NCBI GenBank assembly: GCA_945889175.1
Contig: CAMDBF010000005.1
Coordinates: 1-53,599, forward strand
Direction of reading: 5' to 3'
DNA: 53,599 nucleotides
Source of the DNA: Rickettsia typhi
Lineage (GTDB): Bacteria > Pseudomonadota > Alphaproteobacteria > Rickettsiales > Deianiraeaceae
Positions 1 through 53,599 of this stretch are shown here, one piece after another (position 1 is the first letter of the stretch; each line of letters starts with the position of its first letter). The notes beneath the pieces were generated by a model, which was not told where the DNA came from, made no database searches, and saw only the letters and a list, made by a program, of their open reading frames with translations. A program made the position numbers and the translations under genes.

Positions 1-319
1 AGGCTCGCACGCCACCCCCCCATGCTTGCCAAAGGCAAGCTGGCGTGGCGAGCCTAAAGAAGGAAGGACAGTAGTGGATAATTTATTTACTTGCATTATA
101 AGTATGGCTTTTTGGTAGATGTTGATTTGGGTTATGGAAGAGGTCTAATGATATTACCCCACCCAACCTCCCCTAAAAGGGGAGGAGTTATTGATGACCC
201 CCTAAAAGGGGAGGAGTTATTGATGGACACCCTAAAAGGGGAGGGGTTGTTGCTGTGTAGTAGGGGTTATGCAGGATGTCTATTCTTAATTGGACTTGTT
301 ATAAGTAGTTAATAATACC
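1..319. repeat. Intergenic repeat cluster A at the left edge
   Basis: No credible gene lies here. Positions 1-55 form a nested palindrome: outer arms AGGCTCGCACGCCA (1-14) and TGGCGTGGCGAGCCT (41-55), inner arms GCTTGCC (24-30) and GGCAAGC (34-40). Then come an AT-rich module around 78-90 (GATAATTTATTTA), a module around 103-122 (GTGGCTTTTTGGTAGATGTT-like), a GGGGTTATGGAAGAGGTCTAAT-like stretch near 130-150, and a C-rich/G-rich block. The same modules recur at 22769-23165, 40561-41145 and 53469-53599. The 73-codon ORF over 91-312 translates the repeat and is not counted as a gene. Confidence 0.85.
167..258. repeat. Three tandem 29-30 bp units with hairpin cores
   Basis: Three consecutive units begin at 171, 200 and about 230. 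Each starts CCCTAAAAGGGGAGG and continues GTTATTGATG or a close variant. The core of the first unit is a perfect 8-bp hairpin, CCTCCCCT (167-174) and AGGGGAGG (178-185), with a 3-nt loop. A related 9-bp hairpin lies at 53535-53555. It is a tandem expansion inside repeat cluster A. It is not a CRISPR array, because the units abut without unique spacers. Confidence 0.8.
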
Positions 320-895
320 TTATGACATTAACACTTTATAAAACTCCCTAGTTGCGGGGAAGCTTGAAAGGCTTAAGCCGTGAGCCTCAAGATATTTTAA
401 AAAGCTATCCCAAGATGCTCTAAGTGTAATACTTGTTAGCTCGTCTTGCAATAGTAGATAATCGGATATTAAACCTTGAGTGAAATGTATGTAGGATTTT
501 ACAAAATCTTGCTTGTTAATGATTAATGCTAGGGTTTTGTAGCTTTGATAATCCTCCGCCGATGTATGTACTGAGGCACTTAACAGAATCTCGCTAAGAC
601 TTAAAACTCCAAGATGCTTAACCATTACAAAATTGCCATCCTTTGCAAGAAAAGAGGCACACAAGCCTTCGCACTTTATTGATTTAAAAACCGATGTTGA
701 CTGGGTTTTGTTTAAAATTGCAAATTCAATCTCGTTAGCAATCTGCAAAAGATTTGCATATTTTTTTGTATTACCATACTTATGAACACACAAAATAATT
801 CCCATCTCTCTAGTAAAGATGTGAAGGAGTTTGTCTTTGTCGTTAAAGTTGGACTCCTTTAATATTATACCTGTATTAATTTGTTTATTTGGCAC
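320..895 (-). CDS. recO: DNA repair protein RecO, short form
   Basis: Probable RecO, the recombination mediator that helps load RecA onto SSB-coated DNA in the RecFOR pathway. The N-terminal ~80 residues read as the RecO OB fold (GIILKES, LLHIFTREMG, then KYGNTKKYANLLQ), followed by a helical region. At 191 aa it is shorter than the usual ~240, and the C-terminal zinc-binding cysteines found in many RecO proteins are not visible, so the C-terminal domain looks reduced. The start is GTG at 895; no ATG lies near it. It is the last gene of the long minus-strand block, 25 bp after the lytic transglycosylase gene, and its stop abuts repeat cluster A. The N-terminal match is reasonable; no search was run. 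Confidence 0.65.
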   Translation of the reverse strand: MPNKQINTGIILKESNFNDKDKLLHIFTREMGIILCVHKYGNTKKYANLLQIANEIEFAILNKTQSTSVFKSIKCEGLCASFLAKDGNFVMVKHLGVLSLSEILLSASVHTSAEDYQSYKTLALIINKQDFVKSYIHFTQGLISDYLLLQDELTSITLRASWDSFLKYLEAHGLSLSSFPATREFYKVLMS

Positions 896-920
896 GGTAT
901 TGCAAACTAGATGTAGCTCT

Positions 921-2921
921 TTATTTATTTTTTATTACATATCTGTAAATCACTTCATTTTCCAAAACCCTCATAACATAATTACGGGTCTCTTTAAATG
1001 GAATCAGCTCTATCCAATCGATGATTTCTTGGGTATCCTGATCTTTAAAGTTGTTTCGCTCAACCCATACCTTAACATTTTTTGCCCCTCCGTTATAGGA
1101 TGCAATAGCAAGGGGGTAGGCATTATTAAATAATTTTAATAACTTATTAATGTAATAGGAGCCAAGCAAGATGTTATACTCAGGGTCGCCGGTAAGTTTT
1201 GCATAGCTATAAAAAATGCCAAGCTCATTTGTAATTTGCTTTGCGGTTTGAGGCATAATTTGCATCATACCCAAGGCTCCAACATTACTTATTGCATCGG
1301 TTTTAAAGCCACTTTCTCTGTGAATTATAGCATATATTAAAGAGCCATTTGGGTACTCAAGCCTTGGTAAATCGTGGCCATAAAACTCATCAATAATATT
1401 AATGTTTAAATAGGAAGATGTTTTAATAATTTGACTATATTCCCTAGGCTTAAGCAATGTTTTAAGATTGTGAATTGCAAGAATACTTAATTTTGTGTCC
1501 TTGTTATTTTTAAAAAAAGTATCTAAAAATATCATTGCATATTCCTTCAAATCCTGATTGTAAAGCGTAATTGCATTTCGCCATAAAATATCATTTTCAA
1601 GAGCTTTTTGCAATTTTGCATTTGTGCTTTGTGAGATAGCTTGATAGTTTTCTATCTTAATAATGTCAAAGACACGACCAAAGATTATTTCCTGCTTTGC
1701 AAAAAACTGTTGACTATTGGTGTCCTCGTCCTGCTTGTAAAAAAGCCTTGGATCTTCAAGGTTAGATGTTTGCAATATAGCCTCCTGCCCGTAAAAAGTT
1801 AAAGGAAACTCAGATGCTTTTGCATACCAATACTTGGCCTTATCGTTTTCTCTTGTGGTTTCGTAAAGTCTTGCCGTCCAATAAGCACCACGAGACTTCG
1901 TTAGGGCAAATGAAAATTCGTTATAGACATCCTTAAAGTAGTCAAGAGCTATGTCGTAGTTCTTTAAAAATTTATAGGCAATAAAGCCACACAGCCACTT
2001 TGACCTTGAGAGGTTTATCTCCGATAAATACTGGTTTGGCCTTGATATTTTAAAGGCTTCTTCGTATTTCTTTTTCTTTAGGAGCTCAATTATCAAAAAC
2101 TCCTTAACCTGCCACCAATCGTCTTGAATTTCAGTTGTAATAACAATATAAGGCAAGAGCTTTGAAATAACCTTGGCACTCTCATTATTTTTTATAAGAT
2201 ACTTTGTATAATCGTAAAGCAAACCCTCGTTTTGCTCGTACATACTGTTATCAATTGCTTTTTTAAAAAATGAACGATACTTAAACTCGCTAGTTTTTAA
2301 GTAGAGTCTAGCCTTAATTATATCTGCCTCTTTTTGCGAGAGCGTCTTTAATGCCTTAAGAGCCTCTTTGTATCTTGATGTATTTACAAGCTGTGAAACA
2401 TTGTCAAAATTACTTTTATAATTTAACATTTTAGAAAGTTGTTCATAGTCCTTAATAGCAAGCTTTGTAAGCATTCGTTGATAGTTCTGTTCGTTAAATC
2501 CAAGTAAATTTGCTTTTTTTGCAAAGCTTGGATCGTTTTTATAAAGCCATAAAAATTTTTTTGCTATATGCAGCTTAGAGCTAACAAGTAATTGCTTTGC
2601 ATATGATATTGCTTCATTTTTTAAAGGAATGAGATTTTTATATTTATTTAAAAAGGAATCAATTTCTTCAAAATTATCCGCATCTTTTTTAGCAACAAAC
2701 TTAATCCAATCGTCAAAAAAAGCCTCGTGTTTTGTATTGTCAATATTTTGTAGCTTGTATTGATTTTCCTGCTGTATCCTCTCGAGATATTTTTCGTTTT
2801 CATAATCGTTTGAAGATTCCTCAAGTATAACAATATCATCCCCGCCTTTTGTATCTATCACCTCTGAACCAAAGGCGTTAAAACACAATACAAACCAAAG
2901 CACCCAAAACTTTAAAATCAT
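921..2921 (-). CDS. slt: Soluble lytic murein transglycosylase (Slt-type)
   Basis: Periplasmic enzyme that cleaves the MurNAc-GlcNAc bond of peptidoglycan to give 1,6-anhydro ends. Residues 1-19 form a signal peptide (hydrophobic core then AFGSE). A long helical, TPR-like region resembling the Slt70 ring covers roughly residues 60-500. The C-terminal goose-lysozyme-like catalytic domain has HRESGF with catalytic Glu near 536, then GALGMMQIMP and ASYNGG. At 666 aa it matches full Slt. ATG start at 2921, 12 bp after gmk. It implies that the organism makes and remodels peptidoglycan, consistent with uppS nearby. The family is clear from the motifs. Confidence 0.93.
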   Translation of the reverse strand: MILKFWVLWFVLCFNAFGSEVIDTKGGDDIVILEESSNDYENEKYLERIQQENQYKLQNIDNTKHEAFFDDWIKFVAKKDADNFEEIDSFLNKYKNLIPLKNEAISYAKQLLVSSKLHIAKKFLWLYKNDPSFAKKANLLGFNEQNYQRMLTKLAIKDYEQLSKMLNYKSNFDNVSQLVNTSRYKEALKALKTLSQKEADIIKARLYLKTSEFKYRSFFKKAIDNSMYEQNEGLLYDYTKYLIKNNESAKVISKLLPYIVITTEIQDDWWQVKEFLIIELLKKKKYEEAFKISRPNQYLSEINLSRSKWLCGFIAYKFLKNYDIALDYFKDVYNEFSFALTKSRGAYWTARLYETTRENDKAKYWYAKASEFPLTFYGQEAILQTSNLEDPRLFYKQDEDTNSQQFFAKQEIIFGRVFDIIKIENYQAISQSTNAKLQKALENDILWRNAITLYNQDLKEYAMIFLDTFFKNNKDTKLSILAIHNLKTLLKPREYSQIIKTSSYLNINIIDEFYGHDLPRLEYPNGSLIYAIIHRESGFKTDAISNVGALGMMQIMPQTAKQITNELGIFYSYAKLTGDPEYNILLGSYYINKLLKLFNNAYPLAIASYNGGAKNVKVWVERNNFKDQDTQEIIDWIELIPFKETRNYVMRVLENEVIYRYVIKNK

Positions 2922-2933
2922 TATATTAAAAAA

Positions 2934-3518
2934 TTAATCATTTATCATTTGTCGTTTTTTAACTTCAAGATTAATAATCTTTTCAACCTCATATTTGCAT
3001 TTATCAAGATCGTCATTGATTACAACATAATCATATAAACCAGTATGCCTTAGTTCCTCCTCTGCGGTTTTAAGTCTTATATTTATAGCCTCTTGAGTAT
3101 CAAGTCCCCTTGCAATTAGCCTTTGCTTGAGGGCTTCAATTGATGGGGGTAGAATAAAAAGCGAGACCACATCGAAGTCATTTTTTGCCTTTATTTGATT
3201 GGCACCTTGATAGTCTATATCAAACAAAATATTAAAGCCTTTTGCAAGAGTCTGTTCAACAAAAAACTTTGGAGTGCCATAAAGATTTGTAAAAACTCTA
3301 GCATGTTCTAAAAACTGCTCCTCTTTAATCTTAAGTTCAAAGTCTTCTTTTGATAAAAAAAAGTACTCTTTGCCATCAACCTCGCCTGACCTTGGCTGCC
3401 TTGTGGTTGCAGAGACTGACATTTTAAAACAGGTAAATGTTTGCATTATAAACTTGCATATGGTAGTTTTACCAGCCCCAGAGGGAGATGATAGTATTAA
3501 TAAAAAATTCCGCTTCAT
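2934..3518 (-). CDS. gmk: Guanylate kinase
   Basis: Phosphorylates GMP to GDP using ATP in the cytoplasm, feeding GTP and dGTP synthesis. The P-loop SPSGAGKTT spans about residues 11-19. The GMP-binding region follows (SATTRQPRSGEVDGKEYFF, with the usual Ser-x-Thr-Thr-Arg-x-Pro-Arg pattern), then VFTNLYGTP and DIDYQGANQIK. Length 194 aa is near the usual ~205. ATG start at 3518, 8 bp downstream of clpP, in the same minus-strand run. Confidence 0.95.
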   Translation of the reverse strand: MKRNFLLILSSPSGAGKTTICKFIMQTFTCFKMSVSATTRQPRSGEVDGKEYFFLSKEDFELKIKEEQFLEHARVFTNLYGTPKFFVEQTLAKGFNILFDIDYQGANQIKAKNDFDVVSLFILPPSIEALKQRLIARGLDTQEAINIRLKTAEEELRHTGLYDYVVINDDLDKCKYEVEKIINLEVKKRQMIND

Positions 3519-3526
3519 ATCAATAA

Positions 3527-4159
3527 CTATTTTATCTCCTTACGACTTGCAACAACCTTGTCGATAAGTCCAAATTTAAGAGCCTCTTCGGCACTCATAA
3601 AGTTGTCTCTTTCCATTGCCTTTTCCACATCGGAGAGTTTCTTGCCAGTGTGTTCGACATATATTTTATTCAAGCGTTTTTTTACTTCCATCATCTCTCT
3701 TGCATGAATCTCAATATCAGTCGCCTGCCCTCTAAAGCCACCCGATGGCTGGTGAATCATAACCCTAGCATTTGGCAAGCAAAATCTTTTACCCTTACTT
3801 CCGGCTGTTAAAAGCAACGAACCCATTGAGCAAGCCTGACCAAGACATATGGTTGCTATTTTTGGTTTTATGTACTGCATTGTATCGTATATCGAAAGCC
3901 CAGCGGTAACAACGCCCCCCGGTGAATTTATATACATGTAGATATCTTTTTCAGGGGATTCGGCTTCCAAAAACAAAAGCTGAGCAACTATCACGCTTGC
4001 CATGTAGTCTTCAACCTCGCCTGTAACAAAAATGATTCTCTCTCTTAGTAATCTTGAGTATATGTCAAAAGCCCTCTCTCCCACCCCAGTACCCTCTATT
4101 ACAATTGGCACCATGCCAGATTTTGGGGCTAAATTTTTATCAAAAAGATTTACATTCAT
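3527..4159 (-). CDS. clpP: ATP-dependent Clp protease proteolytic subunit ClpP
   Basis: Serine peptidase that forms the two-ring degradation chamber used with ClpX or ClpA. From the ATG at 4159 the protein is 210 aa with catalytic Ser111 (QACSMGS), His136 (MIHQPSGG) and Asp185 (ERDNFMS). An in-frame TTG at 4177 would add MFFCCF; I prefer the ATG because the family normally begins shortly before the (L/M)VP(I/M)V motif, seen here as [15 protein letters not shown]. Neither start has a Shine-Dalgarno motif. It lies 35 bp after the PAP2 gene. Product is certain, start less so. Confidence 0.95.
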
Positions 4160-4194
4160 AAAACAACAAAAAAACAAATAAATAATATTATTTT

Positions 4195-4824
4195 TTATTT
4201 TAACTTAGACTTAGCAAATCTTGATGTGAGCAAGGAAGCAATCAAAAATGCAAGCACAGAGCCGGCAAAAACTGCCGATAAAGTATGAGCTTTTAACATG
4301 ATTCTTGCATACATTGTTAAAATCAAAAGCGGCATAGAGTAACTAAAATGCCAAATGCCGTATCTAAAAAGCAAAAAGAATACCGCAGATGCTGCCATTG
4401 TTGTGTGCCCTGATGGCATGTTAAATCTACTACCTTCGTCAAAAGGTCTTTCACCAAGCCTCACAGTATAAGATGACCAATTATTCATAATTCTCTTTAA
4501 CCCTTGGGTTGTAATAGTTGTGCCAACTGCAACATATGTAGCCTGAATAAGCCCTATTTTATCAGCAAATAAAATTGGAACTGCAAATTGCAAAACAGTT
4601 GGAACATATCTAAGTCCGTTTTCAATAATTATAACATGCGGACTTTTATCTTTTTGCCTCGCTCTGTACCAGCTAATATCACTTGGGTAAAAAGCTATTG
4701 CAAAAAATAAAGCAATAATAAGTAATGCTCTTAGGTTAAATTTTGCTTTTAAGCAAAAAGCTTGTTTAAAGATACTTGGCGTACTTGAGGTTTCCTTTAA
4801 AAAAAATTGTATATGTTTTTTCAT
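4195..4824 (-). CDS. PAP2-superfamily phosphatase, membrane-bound
   Basis: Integral membrane acid phosphatase of the PAP2 type, probably acting on a lipid phosphate such as lipid A, phosphatidylglycerophosphate or undecaprenyl diphosphate; the substrate cannot be read from the sequence. The three family motifs are present: K-R-I-M-N-N ending in GERPF (about residues 108-128), MPSGHTTMA (about 136-144) and [15 protein letters not shown] (about 173-187). Hydrophobic stretches lie near residues 33-47, 75-95, 145-170 and 185-200. ATG at 4824, 6 bp after the preceding small membrane-protein gene. Co-location with uppS-type cell-wall functions makes a lipid-carrier role possible, but this is inference. 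Confidence 0.85.
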
Positions 4825-4830
4825 GTAAAA

Positions 4831-5127
4831 TTATACTTTAAATCCGCTAAAATATAAAAAGGCAAGTATTATTAAGGCTATCAAAACGGCTATAAAAAAC
4901 CTTTTGAACATATGTTTTAAAATGCCAAAAATTAACACAAAGGCAACAACGGCAATGATAATCATAATTAAATTTGCGTTTGGACCAAAGGCTTGTTCAA
5001 TAAACCCTGTCTTTTGCTGAGTATTTTGAACGCTTCTATCGTAGACTCTAGATGTGTTAGCAAAAGATAAAACATTAATTAAAGTCATTAAAAACAAAGC
5101 TGTTAACAGTTTTAACATTTTTTTCAT
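4831..5127 (-). CDS. Small two-helix membrane protein with signal peptide
   Basis: A 98-aa protein I do not recognise firmly. Residues 1-23 look like a cleavable signal peptide (KK, hydrophobic core, SFANTS). About 28 polar residues follow, then two hydrophobic helices (about 53-70 and 77-95) separated by a short basic turn KHMFKRF. The layout of signal plus two helices and a short basic loop resembles VirB2/TrbC pilins, which Rickettsiales often carry, but no type IV secretion gene is nearby and the pilin glycine pattern is weak. It lies 21 bp after tolC and 6 bp before the PAP2 gene, so an envelope role is likely. ATG at 5127. Confidence 0.6.
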   Translation of the reverse strand: MKKMLKLLTALFLMTLINVLSFANTSRVYDRSVQNTQQKTGFIEQAFGPNANLIMIIIAVVAFVLIFGILKHMFKRFFIAVLIALIILAFLYFSGFKV

Positions 5128-5148
5128 AGCTTTATATCACAAAAAATA

Positions 5149-6555
5149 CTATTTAACAAAAGTTTCAATCTCAGCAATGGTTTGCAATATTGTTTTATGC
5201 AAATTTATAAGATTGATTTTTGAAAGCAAGTATTCTTGCTCAATCAGGCAAAGTTGATATAATGTTGTCTTGCCCATTTTGTATCTAAATCTTTCCTCTT
5301 CCACTCTTTTAAAATTGATTTCGACCAAAGATTTTAACTGATTTAAAAGTTCTTTACCCATATTCAGTTGTTCTTTAAGCTTTTCAAGATTAGCTTTACT
5401 GTCATTAAGGCTTTGCAGGTAGCTAAGCTGGGCACCTTTTTGAGCCATCTTATATCCTGCATTGATCTTTTTAAAAGCAGAGTAATCAAGAGGTATTGAA
5501 AAATTAAGAGTTGCAACAGTATAAGGATAGTTACCAGAGTTTGCGTAACTCATAGACTGATTGTAAGTGGACGCCCTGCCATTTATTGATGTAATAATTT
5601 TTACATCAAGCTGCGGCTTGTTATCGTGAATCGAAGATTCATAACTATTTTTAGCAACATTCATCTGCTCCTCCTTTGCCTTAATGTCATCACGCTTTGA
5701 GTCGATGTTTAGAGTATTAAAGTCGTAATTTAAAGCATAACTAAAGTCAGGCAATGTTAAATCGTTTAAAAACTCATCGCCAAAGCCCCTAAGATTATTA
5801 AAATCAAGTGTTAGTTTTTTAAGGTCTACAAGAGAACTTTCAAGTTCGTACTTTCTTGTTTGCACAAAAGATTTCATTTGATAAAGGTCAGCTTTTTCAC
5901 CAAGACCTTTTGATATTTTAATATTTATCAAGTCGCTAGTAGCATTAGCTATTTCAAGCACTTGTTTTTGAGTATTAATTTTATCCAAAAGAGCTGCAAG
6001 TTCGTAAAAGATTTTTTTTGCATTCATTGTTATTTCATTTTGCTTAAAGGCATTATCATAAGCATTGCTTTTAACTTGAGCAGATTTGAGCATTTGATTT
6101 GCAAGAGTTTGCTTACCAAAGCCGTTTTTCCATAAGTTTTGACTAACTTCAAAATTCCATCCGTTAAGAAAAAACGATGAAATTGGTAAAAAATTAGGAT
6201 TAACACCATCTATTGATATTTGAGTTTGAGAGTAGTAAAGTTTTACTGTAGTCCCTGTTTTTGTAAGGGCCGAAAAACCAGAATTAACCGACCACAAATT
6301 TGTTTTATTACCCTGAAACACTGGAGAGTTTGTTTGTCTTTCGTCTTCGGTATGACTAGCATCAAGAAAAAACTTTGGCTTATAAGCTAAGCTAAATATA
6401 TCTTTTTGCTCTTCAAAACCTTGCTCAAACAATTTTGCACCCTGATATGTATTATTGTTTTTATTAACATCATCAATATATTCGGACAAAGAATATGAAT
6501 GAGCAATGCCATTAAAAGCAAAGCAAAATATTATTAAAGATATTTTTATAAGCAT
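5149..6555 (-). CDS. TolC-family outer membrane efflux protein
   Basis: Outer-membrane channel component of tripartite efflux or type I secretion. Residues 1-19 form a signal peptide (KISLIIFCFAFNGIAHS). The rest of the 468 aa has the outer membrane factor pattern: long coiled-coil helices (about 150-260 and 360-460) alternating with beta-strand segments (about 60-150 and 300-355), and the repeated structure expected of the family. Conserved-looking pieces include SQNLWKNGFGKQ and FSIPLDY. No membrane-fusion or inner-membrane partner is adjacent; the ABC exporter at 35365 is a possible partner, but this is a guess. ATG at 6555, 6 bp after gatA. The family is fairly clear, the substrate unknown. 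Confidence 0.82.
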   Translation of the reverse strand: MLIKISLIIFCFAFNGIAHSYSLSEYIDDVNKNNNTYQGAKLFEQGFEEQKDIFSLAYKPKFFLDASHTEDERQTNSPVFQGNKTNLWSVNSGFSALTKTGTTVKLYYSQTQISIDGVNPNFLPISSFFLNGWNFEVSQNLWKNGFGKQTLANQMLKSAQVKSNAYDNAFKQNEITMNAKKIFYELAALLDKINTQKQVLEIANATSDLINIKISKGLGEKADLYQMKSFVQTRKYELESSLVDLKKLTLDFNNLRGFGDEFLNDLTLPDFSYALNYDFNTLNIDSKRDDIKAKEEQMNVAKNSYESSIHDNKPQLDVKIITSINGRASTYNQSMSYANSGNYPYTVATLNFSIPLDYSAFKKINAGYKMAQKGAQLSYLQSLNDSKANLEKLKEQLNMGKELLNQLKSLVEINFKRVEEERFRYKMGKTTLYQLCLIEQEYLLSKINLINLHKTILQTIAEIETFVK

Positions 6556-6561
6556 ATTTTT

Positions 6562-8001
6562 TTAAATTATTGATAGCAAGGATGCAATATCAAGTATTGT
6601 TTTATCCTCATTTGGTTTTGCAATTAACTGCATATTAATAGGTCTTTGATCCTTTGACTTACCTGTTGGCACAGACACAGCCCCAAGCCCTGCCACATTT
6701 ACACTTACAGTAAAAATGTCGCACATGTATTCCTCAATTTGACTCATTTGATAGTTCCATTTAGGGGTTAAAATTGGTGAAACTGGCAAAAATATTGCAT
6801 CAACATCCTTAAAGGCATTGTCATAATCTGTGCGAACCATCTGTCTTATTTTCAAAATTCTTTCGTAACTATCCCTGTAGGAGTCCTTAAGTAAAACACT
6901 TGTACCTATAAGTATTCTGTTTTTTACCTCCTTACCAAAGCCTTGCTCTCTGTTTTTAGATATAAATTCTTCGTAGGACGAAGTTTGCTCTAAGCTACGA
7001 TAACCGTACCTTACCCCATCGTACCTAGCAAGGTTAGAAGATGCCTCAGCGGTTGTGATGAAATAATAAGCATTAAGAGAGTATTTAATATTTGGTAGGC
7101 TTACATTTTTTATTACCGCACCAAGAGATTGCATTTTTTCAATAGTTTGCAAATAATTTTTCTTAATTTCCTCGTCAAGATTTTCGTTATTTATAAAATC
7201 ATCCGAAACTCCAACAACAATACCCTTTAAATCTTTGAGGTTATTAACATGATATTCTGGTTTTTCTATATCACTAAGAGTTCCATCTTTACCATCCCTT
7301 CCCGCTGTAATGTAGGTTAAGAGTGCCGAATCGTAGACATTTTTTGTTAAAAAGCCACATTGATCAAACGAACTCGAATAAGCTATCATTCCGTATCTAG
7401 ATATTGTACCATATGTAGGTTTAAATCCAACAAGACCAGTAAATGCAGCTGGTAATCTTACAGAGCCACCAGTGTCGGTACCAGTTGCAGCAACGCATAA
7501 ATCAGCACATACAGCACTTGCAGAGCCCGAAGAAGAACCCCCAGCCATCAAATGCTCGCCGTCAAGCTTTAATGGACTCAAAGATTGTCCAAAGTAGCTT
7601 GATTTACCAGTTGAACCCATTGCAAACTCGTCCATGTTAAGCTTGCCCAAAATTATCGCGCCCTCGTCAATAAGCTTTTGAGTAACTGTTGACTCGTATT
7701 GAGGAATAAAATTTTCAAGCATTTTTGAACCCATTGTTGTTCTAACACCCTTGGTACAAAATGCGTCTTTTATAGCTATAGGCACGCCATCCAAAAGACC
7801 AAGCTTGTCGCCCCTAGCCCTTCTTGCATCGCTTGCTTTTGCCGCCTCAATAGCCTGATCTTCACAAACTGTAATGTAGGCTTTAAGTATTGGATTGTGC
7901 TCTTTGATTTTATCGAGATATTTTATTGTAAGTGCCTCGGATGTTGTTTGTTTTGAATTTAGAAGTTCAAGACAGGATTGAATTGTAAGCCCAAGACTCA
8001 T
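6562..8001 (-). CDS. gatA: Glutamyl/aspartyl-tRNA amidotransferase subunit A
   Basis: Glutaminase subunit of GatCAB, which converts Glu-tRNA(Gln), and often Asp-tRNA(Asn), to the amidated form. Amidase-signature catalytic residues are visible: Lys78 (AIKDAF), cis-Ser156 (GGSSSGSA) and nucleophile Ser180 (TDTGGSVRLPAA). GKLNMDEFAMGST, shared by GatA proteins, separates it from other amidases. Length 479 aa is normal. gatB and gatC are not in the window. ATG at 8001 without a Shine-Dalgarno; 49 bp downstream of the atpH-like gene. Confidence 0.96.
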   Translation of the reverse strand: MSLGLTIQSCLELLNSKQTTSEALTIKYLDKIKEHNPILKAYITVCEDQAIEAAKASDARRARGDKLGLLDGVPIAIKDAFCTKGVRTTMGSKMLENFIPQYESTVTQKLIDEGAIILGKLNMDEFAMGSTGKSSYFGQSLSPLKLDGEHLMAGGSSSGSASAVCADLCVAATGTDTGGSVRLPAAFTGLVGFKPTYGTISRYGMIAYSSSFDQCGFLTKNVYDSALLTYITAGRDGKDGTLSDIEKPEYHVNNLKDLKGIVVGVSDDFINNENLDEEIKKNYLQTIEKMQSLGAVIKNVSLPNIKYSLNAYYFITTAEASSNLARYDGVRYGYRSLEQTSSYEEFISKNREQGFGKEVKNRILIGTSVLLKDSYRDSYERILKIRQMVRTDYDNAFKDVDAIFLPVSPILTPKWNYQMSQIEEYMCDIFTVSVNVAGLGAVSVPTGKSKDQRPINMQLIAKPNEDKTILDIASLLSII

Positions 8002-8050
8002 AACTTATAGCAACACACATTAAAAAAATATCTAGAAGAGTGAAAAGATT

Positions 8051-8548
8051 TTACAAACCTTGCATGACTTTTTGCTTAATAAGCTTAATTTGGTTATCAA
8101 GGCTATAGTCTAAAACTTTACCATCAAATCTTAACTTTAGTACATTTTGTTTGTTGCTCGTTTGATAAATTACATAATAACCAATAAATAAAGGCTTTGT
8201 AGATATATCATTTTTATAAATTTGTTCGGCAGTTGCTATATCGCTTGACTCAATGATTAATATTTTTTGACCATAACAGTCCTCAAGTAAGCCTATAAGT
8301 CTTTGGCATAATACAGGAAGCATTGCAAGCCTTTTATTTTGCATTAATATTGTCATTATCCGCTTTGTCTGTAAAGATAGACCTAAATTCAATTTTTCGT
8401 TAAAAGAGGTAAATGATTTAACATTAGGAATAGAAGCAAGGATAAAAAGCTCTTGCAATATTCCATCCTTTAGCAATTTTATACCAAGTGATTGATTTAA
8501 TGACAAACTATAAGCTGTAACTAAAGATGGTGTAATTTTAGAAGACAT
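8051..8548 (-). CDS. atpH: Probable F1 ATP synthase delta subunit, divergent
   Basis: Likely the delta (OSCP) subunit linking F1 to the peripheral stalk. The 165 aa follow the family outline: an N-terminal helical bundle (YSLSLNQSLGIKLL), a middle stretch where OSCP carries its conserved 'eNkRL..lp.i...f..l' region (here MQNKRLAMLPVLCQRLIGLLED), and a C-terminal beta/helix segment ending in LRFDGKVLDYSLDNQIKLIKQ, matching the usual 'vG..vlDgSi...L..L' end. It is shorter than the ~180 aa norm and quite divergent. No other ATP synthase gene is adjacent; atpG is ~26 kb away. Alternative: an unrelated small helical protein. ATG at 8548. Confidence 0.65.
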   Translation of the reverse strand: MSSKITPSLVTAYSLSLNQSLGIKLLKDGILQELFILASIPNVKSFTSFNEKLNLGLSLQTKRIMTILMQNKRLAMLPVLCQRLIGLLEDCYGQKILIIESSDIATAEQIYKNDISTKPLFIGYYVIYQTSNKQNVLKLRFDGKVLDYSLDNQIKLIKQKVMQGL

Positions 8549-8597
8549 AAAACTTTACTGAAATAAGCAAGAATTAATAAATACGAGAAAGATATTA

Positions 8598-9329
8598 TTA
8601 CTCTCTTCTGTCTCCAAAAAATCTAAGCAAGGTTACAAAAAGGTTGATAAAATCAATGTACAGGGTTAAAGAACCCATAAGAGCAACTTTTTTTGCACTT
8701 GCAATATCCATTCCGTCACAAGCATAGTACATTTCCTTAATTTTTTGAGTATCGTAAGCAGCAAGACCAACAAAAACAATAACACCTATTATCGAAACAA
8801 CAAAAGCAAGAGCACTGCTTTTTAAAAAGATATTAACAAGAGAGGCTATCAATATACCAATTAAACCCATTAATAAAAAAGATCCAAATGATGTTAAATC
8901 TTTCTTTGTTGTGTAACCGTAAAGACTCATAGCTCCAAAGGTTGCAGCTGTAATAACAAAGGTTCTAACAATACTAACACCAGTGTAGGCAAGTAGCATG
9001 TAAGATAGAGACAAACCCATTAATGCTGCATATCCATAAAAAACATTTCTTGCAGTCTCGTAACTCATGGAACCAATTTTAAATGCAAAAACTAACACAA
9101 CAACAATTGGGGCAAACATAATTACATATTGCAAAGGAGTTCCAAAAATTGCCTTCATCATGGTTCCGCTCAGAGATGTAAAGTAAGCAACTAAAGCACT
9201 GACAATGAGTGCTTTGAACATGTTTGCATAAACAAGCGTCATGTATTTTCTAAGACCCTCGCTATAGCTTGAAGATGATTGAGATTCGTTAATTACCTTG
9301 GCTGAGCCGTTGTAAAAGTTCATAGACAT
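8598..9329 (-). CDS. Bax inhibitor-1 / YccA family membrane protein
   Basis: Multi-spanning inner-membrane protein of the BI-1 (TMBIM) family, members of which form calcium-leak channels or modulate membrane proteases such as FtsH. About seven hydrophobic helices fill residues 30-225. The family signature is near the end (VGLAAYDTQKIKEMY, then LYIDFINLFVTLLRFFGDRR, where YDTQ supplies the conserved Asp). The 50-residue N-terminus is polar and cytoplasmic. Length 243 aa is typical for alphaproteobacteria. ATG at 9329; a second in-frame ATG lies two codons on (9323). It heads the minus block and is divergent from pstB. Confidence 0.92.
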   Translation of the reverse strand: MSMNFYNGSAKVINESQSSSSYSEGLRKYMTLVYANMFKALIVSALVAYFTSLSGTMMKAIFGTPLQYVIMFAPIVVVLVFAFKIGSMSYETARNVFYGYAALMGLSLSYMLLAYTGVSIVRTFVITAATFGAMSLYGYTTKKDLTSFGSFLLMGLIGILIASLVNIFLKSSALAFVVSIIGVIVFVGLAAYDTQKIKEMYYACDGMDIASAKKVALMGSLTLYIDFINLFVTLLRFFGDRRE

Positions 9330-9523
9330 AGTTTTAATTCAAAAAAGAACAAATTTATAAACAAAGCTACAAATAGCATCACTTACTTAAAATATTTAAA
9401 GCACATAGATTTATTTTTCAAGACTTATTTTTATTTCTTGCTTTTTAATAAAAATTATTAAGAATTTATTTGTATTTAACAACAGTTCTTTTATTAGTCA
9501 AGATAAGATAATTCCCTCTCAAT

Positions 9524-10315
9524 ATGAGTTTAATTACGGAAAGTAGCAATAGGTCTGATTTTGTAAAAAAACTAGAATTAAAAAATATAAATCTTTACTA
9601 CAGCCTTACAAAACAAATACTCAAAGATGTTTCAATTGAGTTTTACAAAAACAAGGTTACATCCTTAATTGGTCCTTCGGGCTGCGGTAAATCCTCATTG
9701 TTAAAAACAATCAACAGAATTAACGACTACATTCAAGGCTTTAGATACGAGGGAGAGATACTTTTGGATGATCAAAATATCAATGATCTTGATGTTACGA
9801 TTTTAAGGCTTTTAGTTGGAATGGTGTTTCAAAAACCAACGCCATTTCCGGGCTCAATATATAAAAATGTTGCCTTTGGGCCAAGAATTCACGAACTCTA
9901 CAAATCAAAAGCAGACCTTGACAATATTGTTGAGGCAAGTCTTAGCAAGGCCGGATTGTGGAACGAGGTTAAGGATAAGCTTCACGACAATGCAACAAGT
10001 CTTTCTGGCGGTCAACAACAAAGGCTTTGCATAGCACGAACAATAGCAATTAAGCCAGACGTAATATTAATGGACGAGCCCTGCTCTGCTCTTGACCCCA
10101 TAGCAACAGCAAAGGTTGAGGAGCTTATTAACGAATTGAGGCAGGAATATACAATAATTATAGTAACTCACTCAATGGGACAGGCGGCAAGAATCTCCGA
10201 TTATACTGCTTTTTTATACCTTGGTGAGTTAATTGAGTTTGCACCAACTGAAAATATCTTTACAAACCCAAAAAACAAACTAACCGAAAATTATATAAAT
10301 GGCAAAATAGGTTAA
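9524..10315 (+). CDS. pstB: Phosphate ABC transporter ATP-binding protein
   Basis: Cytoplasmic ATPase of the high-affinity phosphate importer PstSCAB. Walker [10 protein letters not shown] is at about residues 50-58, followed by a Q-loop ([14 protein letters not shown], the PstB-type FQ-x-P-x-P-F-P), ABC signature LSGGQQQR, Walker [14 protein letters not shown] and switch His in [12 protein letters not shown]. 263 aa is typical. No pstS, pstC, pstA or phoU lies in the window, so the subunits are encoded apart. ATG at 9524 begins a plus-strand run with uppS (13 bp) and thiL; it diverges from the BI-1 gene across 194 bp in which I see no convincing promoter. Confidence 0.95.
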
Positions 10316-10328
10316 TATAAATCAAAAA

Positions 10329-11039
10329 GTGAAAACCCCACAAAACATAAAATTAAAGCATTTAGCAATAATAATGGATGGCAATAGAAGGTGGGCAAAG
10401 AAAAATCTTCTTAAAGCCATAGATGGTCATAAAAAAGGTGCGGCTCAAATTAAGGCGGTTGCAAAACAGGCTGTAAAGCAAGAGGTTCAAAAATTAAGCC
10501 TCTATGCTTTTTCCTCCGAAAATTGGAACAGAAGCCAAGAAGAAATCAATCTATTGCAAGAGCTACTTTTAAACTACCTTGAAAGTAAAGACCTGCAGGA
10601 GGTAGTAGATAGTAATATTTGGGTTAAAATTATAGGTGATATTTCAAAATTTAACAAAGAAGTAATTTTGGGTATTAAAAATCTTGAAGAAAAAATGCAA
10701 ACCACCTTTAGCACTCTAAAGCCAAAGATGATACTCAACATAGCCTTAAATTACGGCTCAAGGGACGAGATTGTACATGCAATTAACAAGATAATTAAGA
10801 ATAATCAAAATCTCACAAACATTACCCATCAAGACATAGCTAAAAATCTTTACGAAACAGAGGATGTTGATTTGCTAATTAGAAGCGGTGGCAATAAAAG
10901 ATTGTCAAATTTTTTACTCTGGCAAGCATCCTATAGCGAGCTTTATTTTACAGACATTCTCTGGCCAGATTTTAACGAAGTGCATTTTAACGATGCGGTA
11001 GAATTTTTTTACAAACAAAAACGCAATTTTGGCACTTAA
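10329..11039 (+). CDS. uppS: Undecaprenyl diphosphate synthase (cis-prenyltransferase)
   Basis: Condenses isopentenyl diphosphate units onto farnesyl diphosphate to make the C55 carrier for peptidoglycan and other envelope polymers. The catalytic MDGNRRWAK motif lies near residue 16, with YAFSSENWNRS (about 68-78) and the C-terminal DLLIRSGG...SNFLLWQ..YSELYFT..LWPDF block. Length 236 aa is normal. The start is GTG at 10329; the first internal ATG is within the catalytic motif and cannot be used. 13 bp after pstB. Confidence 0.95.
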   Translation: MKTPQNIKLKHLAIIMDGNRRWAKKNLLKAIDGHKKGAAQIKAVAKQAVKQEVQKLSLYAFSSENWNRSQEEINLLQELLLNYLESKDLQEVVDSNIWVKIIGDISKFNKEVILGIKNLEEKMQTTFSTLKPKMILNIALNYGSRDEIVHAINKIIKNNQNLTNITHQDIAKNLYETEDVDLLIRSGGNKRLSNFLLWQASYSELYFTDILWPDFNEVHFNDAVEFFYKQKRNFGT

Positions 11040-11050
11040 AGCCTTTAAAA

Positions 11051-12010
11051 ATGACAGAAAAAGAATTAATTAATCAATTTTTTTTACCCCTCACAAACAA
11101 CTCCACATCAGCAAGAGGTTTAAAAGACGATATTGCTTGTTTTAGTGATTTTAATGCAAAGAATCTTCTCGTTTCAAGCGATAGCATAGTTCAGGGCGTT
11201 CATTTATTTAAAGAAATTAATGGATTTTTTTACGGTGCAAAGCTTTTAATCCGAAATCTATCGGATGTTATAGCTAAGTGTGCAAAGCCAATGTTCTATA
11301 ATTTAAATATAACACTGCCTAAGATTATTGATTATAATTTTTTGCAAAACTTTAGCGAGGGGTTAAAATTTATTCAACAAAAATATAATATTTATTTAAT
11401 AGGTGGTGATATTACTAGATCTTTTAATAACACTGACTTTACAGCTAATATCACAATTTTTGGACAATCGGAGCAATCGGTTCCATCAAGATGTGATTTA
11501 GAAATTAATGATTTAATATTTGTAACCGGAGACATTGGCGAGGCTTATCTTGGCTTTACAGAGGTTAAAGATGCACTTGAAAAAGGCATCAACATATCCC
11601 AAGACAATCTGCAACACTTAACTAAAGATCAATTACACTATTTAATGCCAAGTCTTGAGCATTTTAGTCTTAGTCAGGATATTGGCTTTAAGTCAATCCT
11701 TAGGGCATCAATGGATGTATCGGATGGGCTTTTAAAAGATTTAAATTCTATGATGCTTGCTTCAAATGTATCCTGCGATTTGCATTTTAACAATTTACCA
11801 AAAGATGCAAACCTATCCTTTGGTGATGATTACAACATGATGTTTAGCATATCGCCAAATGACGAGCCTAGACTACAAGCATTATTAGCTAAACACAAAA
11901 TTAAAGCAAACCACATTGCAAGCGTTGTGGGGCTTGGGTTTAAAGATTTGCAGATAAAAGACTTAGGTTACGATTGCTTACATCAAAACGAAGAGCAAGG
12001 TTTTTTGTAA
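11051..12010 (+). CDS. thiL: Thiamine-monophosphate kinase
   Basis: Phosphorylates thiamine monophosphate to the coenzyme thiamine diphosphate. Recognisable family blocks: an acidic KDDIACFSD near residue 26, the SDSIVQGVHLF block (normally 'tDtlveGvHF'), LIGGDITRS around 117, a DVSDGLLKDL block near 225 and FGDDYNMMFS near 258 (normally GEDYELLF). 319 aa is typical. Other thiamine genes are absent here, so the substrate may be salvaged; this is inference. The 3' end overlaps the convergent endolysin gene by 28 bp. ATG at 11051, 11 bp after uppS. Confidence 0.88.
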   Translation: MTEKELINQFFLPLTNNSTSARGLKDDIACFSDFNAKNLLVSSDSIVQGVHLFKEINGFFYGAKLLIRNLSDVIAKCAKPMFYNLNITLPKIIDYNFLQNFSEGLKFIQQKYNIYLIGGDITRSFNNTDFTANITIFGQSEQSVPSRCDLEINDLIFVTGDIGEAYLGFTEVKDALEKGINISQDNLQHLTKDQLHYLMPSLEHFSLSQDIGFKSILRASMDVSDGLLKDLNSMMLASNVSCDLHFNNLPKDANLSFGDDYNMMFSISPNDEPRLQALLAKHKIKANHIASVVGLGFKDLQIKDLGYDCLHQNEEQGFL

Positions 12011-12597
12011 AAATTAAACTCTGCCATTCTGCGATTTTTTAAGCCACTACTAAGCTTACCGCCCGCATTAACCCAGCGTAAAAACTCAGTTAAAATAGCA
12101 GAATAATTATTAGGGTTTAGCTTAATTATTTTATACAAACCAGAAGACCTAAAACCCCCAAGCCCGCAGTTGTAAGTAAAGCTTGTAAGGGCAGCAATTT
12201 GGTTTTGATTGCAAATTTTGTCAAAATCCTTCCAAACTGCTTCAAAAAAAATATCCACATCCTCAGTGAGTAACTCCTCGGCTTTTTGCCTTGTAATAAA
12301 CTGCTGAGCCACGCTTTGCTGACTTACAGCTGAGCTACTTAAGTTTATAGACTGCCCCCTAAGCTTATCTCTTAAGGCCTCAAGTCTGTCTCGACCTTGT
12401 AAAATTTGACCTTGAGGCTTGTTGTTTGTAACACTGTTGTTTACAAAACTTTTTAAATAACTCGTATTGCCATAACCTATAGTCCAAACCCCAGCTTGAC
12501 ACCTGTATGCCTTTAGCGAAAGCCCCTCAAAACCCTTAATTAACTCAACAGAATTGCACAGTGCAGCTTGCTTAATACTTTGCGTTTCTTTTGTCAT
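11983..12597 (-). CDS. Phage-type lysozyme (GH24 endolysin) with internal insertion
   Basis: Muramidase of the T4/RrrD-like GH24 family, which cuts peptidoglycan in phage or GTA release. The catalytic Glu lies in KGFEGLSLKAY (about residues 20-30), followed by GVWTIGYGNT (about 36-45). The C-terminal family end reads FLRWVNAGGK..SGLKNRRMAEF. Between TIGYGNT and the ITRQKAEELL block is an extra segment of roughly 50 residues rich in Ser, Gln and Asn that the usual enzyme lacks. No signal or SAR segment is visible, so export should depend on a holin, and the upstream gene looks like one: its stop overlaps this ATG by 26 bp, suggesting translational coupling. No capsid or integrase genes are nearby. 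Confidence 0.88.
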   Translation of the reverse strand: MTKETQSIKQAALCNSVELIKGFEGLSLKAYRCQAGVWTIGYGNTSYLKSFVNNSVTNNKPQGQILQGRDRLEALRDKLRGQSINLSSSAVSQQSVAQQFITRQKAEELLTEDVDIFFEAVWKDFDKICNQNQIAALTSFTYNCGLGGFRSSGLYKIIKLNPNNYSAILTEFLRWVNAGGKLSSGLKNRRMAEFNFYKKPCSSF

Positions 12598-13147
12598 ATG
12601 TTAGTGTAGTAATTCTGTCGCTGCCCCTTCTGTAAAACCAAAAGCTTGTAATAAACTCCATCTGCAATAAAACAGTCTCGGTAAAGCTTTCAAGCCAATC
12701 TGGCTCTTTACTGATTTGCGTTGTGTAAATATAGGCTATAAAAACTAAAAATAAATAACTAATTATTGGCCTTGTTGTTGCGGTGATAAAGTTTGCAATC
12801 GAGGCAAGAAAACCATGTTTATCTATAAATCCAGTTGCCTTAGATACTGCGTTGTACCAAGTGCTTTCGTTTTTTGCATTTTGAACATCCGCCTTAGCAA
12901 TCTCCTGCAAGGTGCCTTCTTTACAAATTTCAAACTCCAAAGATCGGTCCTTGAGTCCAAAGTCAGAGCGTTTTTTGTCAAGCTCAAACTCGTAGTCCAT
13001 CTTCATCCGCCATTCTTTAAGCTCCATGTGCTTATTTTTTTTGTCCCTTATGTGACAAATGATATCCTGTAGCACTCCAGCTACAAGACCCACTATACTT
13101 CCTGCAATCATAATGTTAATTAAATAATATGTAATAATTTTAACCAT
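12572..13147 (-). CDS. Probable holin with three membrane segments
   Basis: A 191-aa membrane protein, probably the pore former that lets the adjacent endolysin reach the wall. Hydrophobic helices lie at about residues 4-27, 126-146 and 155-175. Between the first two is a charged helical stretch (about 35-100, rich in Lys, Glu and Asp). A TTRPIISYLFL segment precedes the second helix and FITSFWFYRRGSDR ends the third, a layout like three-helix holins of alphaproteobacterial prophages and GTA release genes. The 26-bp overlap with the lysozyme gene is the strongest functional clue. ATG at 13147, 147 bp downstream of mnmE. The specific holin family is inferred, not searched. Confidence 0.6.
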   Translation of the reverse strand: MVKIITYYLINIMIAGSIVGLVAGVLQDIICHIRDKKNKHMELKEWRMKMDYEFELDKKRSDFGLKDRSLEFEICKEGTLQEIAKADVQNAKNESTWYNAVSKATGFIDKHGFLASIANFITATTRPIISYLFLVFIAYIYTTQISKEPDWLESFTETVLLQMEFITSFWFYRRGSDRITTLTYDKRNAKY

Positions 13148-13294
13148 TTTGTAAATGGATATTACATTTTATCTATGTATAAAAAAATGTTAAGCAGTTT
13201 TGAGTTTTTTACTTTAGCTATACTTAGCTTTATTCACCTTTGGACAGTGGAGCCAGTCTTGTTTAATAGGTAACTTTAAACAGACAATATCTTG

Positions 13295-14647
13295 CTATTT
13301 GCCAATACAAAAGTCGCCAAAGACCTTGTCTAAAATTTCCTCGCTATCTACAACGCCAAGAACCTCATCTAACAAAAAAATACAGTGTCTTATATCCTCA
13401 CTTAAAAGTTCAATCTCACTATAGTCAAATGCCTCTTCAAGCACCGTAATACATTTAATTGTTTGCTCTTGCTGCCTTTTGTTCAACCCAAATGAGCCAT
13501 CAATTGCAAGGCTAAACATCTGCCTTACCTTAGTGCTTAATATGCTAAAAAATTCATCATAACCATCTCCATTTAAAACCGAAAGCGCAACTAAATTTGT
13601 ATCATAAATTATATTAAATGATTTAAGCCTCAGTCTAAGCTCGTCTTTACTTAATTTGTCCGTCTTGTTGATTACAACTAAGGTCTCTTCGTTTATATAT
13701 TCTTTAAAGTCCTCAAGACTCTTAGGGTTTAAAATGTCGCAGAGCAAAACCCTAACATCAGCATCAAAAATCTTATTTTTTGCACGCTTAATACCCTCAA
13801 TTTCAATCTCGTCCTTGGTATCACGAAGCCCAGCTGTATCGTAAATTACGCAAGGCACGGAATCAATATTAGCATTAACTTCCAAAACGTCCCTCGTGGT
13901 GCCAGCGATGTGTGAGACTATCGCGTAGTTTTCGTTCAAAATTTTATTAAGCATTGAGGACTTGCCAGCGTTTGGCATCCCTAAAATACAAACTTTAATA
14001 CCATTTTGTATTTTATTTACCTTAGCTGACAGGTTTGTATAATGCCTCATCGATGTAATCAATTTAGATATAAGATTTTTAATTTGTAAGTCAAAATCCT
14101 CAGAGATGTTCTCATCCTCAGCAAAGTCTATGTAACATGTAAGCAGTGCCGATATTTCAACAAGCCCATCTCTCCATCCTCTGTAGAGAGAGGATGTCTT
14201 ACCATCCATCATTTGACTTGCCACCTTGTGGGATAGCTTAGTTTTTGCCTTAACTAGCATGTCAATACTCTCTGCCTGCATTAAATCAACCTTACCGTTA
14301 AGATAGGCTCTGTAAGAAAACTCTCCAGCCTTTGCCTGTCTGCATCCAGTTAAAGATCCTAAAAATGCAAGAACACTTTCAACAATATAAGGACTAGCAT
14401 GAAGGGATAGCTCGGCAACATCCTCTCCAGTGAAGCTGTAAGGAGCCTTAAAGTAGGTAACTAAGGCCTTGTCAATAAGCTCTTTGCCGATATATAAACT
14501 GCATAATTTTGCATAGTTTGGCTTAAAACTAAGTTTAACACCCATCTTAGCTAAGCATTTTTGAATATCATCAAAAGAACCAGAGAGTCTTACAACAACA
14601 ATGCTAGATCCAAAGCTTTGATTTAAAGCCGAAAATATTAAATCCAT
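13295..14647 (-). CDS. mnmE: tRNA uridine-5-carboxymethylaminomethyl modification GTPase MnmE
   Basis: With MnmG it builds the cmnm5 group on wobble U34 of tRNAs. The N-terminal tetrahydrofolate-binding domain covers roughly residues 1-115 (MDLIFSALN, VVVRLSG). A helical domain follows, with an inserted G domain (about 215-370) containing GMPNAGKSSMLN, AGTTRD, DTAGLRDT and NKTDKL. The C-terminus ends in the diagnostic CIGK, whose Cys is the conserved catalytic-site residue. 450 aa is full length. ATG at 14647, only 3 bp after the CobS-like gene, so co-transcription is likely. The partner mnmG is not in the window. Confidence 0.96.
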   Translation of the reverse strand: MDLIFSALNQSFGSSIVVVRLSGSFDDIQKCLAKMGVKLSFKPNYAKLCSLYIGKELIDKALVTYFKAPYSFTGEDVAELSLHASPYIVESVLAFLGSLTGCRQAKAGEFSYRAYLNGKVDLMQAESIDMLVKAKTKLSHKVASQMMDGKTSSLYRGWRDGLVEISALLTCYIDFAEDENISEDFDLQIKNLISKLITSMRHYTNLSAKVNKIQNGIKVCILGMPNAGKSSMLNKILNENYAIVSHIAGTTRDVLEVNANIDSVPCVIYDTAGLRDTKDEIEIEGIKRAKNKIFDADVRVLLCDILNPKSLEDFKEYINEETLVVINKTDKLSKDELRLRLKSFNIIYDTNLVALSVLNGDGYDEFFSILSTKVRQMFSLAIDGSFGLNKRQQEQTIKCITVLEEAFDYSEIELLSEDIRHCIFLLDEVLGVVDSEEILDKVFGDFCIGK

Positions 14648-14650
14648 CTT

Positions 14651-15556
14651 CTATAATGGTAAAAAACATTTTGTAAAAAGCTCAGTTGCAATTTTTATCT
14701 CATCTTCATCCGAGAGTCTATTTAGATAAGACAGCTTAAAACTTAACTCAACATCGTCAAAAATTTCAATATTTTTGCAAAATGACAATAGGGTTCTTGT
14801 TGAAAAATTTACAGATAAATCACTATTGTTAAAACTACTTCTAAGTAAATTTCCAAGATTTACACAAAGTTTTAACAAATCATTGTCTTTATATTTTTGT
14901 GATGCTAGATTTTGAAAATATTTTTGAACAATCTCAAGCTCCTTCTCGGCACTTTGATACTTTAGCTTTGCGATTATATCAAACCTATCAAGGTTACTTT
15001 GGTTAATCACTTGGGTGCCGGAGTAAAATCCACTATCATCGCCAAGCCCTACGGTATTTGCTGTAGCAAAGATTCTAAAGTTTGGGTGCGGGGCTATCTC
15101 TTTACCCTCTTCAAACAAAAATAATCTACCGTTTTTTTCAAGAATTTTTTGCAAAACAAATAGTGTTTCGGGTCTTGCAGAATCATATTCGTCCATGATA
15201 AGAACTAATCCATTTTGCATGGCAAATGGTATAAGGCCTTCCTTAAAACTAATTACTTGCTTGCCATCAAGCACGGATATTGTATCCTTGCCAACTAAGT
15301 CTGATCTTGAAATATTAGTGTCCAAGTTGACCCTTATGCTTGGCAAGCCCCTTTTTGCACATATTTGCTCAATATGAGTTGACTTGCCGCTACCATGAGG
15401 TCCGTGTATCAAAACTTTTAAATTATTATCAAGCCCAGCCTCTATAATTTTTGTTAATTCTGGGTCAAGGCAGTATCTTTCGTCAATTTGTGGAATAAAA
15501 TCTTTTAAATTATCAAAGTTATTAATGTTTTTTACATTAGTGTTTGTATTTTGCAT
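14651..15556 (-). CDS. cobS: CobS-like AAA+ ATPase (MoxR-type)
   Basis: AAA+ ATPase matching the CobS subunit of aerobic cobaltochelatase: Walker A GPHGSGKST (about residues 52-60), the pre-sensor motif VNLDTNISRSDLVGKD, Walker B LVLIMDEYDSARPE, and FATANTVGLGDDSGFYSGTQ, followed by the LDRFD arginine-finger region. 301 aa is close to usual. In alphaproteobacteria that lack cobalamin synthesis this protein persists, presumably as a chaperone-like MoxR ATPase. No cobT or cobN is in the window, so cobalt insertion is not supported here. Packed between dnaX (8 bp) and mnmE (3 bp). Confidence 0.88.
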   Translation of the reverse strand: MQNTNTNVKNINNFDNLKDFIPQIDERYCLDPELTKIIEAGLDNNLKVLIHGPHGSGKSTHIEQICAKRGLPSIRVNLDTNISRSDLVGKDTISVLDGKQVISFKEGLIPFAMQNGLVLIMDEYDSARPETLFVLQKILEKNGRLFLFEEGKEIAPHPNFRIFATANTVGLGDDSGFYSGTQVINQSNLDRFDIIAKLKYQSAEKELEIVQKYFQNLASQKYKDNDLLKLCVNLGNLLRSSFNNSDLSVNFSTRTLLSFCKNIEIFDDVELSFKLSYLNRLSDEDEIKIATELFTKCFLPL

Positions 15557-15564
15557 ATCTTTAT

Positions 15565-16743
15565 TTAATCAACAATTTGTGCATTAAAGCTCGAAAGAAC
15601 CTCTGAAATATTAGAATCTTTAATTTTTGTAACAATTTCGGTAGGGGAAGGCAATGTTGCCCCATAGCACATTTTAATTATTGCAATTTCAATCTTTGCC
15701 TTATTACTACCAGGCATGTAAAGCTCGGCAAGGCTTTTTACAACAACCTGCCAAAGCCTTAAAAGCAATGGTACCGAAAGCTCTTTTGCAATTTCAACAA
15801 CATCAGGTTTAACAAGCTCCTCTGGTAATGCCTTAACCTTAACTTTTAAAATATCATTAAGTAGCGCCATAAGTCCGTTTATAACATCTTCTTCGGTAAA
15901 GCTTGATGCAAGCATTTGATTAAGCTTAACAATACTTTCGGCAGGCTTGTTGCTTGTAATAAAGTTTAAAAGTTCCACTACATCACTAGAGTCAACAACA
16001 TTAATAACTCTCGACACAAGATCGGCAGTAATACTCTCGCCGCTTGCAACAAATTCATCTGCAGATATAATCACTTGGTCAAGTATCGATAGAGAGTCTC
16101 TAACCGAACCATCAGCCTTTGTACCTATTAAAAACAGAGCATTATCATCAATTGCAACTCCCTCTTTTTGACAAATGCTTCTTAAATGCACGCTAAGCTC
16201 CTCAGCCGACAGTCCACGCAAAACAAATTTTTGACATCTTGATAAAATAGTTGCCGGCACCTTGTTGACCTCAGTTGTTGCAAAAATAAAGACAACATTA
16301 GCAGGTGGCTCCTCAAGAGTTTTAAGTAAAGAGTTAAATGCCTCCTTTGTCATCATGTGAACCTCGTCTATTATATATATCTTTTTGCGGGCAGTAATTG
16401 GCTCGTAGACTATACCGCTTAAAAGCTCCTTTGCATCATCTATACCACGGTTACTTGCTGCATCAAACTCAAAAACATCAGGGTGGTTGCCTGCAGTTAT
16501 TGAGGTACAATTACTACAAGTCCCACAAGGCTCAATGGCAAGACCCATCTCGCAGTTTAGGCTTTTTGCAACAATTCTGGCAGTTGTTGTTTTACCAACC
16601 CCCCTGATACCTGTAAAAAGATAGGCATGGTGAATTTTGTTGTTTGTAATTGCATTTGTTAAGGTTTTAACAAGAGCCTCCTGCCCTACTAAATCTCTAA
16701 ATGTCTGCGGCCTGTACTTTCGGGCCAAAACTTGGTATGTCAT
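15565..16743 (-). CDS. dnaX: DNA polymerase III clamp-loader subunit, gamma-length DnaX
   Basis: ATPase of the clamp loader that places the beta clamp on primed DNA. LARKYRPQTF opens the protein, Walker A GIRGVGKTTT is at about residues 45-54, zinc cysteines are at 64, 73, 76 and 79, Walker B is in KIYIIDEVHMM, and sensor regions (SLLKTLEEPP, ATTEVNKVPATILSRCQ) follow. Domain III ends near residue 375. At 392 aa it lacks the tau-specific C-terminus that binds the helicase and polymerase alpha, so it is gamma-like. ATG at 16743, 12 bp downstream of the methyltransferase. Confidence 0.95.
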   Translation of the reverse strand: MTYQVLARKYRPQTFRDLVGQEALVKTLTNAITNNKIHHAYLFTGIRGVGKTTTARIVAKSLNCEMGLAIEPCGTCSNCTSITAGNHPDVFEFDAASNRGIDDAKELLSGIVYEPITARKKIYIIDEVHMMTKEAFNSLLKTLEEPPANVVFIFATTEVNKVPATILSRCQKFVLRGLSAEELSVHLRSICQKEGVAIDDNALFLIGTKADGSVRDSLSILDQVIISADEFVASGESITADLVSRVINVVDSSDVVELLNFITSNKPAESIVKLNQMLASSFTEEDVINGLMALLNDILKVKVKALPEELVKPDVVEIAKELSVPLLLRLWQVVVKSLAELYMPGSNKAKIEIAIIKMCYGATLPSPTEIVTKIKDSNISEVLSSFNAQIVD

Positions 16744-16755
16744 TTTTGTTACAAA

Positions 16756-18003
16756 TTAATATTTATTATTAAATAATTCTATAAACTCCATCTCTTCTTT
16801 ACTTAACTTAAAGCTATCTAGGAGTGGAAAACTTTGCAGTATTCTAATATTGTTAAAATTACCATATCTTGTAACATTATTAATAAATTTAAATACGCCA
16901 TTGTCTAGCTCGGTCTTTATCTTTTCGGCCTCCTGCTTGTCATTACACCTTACAAAGGCAATACTTTGAGTCATTCCAGAGTTGTCTATAAAAGTAGAAT
17001 ATTGATTTGTAAGGGATATAAAAACCTTCCATCCTGCCTGATATTTGTGTGATATTTTACTCCATACGGTTTGAGTTGGGGTGTGTATTATTTTGTAACA
17101 AAATTCATTACTTTGTTCACTTGATAAAAATTGTTTTTTAGTTGTTTTGTGTAGATAGCTTGTTGTTTCTATTTTGTACCTTGGTAAGCTAGCGTTATTT
17201 ACTGTTTTTTGCAAAATGTCGCAAACACTTTGCGATAGGTAGAGTGGTATAAAGTTTTGATTTTTATCAAGCAATACCTCTTGCTTATCTTTTAGTGTAT
17301 AATTATTTGCAACCGTAAAAGTCTTTTTATTTTCTACCTTTTGCAATAAAAACCAAGTAAAAGAAGAGCCAACATTAGGAAACCATTTTTTAGCCCCATG
17401 TATATCAATGTAAATAAATTGATATTTGCTTAACTCTTTTGGCAAGATGTTTCTATCCGAAAACGACATCCAGTTATTTGGAACGATAAACAGAATATAT
17501 CCACCTTTAACGGTTATATCAAGGGCTTTTTTTATAAAGTCTCTTGCAAGGTTGTGATTTTTGGAAGTTCTTCCATTTTCGTTAAATTTTGCATAGGGTG
17601 GATTTGAAACAACTAAGTCGTATTCCTCCTTGCTTTCAAACTGTAAAAAATCTTTTGTGGTAACCTTTATATTGTCGCCAAAGTAATGCTTTAAATTTAG
17701 TTTTCTTTTTTCGTTTATCTCGTTAAAGTATAGATTGTTTATACTTGTTTTAGTTTCGATATAGGCATGAAAGTTGCCATTTCCACAGCAACTGTCCAAT
17801 ATTTTTAAATCATTCCTTTTCCAAAACGCTTCTGGAATGCTGTAAACCATCTCCTTAACGCATTCAATTGGTGTGCAAATGTCATTTGAATTAACAAAGT
17901 GACTTTCATCCTTGTTTAATTTGTCAAAATGATCTTTAATTAACAGCAACCTCTGCAAGTTATCAAAATTAGCAGATGGAACTGTAGCAAATTTATGATT
18001 CAT
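16756..18003 (-). CDS. Orphan N6-adenine DNA methyltransferase
   Basis: S-adenosylmethionine-dependent DNA methyltransferase. SAM-binding motif I is LKILDSCCGNGNF (about residues 66-78) and catalytic motif IV is DLVVSNPPYAKF (NPPY at 134-137). Upstream, NSNDICTPIECVKEMV is the 'TP' segment common before motif I. The C-terminal ~200 residues would be the target-recognition part and end in YGNFNNIRILQSFPLL, a pattern shared with TaqI/Eco57I-type enzymes. No restriction or specificity gene is adjacent, so it is orphan here. It sits between purB (34 bp) and dnaX (12 bp) in a housekeeping operon. The target sequence is unknown. Confidence 0.8.
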   Translation of the reverse strand: MNHKFATVPSANFDNLQRLLLIKDHFDKLNKDESHFVNSNDICTPIECVKEMVYSIPEAFWKRNDLKILDSCCGNGNFHAYIETKTSINNLYFNEINEKRKLNLKHYFGDNIKVTTKDFLQFESKEEYDLVVSNPPYAKFNENGRTSKNHNLARDFIKKALDITVKGGYILFIVPNNWMSFSDRNILPKELSKYQFIYIDIHGAKKWFPNVGSSFTWFLLQKVENKKTFTVANNYTLKDKQEVLLDKNQNFIPLYLSQSVCDILQKTVNNASLPRYKIETTSYLHKTTKKQFLSSEQSNEFCYKIIHTPTQTVWSKISHKYQAGWKVFISLTNQYSTFIDNSGMTQSIAFVRCNDKQEAEKIKTELDNGVFKFINNVTRYGNFNNIRILQSFPLLDSFKLSKEEMEFIELFNNKY

Positions 18004-18037
18004 ATCTTATTTTGTCAATTTTCAATTAGTCATGGCA

Positions 18038-19342
18038 TTAATCTTTAAACACCTTGCTAAAAATATAGTCAACATTTTTAATGTGATACTCAAGTCTAAA
18101 CAAGTTTGACAGCTCCTGCTCATTTAAATACTTAGTTACCTCTTGATCCTCAAGTAAGCAGTCAAGCAGGTGCTTGCCCTCGTTCCAAACTCGCATTGAA
18201 TTTTTTTGCACTAAGGCATAGGAGTCCTCACGGCTAAGCCCTTTGCGTGTTAAGTGTAATAATACTCTTTGCGAGTAAAAAATGCCACCAAGCTTGTTAA
18301 GGTTTTTTTCAACATTGTCAAAGTGAATCACAAGCCCATCAATAAGACCTACCATTCTGTTTAAAGCAAAGTCTAGAGTTACCGTTGCATCGGGTGCTAT
18401 CATTCTTTCAACTGATGAGTGAGATATGTCTCTTTCGTGCCAAAGGGCAACATTTTCCATGGCTGGCACACAGTAGCCACGCACAATGCGGGCAAGTCCA
18501 GTGATGTTTTCGCTTAATATAGGGTTTTTTTTGTGTGGCATGGCAGAAGAGCCCTTTTGACCCTTGGTAAAGCTCTCTTCCACCTCTAAAACCTCGGTTC
18601 TTTGCAAGTGTCTTACCTCTATTGCAAGCCTTTCAATGCTTGAGGCTATAACCCCAAGAGTGTTAAAAAACACGGCGTGCCTGTCCCTTGGTATCACTTG
18701 TGTTGATATTGGCTCCTCCTCAAGACCAAGCTTGTTTGCAACATAGCTTTGAACCTTAGGATCAATATTTGCAAAGGTACCAACAGCCCCAGAAATAGCG
18801 CAGGTTGAAACATCTTTAATTGCAGCCTCAAGCCTTTTTTTATTGCGTTCAAACTCAGCATAAAAAGAAGCAAACTTTAAACCAAATGTTGTAGGCTCGG
18901 CGTGTATTCCGTGACTTCGCCCTATGCATACAAGATTTTTTGTCTCAAAGGCTCTTTTTTTTAAGGCCGTAAGAACCCTTTCAATATCATCAAGCAATAT
19001 CTGCCCAGCCTGCTTTAATTGCAAGGCAAAGCATGTGTCAAGAACATCAGAGCTTGTCATTCCTTGGTGTAAAAACCTTGCGGACTCCCCAACTCTCTCG
19101 CTTACATGGGTTAAAAAGGCAATTACATCGTGTTTTGTTTCCCTTTCAATCTCGTCGATTCTTTCAACATCAAAGCCATTTTGATAATCACTTTTGTTCC
19201 AAACATTTGCAACATCCTGCTCGCTGCAAAGACCCTCAGCCATAGCCTCCAGAGCATAGGCTTCAATTTTAAACCAAATATCGTATTTATTTTTGTCCGA
19301 CCAAATGTCAGCCATAATCTTACGAGTGTATCTTGGTATCAT
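18038..19342 (-). CDS. purB: Adenylosuccinate lyase
   Basis: Catalyses two fumarate-releasing steps: SAICAR to AICAR in purine synthesis, and adenylosuccinate to AMP. The protein begins MIPRYTRKIMADIW, has TSSDVLDTC and GRSHGIHAEPTTFG, and carries the superfamily signature GSSAMPHKKNP near residue 265. 434 aa is normal. It heads the minus run purB, methyltransferase, dnaX, cobS-like, mnmE, holin, endolysin. ATG at 19342; divergent from the GTA hub gene with 111 bp between them. Confidence 0.96.
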   Translation of the reverse strand: MIPRYTRKIMADIWSDKNKYDIWFKIEAYALEAMAEGLCSEQDVANVWNKSDYQNGFDVERIDEIERETKHDVIAFLTHVSERVGESARFLHQGMTSSDVLDTCFALQLKQAGQILLDDIERVLTALKKRAFETKNLVCIGRSHGIHAEPTTFGLKFASFYAEFERNKKRLEAAIKDVSTCAISGAVGTFANIDPKVQSYVANKLGLEEEPISTQVIPRDRHAVFFNTLGVIASSIERLAIEVRHLQRTEVLEVEESFTKGQKGSSAMPHKKNPILSENITGLARIVRGYCVPAMENVALWHERDISHSSVERMIAPDATVTLDFALNRMVGLIDGLVIHFDNVEKNLNKLGGIFYSQRVLLHLTRKGLSREDSYALVQKNSMRVWNEGKHLLDCLLEDQEVTKYLNEQELSNLFRLEYHIKNVDYIFSKVFKD

Positions 19343-19453
19343 AATGTTTATATTATTAATTTTAAAAAATGCTTAAGCTAAAAGCTTATTGACAATAAAA
19401 CACAAAAGAAAGCTCTAGGCTTTATATTATCAATCTATTTGTATTATAGTATT

Positions 19454-22400
19454 ATGTTTTTTTCAAGTATTTTAGACTCATTAATTCCTTCAAATGTTTT
19501 ATCAGCAGTAAAAGCAACAACAAGCTTAATAAATAACTTTAATAAATTTAATGATGCAATGCAAAATAATGGCGGAAATGGCGATATTACCTTTATATCA
19601 AACAGCGATATAAATTTTGCACAGGATGGTGCGGTTGTACCAATCGTTTATGGCACTGCAATAGTTAGGGGGCAAAAGATATGGTCAAGCGACATAAGGC
19701 TAACAACAATTATGCCAAGTGTAAGCGATGTTCTTTTAAACTCTACATCAACAACTAAAGCAAGAAGATACATTGACATAGCTTATATGATATGCGGGGG
19801 TGAAATAGATGATGTTTTGCAAGTGTACCATGTTACAAAACCAATTAGCATTGAGGGTTATGATTATGTAATTTACAAAGGCACTGAATATCAGAAGGCC
19901 GATCCTACAATAAAAAATGCAATTTCAAAAGATTTAGCATTTAGAGGTACTGCTTACATTGTTTTTAAAAACTTAGATATTACAAACTTTGGGGGCAATG
20001 CACCAAACCTTTATTTTAAGGTAAAAAGAAGCAAAATAAATTATCAAAAAATATACAATCCTTGCCCTTTAATCAAAGGGGTAAATCTAATCCCCGGTAG
20101 CGGCGAGTTTGTACTTGATACAAAAATACAAAGTAAGCAAAATGGTAACTTTAACGGACAAACATTTGTACCAAAAGGAATACCCACAAGTATTAATCAA
20201 AATACAGGATATGGTAAATCCGATTTGTCAGTTTCTCTTGACGGACTTAAAAAGGAGCTGCCAAATGTTAAATGGGTATCAAGCGTTGTATGTTGGTTTT
20301 GCGACGGCATGAACATTTCAAATGCAGAGATTTATCCTGCCGTAGAATATTCTTTTAGCGGAATATCTTTGCCAGATGATTGGAGTGTTGCTGGGATTAC
20401 TAGGCAAAATGCAAGACTGGTGTCAAGAGATGAATTTGACAGACCAAATTATGGAGGGACGATAGCGGATGTGGCTGTTTTAAGAGGGCTTGATGAGCTG
20501 AGGTTAAGAGGTTATAAGACAATGTTTTACCCTATGATGATGATGGATGTTGCAAAAAAACCTTGGCGAGGACATTTAAGTGGAGATGCTGGTGAGGTTT
20601 ATAATTTTTTTAACAAAACAAACGGTTATAATGACTTTATCTTACATTGTGCAAATCTTGTCAAGGGCAAGGTTGATGCCTTTATTATAGGTAGCGAGTT
20701 TATAGGTCTTACAAAACTAAAGCTAAACAACATATATCCGGCGGTTGAAGAGTTTAAAAAGCTTGCAAAAAAAGTAAAAAATATACTTGGCTTCGAAGTT
20801 AAGATATCCTACGCTGCAGATTGGAGCGAGTATCACCACACCGATGGTGGATGGTACAACCTTGACCCATTATGGGCGGATGAAAATATAGATTTTATAG
20901 GCATCGATCAGTATTTTCCCTTAAGCGATGGACTTGCAAATCCAAGTGTTGAAGATATTATTAAAGGATTTACATCTGGCGAGGGGTATGATTTTTATTA
21001 CAAGTGGGAAAGGACTCAAAAATACCCCCTTTCAAAACCCTATGCTTGGAAGGATGTTAGATGGTTTTTAGAAAACGAGCACCAAAACCCCGATGGTACA
21101 AAAACAAGTTGGAGACCTCTTAGTAAAAAGATTTGGTTTGTGGAATATGGCTTTCCATCCGTAGATTTATGCACAAATCAGCCAAATGTTTTTTACAATC
21201 CCGATGCTTTTGACGGGGGCTTGCCAAGGTTTTCGCAGGGCTATACCGATTTTAAAGCCCAGCAAGATGCAATTTTTGCAAGCGAGACATTTTTTAGTCT
21301 TAATAGTGATATTATTGAAAATGCCTTTTTATGGGCTTGGGATGCAAGGCCGTTTCCGTACTTTCCAAAGCTTTTAGATGTTTGGAGTGATGGGGGGCTT
21401 TGGAGGTTTGGTCACTGGGTTAATGGTAAGCTTAACATGTCTAATCTTGGTGATGTAATAAGAGACATCTGCTTGCAGGCTGGCTTTGCACACGAGGAGA
21501 TTGATACAAATCTTTTAAGTCAGGAGGTTGATGGTTTTATTTTAAACCGCAAGATGAGCTTTGAGTCGGTAATTAAAATGTTATCACTTGTATATTTGTT
21601 TGACTGTGTGTATGAAAAATCTGTGTTAAAATTTATACCCCTAAATCTTTTAAAGCAAGTTGTTATTGACCAAAGCGACATTATTGTTGACGATGCTTTA
21701 ATTAATGAATACAAGGATACTCAAAAGACAGATACTACAAGAATTGTCTCTCTTGACCTCTATTTTTACAACAAGGACGATGATTACAACCTTGGCAATG
21801 TAAAGATTGGTATTGATTCTATGCAGTCAAGTCAAACCAAGCAAATTCAGGTGCCGGTAGCTATGAACCTTGCCAAGGCTCAGGAGCTTTCGACCATCTT
21901 ACTTGACGCCCTAAACGGCATACAGGATTACACTTACATCTCGCTACCCATTAACAAATACAAAGATATTAAGCCGCTTGATGTTTTAATTTATAACGAA
22001 AAAGATATTATTAAAAATTTAATTGTTAAAAAACTTGAGACGGATGGCTTTACTTTAAAAATTCTTGGTCAAAATATCGATTCCAGTTTTTTTAGCTTAG
22101 CTAGCAACTATCAGGTTGCAAGGCTTAAGTATCAAGATCAACAAATCTCGGTGCCTAGCCAGCAAAGCGGTAAGTATACACCAATTTTGCAAGATAGTAT
22201 TTTTGAAAATGGCTTTTACATAGGTGTTGTAAAGACTGATAGCAATATCACAAACTTTGATGAACTAAGCGTTTTTGCTTCAAAGGATGGGGGCATTTTG
22301 TATAACAAAATTTGCGAGGTAAGGCAGGCTTGTCAAAATTTTAAGATTATCGATTTTTACAAGTCGCAAAATATTAATCCATCTCTTATTGATGGAGTGT

Positions 22401-22768
22401 CGTATGCTGTTATAGAATGTGACAAGACGCCAGTGACAGGGCTTAAGTTTGTTTTGGGCGGTGAGATTGTTGAGTTTTATAGCATGCAAAAGCTTGATAA
22501 TTATAATGGCAAAAGCCCCGCCGCAGAATGCAGTTTTTACAAGCTTAGTAATTTTTACAGACCTCACCTGCAGGCAATTATAGCTAGCAAAATGGAGAAT
22601 AAACTAAATGCAATTACCACAAATCTAGGGGTAGAAACAATGTTTATTGATGACTCTATTCAGTTTGTTTCAAAAGAAATAATTGCTGGGCAAAATCTTA
22701 AAATTAAATTACTTACCCCAAGTGATACCCTGGTCTCGGTAAAAGCACATCCCTTTACCGCAGAATAA
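19454..22768 (+). CDS. GTA-type tail hub protein ('megatron', TIM-barrel plus phage-tail domains)
   Basis: Baseplate hub/fiber protein of the alphaproteobacterial gene transfer agent family (RcGTA gp15-like, which threads the tail tip). After an N-terminal region (PIVYGTAIVRGQKIW, about residues 58-72), residues ~270-655 form the GTA TIM-barrel-like domain: CWFCDGMNISNAEIYP, PNYGGTIADVAVLRGLDELR, FIIGSEFIGLTKL, YAADWSEYHHTDGGWYNLDP, FIGIDQYFPLSDG, WFVEYGFPSVD, AFLWAWDARPFPYFP. Residues ~655-1104 are the phage-tail region. From the ATG at 19454 it has 1104 aa, somewhat shorter than the ~1300 of RcGTA. An in-frame TTG at 19439 would add five residues. It stands alone: no capsid, portal or other tail gene is within 20 kb. 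The frame is intact. Confidence 0.92.
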   Translation: MFFSSILDSLIPSNVLSAVKATTSLINNFNKFNDAMQNNGGNGDITFISNSDINFAQDGAVVPIVYGTAIVRGQKIWSSDIRLTTIMPSVSDVLLNSTSTTKARRYIDIAYMICGGEIDDVLQVYHVTKPISIEGYDYVIYKGTEYQKADPTIKNAISKDLAFRGTAYIVFKNLDITNFGGNAPNLYFKVKRSKINYQKIYNPCPLIKGVNLIPGSGEFVLDTKIQSKQNGNFNGQTFVPKGIPTSINQNTGYGKSDLSVSLDGLKKELPNVKWVSSVVCWFCDGMNISNAEIYPAVEYSFSGISLPDDWSVAGITRQNARLVSRDEFDRPNYGGTIADVAVLRGLDELRLRGYKTMFYPMMMMDVAKKPWRGHLSGDAGEVYNFFNKTNGYNDFILHCANLVKGKVDAFIIGSEFIGLTKLKLNNIYPAVEEFKKLAKKVKNILGFEVKISYAADWSEYHHTDGGWYNLDPLWADENIDFIGIDQYFPLSDGLANPSVEDIIKGFTSGEGYDFYYKWERTQKYPLSKPYAWKDVRWFLENEHQNPDGTKTSWRPLSKKIWFVEYGFPSVDLCTNQPNVFYNPDAFDGGLPRFSQGYTDFKAQQDAIFASETFFSLNSDIIENAFLWAWDARPFPYFPKLLDVWSDGGLWRFGHWVNGKLNMSNLGDVIRDICLQAGFAHEEIDTNLLSQEVDGFILNRKMSFESVIKMLSLVYLFDCVYEKSVLKFIPLNLLKQVVIDQSDIIVDDALINEYKDTQKTDTTRIVSLDLYFYNKDDDYNLGNVKIGIDSMQSSQTKQIQVPVAMNLAKAQELSTILLDALNGIQDYTYISLPINKYKDIKPLDVLIYNEKDIIKNLIVKKLETDGFTLKILGQNIDSSFFSLASNYQVARLKYQDQQISVPSQQSGKYTPILQDSIFENGFYIGVVKTDSNITNFDELSVFASKDGGILYNKICEVRQACQNFKIIDFYKSQNINPSLIDGVSYAVIECDKTPVTGLKFVLGGEIVEFYSMQKLDNYNGKSPAAECSFYKLSNFYRPHLQAIIASKMENKLNAITTNLGVETMFIDDSIQFVSKEIIAGQNLKIKLLTPSDTLVSVKAHPFTAE

Positions 22769-23165
22769 CAAACTAATGTCAATAGACCTCTTTCATAACC
22801 TCACTATATAGAATATTTTTCAAACTACTCTCTTTTAAAAATAAATCTCTCTGCAATAGCAAGGTCAGATCGCCACCCCCCCCCTGCCGTCTAAAGGCAG
22901 CTAAGGGGGATTGGTAGTATATAACACCACTTCTACTTGTAAAATTAGATTATATACATCCCCCCAGCCCTCCCCCTAAAGGGAGAGGGAGAAGAAAGGG
23001 TATTGCAACCACCCCTAAAGGCATAAAGAAGACACCTCCAAAGGGACGGAGAAGAATATAGGTTATAGCCCTCGCTAAAGGGAGAGAGGAAGATGGCTTA
23101 CGACCTCACCAATAAGAAGAAAGGGGAGTCTATTTTGTTATAATAATATTTAAAATGTTATATTA
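22769..23165. repeat. Intergenic repeat cluster D between convergent genes
   Basis: No gene. The stretch begins with a segment (22836-22885; TTTTAAAAATAAATCTCTCTGCAA-like) shared with 40830-40890. It leads into a C8 run and an inner hairpin CTGCC (22884-22888) / GGCAG (22896-22900), then GGGGGATTGG. From about 22968 to 23110 there are four or five degenerate units of CCCCTAAAGGGAGAGGGAGAAGA, partly tandem. Composition is much more GC-rich than the flanks. It separates the 3' ends of the hub gene and the unknown 553-aa gene, so it could act as a bidirectional 3'-end structure (inference). Confidence 0.75.
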
Positions 23166-24827
23166 TTACTTAGAACTACTTATTACCTTACATTCCCATG
23201 TTTCCTTTTTGCTGTTTGGTGTTTGCTGTTTGCGTTTTGCTGTTTGCGTTTTGCTGTTTGCGTTTTGCTGTTTGGTGTTTTCATAATATCCATCATTCAA
23301 ATGGCTGAAACTGCACTCTGTGAAATTGATGAAAGGAAATGAGTCAGATTCTACTGGGTCATATTTTTGTCTATTTTTTGGATTTATATTAACACATGAA
23401 CTTTCAGTAGTATTCAATTGTTTATATATTTCGTCGTCTGGAAGGGATTGTGTTTTTTCTTTTAATATTTGTTTATATTTTATAGCAGCAAGCACAATAC
23501 AAATCGCTGCAGCAATCCCGATAACAGACATAAGAGCAACAAAGGTTCCATCAATTTTAGGCCCAATTGCAATTCCTGGTGTTATGTCTTTAAAATTACC
23601 TACCACACCTTTAAAATTGTCAGGTGTTAACTTTGTACCATCAAAGTTGTTTATTTTCAGGTTTTTTATAAAAGTGCCATTAACATCTTTAATTTGTATC
23701 AAGGTTATTGTTGATGGTTGCTTGAATACCGCAATACTCATTTTTGAAAAATCCGCAGGATTGTCGCTAGGAAAGCTTATTACACTGTTTTGGTTAAAAC
23801 CATCAAGTTCATCGCCCGATTCTGCATACTTAATACTGCCGGTTGGGTATTTGTTATCTGGCCAATTTGTTGGCATTTGATAAACATTATCTGTAGCTTC
23901 TAATTGATTGTAATAACTAATCCATGGTTCCTTAGCGTGTTTAAAAACTTTGTAAAAATTACCATCAACATAAAAGCTTTCATCGTTTTCTATTGTTTGA
24001 GTGAATGGCTTTGTACTAAAGTTTTGCGAAAAGTTAACTAGAGTTCCATTATTAAAAAAAAATTGGTTTTGCATTAAATCGTTAATATTTACCCCAGATT
24101 CAAGCCTCGACTGAAGCAATATGTTTTTAACAACCGACCCATCAGCACCCTGAACCTGTAAAATAACATATGGCTTACCAGCTGAATCAAAAACCTGTTT
24201 TAAGCTAAATGTATTGTCAACTTGATTAAAGTTTTCAAGTTCGATCTTAAATCGTAAAGGATCTTCAATAATTGCAGTAGAGAACTGTCCATTGTTTGGT
24301 ACAAGGTAAGTTTGACCTTTATCAATATATTTATATTGAGGGCTATAAAAAGCAGGTTCAAGGTAATTGTGATAAAAATTAGCATCAAAGGGTTCTCCAG
24401 AAGCTAATGGCTTATCAAAACCTAAGGGGTTTTGTAAAAAACCTTTTTTTATATTTAATGTTGGAACGGTTTTAATGTTGCTAATAATATCACTAGCTGA
24501 TATGTTTTGAATACAGCTAACTTTCTTTACGACTCCATTACTGTCAACAACTTCAAGCAAGGTTGTTGGAGTATCGTAGCCTAGGTATGAATAAAAAGTT
24601 GCAAGATGAAGAGAGTAGCTGTCATCTTTTACTACATTACTAAAATCAAAAGACGAAAGATTATTATTATCAACCCTAAAGGACTCAAACATTTTATTTC
24701 CATCGGGTGCATAAACACCTTTTGCATTAATAGCATTATCGTTCCATTCAAAAGATACCTTTTTTGCAAGAGTGTTAACATATTCTTCGTTTATAAGTAA
24801 GTCACGTTCATCGTAGTATAATTGCAT
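23166..24827 (-). CDS. Unrecognised membrane protein with three internal repeats
   Basis: A 553-aa protein from the ATG at 24827 (an in-frame TTG at 24836 adds three residues). I know no family for it. Three related segments of about 60 residues lie near 51-119, 194-254 and 350-408. Each contains a hydrophobic strand, a D/N-G turn and a V/I-K: TTLLEVVDSNGVVKKV, YVILQVQGADGSVVKNI, ITLIQIKDVNGTFIKNL. One membrane helix follows at about 429-449 (FVALMSVIGIAAAICIVLAA) with the basic flank KYKQILKEK, then a ~95-residue polar tail. There is no N-terminal signal peptide. The tail's end is encoded by a 14-bp tandem repeat. It may be a surface protein; last gene of the fabD run, 167 bp after the Hda-like gene. 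Confidence 0.75.
   Translation of the reverse strand: MQLYYDERDLLINEEYVNTLAKKVSFEWNDNAINAKGVYAPDGNKMFESFRVDNNNLSSFDFSNVVKDDSYSLHLATFYSYLGYDTPTTLLEVVDSNGVVKKVSCIQNISASDIISNIKTVPTLNIKKGFLQNPLGFDKPLASGEPFDANFYHNYLEPAFYSPQYKYIDKGQTYLVPNNGQFSTAIIEDPLRFKIELENFNQVDNTFSLKQVFDSAGKPYVILQVQGADGSVVKNILLQSRLESGVNINDLMQNQFFFNNGTLVNFSQNFSTKPFTQTIENDESFYVDGNFYKVFKHAKEPWISYYNQLEATDNVYQMPTNWPDNKYPTGSIKYAESGDELDGFNQNSVISFPSDNPADFSKMSIAVFKQPSTITLIQIKDVNGTFIKNLKINNFDGTKLTPDNFKGVVGNFKDITPGIAIGPKIDGTFVALMSVIGIAAAICIVLAAIKYKQILKEKTQSLPDDEIYKQLNTTESSCVNINPKNRQKYDPVESDSFPFINFTECSFSHLNDGYYENTKQQNANSKTQTAKRKQQTPNSKKETWECKVISSSK
23211..23280. repeat. 14-bp tandem repeat, five units, inside a coding region
   Basis: Five abutting 14-bp units on the plus strand: the middle three (23225, 23239, 23253) are identical GCTGTTTGCGTTTT and the outer two (23211, 23267) are GCTGTTTGGTGTTT. 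Because 14 is not a multiple of three, gain or loss of one unit would shift the frame for the last ~14 codons of the minus-strand gene, changing its C-terminus. In protein it gives a Gln/Asn/Lys/Thr-rich tail. Confidence 0.9.
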
Positions 24828-24994
24828 AAAAAACAAAACAATAATAATAAAGTATTCTTCTCGAAAGTATAATATATTTAATCATTATTGTCAAGTTTTT
24901 TTATATTTTTATAAACTTACCTCAAACTACAGATAGACATTTATTAAACAACAATAATTGCTTTATTGGTTTTATTTACAAAGATTGCATTGAA

Positions 24995-25579
24995 TCAGCT
25001 TTGACCTACAAGGTTCCAAAGATAGTCGTAGCTTCTTTTGCAATCCTCGGGTTTTATCTGGTGAGCCGATGTTTTGTGTAGGGAAATGTTTTTTAAGACA
25101 ATCTCCACCTCTGCAACCGATGGAATTTTTAATGCAATATTGTTTAAAGACAAAAGTCTTGAGCTAATCTCGGTTGGAATTTCGTTTAATCTAATATTGG
25201 TTGTGTCGCAAATAATTTGTACCCTTAGCTCGTCCCTTAAGGCAAGCTCTGTTAAATAAAAAATTGCAGTTTTTTGCTGATAGCTATCCTCACCTTGCTT
25301 GCTTAAACATATCTGTTGCATTAAAGGTGTTATATCGACAACAAACTTTACATGAAGATTTGCACTTGGCACTATATCCTCGGCTATGCTTTCGGGGTCT
25401 ATAAGTCTCAGTCCATTTTCGGTTAACAGATTTTTTACAACTAATATGCCATCCTCTGGCTTGCCAAAAAAGATTGATTGTAGAGGAGCCCTAAGGGCGG
25501 TTTCAAAAAGACTTGTTCCTTCAAAAAATCTTATGCAATCGTGACTTACATTATCGTAAAAATCTATTGACGCCTGCAT
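24995..25579 (-). CDS. Hda/DnaA-family-like protein with degraded P-loop (tentative)
   Basis: A 194-aa protein resembling the AAA+ core of DnaA-related regulators (Hda, HdaA), which promote DnaA-ATP hydrolysis on the clamp. The matching parts are a Walker B-like VKFVVDIT near residue 80, a sensor-like stretch LRVQIICDTTNIRLNEIP, then SSRLLSLNNIALKIPSVAEVE, echoing the 'pDL.SRL......i..P' block of Hda. Where Walker A should stand, FFGKPEDGILVV lacks the GKT, so ATP binding is doubtful. Gene order (after fabD and carbonic anhydrase, 18 bp gap) gives no functional help. ATG at 25579. Alternative: an unrelated hypothetical protein. Confidence 0.45.
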   Translation of the reverse strand: MQASIDFYDNVSHDCIRFFEGTSLFETALRAPLQSIFFGKPEDGILVVKNLLTENGLRLIDPESIAEDIVPSANLHVKFVVDITPLMQQICLSKQGEDSYQQKTAIFYLTELALRDELRVQIICDTTNIRLNEIPTEISSRLLSLNNIALKIPSVAEVEIVLKNISLHKTSAHQIKPEDCKRSYDYLWNLVGQS

Positions 25580-25597
25580 TGTTTATTGATAAATAAT

Positions 25598-26146
25598 TTA
25601 GATTTTATACTCGCTAGCAAGTAAAGCATAGTTGTCGGCAGAGGTTTGAATGTAATCTATTTCCTCCTGCCTTAAGTCACGCATTTTTCTTGCGGGGGAA
25701 CCGCCCCAAAGCTCGCCCGACTTAACTATTGTTTTAGTGGTAAGTAAGCTACCAGCTGCAAGCATTGAGCCCTTTTGCATCACACTTAAATCCATTAAAA
25801 TACTACCCATGCCAACAAAGCAATTGTCCTCAACTTGGGCTGCATGAATAATGCAGTTATGCCCAACAGTTACATTGTTACCTATAACAACCTTGCCACC
25901 CTCGGCACCTGTTTTGTTTGCAAGGTGGTTTGGCCTTGTTACATGTATGGTTGTTCCGTCCTGAATATTTGTATTTTGACCTATGGCAATAGATGATACA
26001 TCGCCCCTTAAGACGCAAAAAAACCAAATGCCACTCTTAGCTCCAATACTAACATCCCCGCTTATTACAGTGTTTTGAGCTATAAATGCTGTTTGTTCTA
26101 TAACTGGCAGATGACCTTTGTACTTAATTATTACTGGGTTTGACAT
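25598..26146 (-). CDS. Gamma-class carbonic anhydrase-like protein (left-handed beta helix)
   Basis: Hexapeptide-repeat protein of the gamma-carbonic anhydrase/YrdA-PaaY family, which forms zinc-bound trimers. Repeats run from about residue 12 to 140 (ISGDVSIGAKSGIW, RGDVSSIAIG, NIQDGTTIHVT, VTVGHNCIIHA), with metal-ligand type histidines in TTIHV, TVGHN and IIHA. The C-terminus is helical. The ATG at 26146 (MSNPVIIKYKG) gives 182 aa and fits the family; the longer ORF to 26269 would overlap fabD by over 100 bp and adds a non-family extension, so I reject it. 7 bp downstream of fabD. Activity versus a structural role is not decided by sequence. Confidence 0.88.
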   Translation of the reverse strand: MSNPVIIKYKGHLPVIEQTAFIAQNTVISGDVSIGAKSGIWFFCVLRGDVSSIAIGQNTNIQDGTTIHVTRPNHLANKTGAEGGKVVIGNNVTVGHNCIIHAAQVEDNCFVGMGSILMDLSVMQKGSMLAAGSLLTTKTIVKSGELWGGSPARKMRDLRQEEIDYIQTSADNYALLASEYKI

Positions 26147-26153
26147 GGTATTT

Positions 26154-27095
26154 TTATAAAGTTTGAAAGAGCGAAAGATGCTCCACCTTTTCAATCGAAA
26201 GCTGGGAGATATCAGGTGTTGTTCGCTTACATAAGCCGCAAAGAACATTCTTCGCCCCAATTTCAACAAGCTTTGTTATGCCTTTATCTTTACAAAAAAG
26301 CATTGTTTGTCTCCATTTAACCGAGCCTTCAATTTGCAAAATAAGATTTTGTTTAATTTTGCTAGGCTCACTTACAGGCTCCACAGAATAATTTTGTATT
26401 ACAGGCACGGCTGGAGGGTTAATTGTTATAGAGTCAAGCACATCTTTCATTTTTTCGGTAGCAGCTGACATATGTTTTGAGTGAAAAGCCCCCGAAACAG
26501 GAATCGCAATTGCCATTTTAATGCCAAAGGATTTTGCCTTTTCGGCAGCATAGTTTATGGCCTCAATATCGCCGCTTAAAACAAGCTGACCGTTTGCATT
26601 GTCGTTTGCCTTTACAAGTAAGGCTGATGGATTGTTTTTAATTGTATCATTTATCAAATCATCAACTGACTCCTCAGTAAAACCAACAAGAGCAAGCATA
26701 CCACCCTTGTATTTAGTTGAAGCCTGCATCATAGCACGTCCCCTTGCTTCAAGAGCTATGGCTGTGTCCTTAAGGCTAATTGCTCCTGCAAAACAAAGGG
26801 CAGAATACTCACCTAGGGAATGCCCAGCAAGATATTTAAATTTATTAGCATTAATACCACACTCAGACTCTAAAACTCTTGCAATTGCAATTGATGTTAC
26901 CATAAGAGCCGGCTGGGTTTTGTCCGTTTGTTTTAAATCCTCCTCTGTGCCGTTAAAGATTAAATCGCTTAGCTTATAACCAAGAACCTCGTCGACCTCG
27001 TGGTAGACATTCTTTGCAATGCTAAACTGATTGTAAAAGTCACGACCCATGCCGATATACTGCGAGCCCTGCCCCGGAAACACCCCCACTAACAT
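26154..27095 (-). CDS. fabD: Malonyl-CoA:ACP transacylase
   Basis: Transfers malonate from CoA to acyl carrier protein, supplying type II fatty-acid synthesis. GQGSQ is at residues 8-12, the catalytic serine 93 in LAGHSLGEYSAL, and the family His in SGAFHSKHM near residue 200. QNYSVEPV follows near 238. 313 aa is standard. ATG at 27095. It leads the run carbonic anhydrase, Hda-like, 553-aa protein; the fabF gene is 3 kb away on the same strand and acpP is not in the window. Confidence 0.95.
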   Translation of the reverse strand: MLVGVFPGQGSQYIGMGRDFYNQFSIAKNVYHEVDEVLGYKLSDLIFNGTEEDLKQTDKTQPALMVTSIAIARVLESECGINANKFKYLAGHSLGEYSALCFAGAISLKDTAIALEARGRAMMQASTKYKGGMLALVGFTEESVDDLINDTIKNNPSALLVKANDNANGQLVLSGDIEAINYAAEKAKSFGIKMAIAIPVSGAFHSKHMSAATEKMKDVLDSITINPPAVPVIQNYSVEPVSEPSKIKQNLILQIEGSVKWRQTMLFCKDKGITKLVEIGAKNVLCGLCKRTTPDISQLSIEKVEHLSLFQTL

Positions 27096-27124
27096 AATTT
27101 TGTATCAAAAAAAGAATTTTATCA

Positions 27125-27199
27125 TGGTGCTGCTAGCGGGATTTGAACCCACGACCTCTTCCTTACCAAGAAAGTGCACTACCGCTGTGCTATAGCAGC
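27125..27199 (-). tRNA. tRNA-Thr (anticodon GGT), CCA encoded
   Basis: Read on the minus strand, acceptor arm GCTGCTA pairs with TAGCAGC, followed by discriminator A and genomic CCA (27125-27127). D arm GCAC-AGCGGTA-GTGC; anticodon arm CTTTC / GGAAG with loop TTGGTAA, anticodon GGT; T arm GTGGG-TTCAAAT-CCCGC. All stems close, one G-U in the anticodon stem. It decodes threonine ACC/ACU. It lies immediately upstream of fabD on the same strand and has its own promoter-like sequence. Confidence 0.95.
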
Positions 27200-27233
27200 A
27201 AAAGAGCCCTATTAAGCCCATAGCCTTAAGTTA

Positions 27234-27261
27234 ATTGTAAAGCTTTGTTGAATTTAGTCAA
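27234..27261 (-). promoter_or_regulatory. Sigma-70-like promoter for tRNA-Thr
   Basis: On the minus strand, TTGACT (plus 27256-27261) is followed after 16 bp by TACAAT (plus 27234-27239). These are 5/6 and 5/6 matches to TTGACA and TATAAT. The predicted start is about 28 bp before the mature tRNA 5' end. Prediction only. Confidence 0.6.
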
Positions 27262-27469
27262 TAAAAAAGTAAATAAAAAAAACCAAATCAATGACAAACA
27301 AAACTAGTATATTAACCCCTAAAAATTTACATATTATAACCCCCTGTTACACACTGCTAAGTTTGTTTAATAACACAATAAACATTATTACAAAATAAAA
27401 CATAGTTATCTATTGCAAAATTAGTAAAAAATGCAATAAAAATTCTTTTATCTTTCTACATAACATCAC
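27262..27469. other. Non-coding AT-rich stretch between tRNA-Thr and an unknown gene
   Basis: The full gap is 27200-27535. Apart from the two promoter-like sites annotated at its ends, I see only A/T-rich sequence with no ORF, strong hairpin or repeat. Its divergent position makes it an upstream regulatory region for both neighbours. Confidence 0.6.
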
Positions 27470-27498
27470 TTGACAATAACAAAATATTTCATGATAAT
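27470..27498 (+). promoter_or_regulatory. Near-consensus sigma-70 promoter of the unknown 255-aa gene
   Basis: TTGACA at 27470-27475, a 17-bp spacer, and GATAAT at 27493-27498 (5/6 to TATAAT). The predicted transcript would begin near 27505, leaving a leader of about 30 nt before the ATG at 27536. This is one of the best promoter matches in the window. Confidence 0.7.
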
Positions 27499-27535
27499 TA
27501 ATTCATATTATTAAATTTTAGTTTGTCAACTCGCT

Positions 27536-28303
27536 ATGAATAATTCACAGCCATTAATACATGAGCATCCATCTTTAAAAGATCTAGGAGTATTCGAAAG
27601 TTTATGTATAATCACACAAACAAATAAAGAAGGGGTAGAGCAAGTCTACGTGCTTCCAGAGTATAGTCTAAGGTTCGATCCAGAACAAAAAAGTCTTAAA
27701 ATAACAGAGGACGATAAGAATGAACCATGGAAGATAATTAAATTAACAGATGGCACAACAACATTTTGTTACGAAAAATTCGGTAAATTCGGTGCTACTT
27801 TAGGCAATTTTTTTGGTTTTAATAAAAAAGAAATGACCTTCAACGGCAGTAATCCAAGACAACAACTCGACAAAAAATACGGTATACAAATAGATCTGTG
27901 GCGTGGTGCAAAACTAGACGCTAGTCGCATTGAAACACAAGAAACACGAGCGGAGACTTCATATGGTAGCGATAGATTTTTAGAAACAGACACAAATAGT
28001 ATTTTAAGCAATAGTTTTATACAGGATAATAATCAAGGAGTTGGACGACTAAATACTACTGCCTCCCAACATTTAGAAACAAGGAACACTGATGACACAA
28101 CTTTGGATTCTAGTCGTAAGTCAAGTATTTCAAGTATTTTTTCATTAGAACAAGAATTTTCATTAGAACAAGATATAGGAGTAAATTTAGATGATATAAA
28201 AGTAAAGTTTCCTAACGATCATATAAGTAATAACAATAGTCATCTTCGTCGAAGCAATTCAGTACCTAACATTTCAGCACCTAACATTATTAATTGTTCC
28301 TAG
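27536..28303 (+). CDS. Unrecognised 255-aa protein with disordered C-terminus
   Basis: Function not recognised. Residues ~1-110 look folded: alternating hydrophobic and polar stretches (ESLCIITQTNKEGVEQVYVL, YSLRFDPEQKSLKIT, EPWKIIKLTDGTTTFCYEKFG), followed by FGATLGNFFGFN. Residues ~120-255 are Ser/Thr/Asn/Gln-rich and likely disordered, with a short duplication SLEQEFSLEQDI near 205 and a second echo near the end (SVPNIS then APNII). No signal peptide or membrane helix. It stands alone on the plus strand behind a strong promoter, and its 3' end overlaps rnhA by 14 bp. A secreted effector is possible but nothing proves it. ATG at 27536. Confidence 0.75.
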   Translation: MNNSQPLIHEHPSLKDLGVFESLCIITQTNKEGVEQVYVLPEYSLRFDPEQKSLKITEDDKNEPWKIIKLTDGTTTFCYEKFGKFGATLGNFFGFNKKEMTFNGSNPRQQLDKKYGIQIDLWRGAKLDASRIETQETRAETSYGSDRFLETDTNSILSNSFIQDNNQGVGRLNTTASQHLETRNTDDTTLDSSRKSSISSIFSLEQEFSLEQDIGVNLDDIKVKFPNDHISNNNSHLRRSNSVPNISAPNIINCS

Positions 28304-28720
28304 CTAGAGAATCGGCAATTTCGTTGTATTTATCTCCGCTGTGCCCCTTAACCCAGTTCCACTTAATATTAAAATGATTTACTTGATCGTCTAAAGCTAT
28401 CCATAATTCTTTATTTTTTACCTCGGCTTTGTTTGCAGTTCGCCAGCCGTTTTTCTTCCAATTAAAAATCCATTTTTCAATGCCATCCTTAACATAATTG
28501 CTATCGGTAAAAATTTCAACAGGCATTGTTTTATCTTTTAAGCAAACAAGAGCCTCTATTACTGCCGTTAGCTCCATTTTGTTGTTTGCTTGTCGCTACC
28601 TTTAATTTTTTTCTCGGCAATAATCTTATCATCGTCTTTAAATAAAAGCACCGCCCCCCAGCCACCCGGCCCAGGGTTACCAGAGCAGGCACCATCGGTA
28701 TATATTACAATTTTTTTCAT
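28290..28720 (-). pseudogene. rnhA: Ribonuclease HI, frameshifted
   Basis: RNase HI degrades RNA in RNA-DNA hybrids. The N-terminal part (from the ATG at 28720: [20 protein letters not shown]) and the C-terminal part ([14 protein letters not shown]...WNWVKGHSGDKYNEIADSLARN) sit in different frames and meet near 28572-28590. All four metal-binding acids are present across the two halves: Asp in YTDGA, Glu in MEL, Asp in FTDSN and Asp in IADS. The junction reads CAAACAACAAAATG; an extra copy of CAAACAA would restore the frame and supply the expected TTNNKMEL, giving 145 aa. So either one 7-bp unit was lost (pseudogene) or the assembly is wrong. The upstream in-frame extension to 28777 overlaps tyrS and is not used. 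Confidence 0.88.
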
Positions 28721-28740
28721 ACTCTTATTTACTCTCTTAT

Positions 28741-29958
28741 TTATACTTTTATTTTGCCGATATTTTTTTTGCCACACTTAATAACAAAGTCTCCTTTTTG
28801 ATAAAATGCAAAAGAAGAATCGTTAATTTTAGTCTCATCCCCTTTATCGTCAATCATTCTAACCGCCCCAGCCGCTAATAAATTTTTAGCCTCGGAGTTT
28901 GATTTAGCAAAGCCAAGATTTATCAAAACCTCCACAATCTTACACCCAAGCTCGCAGGTTTTAACCTCAAGATTAAGAGTGCTAACAAGGGTATCTTGCT
29001 GGCTAAAAAGATTTTTCGCATCCTCAAGGCATTTTTGAGCTGGCTGCAAGCCCCTGCATATCTTAGTTGCCTCAAATGCTAAAACCTCTTTTGCAATATT
29101 AACATCCCTGCCCTTAAGGTTAGTAAGCTCCGTTATCTGATCGTTATCAAGCAATGTAAATGTGTGAAGCATTTTTTCAATATCGGCATCGTCCACATTT
29201 CTAAAAAACTGAAAGTAAGCAAAATCACTAAGCTTTTCGCCATTGACCCAAACTGCACCGCCCTCGCTCTTACCCATCTTTGACCCATCGGACTTTGTAA
29301 GCAGTGGAATAGTTAAGCCAAAAACCTCTTTTTCAAGCTTTTTACGAGCAAGCTCCGTGCCGCTTGTAATATTGCCCCATTGATCCGAGCCGCCAATTTG
29401 TAAAGTGCAGTCGTAATGTTTTGCAAGATGGTAAAAATCGTAACCCTGCAAAATACTATAATTAAACTCAGTAAATGTTATACTCTGCTCTCTTTCAAGT
29501 CTTAATTTAACAGACTCCAAGCTTAGCATCTTTGCCAGAGTGTAATGCCTGCCAACCTCATTTAGTACATCAATATAACTAAGTTTATCAAGCCACTGGG
29601 CATTGGCAACAAACTTAACTGATGGATTGTCCTTGCCTAAAATTTGTTCAATACCGCTTTTAATGCCTTTTTTATTAGCCTCAATCTGCTCTTGGCTAAT
29701 TATTGGTCTTTCCTTGTCCTTACCAGTTGGGTCGCCAATTTTTGTAGTACCATCGCCTAAAAGAACAATTGCAAAATGCCCAGCATCCAAGAGTCTCTTT
29801 GCAAGCATCAATCCACTTAAATGACCAACATGTATGCCGTCAGCAGTTAAGTCAACCCCAAAGTAAAAGGTAATTTTTTCACTTTCAAGTCTTTGCAAAA
29901 GTGCATCCTGATTTGTGCAGTCTTTAATAAGTTTTTTACTTAAGAGGTTATTTAACAT
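28741..29958 (-). CDS. tyrS: Tyrosyl-tRNA synthetase
   Basis: Class I aminoacyl-tRNA synthetase charging tRNA-Tyr. The HIGH-type motif is HVGH (residues 43-46) after [11 protein letters not shown], tyrosine-binding residues lie around QGYDFYHL and [11 protein letters not shown], and the KMSKS-type loop is KMGKS (227-231). A C-terminal S4 RNA-binding domain covers about residues 340-405. Length 405 aa is normal. ATG at 29958, 11 bp downstream of fabF and 20 bp upstream of the rnhA start. Confidence 0.96.
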
Positions 29959-29969
29959 AGGGTCTATTT

Positions 29970-31280
29970 TTAACCCTCAAAGGCTTTAAAGATAAGCGAA
30001 ATATTGGTTCCACCAAAGCCAAATGAGTTTGATAAAGCATATTTTACCTTGGACTCAATTGCTTTGTGTGGCACAAGGTTAAAGCATTCAGTACCTTCAC
30101 AAGGATTGTCTAGATTAAGAGTTGGTGGAATAATTCCATCTTTTATTGCACAAATTGAAAGTACAGCCTCCAAGCTACCAGCCGCCCCAAGTAAATGCCC
30201 TGTTGAAGATTTTGTTGATGACATAATAATTTTTTTATCAACGCTCGGCTTAAGAACCGTCTTAACGGCATTAAGTTCAATTTGATCACCTAGGGGAGTT
30301 GAGGTTCCGTGTGCATTAACATAATTAATACTCTCAGGATTTACCTTGCCAAGTCTTAAAGCCATTTCCATTGCAAACCTCGCTCCTCTTCCGTCCTCAG
30401 CTGGAGCGGTAATGTGGTAAGCATCGCCCGACATTCCAGCTGAAACATATTCAGCAAGGATGTTTGCTCCTCTTTTTTTTGCATGCTCATATGATTCAAG
30501 AACCAAGATTCCAGCACCCTCGCCCATTACAAATCCGTCTCTTGCGGCATCCCAAGGTCTTGAAGCCTTCTCTGGGTCGTCATTAAAACCAGTTGACAAT
30601 GCCTTTGCGGCATTAAATCCACCAATTCCAAGCCTGCAAATAGAGGACTCAGCACCACCGCAAACAACAACATCTGCCATGTCGTTTTTAATAAGCATTG
30701 CGGCATCGTATATTGCATGCCCACCAGTTGCACAGGCCGTAACCACAGAGTGATTTGGACCCATAAATCCATTTTTAATAGAAACCCAGCCTGAGGCAAG
30801 ATTAATTAAAGTTTTTGGTATAAAGAAAGGCGAAATTCTTTTTATTCCCTTTGTTTCCATCTCAATTGACTGATCCTGCATAAGCTCAAGACCACCAATT
30901 CCAGCACCAATAACAACCCCTGTTCTTTTTAAACTCTCCTCGTCTTTTGGGTGCCAGTTTGCCTGCTTAATAGCTTCGTCGCTCGCCTTGAGGGCATACA
31001 TAATAAATTTATCCATTTTTTTTTGCTCTTTAAACTCAACGACATCGAGAGGGTTAAAGAAATTATTTGAATCTAATTTTTGCTCTTCAGTTTTTGCAAA
31101 TTTTATCTCAGCAGCAATTTTCGTGTCACAACCAGCTAGCTCTGCATCAAAATGAGTAATTTTACCAACACCAGACTTTGATTTTATTATGTTTGAAAAA
31201 CATGTTGATACACTGTTACCAAGTGGCGAAACAACCCCCAAACCAGTAATAACGATTCTTTTATTAACATCAAAAGACAT
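29970..31280 (-). CDS. fabF: 3-oxoacyl-ACP synthase II
   Basis: Condensing enzyme that elongates acyl-ACP with malonyl-ACP. From the ATG at 31280 (MSFDVNKRIVITGLGVVSPLG) it has 436 aa, slightly longer than the usual ~415 because of a segment near residues 60-90. The catalytic Cys183 is in VTACATGGHA, with His residues in NAHGTSTPLGD and GHLLGAAG and the final NSFGFGGTN. A TTG-started extension to 31352 adds 24 non-family residues and is rejected. First gene of the fabF, tyrS, rnhA run. Confidence 0.95.
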   Translation of the reverse strand: MSFDVNKRIVITGLGVVSPLGNSVSTCFSNIIKSKSGVGKITHFDAELAGCDTKIAAEIKFAKTEEQKLDSNNFFNPLDVVEFKEQKKMDKFIMYALKASDEAIKQANWHPKDEESLKRTGVVIGAGIGGLELMQDQSIEMETKGIKRISPFFIPKTLINLASGWVSIKNGFMGPNHSVVTACATGGHAIYDAAMLIKNDMADVVVCGGAESSICRLGIGGFNAAKALSTGFNDDPEKASRPWDAARDGFVMGEGAGILVLESYEHAKKRGANILAEYVSAGMSGDAYHITAPAEDGRGARFAMEMALRLGKVNPESINYVNAHGTSTPLGDQIELNAVKTVLKPSVDKKIIMSSTKSSTGHLLGAAGSLEAVLSICAIKDGIIPPTLNLDNPCEGTECFNLVPHKAIESKVKYALSNSFGFGGTNISLIFKAFEG

Positions 31281-31471
31281 ACTTAATTTTAAACCAATAG
31301 TAATTACTTTTATTTTTTGTAAGTAAAGTATATAAGTTATTTTATTTTTCAAATCTTTTTTTATAAGTTAAAAAAATAATTTAATATTTGTTGATTTTTT
31401 AAGAAGATTTTTTAAAATAGTATCCTGTCCTGTTTGTGGTCAGTTTTTATAAAATATTTTTTTAATTTGCT

Positions 31472-31696
31472 ATGTCTTGTTCTTGGACAAAAACTTTAAT
31501 ACAAATGGCACACTGTATGACTCCAGTTTTTGCTGTGGTGTTCTTTTTTTACTTCATAACCAAAGCTCCTGAACTTTCTTTTCCGGCTGCTTTAGTTGTA
31601 TCAAGTTTTGTTGTTTCTACCAGCATTTCAAAACGCAAGACTTGCGGTAATTACAAGTCAAGTGAGGGCTGCAAAGATTCTCAAGGTTGTAAATAA
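31472..31696 (+). CDS. Small membrane protein with Cys-rich tail, unrecognised
   Basis: A 74-aa ORF, function unknown. Two hydrophobic stretches (about residues 17-31 and 36-49) suggest a hairpin in the membrane, flanked by short polar ends. The last 18 residues hold three cysteines (TCGNYKSSEGCKDSQGCK), a possible metal-binding or disulfide-forming tail. ATG at 31472 after a 190-bp gap from fabF. A second small ORF follows after 33 bp, then glyA, so these may be co-transcribed. Reality as a gene rests on the coherent membrane/tail pattern and its place in a compact plus-strand run. Confidence 0.5.
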   Translation: MSCSWTKTLIQMAHCMTPVFAVVFFFYFITKAPELSFPAALVVSSFVVSTSISKRKTCGNYKSSEGCKDSQGCK

Positions 31697-31729
31697 TAAT
31701 GTTTTTTAATTTGTTTTTTAATTCTTCAT

Positions 31730-31939
31730 ATGGCAGGTCCTAAAAAAGCTAAGGTTGCATCTTCAAAAACCGCGGTAAAAAAGTTTAAATTTGGTGGAAA
31801 AATTGTTAAACCTTGTGTCTACAAAGGCAATGGTAAAACTGTTGTTTGCGGCGAGTACGATGGTGGCGGAATTGTTTTTAACGAAGCTAAACAAGTTATA
31901 CCTTGGAGCGAACTTAAAACTAAATGCGTCTACGAATAA
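31730..31939 (+). CDS. Small basic protein, unrecognised
   Basis: A 69-aa ORF. The N-terminal 20 residues are Lys/Ala-rich (MAGPKKAKVASSKTAVKKFK). The rest looks like short beta strands: KFGGKIVKPCVYKGNGKTVV, CGEYDGGGIVF, QVIPWSELKTK, with three cysteines. There is no signal peptide or membrane helix. The basic N-terminus might contact nucleic acid or a membrane surface, but no family is recognised. ATG at 31730, 24 bp upstream of glyA, suggesting co-expression. Glycine- and lysine-rich composition resembles its coding neighbours, supporting a real gene. Confidence 0.55.
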   Translation: MAGPKKAKVASSKTAVKKFKFGGKIVKPCVYKGNGKTVVCGEYDGGGIVFNEAKQVIPWSELKTKCVYE

Positions 31940-31963
31940 TCTTTTTTATTTTAACTTTTAAAA

Positions 31964-33223
31964 ATGTTCACAACATCTTTACAAAATAAGGACTCCTTAG
32001 TCTTTAATGCAATCTCTCAGGAATTCTCAAGACAGCAGGAATATATAGAGCTTATAGCATCTGAAAATATAGTATCCAAAGCAGTTCTTGAGGCTCAAGG
32101 GAGTGTTCTTACCAACAAATATGCTGAGGGCTACCCTGCAAAAAGATATTACGGTGGCTGTGAACATGTAGATATTATAGAGGCCGAGGCCATTGAAAGA
32201 TTAAAAAAACTTTTCACTTGCAACTTTGCAAATGTCCAGCCGCATTCGGGTGCTACGGCGAATCAAATTGTATTTTTTGCATTCTTACAACCGGGTGATA
32301 CATTCATGGGTCTTGACCTTGCTTGCGGTGGTCATTTAACACATGGAGCAAAAATGACAATGTCAGGAAAGTGGTTTAACTCAATCTCTTACGGTCTTGA
32401 CAAGGATGGATATATAGATTACGAATCGGTAGAAAAACTTGCAATAGAAAACAAGCCAAAACTGATAGTTGCTGGTACGTCTTCTTACCCAAGAATTATT
32501 GACTGGAAGCGTTTTAGAGAAATAGCTGACAAGGTAGGTGCAATATTAATGATTGACATGGCTCATGTTGCTGGCTTAGTTGCTGGCGGCGTATATCCAA
32601 GCCCTTTGCCATTTGCCGACGTTGTAACATCAACAACTCACAAAACTCTTAGGGGGCCAAGAGGTGGAATTATACTATGGAATGACGAAAAGTATACAAA
32701 ACAAATAAATTCTGCTTGCTTTCCTGGCATGATAGGTGGGCCTTTAATGCATGTGATAGCAGCTAAATGCGTATCATTTGGCGAAGCATTGGAACCTGGT
32801 TTTAAAGAATATGCAAAATCTGTTGTTAGCAATGCAAAGATTTTTGCCGCCGAACTTATAGAGGCTGGTTACGATATTACAACAAAAGGTACAGATTGCC
32901 ACCTTCTCGTTCTTGATTTACAAAAAACTGGACTGACAGGTAAGGAGATGGAATTAATTCTTCATGAGGCTGGGCTGACATGTAATAAAAATGCAGTACC
33001 AAATGATCCAAAAAGCCCATTTGTTACATCCGGCTTAAGGCTTGGTACTTCAGCTGGCACAACAAGAGGCTTTGGCAATGCTGAATTTAAGCAAATTGCA
33101 AAATGGATTTCGGATTTAATCAAAGCTAAACTTACAAATAACGATGAATTGCTTGCCTCAACTCAAAAACAAATCAAGCAGGATGTAAAAACTTTGTGTG
33201 GTAAATTTCCAATTTACAGATAG
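31964..33223 (+). CDS. glyA: Serine hydroxymethyltransferase
   Basis: PLP enzyme interconverting serine and glycine while charging tetrahydrofolate with one-carbon units. [10 protein letters not shown] opens the family core, followed by [25 protein letters not shown] and [14 protein letters not shown]; the PLP lysine is Lys227 in [24 protein letters not shown] lies near the C-terminus. 419 aa is normal. It precedes serC by 32 bp, and both genes concern serine metabolism. ATG at 31964 with no Shine-Dalgarno. Confidence 0.97.
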
Positions 33224-33255
33224 TATATATAATTATTATTGTTTTTTGATATAAA

Positions 33256-34416
33256 ATGACAAATTTACCCAAACCTAAGAGACCATATTTTTCCTCGGGT
33301 CCTTGTGTTAAAAGACCAGGCTGGTCTTTGGCGGCTCTTTCAAACTCTTTAGTTTCAAGGTCTCACAGAGCGGCCGTTTCTCTTGATAGAATAGCTCAGG
33401 TTATACAAAAAACAAAATCTATTTTAAAAATTCCAGCAGACTTTCATGTTGGCATAGTACCAGGCTCCGACACTGGTGCGGTTGAAATTGCTTTATGGAA
33501 CATTCTTGGACCTAGAGGGGTTGATGTTTTTGGATGGGAAGCTTTTGGTAACGGTTGGATATCGGACATTGTAGAGGAATTAAAAATAGATGATACAAGA
33601 ATCTTCAAGGCACCCTACGGCGAAATTGCAGATCTATCTCAAGCTGACTTTTCAAGAGATGTAGTATTTACTTGGAACGGTACAACATCTGGAGTTTGCG
33701 TGCCAAATGCGGATTGGATAAAAAGCCAAAGAGATGGCCTTGTTATTTGTGATGCGACCTCAGCAGTATTTGCAATGGACATAGACTGGAGCAAGATAGA
33801 TGTCCTTACTTTTTCTTGGCAAAAATGCATGGGTGGCGAAGCGGCTCATGGCGTTCTAATAATGTCCCCAAGGGCCATTGAAAGAATAGAAAAATTTCCA
33901 GCAAAAAGAGCAATGCCAAAATTATTTAACATAATGAAGGGCGATAAAGTAAATCTTTCAATCTTTGAAGGCTCAACAATAAATACCCCTTCAATGCTTT
34001 GCGTTGAAGATGCCCTAGATTCATTAAAATGGATAGAGTCCATAGGTGGTATTGATGCCTGTATTAAATCTGGCAAGGACAAACTTGAGCTTATTAAATC
34101 TTGGATTAAAAAAACTGGTAACTATGCCTTACTTGCAGCAAGGGACGAAATTACATCAACAACCTCCGTCTGCCTTAAGATTGATACTGACTTTTATAAA
34201 TCGCTTGATATTAAAAAACAGGCTGAATTTGCTAAGATTGTTGCTAACTTTTTGGATACAAACCAAATAGCTATGGATGCAGCATCCTACAGAGACGCAC
34301 CTTCTGGCTTAAGAATTTGGTGCGGTGCAACTGTTGAAAAAAACGATATAGAACTTCTACTTCCTTGGCTCGATCTTGCTTACGAAGAGGCTGTTAAAAA
34401 AATAACCACAAAATAA
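33256..34416 (+). CDS. serC: Phosphoserine aminotransferase (alphaproteobacterial type)
   Basis: Transaminates 3-phosphohydroxypyruvate to phosphoserine, the second step of serine synthesis; it may also serve pyridoxine synthesis. The N-terminus PYFSSGPCVKRPGWS, then VPGSDTGAVEIALWN and FGWEAFGNGW, are typical of the alphaproteobacterial SerC subgroup. The PLP lysine is Lys190 in TFSWQKCMGGEAAHG. 386 aa is normal. serA and serB are not in the window. It lies directly after glyA (32 bp) and before atpG (14 bp). Classical intracellular Rickettsiales generally lack this enzyme. Confidence 0.95.
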   Translation: MTNLPKPKRPYFSSGPCVKRPGWSLAALSNSLVSRSHRAAVSLDRIAQVIQKTKSILKIPADFHVGIVPGSDTGAVEIALWNILGPRGVDVFGWEAFGNGWISDIVEELKIDDTRIFKAPYGEIADLSQADFSRDVVFTWNGTTSGVCVPNADWIKSQRDGLVICDATSAVFAMDIDWSKIDVLTFSWQKCMGGEAAHGVLIMSPRAIERIEKFPAKRAMPKLFNIMKGDKVNLSIFEGSTINTPSMLCVEDALDSLKWIESIGGIDACIKSGKDKLELIKSWIKKTGNYALLAARDEITSTTSVCLKIDTDFYKSLDIKKQAEFAKIVANFLDTNQIAMDAASYRDAPSGLRIWCGATVEKNDIELLLPWLDLAYEEAVKKITTK

Positions 34417-34430
34417 ATTTTATTTGGATT

Positions 34431-35399
34431 ATGAGTAACCTTGTTAGCTTAAAAAGAAGAATTGTTTCGACAACATCAACAAAAAAAATCACTTCAGCGA
34501 TGAAGATGATATCTGTTGCAAAGCTAAAAAAATCAAGCGATTCTTTAAATCATATATCAGACTACTCGGAGTCAATATATCAAATGCTTTTAAACATATT
34601 AAAAGGTCTTGATATAAACGAGATAGATATTGGTGAGCTTGACAATAAAACTGCAGGCTATATAAATTTACTTAAAGGGGTTGATAAAGAAGACTCTGTC
34701 AACAAAAAACTAATTATAGCAATAAGTCCAGACAAGGGTCTTTGTGGGTCTTTAAATGCAAATATAATCAAAAATTTGAACCTACTTATTTCCAATCTTA
34801 AAAATGACGGCACTGAATTTTTAATCATACCTTTCGGTAAAAAAGTAACCGATTATTGCAAGCAAAAATTTCCAAACAATCTCGTCAAAGATTCAACAAA
34901 CTTTACTATGAAAAATGGAGGTTTTGACTCTGCAAAAGTTGTTGTTGATAAAATGATTGAGCTTTTTCAGCTAACTAAAATTGACTCTTGCCATGTAATT
35001 TACTCAAAATTCATATCAACAATCAAACAGGAATCAGTATCAACAAATCTAATTCCTTTTAATGATGAATTTTTTACCAAAAAAATATCATCTCACAAGC
35101 CAGATCAGCCTGAAATTGCAGACATACAAAATTCTAACTCAAGTGATTTTGAAATTGATGGTGAAAAATCAGAACTACTCTCCGATGTCATTTCCAAAGC
35201 TCTCTTAAGTATAGTTCTGTCTTGTGTTAAACAAACAGAGGTAAGTGAGCATGCCGCAAGAATGTTTGCAATGGACAATGCTACAAAAAATGCAGATAAG
35301 GCAATTAAATCGTTAAAACTCAAATACAACAGGGGCAGACAAACAGCCATCACAACCCAAATTCTTGAAATTATCTCAGGTGTCGAATCCGTCAGTTAA
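34431..35399 (+). CDS. atpG: ATP synthase F1 gamma subunit
   Basis: Central rotor shaft of F1. The N-terminal helix has SLKRRIVSTTSTKKITSAMK and MISVAKLKK; the conserved PDKGLCGSLNANI lies near residues 100-112; the C-terminal helix has SEHAARMFAMDNATKNAD and NRGRQTAITTQILEI. At 322 aa it is about 30 residues longer than usual, with extra low-complexity sequence near residues 205-245. atpA, atpD and atpC are not beside it, whereas most bacteria keep them in one operon. ATG at 34431. The next gene begins inside its 3' end. Confidence 0.95.
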   Translation: MSNLVSLKRRIVSTTSTKKITSAMKMISVAKLKKSSDSLNHISDYSESIYQMLLNILKGLDINEIDIGELDNKTAGYINLLKGVDKEDSVNKKLIIAISPDKGLCGSLNANIIKNLNLLISNLKNDGTEFLIIPFGKKVTDYCKQKFPNNLVKDSTNFTMKNGGFDSAKVVVDKMIELFQLTKIDSCHVIYSKFISTIKQESVSTNLIPFNDEFFTKKISSHKPDQPEIADIQNSNSSDFEIDGEKSELLSDVISKALLSIVLSCVKQTEVSEHAARMFAMDNATKNADKAIKSLKLKYNRGRQTAITTQILEIISGVESVS

Positions 35400-37149
35400 A
35401 AAAAGCCTATTATTCATTTGGCAGGTAAGTAAGGCTTACAAATACTGGTACATTTGCCTCTGCCTAGCCCCTATATTTGCTGGTATAAATTTCGCTTTAA
35501 ATAATTATGCAATCAAAACTATAATAGATACCATATCAGGCGAGACAATATCATATAAGGCATTCATCTACCCTTTTTCTATTTTTATTTTAATAGAGGT
35601 TTTTTCACGATTTTTCTGGTCTTTGCACGACTACTCAGAGTACAAAATAATGGGAAGAATAGATAAAGATGTAACGCTAAAAACTTATACATACCTTCAA
35701 AACCATTCTCACACTTATTTTCAAAATCATCTATCTGGCTCCTTAGTAAGTAAGGTTAAATCAATATCTAAAAGCTTTCACACTTTTTGGGATCAGATAT
35801 CGCACTCTATTTTAGAAAACATATCAGTCATAATTTGCAACACTATTATTATTGGATTTTTATCAATAAAGCTCCTTATGCCTATAATCTTTGTTATGAT
35901 TGTTTTGGGTATTTTTGGCTATGTCCAATCAAAACCAAATAGTATATATGGTTTTAAAATTGAATCAAATTCTCATTTTGTAATGGGAATTATTTCAGAT
36001 AAAATAACTAATATTTTTACAATACTTTCTTTTGCAACAAAAAAAAGAGAGTTAAACGAAATTCAAAACTATTACGACAAAATTCAAACTCCACTTATAA
36101 ACAAAGCAAATTATTATAATTTTATTTCATGGCTAACTCTTGGAACCTTATATTCAGCCACCTACCTTGTCGTTTTTCTTTATGCAAATTATCTACGCAA
36201 ACAAGGTATTGTTAGTACGGGCGTTTTAGTAGTTTGCATCTTAATGGTTTTGCGTTGTTGCCACGAAGTTTATTGTTTAGTAAATAACTACAAATCTTTT
36301 AGAAACAATCTTGCCGAGCTTGAAGCATCTTTAAACGGTATATTCATTCCACAAAACCCAATCGATACCAAAAACGCAAAAGCACTGCAAATTAGCAAGG
36401 GTGAGATTGAATTTAAAAATATATCCTTTGATTACGGCGAGGATGGTAATGCGGTAATAAAAAACTTAAACCTTAAAATTAAAGCTGGGGAGAAGGTTGG
36501 TATTGTTGGGCACTCGGGGGCTGGTAAGTCAACGTTAATATCTTTACTTTTAAAAAATTTTAAGGTTACAGCTGGCGATATTATAATTGATGGGCAGAGT
36601 ATTTACGATGTTTCATCCGACTCCCTTCGCTCGCAAATAGCCTTAATTCCGCAGGATACAGCGCTTTTTCACCGCTCAATTGGCGATAATATTGGTTATG
36701 CAAAGGATAGTCCAAGTAAAGAAGAAATAATTTTAGCCGCCAAGATGGCAAATATTCACGACTTTATTGACTCTTTACCAAATAAATACGAAACTCTTGT
36801 TGGCGAAAGGGGCGTTAAGCTATCTGGCGGGCAAAGACAAAGAATTGCCATTGCAAGGGCAATCTTAAAAAATGCACCCATACTTATACTCGACGAGGCA
36901 ACATCATCATTAGATTCTCAGACAGAGAATCAAATTCAGCAAGCATTATCTAATTTGATTGATGCAAAGTCTAAAACTGTTATAGCCATTGCCCATAGAC
37001 TTTCAACCTTAAAGCACCTAGATAGAATTATAGTTCTTGAAAATGGCAAAATAGCCGAGGAGGGAAATCACGAGGAGCTTATACAAATAGAGAGCTCTTT
37101 GTATAAAAAATTGTGGGACTCTCAAGTAGATTGCAATTTGATAAAATAA
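35365..37149 (+). CDS. ABC exporter, fused membrane and ATPase domains
   Basis: Half-transporter of the MsbA/lipid-A or multidrug exporter type that works as a homodimer. The six-helix membrane domain spans roughly residues 15-315. The nucleotide-binding domain has Walker A GHSGAGKST (about 383-391), a Q-loop IALIPQDTALFH, signature LSGGQRQR, Walker B ILILDEATSSLDS and H-loop IAHRLSTL. The start is unclear: TTG at 35365 or GTG at 35380, both inside the end of atpG (overlap 20-35 bp), and no ATG fits. The cargo is unknown; the TolC-like protein at 5149 could be a partner. 2 bp before proA. Confidence 0.9.
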   Translation: MKLSQVSNPSVKKSLLFIWQVSKAYKYWYICLCLAPIFAGINFALNNYAIKTIIDTISGETISYKAFIYPFSIFILIEVFSRFFWSLHDYSEYKIMGRIDKDVTLKTYTYLQNHSHTYFQNHLSGSLVSKVKSISKSFHTFWDQISHSILENISVIICNTIIIGFLSIKLLMPIIFVMIVLGIFGYVQSKPNSIYGFKIESNSHFVMGIISDKITNIFTILSFATKKRELNEIQNYYDKIQTPLINKANYYNFISWLTLGTLYSATYLVVFLYANYLRKQGIVSTGVLVVCILMVLRCCHEVYCLVNNYKSFRNNLAELEASLNGIFIPQNPIDTKNAKALQISKGEIEFKNISFDYGEDGNAVIKNLNLKIKAGEKVGIVGHSGAGKSTLISLLLKNFKVTAGDIIIDGQSIYDVSSDSLRSQIALIPQDTALFHRSIGDNIGYAKDSPSKEEIILAAKMANIHDFIDSLPNKYETLVGERGVKLSGGQRQRIAIARAILKNAPILILDEATSSLDSQTENQIQQALSNLIDAKSKTVIAIAHRLSTLKHLDRIIVLENGKIAEEGNHEELIQIESSLYKKLWDSQVDCNLIK

Positions 37150-37150
37150 T

Positions 37151-38422
37151 ATGAACCACGACACAATCAACGAAATAAAAACTAAACTTGCAAAAGCAAG
37201 GCTTGTGCAAAGCGAAATGATTAAACTAACAACAGAGCAAAAAAACTCTGTACTCTTGCACCTTGCTAAAAATATTAAAGAAAATACAAATCACATTCTG
37301 CAAGCAAATGCTAAAGACATAAGCAACGCCATGCAAAAAGGTCTAGCTAACAACCTTATTGACAGGCTAAAGATAAATCAGCAAAGAATTGATGCAATGA
37401 TATCAGGCATTAATGATGTAATTAAACTTGAAGACGAGGTGTTAAAAGTTATTGACGAAAAAACTAATTCAGCAAACGGCTTAAATATAAAAAGAATCAG
37501 AGTGCCAATAGGTATAATTTTAATGATATACGAGTCCAGACCCAATGTAACAATAGATGCAAGTATATTATGCTTTAAAAGTGCAAACGGCGTTGTTTTA
37601 AAATGTGGAACCGATAGCCTTGAAACATCAAGTTATTTATTTGATTTATGGCTTAAATCCTTCGACGATGCTGGGCTCGGCGAGTTTAAAGAATGCTTTT
37701 TACTCTTAAACCCAAAGGATAGAGATCTTACAGGGCAGGTTTTACAGCTTGACTCCCTAATTGACCTTGTTATTCCAAGGGGTGGCAAAAATCTTGTCAA
37801 ATTCATTAGTGAGAATTCTAAAATTCCACTACTCAAACATCTTGATGGCAATTGCCATTTGTATATTCATTCAAAAGCCAATCTAAGCAGGGCTTTAGCT
37901 GTTTTGATAAATGCTAAAATGCGAAGAACCTCAGTCTGCGGCGCAACCGAGAGCCTCATTGTTGATAAAGAAATTGCTAACTTTTTTATTCCAATGGCAA
38001 TCAAAGCCCTTAAAGAAAATAATTGCGAAATTGTTGGTTGCAAAGAAACACTTAACATTGAACCTTCTATTAAAGAGGCAAGCGATGATGATTACTACAC
38101 TGAATTTTTAGACTCTAAAATTTCAATCAAAATTGTAGATAACTTGCAACATGCAATAGATCATATTAACAAATACTCATCTCACCATACGGACTCAATA
38201 ATAACAGAGGATAAAGAGGCAGCCGATACCTTTGTTAAATGTGTAGATTCGGCAATTACAATGCACAATGCCTCAACCCAATTTGCCGACGGGGGCGAGC
38301 TTGGTCTTGGAGCGGAAATAGGCATATCAACAAATAAGCTACATGCAAGGGGACCAGTTGCACTCGAAGGCTTAACAACGTATAAATTTGTAGTTACAGG
38401 TGATTATTCTTTGCGTAAATAA
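37151..38422 (+). CDS. proA: Gamma-glutamyl phosphate reductase
   Basis: Reduces glutamyl phosphate to glutamate semialdehyde in proline synthesis. IRVPIGIILMIYESRPNV (about residues 116-133), VVLKCGTDS and LVIPRGGKNLV are family hallmarks. The catalytic cysteine is Cys263 in MRRTSVCGATE, and DGGELGLGAEIGIST closes the domain. 423 aa is normal. proB and proC are not in the window. The stop overlaps the next gene's start by one base (TAATG). ATG at 37151, 2 bp after the ABC exporter. Confidence 0.95.
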   Translation: MNHDTINEIKTKLAKARLVQSEMIKLTTEQKNSVLLHLAKNIKENTNHILQANAKDISNAMQKGLANNLIDRLKINQQRIDAMISGINDVIKLEDEVLKVIDEKTNSANGLNIKRIRVPIGIILMIYESRPNVTIDASILCFKSANGVVLKCGTDSLETSSYLFDLWLKSFDDAGLGEFKECFLLLNPKDRDLTGQVLQLDSLIDLVIPRGGKNLVKFISENSKIPLLKHLDGNCHLYIHSKANLSRALAVLINAKMRRTSVCGATESLIVDKEIANFFIPMAIKALKENNCEIVGCKETLNIEPSIKEASDDDYYTEFLDSKISIKIVDNLQHAIDHINKYSSHHTDSIITEDKEAADTFVKCVDSAITMHNASTQFADGGELGLGAEIGISTNKLHARGPVALEGLTTYKFVVTGDYSLRK

Positions 38423-39135
38423 TGCTGTGGCAAGCTTTACAAAAATACTTACAAGCAAAACTAATAAGGCCTAATAGTCTTGAGCTAAACCGGAGCAAAA
38501 TTGAAAAAATTGATGCTAAGATATTTAATCTTTTACAAAAAAGAGCTGAGGTTGTTCACGATGTTTCAATATTAAAGCAAAAAACTAAGGATAAGCTTTT
38601 TATTAAACCATTAAGAGAGGCCGAGCTTTTAACTAAGCTCCACCTAAGGCTTGATAAATGCAATCAAATTAATTACAAAAAGCAATTTTATACACACCTT
38701 CAAAGATATATTATATCGGCATCAAACCAATTAGAGCAAGATTTTTGCCTTGGAATACTTACTGAAAGCTCTTTAGCAAATGCCATGCTTTATTACGGAG
38801 GTTTTTGCAAGTTTAAGTCTTATCAAGAAATAACGGAGGCACTAAATGCAATAATAAATAATCAAATACAGGTATTATTTATTACACAGGATGCAAGACT
38901 TAGCAAAGATATTATTACCCACATGCAATCTGCAAATATTAAAATATTTGCCGAAACTAAAAGTATAAATGATAACTTTACAAATAATTACATCTTAGGA
39001 AGCATAAAATTTACAAAACAAGAAATTATTAATGCAAAGTACAAAATAATCTGTAACGAAAGCACTGAATACAAGCTAAAGCAAATTGATTTAAATACAG
39101 ATGACAATGATAATTGCATAGGCTTTATATTTTAG
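38422..39135 (+). CDS. Chorismate mutase with C-terminal extra domain
   Basis: AroQ-type chorismate mutase, converting chorismate to prephenate for phenylalanine/tyrosine synthesis. Residues ~20-100 are the helical AroQ domain: NRSKIEKIDAKIFNLLQKRA, then EVVHDVSILKQK, with the Arg, Lys and Glu residues expected at the active site. Residues ~105-237 form a second, divergent domain (QDFCLGILTESSLANAML, NNQIQVLFITQDA) like the extra domain of some alphaproteobacterial chorismate mutases; I see no intact prephenate dehydratase motif. The ATG at 38422 shares a base with the proA stop, so translation is probably coupled. 237 aa. Confidence 0.72.
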   Translation: MLWQALQKYLQAKLIRPNSLELNRSKIEKIDAKIFNLLQKRAEVVHDVSILKQKTKDKLFIKPLREAELLTKLHLRLDKCNQINYKKQFYTHLQRYIISASNQLEQDFCLGILTESSLANAMLYYGGFCKFKSYQEITEALNAIINNQIQVLFITQDARLSKDIITHMQSANIKIFAETKSINDNFTNNYILGSIKFTKQEIINAKYKIICNESTEYKLKQIDLNTDDNDNCIGFIF

Positions 39136-39366
39136 CTTTATACCTATAATGGCGAGATTTTAATGCAAAATCAATAAGTAGCAAGGAGTCTCCAATATTT
39201 TTATCTACAACTAGACAAATTAAAAACTTAAAGACTAGATTTTAAAAAGTTTTTGGCGAAAAGCTAAAAACTAAGCTAGGCTTTTACTTTTAAGTCAAAT
39301 TTTGCTTGCAAACTAGTTTTTTTTACAAAAGTATTAATCTGTAATAATTATTAAAAATTATCAGTT

Positions 39367-40560
39367 ATGTCCTTTTTATTTAACACACATAACAGGTCGC
39401 CACTTTGCTTTACTCATGGTGAAGGAGTCTATCTGTTTGACAAAAATAAGAATAAATACCTAGACTATGCAGCTGGGATAGCAGTCAACTCTCTTGGGCA
39501 TTGCAATCAGCAAGTCAATAATGCCCTTGTAAAGCAAGCTAATAGATTGTGGCATGTGTCTAACCTTTACACTATTGATGAGGCAGAGGAGTTTGCTCAA
39601 AAAATGTGTGAAAAAACATTTGCAGACAAAGTATTTTTTTGTAACTCAGGTGCTGAGGCAGTTGAATGTGTAATAAAAAGCATAAGAAGGTATTTTTATG
39701 TCAATTCAAAACCCCACAAAAACAGAATCATTACATTTAAAAATTCATTTCACGGTAGAACGATTGCAACTCTCTGTGCGTCGGCAAATGCAAAATACAT
39801 GGAGGGCTTTGCACCGCATCTTGAAGGCTTTGACTCTATTGAATGCGGGGACATTGAGCTTGTAAAAAAAACAATTACCCAGCAAACTGCAGGCATCATC
39901 ATAGAGCCAGTGCAGGGCGAGGGAGGGGTAAATTTTGTTGGTATAAAGTTTTTGGAAGACTTAAGAAAGCTTTGTAACGAGAATGACATTTTACTAGCTT
40001 TTGACGAGGTGCAGTGCGGCATGGGGCGTACTGGTAAGCTTTTTGCCTATCAGCATACATCAATCGAGCCAGACTTAATTGCATTTGCAAAGGGTATTGC
40101 AAATGGCTTTCCTCTTGGCGGTTGCCTAGCTACAAACAAGGCAGCATCGGGCATTACAATAGGTACTCACGGCACAACATATGGTAGCAACCCTCTTGCC
40201 ATGGCAGTTGGCATGGAGGTTTTTGATACAATCTCGCAGGAAGCCTTTTTGCAGGAAGTAAGTAACCAAGCAACCTATCTTAACGCAAGAATGCAGTTAA
40301 TAACCGACTCCTATCCAGAGTTTTTTACCTCAATCAAGGGGCTTGGCTTAATGCGTGGTTTTGAATGTACAGATGCACTTAAACCCCAAGATTTTGTAGC
40401 TAAAGCAAGGGAGAACAACTTGCTTCTTGCAACTGCTGGCAGCAATGTAATAAGGCTTTTACCACCATTAATCATCACTAAGGATAACAGCGATGAATTT
40501 GCCGAAAAATTTGTTAAAACTCTGGCATTTTTTAAAGGGGCATCGCCCTACACGCCTTAA
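39367..40560 (+). CDS. argD: Acetylornithine aminotransferase (class III)
   Basis: PLP aminotransferase acting on N-acetylglutamate semialdehyde in arginine synthesis; in many bacteria it also serves lysine synthesis. FCNSGAEAVE (about residues 91-100), NSFHGRT, IIIEPVQGEGG and LAFDEVQCGMGRTG are class III motifs, and the PLP lysine is Lys242 in AFAKGIANGFPLGG. 397 aa is typical. The start ATG (39367) follows a 231-bp gap after the chorismate mutase gene, which holds only an AT-rich stretch and a weak inverted repeat AAAAGC/GCTTTT (39259-39285). Confidence 0.92.
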   Translation: MSFLFNTHNRSPLCFTHGEGVYLFDKNKNKYLDYAAGIAVNSLGHCNQQVNNALVKQANRLWHVSNLYTIDEAEEFAQKMCEKTFADKVFFCNSGAEAVECVIKSIRRYFYVNSKPHKNRIITFKNSFHGRTIATLCASANAKYMEGFAPHLEGFDSIECGDIELVKKTITQQTAGIIIEPVQGEGGVNFVGIKFLEDLRKLCNENDILLAFDEVQCGMGRTGKLFAYQHTSIEPDLIAFAKGIANGFPLGGCLATNKAASGITIGTHGTTYGSNPLAMAVGMEVFDTISQEAFLQEVSNQATYLNARMQLITDSYPEFFTSIKGLGLMRGFECTDALKPQDFVAKARENNLLLATAGSNVIRLLPPLIITKDNSDEFAEKFVKTLAFFKGASPYTP

Positions 40561-41145
40561 TTTTAAGTTTAAAGATTAACTAACCATCTCTTGACCTAAG
40601 CTTTTGCAAAACAAGACCCACATCGCCACCCCTGCTTGTACTGTTTAACCAAAAGGGGCAAGTTAAGGCGGCGAGCCTGAGGCGGGATTGGTATGGAGAT
40701 AATTTATTTAATCCCGTTAAGCGTGGCTTTTTGGTAGATGTTAATAAGGTTATACCAAATCCAATTAAAAATTAGTTGTATTAACAGGCCCATTCCATAA
40801 CCCCTACTGCATAATCATACCTCTTTTTTTTAAAAACAAAAATCTCTGCAAAGCAAAGTACTTTTGGCAAGGCTCGCACGCCACCCCCCTGCCAGCTAAA
40901 GCTGGCTGGCGTGGCGAGCCTAATGGGGATAGAAAATTGGTATATAAAATAGACCTCCTACATAAAGTATACATAAGGAATTGCAGCCTTTAACTACAAA
41001 GGTTTTTGTCTTATTTATTAAAATATATTTGATTTTTATAGTTAGCAAGCAGATATAACACTATTTTAAAACTCGAAATGGTCTAATATCTAGCTAGTTT
41101 GCTAAAGGTAAGGCAATGCAAAGCCAAGTATTTTTGCTATTTTTA
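40561..41145. repeat. Intergenic repeat clusters B and C between convergent genes
   Basis: No gene. Copy B (about 40620-40800) carries nested inverted repeats (CGCC/GGCG outer, CTTG/CAAG inner), a second pair CGGGATT (40683-40689) / AATCCCG (40710-40716), the GTGGCTTTTTGGTAGATGTT module and a TAACCCCTACTGCATAA stretch that matches cluster A in inverse orientation. Copy C is the best palindrome: outer arms AGGCTCGCACGCCA (from 40870) and TGGCGTGGCGAGCCT (to 40921), inner GCCAGC / GCTGGC (40891-40896, 40901-40906). It separates the 3' ends of argD and the thiolase gene. Confidence 0.85.
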
Positions 41146-42453
41146 CTACTCGGCTTCAACAATAATTGCGCCGCCCTGTCCGCCGCCAATGCAAAGGCTT
41201 GCTACGCCTCTTTGTAGGTTTCTTCTTTTAAGCTCCTTAGCTAGGTGCAAAATTACTCTTGCCCCACTCATGCCAACGGGGTGACCCAAGGCTATTGCTC
41301 CGCCGTTGACATTAAGCTTGTCAATGTCAACCGAGCCTATTGTATCGTCGTCAAAATGTTTTTTAAAGAACTCCTTACTTTCAAAAGCCTTCAAACAGCC
41401 TATTACTTGAGCCGAAAATGCTTCGTTAATTTCAAACAAATCAATATCCTTTGTAGTCATTGAGTAAGATTTAAGCAGCTTATAAATAGCAAAAACAGGA
41501 CCTAGGCCCATTCTTGTTTGGTCGCAGCCTGCAAATGCAAAGTTTTTAACATAACCAAGAGGCTTTAAGCCCTGCTCTTTTGCAAGATCCTCGTCCATTA
41601 AAATCATACCGCAGGCTCCATCAGTAATTTGCGAGGAGTTGCCAACAGTAACGCTGCCATGGGGTTTTAAAAAGAAGGGTTTTAACTTTGCAAGTGCTTC
41701 TTTAGTCTGTCCGTTTCTAATTCCTTCATCGCTTTCAGCGAAGATAGCTTTTTCTTTATTTGTGCAAATTTTTAAGATTTCTTGATTAAAGATTCCATTT
41801 TTTGTTGCAGCCTCAGCAAGGTTGTGGCTTCTGGCTGCAAAAATATCTTGCTCTTCACGGCTTATTTTAAAGTCAGCGGCAATATTTTCGGCTGTTAAGC
41901 CCATAATTAAATCACATGTTGGGTCGGTTAGTCCAAGTTGAACTGCAATAACTGGAGTTAAAAAACCAAGTCTAAAACTTGACAAAACTTTTAACCTCTC
42001 GCTAAGGCTTCTTGCTTTAGAGAGTGCCTCAAAAAAAGCCTTCATTTTTTTATTAAACAGCATAGGTATATTACTCATCGACTCCGCCCCCATAACCGCG
42101 TAGACCCTACCATAGCCAGCATTAACACGAACCATAGCATTGGATACCGCCTCAAGCCCTGCCCCGCAGTTACGGCTTACAGTGAATGCTGGAGTCTGTA
42201 AGTCAAAACCTGCTTTCAAGCCTATAACTCTAGCTATATTTGCGGCATGGCTTGGATTTGCAACACAACCAACTATGACTTCGTCGATAATTTTTTTGTC
42301 AAATGGGAGTCTTGAAAGTAAATCTCTAAAAACCAAAGCACCCAAATCATCTGTTTGAATATCCTTTAAGGCACCACCGTATTTGCCCATTGGCGTCCTA
42401 ATGCCATCAATAATCGCAAGTCTTTTGACGTTTGTATTTGAAAGAAGCTTCAT
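41146..42453 (-). CDS. Thiolase (acetyl-CoA acyltransferase, FadI-like)
   Basis: Thiolase that either cleaves 3-ketoacyl-CoA in beta-oxidation or condenses acetyl-CoA. The nucleophilic Cys96 is in SRNCGAGLEA, the active-site Asn/His region is in FEINEAFSAQ and GGAIALGHPVGMSGAR, and the second Cys is in SLCIGGGQGGA. At 435 aa it is longer than the ~390 of degradative acetyl-CoA thiolases and resembles FadI-type beta subunits, including an insertion around residues 135-165. No fadJ/fadB partner is in the window. ATG at 42453; divergent from rplJ, convergent with argD. Confidence 0.93.
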   Translation of the reverse strand: MKLLSNTNVKRLAIIDGIRTPMGKYGGALKDIQTDDLGALVFRDLLSRLPFDKKIIDEVIVGCVANPSHAANIARVIGLKAGFDLQTPAFTVSRNCGAGLEAVSNAMVRVNAGYGRVYAVMGAESMSNIPMLFNKKMKAFFEALSKARSLSERLKVLSSFRLGFLTPVIAVQLGLTDPTCDLIMGLTAENIAADFKISREEQDIFAARSHNLAEAATKNGIFNQEILKICTNKEKAIFAESDEGIRNGQTKEALAKLKPFFLKPHGSVTVGNSSQITDGACGMILMDEDLAKEQGLKPLGYVKNFAFAGCDQTRMGLGPVFAIYKLLKSYSMTTKDIDLFEINEAFSAQVIGCLKAFESKEFFKKHFDDDTIGSVDIDKLNVNGGAIALGHPVGMSGARVILHLAKELKRRNLQRGVASLCIGGGQGGAIIVEAE

Positions 42454-42890
42454 ATTTTATATGCAATAAAGATTGGTTGAAAAATGATACTTACATCGTT
42501 ATTATAACTTATTTTGTAATGTTATGCAAGATAAGTTTTTGATATTTTTTGAGATTTTTTTTATTGTTAAAAACAAACCCAAGGGGTTGCCCCCCTAGGT
42601 GAAACAGCTTTTTAAACAATTTATATTATACTAAAACATAGAAATTGTAATTGTAAAAAAAGTTTAACAGAGGGTTTTTGCAAATGCAAGAAAAATTATC
42701 TTTTTTTTTTAAAAAAATAACAATTCGATTAATAAAAAGCATATAATTTAAAGTTTAGTTGTGTATTGCAACCCATATAGATAAAACATTCATTACACAA
42801 GAAATTTACTTTTTTTTATTAAAAAGTTTTATCTAAATTAATACATATTTTTGCAAAAAACTGCTTTAGAAAAAAAATAAAATAAAAATC
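42454..42890. other. Non-coding region upstream of rplJ
   Basis: AT-rich divergent intergenic region between the thiolase and rplJ genes. It contains a GGGG/CCCC-rich short hairpin around 42588-42600, a small inverted repeat TTGCA/TGCAA at 42678-42689 and a T10 run at 42701-42710. I see no ORF and no recognisable L10-leader structure. The usual neighbours rplK and rplA are not here. Confidence 0.5.
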
Positions 42891-42919
42891 TTGACATATC
42901 TACTTTTCAAGTCTAAAAA
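42891..42919 (+). promoter_or_regulatory. Sigma-70-like promoter for the rplJ operon
   Basis: Perfect -35 TTGACA at 42891-42896, a 17-bp spacer, then TAAAAA at 42914-42919 (4/6 to TATAAT). The predicted start is near 42926, giving a leader of about 40 nt before the rplJ ATG at 42966. This also argues against the longer rplJ ORF that begins at the TTG of this -35 box. Confidence 0.6.
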
Positions 42920-42965
42920 TATGTTTTACTATGTGTTTAGTTTATTGCTTGCATCAAAATTTTAT

Positions 42966-43442
42966 ATGAAAAGAGAAGACAAATTTTCAGTAGTTGCTGA
43001 AGTTAAAAAACAATACTCATCTTCAGAGTATGTCTACCTATTAGACTTTACAGGAGTAACAGTTGCTCAAGTATCTGTATTACGAAGAGCTCTTGCAAAG
43101 ATTGCAAGTACTGTTGTAATAAAAAATTCTCTTAATAAAATTGCTGCTGAAGGGTCTTTTGATTTACTTAAGGACTCTTTTTCAGGTCAAGTATTAACTA
43201 TTTTTGCAAAAGAGCCAATTTTAGCTTCAAAAGCAATTATTGCCTTTACAAAGGATAGTTCTGCCAAGGTTATAGGATGTGCAAATAAAACAACATTTTA
43301 CGATCAGGCTGGTGTTGCTGCTTTTGCTGCACTACCTACCGAAAACGAAATGCGTGCAAAGCTTATCGGTACCATCAATGGTGTTGCTGCAAAGCTTGCT
43401 TTTATCATTCAGTTAAAAGCCGATGATAAGTGCGCTGCTTAA
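42966..43442 (+). CDS. rplJ: 50S ribosomal protein L10
   Basis: Anchors the L7/L12 stalk on the 50S subunit. The protein starts MKREDKFSVVAEVKKQYSSS and has VYLLDFTGVTVAQVSVLRR and VVIKNSLNKIA, typical of L10; the C-terminal helix (about residues 130-158) binds L7/L12 dimers. 158 aa is near normal. The longer ORF from a TTG at 42891 would add 25 hydrophobic residues not seen in the family and would start inside a promoter -35 box, so I choose the ATG at 42966. 93 bp before rplL. Confidence 0.93.
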   Translation: MKREDKFSVVAEVKKQYSSSEYVYLLDFTGVTVAQVSVLRRALAKIASTVVIKNSLNKIAAEGSFDLLKDSFSGQVLTIFAKEPILASKAIIAFTKDSSAKVIGCANKTTFYDQAGVAAFAALPTENEMRAKLIGTINGVAAKLAFIIQLKADDKCAA

Positions 43443-43535
43443 TAAAAATTTGTCAATTAAGTGTATTGTTTAGGTTAGTTGATAAATTTAATATTTTAAT
43501 AATTTTTTAGTTTTTGATTTTTAGTTTTTGATTTT

Positions 43536-43904
43536 ATGTCAAACATAGACACTCTAGTTGAAGCACTCTCTAAATTAACAGTTCTTGAAGCTAGCGAACT
43601 TGCTAAAGCTTTGGAAGAAAAATGGGGCGTTTCTGCCGCTGCTTTCTCTTCTGGTCCTGCTGCCGGTCCTGCTGCTGCCGCTGTCGAAGAAAAAACAGAA
43701 TTTGATGTTATTCTTACTGCTGTTGGTGATAAAAAACTTGATGTAATTAAAGTTGTAAGGGAACTTACTGGTCTAGGCTTAAAAGAAGCTAAGGATTTAG
43801 TTGAAGCAGCTCCAAAACCTGTTAAACAAGGTGTTGACAAAAAAACTGCTGACGAAGTTAAGGCTAAACTAGAAACAGCTGGCGCTAAAGTCGAAGTGAA
43901 ATAA
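43536..43904 (+). CDS. rplL: 50S ribosomal protein L7/L12
   Basis: Stalk protein that recruits and activates translation GTPases. An N-terminal dimerisation helix pair ([20 protein letters not shown]), an Ala/Pro/Gly hinge (about residues 35-53) and the C-terminal domain [40 protein letters not shown] are all present. 122 aa is standard. ATG at 43536. Confidence 0.97.
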
Positions 43905-44283
43905 TTTGTATTTGACAGTTAAGTTTGATTTTTTCTGTCAAGGCAAATTCAGCATTTTGCATTATAGTACTTATTGGTAACTATAATAAAAAGTGCTAGT
44001 AAGTTTTACTAACATCTTTGTAGTCCTTTCTATGCAAAATATTTCTTGCGTATTACGGATATTGAAAAATTAAATTTGCAATTTTTAACTAAACATAGTT
44101 GCACTGTATTGCTATGAATTCTATCATAAACAAAAAAACACGAGACAGGTCTTTAAAAATAACTTTTTGCATTTTATTAAATAATGTTTTTGACTTGCTA
44201 TAAAGTTTTGACTTGCTTTGCTTCGCCTTACCTTTGGTTTTATTAATTTTGTTCAGTCCTTTTAGTTTGCTATCTTATTTGCT
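43905..44283. other. Non-coding region between rplL and rpoB
   Basis: 379 bp without an ORF. It holds a perfect 7-bp inverted repeat TTGACAG (43912-43918) / CTGTCAA (43935-43941) seven bases past the rplL stop, possibly a processing stem or attenuator, since no T-run follows it. A perfect 12-bp direct repeat TTTTGACTTGCT lies at 44188-44199 and 44206-44217, 18 bp apart, just upstream of rpoB; it could be a binding site or overlapping -35 elements. No convincing -10 is placed for either. Confidence 0.5.
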
Positions 44284-47200
44284 ATGACAAAAAGAATTAG
44301 TTTAGATAAAATTTGTAATTTTATTACCTCTTCAAATTCAAAATCAACTGTTAAAGGTGATATTAATAAAGATGAGATTAAAGCTTTATTTAGCAGAGGT
44401 ACTTACTCCGAGTATCACGATGATTTACAGGGCTACCTGCCAAGCAAGGATAGACTTCTTGAAATAGTTGCATCTGTTTTTCCTGTAATTAACGACCTAC
44501 AGACCGCTCAGGTTATCATTAAAGATGTCGTAATAAAAAAGCCAATTTTATCCTACGAAAGATCTAAGGAAAAACAATTAAGTTATGCAGTTGCAATACA
44601 TGGTGTTTTTAACCTTATTCTTTTTAGTGTTGACGAACTGTCGGGAGCCAGATCTGTTGATGTAATAAAAACTCAAGAGGCATATCTTTTTGACTTACCC
44701 ATAATGACATCGGGAGGAAATTTTTTGGTTAATGGCGTTGAAAGAATCATTATTTCACAAATTCACAGATCCCCTGGGGTTATATTTAATTCAACCCTTG
44801 ACAACCTTAATCAGCATTTTTACTCAGCAAGAATAATACCTTACCAAGGTAGTTGGCTAGACTTTGAAATGGAACCAAGTGATAATGTTGTCTGCAGAAT
44901 TAATAAAAAAAGAAAGTTTTCAATAGTGAGTATACTTTCTCTCTTTGATGTATCTCAGGAGCAAATATCCGATATGTTCTTTGGAACATTAGAGGTAAAA
45001 TATGTTAAAGAATTTGCTCTTTTTGAAGTTGCCGACCCTAAAACGTTTATAGAAATAGCAAGTGAAATTAACCTCTGGTTTAACCTTTTAAACAAGGATA
45101 AGGAAATTATAGTAAAAAGCTTTACCAATATCAATCAAGGTATTTTAAGAAAAAATCCTAAACTTTACATAGACCCATCTTCGCTTATTAATCACGGTAT
45201 AGTTGCTGGCTTTGAAGAAAAAGAACCTGGATTTATAATAGATGAAGACTTTGTCAACAGACTAAAATCCTCCAAAACATCTGAAGAAAAAAACTTAAAA
45301 TTAACTCTTACAAGTGTTTTAAAATCAGTTTTATTCAACACTCTCTACTCTCAAGCTTATACAAGGGAGGCTTCTCTAAAGGCTTTCTTTAAAACAATTA
45401 GGCCAGGTAGTCAGTTTTCTATTGAGGACGCTGAAAGATTACTTGAATACACATTCCAATCTAAAAATTCTTACAACTTAACCGAAGTTGGTAGAATGAA
45501 GCTAAACCAAGTCTTAGGTTTAGATATTGCCGAAGACATGATGTTTGTAACTAAGGAAGATGTAATTGCAACAGTTAAAAGAATGATTCACTACAAAAGA
45601 AAGTTAATTACCGATCTGGATGTAGACTCCTTGTCAAACAGAAGAATTAGATTACCATCGGAACTGATAGAAAATTCGATTAAATCCGCTGCATCAAAAT
45701 TATCAAGAACTGTTCTTGAAAAACTGAATTCTATGACTTTGGAAAATGCCTTTATATCAGATATAGTATCCTCAATTAACCCTGACATAAGAGAGTTCTT
45801 TTTACTTTCAACTTTTTCACAGCTTGAGGACAGAACCAATCCGCTTTCAAGACTTGCTCACAAAAGAAGAATATCATCTTTTGGACCAGGTGGCGTCTCA
45901 AAATCAAGAACAACTTTTGAGGTAAGGGATGTTCACCCTACTCACTACGGGCGTATCTGTCCAATAGAAACTCCCGAGGGTCAAAACATAGGTCTTATCA
46001 TGAATCTTGCTCTGCACTCAAAGTTTGACAAACATGGTTTCATAATGTCCCCCTACAGGAAAGTTAATAACAGAAAAATTACAGATGAAGTTGTCTACCT
46101 TTCCCCTAGTCAAGAAGCTGGCAATTATATTACAAGTATAAACCAAAGAGATTTTGAAGATAACAAAATCAAATCAAATATTGTGACATCAAGATACAAC
46201 GGCGAAATTGTTCAAGTAATTTCTGAAAATGTTTCCTACATCGACTACAATCCTAACCAGCTTGTTTCCCTTGGTGCATCTTTGATTCCTTTTATTGAAA
46301 ATACCGACGCTGGTAGAGCCATGATGGGTTCAAATATGCAAAAGCAAGCTCTTCCCCTAGTGCATCCCGAAGAACCTTTAGTTGGTACAGGAACCGAAAG
46401 AGCTATTGTTGACGGAAGTTACGATGTGATGCGTGCAAGAAAAAATGGTATTGTGAGCTTTATTTCTTCAGAAAAAATCTTAATTACATCGCAGGATGAA
46501 AATGGACCTACAGTTGATGTCTACAATTTATTTGACATATCTTCCAACACAGGCGGAACTATTACCCCGCAAAGAGCCATAGTAAAGCTTAACCAAGAAG
46601 TCAAAAAAGGAGATATTCTTACCGAAGGTCAGTCGATATCAAACAGCGAGCTTGCTCTTGGTCGCAACCTTCTAGTTGGATTTATGACTTGGAACGGTTA
46701 CAACTTTGAGGACTCAATTATTTTATCCGAAAAGGTCTGCTCAAACGGATACTTCGATACAGTTCATATATCAGAGCATATAGCATTTGTTAGAGACACA
46801 AGAATAGGACCCGAAGAGATTACAAGATCTATTCCGGGTGTAAATTCAAGTGAACTTAGAACAATTGATGAATCTGGGGTCGTTCTTGAGGGAACATATG
46901 TACAACCAGGAGATATTTTGGTTGGCAAGGTTAGTCCTAAGGTGCAAGACCTTTTGACACCTGAAGAAAAGCTATTAAAAGCAATATTTGGCGAAAGAGG
47001 TGGTGATAAAAAAGACTCATCTTTAACAGTCCCATCTGGTGTCTACGGAACAGTTGTTGGAGTTAAAATACTAACAAAAAGAGGTTATGATAAATGCCAA
47101 AGAGCTCTTGAAATTGAAAGAAAGGAGCTTCTTGACCTAGCTTATGAAAGAAGTTTAAAAAATCAAGCAATAGAATTTTACTGCGATAATGCAATTAATG

Positions 47201-48297
47201 ATATATTAAAAGAGGCCAAGGCTGACAAAAAAATGTTGACAGAAAGTCTCGAAAAAAAGTTGACCATTAAACTTGAGGACTCTCAACTTAATAAAAAACT
47301 TAATGATATCAAAAATCTTCACAAAACTCTTGTTCTAGAAAATAAAAAATACTACGATCAAATCGCATCATCGATTGTTGACGGAGACGATTTGCAGCAA
47401 GGAACTATTGCTGTGGTTAAAGTCTACATTGCTACAAAAAGAGCTTTGCAACCAGGTGATAAAATGGCTGGTAGACACGGTAACAAGGGTGTTGTGTCTA
47501 AAATATTACCAGTTGAAGACATGCCATTCTTGGAAGATGGAACACCGCTTGATATAGTTCTTAGCTCACTTGGTATACCATCAAGAATGAACATAGGGCA
47601 AATTCTTGAAACTCACCTTGGTCTTGTTTCAAAAACTGTCGCAAAAAGAATCGATGAAATGATGAAGCAAAAAAAGGCTAATGACGAAATCATGGAAATG
47701 GTTAGAAACATTATATCCTCACCATCTTTTGACAAGACAGTTAAGTCCATGCCAAAAGAAGAGATTGAAACTACGCTTACAGATTGGTCAAAAAAAGGTG
47801 TTCTTTTTGCCTGCCCTTCATTTGGTGGCTTTGACACTCAGGATATTACCAACATGTACAAAAAACTTGGTCTCGACGAATCTGGTCAATCTTATCTATA
47901 CGACGGATTAACTGGTGAAAGGTTTGAAAGAAAAGTAACCGTTGGTTATATTTACATGCTAAAACTACACCACATTGTTGACGAGAAAATTCATGCAAGA
48001 TCTGTTGGAACATACAGTTTGGTTACTCAGCAACCTCTTGGTGGTAGAGCTAACTTTGGTGGTCAAAGATTTGGTGAAATGGAATGCTGGGCTTTGCAAG
48101 CATATGGTGCTTCCTACACTCTACAAGAAATGCTTACTGTTAAATCCGATGATATTGATGGAAGGTCTAAAATGTACGAGTCTATCATTAAGGGGGATAT
48201 TAATTTCTCCTATGGAATGCCTGAATCTTTCAATGTGTTAGTAAAGGAACTTAATGCACTTGGATTAAATCTTAGTCTTGAAATGGATTCTTGGTAA
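44284..48297 (+). CDS. rpoB: RNA polymerase beta subunit
   Basis: Catalytic-core subunit of RNA polymerase. 1337 aa, close to the E. coli length of 1342. Landmarks are the rifampicin region near residues 515-545 (NPLSRLAHKRRISSFGPGG), EVRDVHPTHYGRICPIETPE, GDKMAGRHGNKGVVSKI and the C-terminal QPLGGRANFGGQRFGEME, which meets beta-prime. Several positions of the rifampicin region differ from E. coli (see finding). It is not fused to rpoC; 57 bp separate them. ATG at 44284 with no Shine-Dalgarno. Confidence 0.98.
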   Translation: MTKRISLDKICNFITSSNSKSTVKGDINKDEIKALFSRGTYSEYHDDLQGYLPSKDRLLEIVASVFPVINDLQTAQVIIKDVVIKKPILSYERSKEKQLSYAVAIHGVFNLILFSVDELSGARSVDVIKTQEAYLFDLPIMTSGGNFLVNGVERIIISQIHRSPGVIFNSTLDNLNQHFYSARIIPYQGSWLDFEMEPSDNVVCRINKKRKFSIVSILSLFDVSQEQISDMFFGTLEVKYVKEFALFEVADPKTFIEIASEINLWFNLLNKDKEIIVKSFTNINQGILRKNPKLYIDPSSLINHGIVAGFEEKEPGFIIDEDFVNRLKSSKTSEEKNLKLTLTSVLKSVLFNTLYSQAYTREASLKAFFKTIRPGSQFSIEDAERLLEYTFQSKNSYNLTEVGRMKLNQVLGLDIAEDMMFVTKEDVIATVKRMIHYKRKLITDLDVDSLSNRRIRLPSELIENSIKSAASKLSRTVLEKLNSMTLENAFISDIVSSINPDIREFFLLSTFSQLEDRTNPLSRLAHKRRISSFGPGGVSKSRTTFEVRDVHPTHYGRICPIETPEGQNIGLIMNLALHSKFDKHGFIMSPYRKVNNRKITDEVVYLSPSQEAGNYITSINQRDFEDNKIKSNIVTSRYNGEIVQVISENVSYIDYNPNQLVSLGASLIPFIENTDAGRAMMGSNMQKQALPLVHPEEPLVGTGTERAIVDGSYDVMRARKNGIVSFISSEKILITSQDENGPTVDVYNLFDISSNTGGTITPQRAIVKLNQEVKKGDILTEGQSISNSELALGRNLLVGFMTWNGYNFEDSIILSEKVCSNGYFDTVHISEHIAFVRDTRIGPEEITRSIPGVNSSELRTIDESGVVLEGTYVQPGDILVGKVSPKVQDLLTPEEKLLKAIFGERGGDKKDSSLTVPSGVYGTVVGVKILTKRGYDKCQRALEIERKELLDLAYERSLKNQAIEFYCDNAINDILKEAKADKKMLTESLEKKLTIKLEDSQLNKKLNDIKNLHKTLVLENKKYYDQIASSIVDGDDLQQGTIAVVKVYIATKRALQPGDKMAGRHGNKGVVSKILPVEDMPFLEDGTPLDIVLSSLGIPSRMNIGQILETHLGLVSKTVAKRIDEMMKQKKANDEIMEMVRNIISSPSFDKTVKSMPKEEIETTLTDWSKKGVLFACPSFGGFDTQDITNMYKKLGLDESGQSYLYDGLTGERFERKVTVGYIYMLKLHHIVDEKIHARSVGTYSLVTQQPLGGRANFGGQRFGEMECWALQAYGASYTLQEMLTVKSDDIDGRSKMYESIIKGDINFSYGMPESFNVLVKELNALGLNLSLEMDSW

Positions 48298-48354
48298 AAC
48301 AAGTAATCCTTTTTATAAAATTTTGAGTGTTTTGTTAATCTATATTTTTAATTT

Positions 48355-51300
48355 ATGTCTAACCTTACAAACGAGCAAATAAATTACAGCGATGCAGTTA
48401 GCGAAGTAACGGAACATGATCAGGTAATTAGACTTTCGGAGGATGATGTGTCGAAATATGTCAAATCTTTTTTTTACAAAAACTCACCGGATAAGATTAA
48501 AATTTCAATAGCAAGTCCCAACAAAATAAGAGAGAGATCTTGTGGCGAAGTTTTAAAAGCAGACACAATAAACTACAGAACTCTTAAACCAGAAAGAGAT
48601 GGCTTGTTTTGTTCTAAAATCTTTGGACCAATCAAAAATTACGAATGTCTTTGTGGTAAATATAGAGGACTTAAATATGAAGGAGTTGTTTGTGAAAAAT
48701 GCGGAACCGAAATTACAACTGCAAGAGTTAGAAGAGAAAGAATGGGTCATGTAAATCTTAGCTACCCAGTTTTGCACCCTTGGTTTTGGCGTGCTATGCA
48801 ATCAAAAATTGCAACACTTTTAAACATTCCCAACAAGCTAATTGAACCAATTGTTTATTTTGAACTTTATGTCGTTACAGATCCTGGTCTTACAGATTTA
48901 AATGTTGGCGATGTTCTTGAAGAGGAAGCAGTACAAGAGGCTCTTGACAAGTACGGTTCTGACGCATTTAAATACAATTTTGGTTCCGAGGCTATTTTGG
49001 AGCTTATCAAAAAAATTAACATGCCAGATCTTTACGAAAAACTAACCGCAGAGCTAAAAACAACAAACTCAAGATCAAAAAGAGCATCCAATCTAAAAAG
49101 AGCTACTCTATTAAAGTCCTTAATAAATTCTGGCAATAATCCTGAGTGGATGGTTCTTAATGTACTTCCAGTTCTTCCACCTGATTTAAGACCTTTGGTT
49201 TTACTTGATGGAGGTAGATTTGCATCATCCGACCTTAACGATCTTTACAGAAGGGTTATTAACAGAAACAATCGTTTAAAGCAAATTATAGAACTTGGTG
49301 CACCAAGTCCAGTTGTTGTCAACGAAAAAAGAATGCTACAAGAGGCTGTTGAGGCATTACTGGATAATAAAAAAATTAAAGTTACTAACCTCTCTGGATC
49401 CAGACCTCTTAAGTCTTTAGCTGATATGCTAAAAGGCAAGCAAGGTCGTTTTAGACAAAACTTACTTGGTAAAAGGGTTGACTATTCAGCTAGATCAGTT
49501 ATTGTTGTAGGTCCAAACTTAGAGCTACATCAATGTGGATTACCAAAGGCTATAGCAATCGAGTTGTTTAGACCTTTTATTATAGCTAAAATGGAACTTT
49601 ACGGTGATTCAACAAGATTCCGCTCATCAAGAGAGGCTCTAGATCTTAAAGACCCTATGATATGGGAAATACTAGATGAAGTTGTTAAAGGACACCCAAT
49701 CCTTCTTAATCGTGCCCCAACCCTACACAGACTTGGTATTCAGGCTTTTGAACCTAAGCTTTTGGATACAAAAGCAATTCAGCTTCACCCATTAACATGT
49801 AAGGCTTTTAATGCCGACTTCGATGGTGACCAAATGGCTGTTCACTTACCTATTTCTCTTGAAGCTCAAACCGAAGCTAGAGTCCTTATAATGTCAACAA
49901 GCAACACAATATCACCCTCAAGTGGTTTGCCTATCATTACTCCAGATAAAGATGTTGTACTTGGTATTTACTACATTACTCTAATGATTGACTATGGTAA
50001 TCAGTCTGCAAAGGAAACGAGAAAAATTAAATCTACAAACATAGGGTTACAAAAAATTTATTACTCAGTTAAAGAAACAGAGGTAGCAGTAATTCTTGGG
50101 CATGTTAAGGCTAATCAAAAAATTAACTTTATCAATTCCGATTGTGAGGATCCAACATGCTACGAAACAACTCCAGGTCGTGTGATGCTTTACTCCTGCT
50201 TGCCTTTAGGTCAAAATAAAATTTCTTTCTCTGCTTTTAATAAATTATTTAAAAAGAAAGATCTTGAAACAATTTTTAGCGACATATATCAACATTTTCC
50301 ACAAAGTGTATTAGTATCTTTTGCCGATAAAGTATTGCAACTTGGGTTTAAATACTCAACAATTGCCGCTATATCATTTGGTAAAGACGATATAGTTGTC
50401 CCTGAAGAAAAAAAGGAATTTGTAGAGCAGTCTTACAAAAAAATTAGCGATTACGAACTAAATTACTCTGAGGGTTATATTACTCAAGGTGAAAAATATA
50501 ACAAGGTTACTGACGAATGGCAATTTTGTATCAACAAGGTAACAGATGCCATGATGGAAAAATTTTCCAAAACTGCAAACTCCGTTGCTATCAATTCAAT
50601 TTTTATGATGGCAGATTCTGGTGCAAGAGGTAGTGTGGCTCAAATTAAGCAGCTAGCAGGCATGAGAGGACTTATGACAAAACCAAATGGTGATATTATC
50701 GAAACCCCTATTATTTCAAACTTCAAGGAAGGATTAACAGTGCTTGAGTACTTTATATCGGCACATGGTGCTCGTAAGGGTATGGCGGATACTGCTCTTA
50801 AAACAGCCGATGCAGGTTACTTAACAAGAAGACTTGTCGATGTATCTCATAAATGTATTGTTACAAGTAACGATTGCGGAACAATGGATGGAGTTGAAGT
50901 CTATACAGAACTTGATGGTAGCCGTGTTATTAAAAGTCTTGGTGAGGTTTGCTACAGTAGAGTTTTTGCTGAAGATTTAAAAGACAAAAAAGGCAATTTA
51001 ATATTACCTCGTAACACTTTAATTACCAAATCAATTGTTCCAATTGTCGATTCAAGTAATGTATCTTCAATTAAGGTAAGATCGGTTATTACCTGTGCAT
51101 CGGAATACGGTATATGTGCAAAATGCTACGGGCGTAACCTAACATCCGAAGAGACTATCACAGTTGGTGACCCAGTTGGTATTATAGCGGCTCAGTCAAT
51201 TGGTGAACCTGGTACTCAGCTTACAATGCGTACATTCCACGTTGGTGGCGTAGCCTTTAAACATATGGATAAGCCTTTTATTCAATCGACAATTGATGGT

Positions 51301-52551
51301 ATCATATCATTTATCGATGCTAGATTTGTTACAAACAAAAAAGGTGATGTTTACGTTGTTAGCAACACCGCAACTCTTGCTGTTGAAAACGACAATAAAG
51401 ATGTATTTAAGCACATCTTACCATATGGTAGCAAGGTTTTAGTTGCAGATGGTCAAAAAGTAAAACAAGGTCAAGTTATATACGAAGCTGATGTGTACAA
51501 CACTCTTATCATATCCGAGTATAACGGTACAGCGGAGTTTGCTGACTTCATCAAAGACATATCCTACAGAGAGGATAATGCTGACACTGGCGTTGCAACT
51601 AAGGTTATCATAAAATCCAATCTTCACCCAAGAATCATGTTAAAAGATGGTAACGATGGCTATGTTAAAACTCTTAATAATAATGCTGTTCGATATTTCT
51701 TTCCTATATCGTCGGTTATAAATATTGAGGATGGTGAAAATATTAGCATTGGTGATATAATAGCTAAAGTTCCTAAGGCTGAACAAAAAAGTAAGGATAT
51801 TACAGGTGGTCTACCTAGGGTTGTTGACTTGTTTGAAGCAAGAAGACCTGCAAAATCCGCAATATTAAGTGAGGCTGATGGCGTTGTTATTGAAGTTAAA
51901 CATTACAGATCTAAAAAGAAGATACTTGTTAGACCTCAGGATGGTACCGAAGATATTGAATACATGGTTGCTAAAGACTCTCACATTTTGGTTCATGATG
52001 GCTCTGTAATTAAAAAAGGTGAAATGATCGCTGATGGAGATTCTAACCCACACGATATACTAAGAATACGTGGTGTTAAAAGTCTAATTTCCTACATGAT
52101 AGAGGAGATTCAATCTGTATATAAACTTCAAGGTGTTAAAATTGACAACAGACACATTGAGGTTATCATTAAATACATGCTTCAAAAAGTTGCTATTGAT
52201 GATGTTGGTGATAGTGACTTTTCTGTTGGTCAAAAAATTGGATACAGAGAGGCAGTTGCCAAAGGTAGAGAGCTTGAGGCTGTTGGTCTTAAGGCTCCAA
52301 CTTTTACAAGAATTTTACAAGGTATTACTGATTCATCCTTGCAAAATGAATCCTTTATATCTTCAGCTTCCTTTCAGGAAACTGCTAGGGTTCTTACTGA
52401 GGCTGCAATTGCCGGCGAAAGTGATGAGCTCCTTGGTATTAAAGAAAATGTAATTATAGGTAAGCTTATACCTGTTGGTACTGGATTTAAAGGTTCTAAG
52501 CTTGCTAAACTTGCTAAATACGGGGACGGTACAAACGGCCAAATCAATTAA
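48355..52551 (+). CDS. rpoC: RNA polymerase beta-prime subunit
   Basis: Catalytic subunit holding the active-site magnesium in [14 protein letters not shown] (about residues 490-503). The N-terminal zinc finger [20 protein letters not shown] (about 98-117) and C-terminal zinc cluster with [15 protein letters not shown] (about 918-932) are intact, as are GARGS (about 760, trigger-loop neighbourhood) and [16 protein letters not shown]. 1398 aa is near the E. coli 1407. Its stop is 2 bp before the glycosylase gene. Confidence 0.98.
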
Positions 52552-52553
52552 CC

Positions 52554-53468
52554 ATGACAGCTGAAAAAAACATTAGGATAGATACTCTAAAGCCAGAATT
52601 TCTATCCTTCTTAACCTTTCTACAGGATTGTTATGAAGAGGATTTTTGCACGAATTTCTCTCCATGTTTACAAAAAGATTTCAAAAAGCTTTTTTCATCC
52701 AATGCCCAAGCAAAATCTCAAACACCAATTCCTTTGCAATCGAGTTCGCAAAATACTAAACAATCTCAGGTAAAAATGCCAAGTAAAAACAATGATACAA
52801 AGGAGGCAGCTTTACAAGAACCAAAACCATCTACACCCAAAGAAGAACATTGGCTTAACAATATAAACCAATCACTTGCAAATTGTAAAAATATTGAAGA
52901 GCTTAATGAAATAGTAAAAAAATTTGAACACTGCCCCCTTAAAACATCGCAAACGAATACTGTATTTTACGATGGCTCCCTTACATCAAAACTAATGCTT
53001 ATAGGTGAAGCACCAGGTGAGGATGAAAACATACACAAAATACCTTTTTGCGGTCGCAGTGGTAAGCTTTTAATGGAGGCTTTTAAGTCCATTAATCTAA
53101 CAAGAGAAAAGGACTTTTTGATATCAAACTGTGTATTTTACAGGCCACCTGCAAACAGAGCTCCAACCGAGAGCGAGATGCAATCTTGCAAACCATTTGT
53201 TGAAAAACTTATTGAACTTCAAAATATTGACAAAATTTTACTCATCGGCTCCACCCCGCTTAAAAACTTTTTGAAAATCGATGGAATATCGACTGCAAGA
53301 CAAAAATTATTTAATATAAACATTGCAGGTAGAGAGATAAAGCTGGCATGCCTTTACCACCCATCCTACTTGTTACGCAACCCAATCAAAAAAAGAGACA
53401 TGTACACCGATCTACTCTGGCTTAAACATCAAGCAAAGTTTTTTGAGGACAAGAGTTCTATTACATAA
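52554..53468 (+). CDS. Uracil-DNA glycosylase, family 4-like
   Basis: Removes uracil from DNA at the first step of base-excision repair; family 4 enzymes often carry an iron-sulfur cluster. The core covers about residues 125-300: GEAPGEDENI (151-160, the family GE(A)PG motif), IPFCGRSGKLL, NCVFYRPPANRAPTESE and the C-terminal CLYHPSYLLRNP (the HPS motif). Residues ~45-95 are a low-complexity Ser/Gln/Lys linker after an N-terminal helical region. 304 aa is within range. ATG at 52554, 2 bp after rpoC, so it probably shares that transcript. Confidence 0.9.
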   Translation: MTAEKNIRIDTLKPEFLSFLTFLQDCYEEDFCTNFSPCLQKDFKKLFSSNAQAKSQTPIPLQSSSQNTKQSQVKMPSKNNDTKEAALQEPKPSTPKEEHWLNNINQSLANCKNIEELNEIVKKFEHCPLKTSQTNTVFYDGSLTSKLMLIGEAPGEDENIHKIPFCGRSGKLLMEAFKSINLTREKDFLISNCVFYRPPANRAPTESEMQSCKPFVEKLIELQNIDKILLIGSTPLKNFLKIDGISTARQKLFNINIAGREIKLACLYHPSYLLRNPIKKRDMYTDLLWLKHQAKFFEDKSSIT

Positions 53469-53599
53469 TCATATCCAGTCAACTAATTTTAACACTAACA
53501 TTAGACCTCTTCCTTAACCCCTACCATCTTAAACCCCTCCCCTCTTAGGGGAGGGTGGGTGGGGTAAATATCTATTAAACCTCTTTTATTCTATTAATC
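53469..53599. repeat. Intergenic repeat at the right edge
   Basis: Non-coding tail downstream of the glycosylase gene. It contains a perfect 9-bp hairpin CCCTCCCCT (53535-53543) / AGGGGAGGG (53547-53555) with loop CTT. In inverse orientation the segment matches cluster A (GGAAGAGGTCTAAT, then TACCCCACCC-ACCTCCCCT). It may act as a transcript 3' structure for the rplJ-to-glycosylase run. Confidence 0.8.

What the first reader, a model, noticed from the sequence alone, without database searches (positions are those of the whole stretch)
23166..24827. Unknown membrane protein with triplicated ~60-residue module
Three diverged copies of a strand / D-N-G turn / V-I-K module, then one membrane helix with a basic flank and a ~95-residue tail. 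There is no signal peptide, yet the basic residues after the helix would place the 430-residue repeat part outside the cytoplasm by the positive-inside rule. A repeat-containing surface protein with unusual topology fits an adhesin or envelope-interaction role.
Basis: partly seen in the sequence, partly recalled or inferred. Interest (0 to 1): 0.62.

Follow-up and report, generated by a model that had tools for sequence, protein, structure and literature searches.

The report
Orphan single-span membrane protein pair
A one-helix membrane protein with three weakly similar modules and no export signal, found only in this bacterium (two copies), is probably a lineage-specific host- or neighbour-interaction protein; it is a real gene, but its function cannot be read from its sequence.

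Summary
The finding is real but ordinary in kind. The gene is on the minus strand (ATG 24827, stop 23166, 553 aa). It has three diverged copies of a beta-beta-(D-x-x-G turn)-beta-alpha module, one strong membrane helix (427-449) with a basic C-terminal flank, a 104-residue tail and no signal peptide. The module similarity beats shuffles in every pairing, weakly (2 to 35 of 2000), always in the same register. The same genome holds a diverged paralogue (388 aa, 51% identity, two modules, same helix and flank, no signal peptide). The pair is under purifying selection (dN/dS 0.36; 0.10 in the membrane-proximal module), and each gene has its own near-consensus promoter. No relative was found in 344 genomes of the order, 385 sampled from the class, viral, phage or plasmid collections, Pfam, PHROGs, NCBIfam or PDB sequences. 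Two structure models gave no confident fold. The genome carries a Rickettsiales-type type IV secretion system (VirD4, two VirB4). Best reading: a lineage-restricted single-span protein exported by that system. A non-exported inner-membrane protein is nearly as likely. The adhesin reading with the N-terminus outside needs a 426-residue export without a signal peptide and is least favoured of the three.

The parts
23166..24827 (-). Orphan gene, 553 aa (P0001): three-module soluble part, one membrane helix, C-terminal tail
   Evidence: paralogue and dN/dS 0.36 over residues 149-466
24866..24894 (-). Near-consensus sigma-70-like promoter TTGACA-17-TATACT (11 of 12); the paralogue has TTGACT-17-TATAAT at the same relative place
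   Evidence: consensus match only, best-scoring in each region
24471..24620 (-). Module 1 (residues 70-119): three strands with D-S-N-G turn, then helix
24060..24218 (-). Module 2 (residues 204-256): three strands with A-D-G turn, then helix; preceded by a strand and helix in the segment model
23604..23747 (-). Module 3 (residues 361-408), next to the membrane; best conserved part between the paralogues (dN/dS 0.10)
23481..23549 (-). Membrane helix, residues 427-449, followed by basic flank KYKQILKEK
23169..23480 (-). C-terminal tail, residues 450-553; last 35 residues have 9 basic and 2 acidic residues
23199..23280 (-). Tandem array of 7/14-bp units that encodes the basic end of the tail (QQNANSKTQTAKRKQQTPNSK); absent from the paralogue; adding one or two 7-bp units leaves an open frame

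Best explanation
A real, expressed-looking, lineage-restricted gene and its paralogue encode single-span membrane proteins whose large N-terminal part is built from tandem small alpha/beta modules. Most likely they are made without a signal peptide, handed through VirD4 to the genome's Rickettsiales-type type IV secretion system by way of the polar C-terminal tail, and end up in a target membrane, with the modules acting as a binding surface next to it. Shown: gene, modules, helix, flank asymmetry, absence of a signal peptide, paralogue, purifying selection, presence of VirD4 and two VirB4. Inferred: export, target membrane, binding role.
For: Both proteins lack a signal peptide and have one C-terminal-side membrane helix with a tail of 104 or 69 residues. 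Genome has VirD4 and two VirB4, the VirB4 duplication being a hallmark of the Rickettsiales system (PMC11077975, PMC2653234); VirD4 is in all 18 genomes of the family. Published analysis: nearly all predicted Rickettsia membrane effectors are single-span, over 60% of type IV membrane effectors have tails over 70 residues, and type IVA signals are often basic C-termini (PMC12981334); P0001 ends in 9 basic/2 acidic residues of 35. Restriction to one species, duplication, fast change outside module 3 and own promoters suit an interaction protein.
Against: No effector domain, no E-block; the paralogue's C-terminus is neutral (3 basic/3 acidic of 25). Most Rickettsia membrane effectors are predicted N-in/C-out (PMC12981334), whereas the basic flank here predicts C-in. 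The basic end of P0001 is a DNA tandem repeat, so may be accidental. No linkage to secretion genes. Whether the organism lives with a host is not shown: no ATP/ADP translocase was found (in a search whose controls were silent).
Confidence: 0.38

Rival explanations
1. A non-exported inner-membrane protein: the three modules stay in the cytoplasm (N-in) as a docking or sensing platform, the helix anchors them and the tail lies in the periplasm.
For: A long soluble N-terminal part without signal peptide followed by one helix is the ordinary way to make an N-in bitopic protein (general knowledge); no signal peptide in either paralogue; strict conservation of the membrane-proximal module.
Against: Basic residues lie on the C side in both paralogues (4/2 and 3/1 against 2/2 and 0/1 on the N side), against the positive-inside rule. 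No conserved neighbours or partners.
Confidence: 0.32
2. One reading: N-out/C-in surface or periplasmic protein, adhesin-like, with the repeats outside the cytoplasm.
For: Flank charge asymmetry kept in both paralogues; repeated modules are common in surface proteins (general knowledge); PMC11077975 notes that RickA reaches the bacterial surface without a Sec signal peptide.
Against: 426 or 297 residues would have to cross the inner membrane without a signal peptide, and an inner-membrane span does not place them on the outer surface. No adhesin family or fold matched. No autotransporter domain in the genome.
Confidence: 0.16
3. A cargo or structural gene of a phage or gene-transfer agent, as its convergent neighbour encodes a GTA TIM-barrel/phage-tail protein.
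For: Neighbour 19439-22768 matches GTA_TIM and Phage-tail_3.
Against: No match in phages, viral contigs, PHROGs or viral structures; the neighbour is convergent, the other neighbours are housekeeping genes, and the paralogue lies next to riboflavin synthase on another contig.
Confidence: 0.04

Closest known systems
Single-span transmembrane effectors of type IVA secretion systems (Rickettsia and others, reviewed in PMC12981334)
   Same: One membrane helix, no need of a signal peptide, C-terminal tail over 70 residues in P0001, basic C-terminus in P0001, VirD4 and a Rickettsiales-type system in the genome, gene duplication
   Different: No sequence similarity to any named effector family in Pfam or NCBIfam; flank charges predict C-in while Rickettsia ones are mostly N-in/C-out; translocation untested
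VOC (glyoxalase/bleomycin-resistance) beta-alpha-beta-beta-beta module
   Same: The segment model of module 2 reads beta-alpha-beta-beta-beta-alpha, and several of the weak matches are VOC proteins
   Different: Best Foldseek E 0.11 and VIA Z about 3 at mean pLDDT 56, no sequence match; not above background
Bitopic (single-span) bacterial inner-membrane proteins of unknown function
   Same: One helix with a large soluble part
   Different: No shared family; tandem diverged modules and restriction to one species

Membership tests
Type IVA secretion effector (membrane type) | Translocated by the type IV system in a VirD4-dependent way | not testable with these tools
   needs a translocation assay
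Type IVA secretion effector (membrane type) | A VirD4/VirB4-type system in the same genome | tested here: met
   VirD4 on C3, VirB4 on C3 and C26
Type IVA secretion effector (membrane type) | Polar, often basic C-terminal signal | tested here: inconclusive
   P0001 strongly basic, paralogue neutral; no E-block
Type IVA secretion effector (membrane type) | Sequence family or domain of a known effector (common, not obligatory) | tested here: not met
   No Pfam or NCBIfam match
Surface adhesin exported by Sec | N-terminal signal peptide | tested here: not met
   No hydrophobic N-terminus in either paralogue; upstream in-frame codons hold only one further start, TTG three codons upstream
Autotransporter adhesin | C-terminal beta-barrel domain | tested here: not met
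   No Pfam match in the protein and none in the genome
VOC superfamily | Paired beta-alpha-beta-beta-beta modules with confident fold match | tested here: inconclusive
   Topology similar in a low-confidence model; matches at background level
Phage or GTA structural protein | Relatives in phage or viral collections | tested here: not met

The most novel reading that the evidence does not exclude
A bitopic protein whose 300-430-residue N-terminal part, made of a fold not seen before, is moved out of the cytoplasm without a signal peptide (N-out/C-in), either by an unusual inner-membrane route or by the type IV system from an inner-membrane intermediate.
Probability: 0.08. Interest if true: 0.55.

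Novelty: new member of a known kind. Interest (0 to 1): 0.27.

Why it matters
If it is a type IV substrate, it adds a lineage-specific membrane effector candidate with a testable modular binding region from a poorly known, reduced-genome lineage, and bears on how effectors arise anew in each Rickettsiales lineage. If it is only an inner-membrane orphan, it matters little.

Tried and rejected
(1) A longer repeat unit of 130-150 residues (linkers seemed to share KP..F..NFY..VYxxP): linker profiles do not find each other, so the repeat is only the ~50-75-residue module. (2) More members: the module profile finds the five known modules and otherwise only hits of E 0.008 or worse; the two put to inspection lie in a locus with a DnaB-like helicase and a locus with a fimbrial chaperone/usher-like set (names from memory). 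(3) Other genomes: relatives, order, class sample, genome contigs twice, viral contigs, phages, plasmids: nothing. (4) Fold: full-length model mean pLDDT 40, segment model 56; no match above background in PDB or BFVD. (5) Synteny: in the one same-genus genome the 194-aa neighbour is followed by a ribonuclease-H-like gene and riboflavin synthase by a mannose-1-phosphate guanylyltransferase-like gene; no diverged counterpart at either site (names from memory). (6) ATP/ADP translocase as a sign of intracellular life: not found, but no control genome rang. (7) PDB sequence searches: only chance-level hits.

Full report
Observation. The ORF described lies on the minus strand, ATG at 24827 and stop ending at 23166, 553 aa. 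The plus-strand frame is closed. A TTG three codons upstream is the only other start in frame, and a near-consensus promoter (TTGACA-17-TATACT) ends at 24866, so no longer N-terminus with a signal peptide is plausible.

Repeats. The three modules share the pattern x-S-L-x-x-x-V-F ... P-x-x-x-L-L-Q-[IV]-x-D-x-x-G-x-x-x-K-N-x-x-I-Q-N ... helix. By HMM against shuffled targets every pairing exceeds chance, best for modules 2 and 3 (2 to 5 of 2000) and weaker for module 1 (23 and 35 of 2000). Plain pairwise scores and hhalign are weaker but always land on the same hairpin. AF2 on the full protein is poor (mean pLDDT 40; only residues 165-270 mostly at 50-76), but its secondary structure repeats three times as strand-strand-strand-helix. 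A second model of the module 2 segment (mean pLDDT 56, about 60-75 in the core) reads strand-helix-strand-strand-strand-helix.

Paralogue. The same genome carries a second gene, G000:C27:14738-15904 (L003), 388 aa, 51% identical over residues 149-467. It lacks module 1, keeps modules 2 and 3, the helix and the basic flank, has no signal peptide, and has its own TTGACT-17-TATAAT promoter. Nei-Gojobori dN/dS is 0.36 over the shared part, 0.10 in module 3, and 0.4-0.5 in module 2, linker and tail (dS is near or above 1 and therefore rough). Both are thus functional genes with a conserved membrane-proximal module.

Distribution. Nothing else was found: relatives, 344 genomes of the order with a profile, 385 genomes sampled from the class with the profile of residues 258-408, genome contigs, viral contigs, phages and plasmids, Pfam, PHROGs, NCBIfam and PDB sequences. 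In the one same-genus genome available the corresponding sites hold no such gene. It is an orphan of one species as far as the held data go.

Setting. The genome is 1.16 Mb and AT-rich (window G+C 35%), with a VirD4 and two VirB4 proteins; VirD4 is in all 18 family genomes. A duplicated VirB4 is a hallmark of the Rickettsiales vir-homologue system (PMC2653234, PMC11077975). The order is therefore probably Rickettsiales; this is inference, as no named relative could be fetched. Neighbouring genes are housekeeping (adenylosuccinate lyase, MnmE, DnaX-like, TyrRS) apart from a convergent gene-transfer-agent tail protein. No autotransporter domain was found in the genome.

Mechanism. Three placements are possible: exported by the type IV system into a target membrane; kept in the inner membrane with the modules inside; or modules outside. 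A published survey (PMC12981334) describes Rickettsia membrane effectors as almost all single-span, type IV membrane effectors as mostly having tails over 70 residues, and type IVA signals as often basic at the C-terminus, which P0001 matches (9 basic/2 acidic in the last 35) and its paralogue does not. Orphan status, duplication and uneven constraint also suit an interaction protein. I put export at 0.38, inner-membrane N-in at 0.32 and the N-out reading at 0.16. None is shown.

Verdict. A correct observation of a genuine but undeciphered orphan protein. Orphan single-span proteins are common in such genomes (general knowledge), so the interest is modest.

Noticed in passing
window 23199-23280: 7/14-bp tandem array (GCAAACA / GCAAAACGCAAACA) inside the 3' end of the gene; all frames tested stay open, so slippage would change rather than truncate the C-terminus.
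   Followed up: partly
window 22782-22800, 130-148, 265-283, 53501-53519; L003 132-150, 476-494, 16244-16262: Dispersed element with core ATAGACCTCTTTCATAACC beside both paralogues and close to contig ends; probably a repeat that breaks the assembly and may have helped the duplication.
   Followed up: partly
window 19439-22768 (+): 1109-aa gene with GTA TIM-barrel and phage-tail domains standing alone among housekeeping genes.
   Followed up: no
window 24995-25579 (-): 194-aa protein without any Pfam or NCBIfam match, found in the same-genus genome (40% identity) but in no other family member searched.
   Followed up: partly
L003 7853-12706 (+); L022 3042-13172 (-): Very large proteins without family match: 1617 aa, Cys-rich, with an apparent signal peptide; and 1854 and 1506 aa next to the second VirB4.
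   Followed up: no
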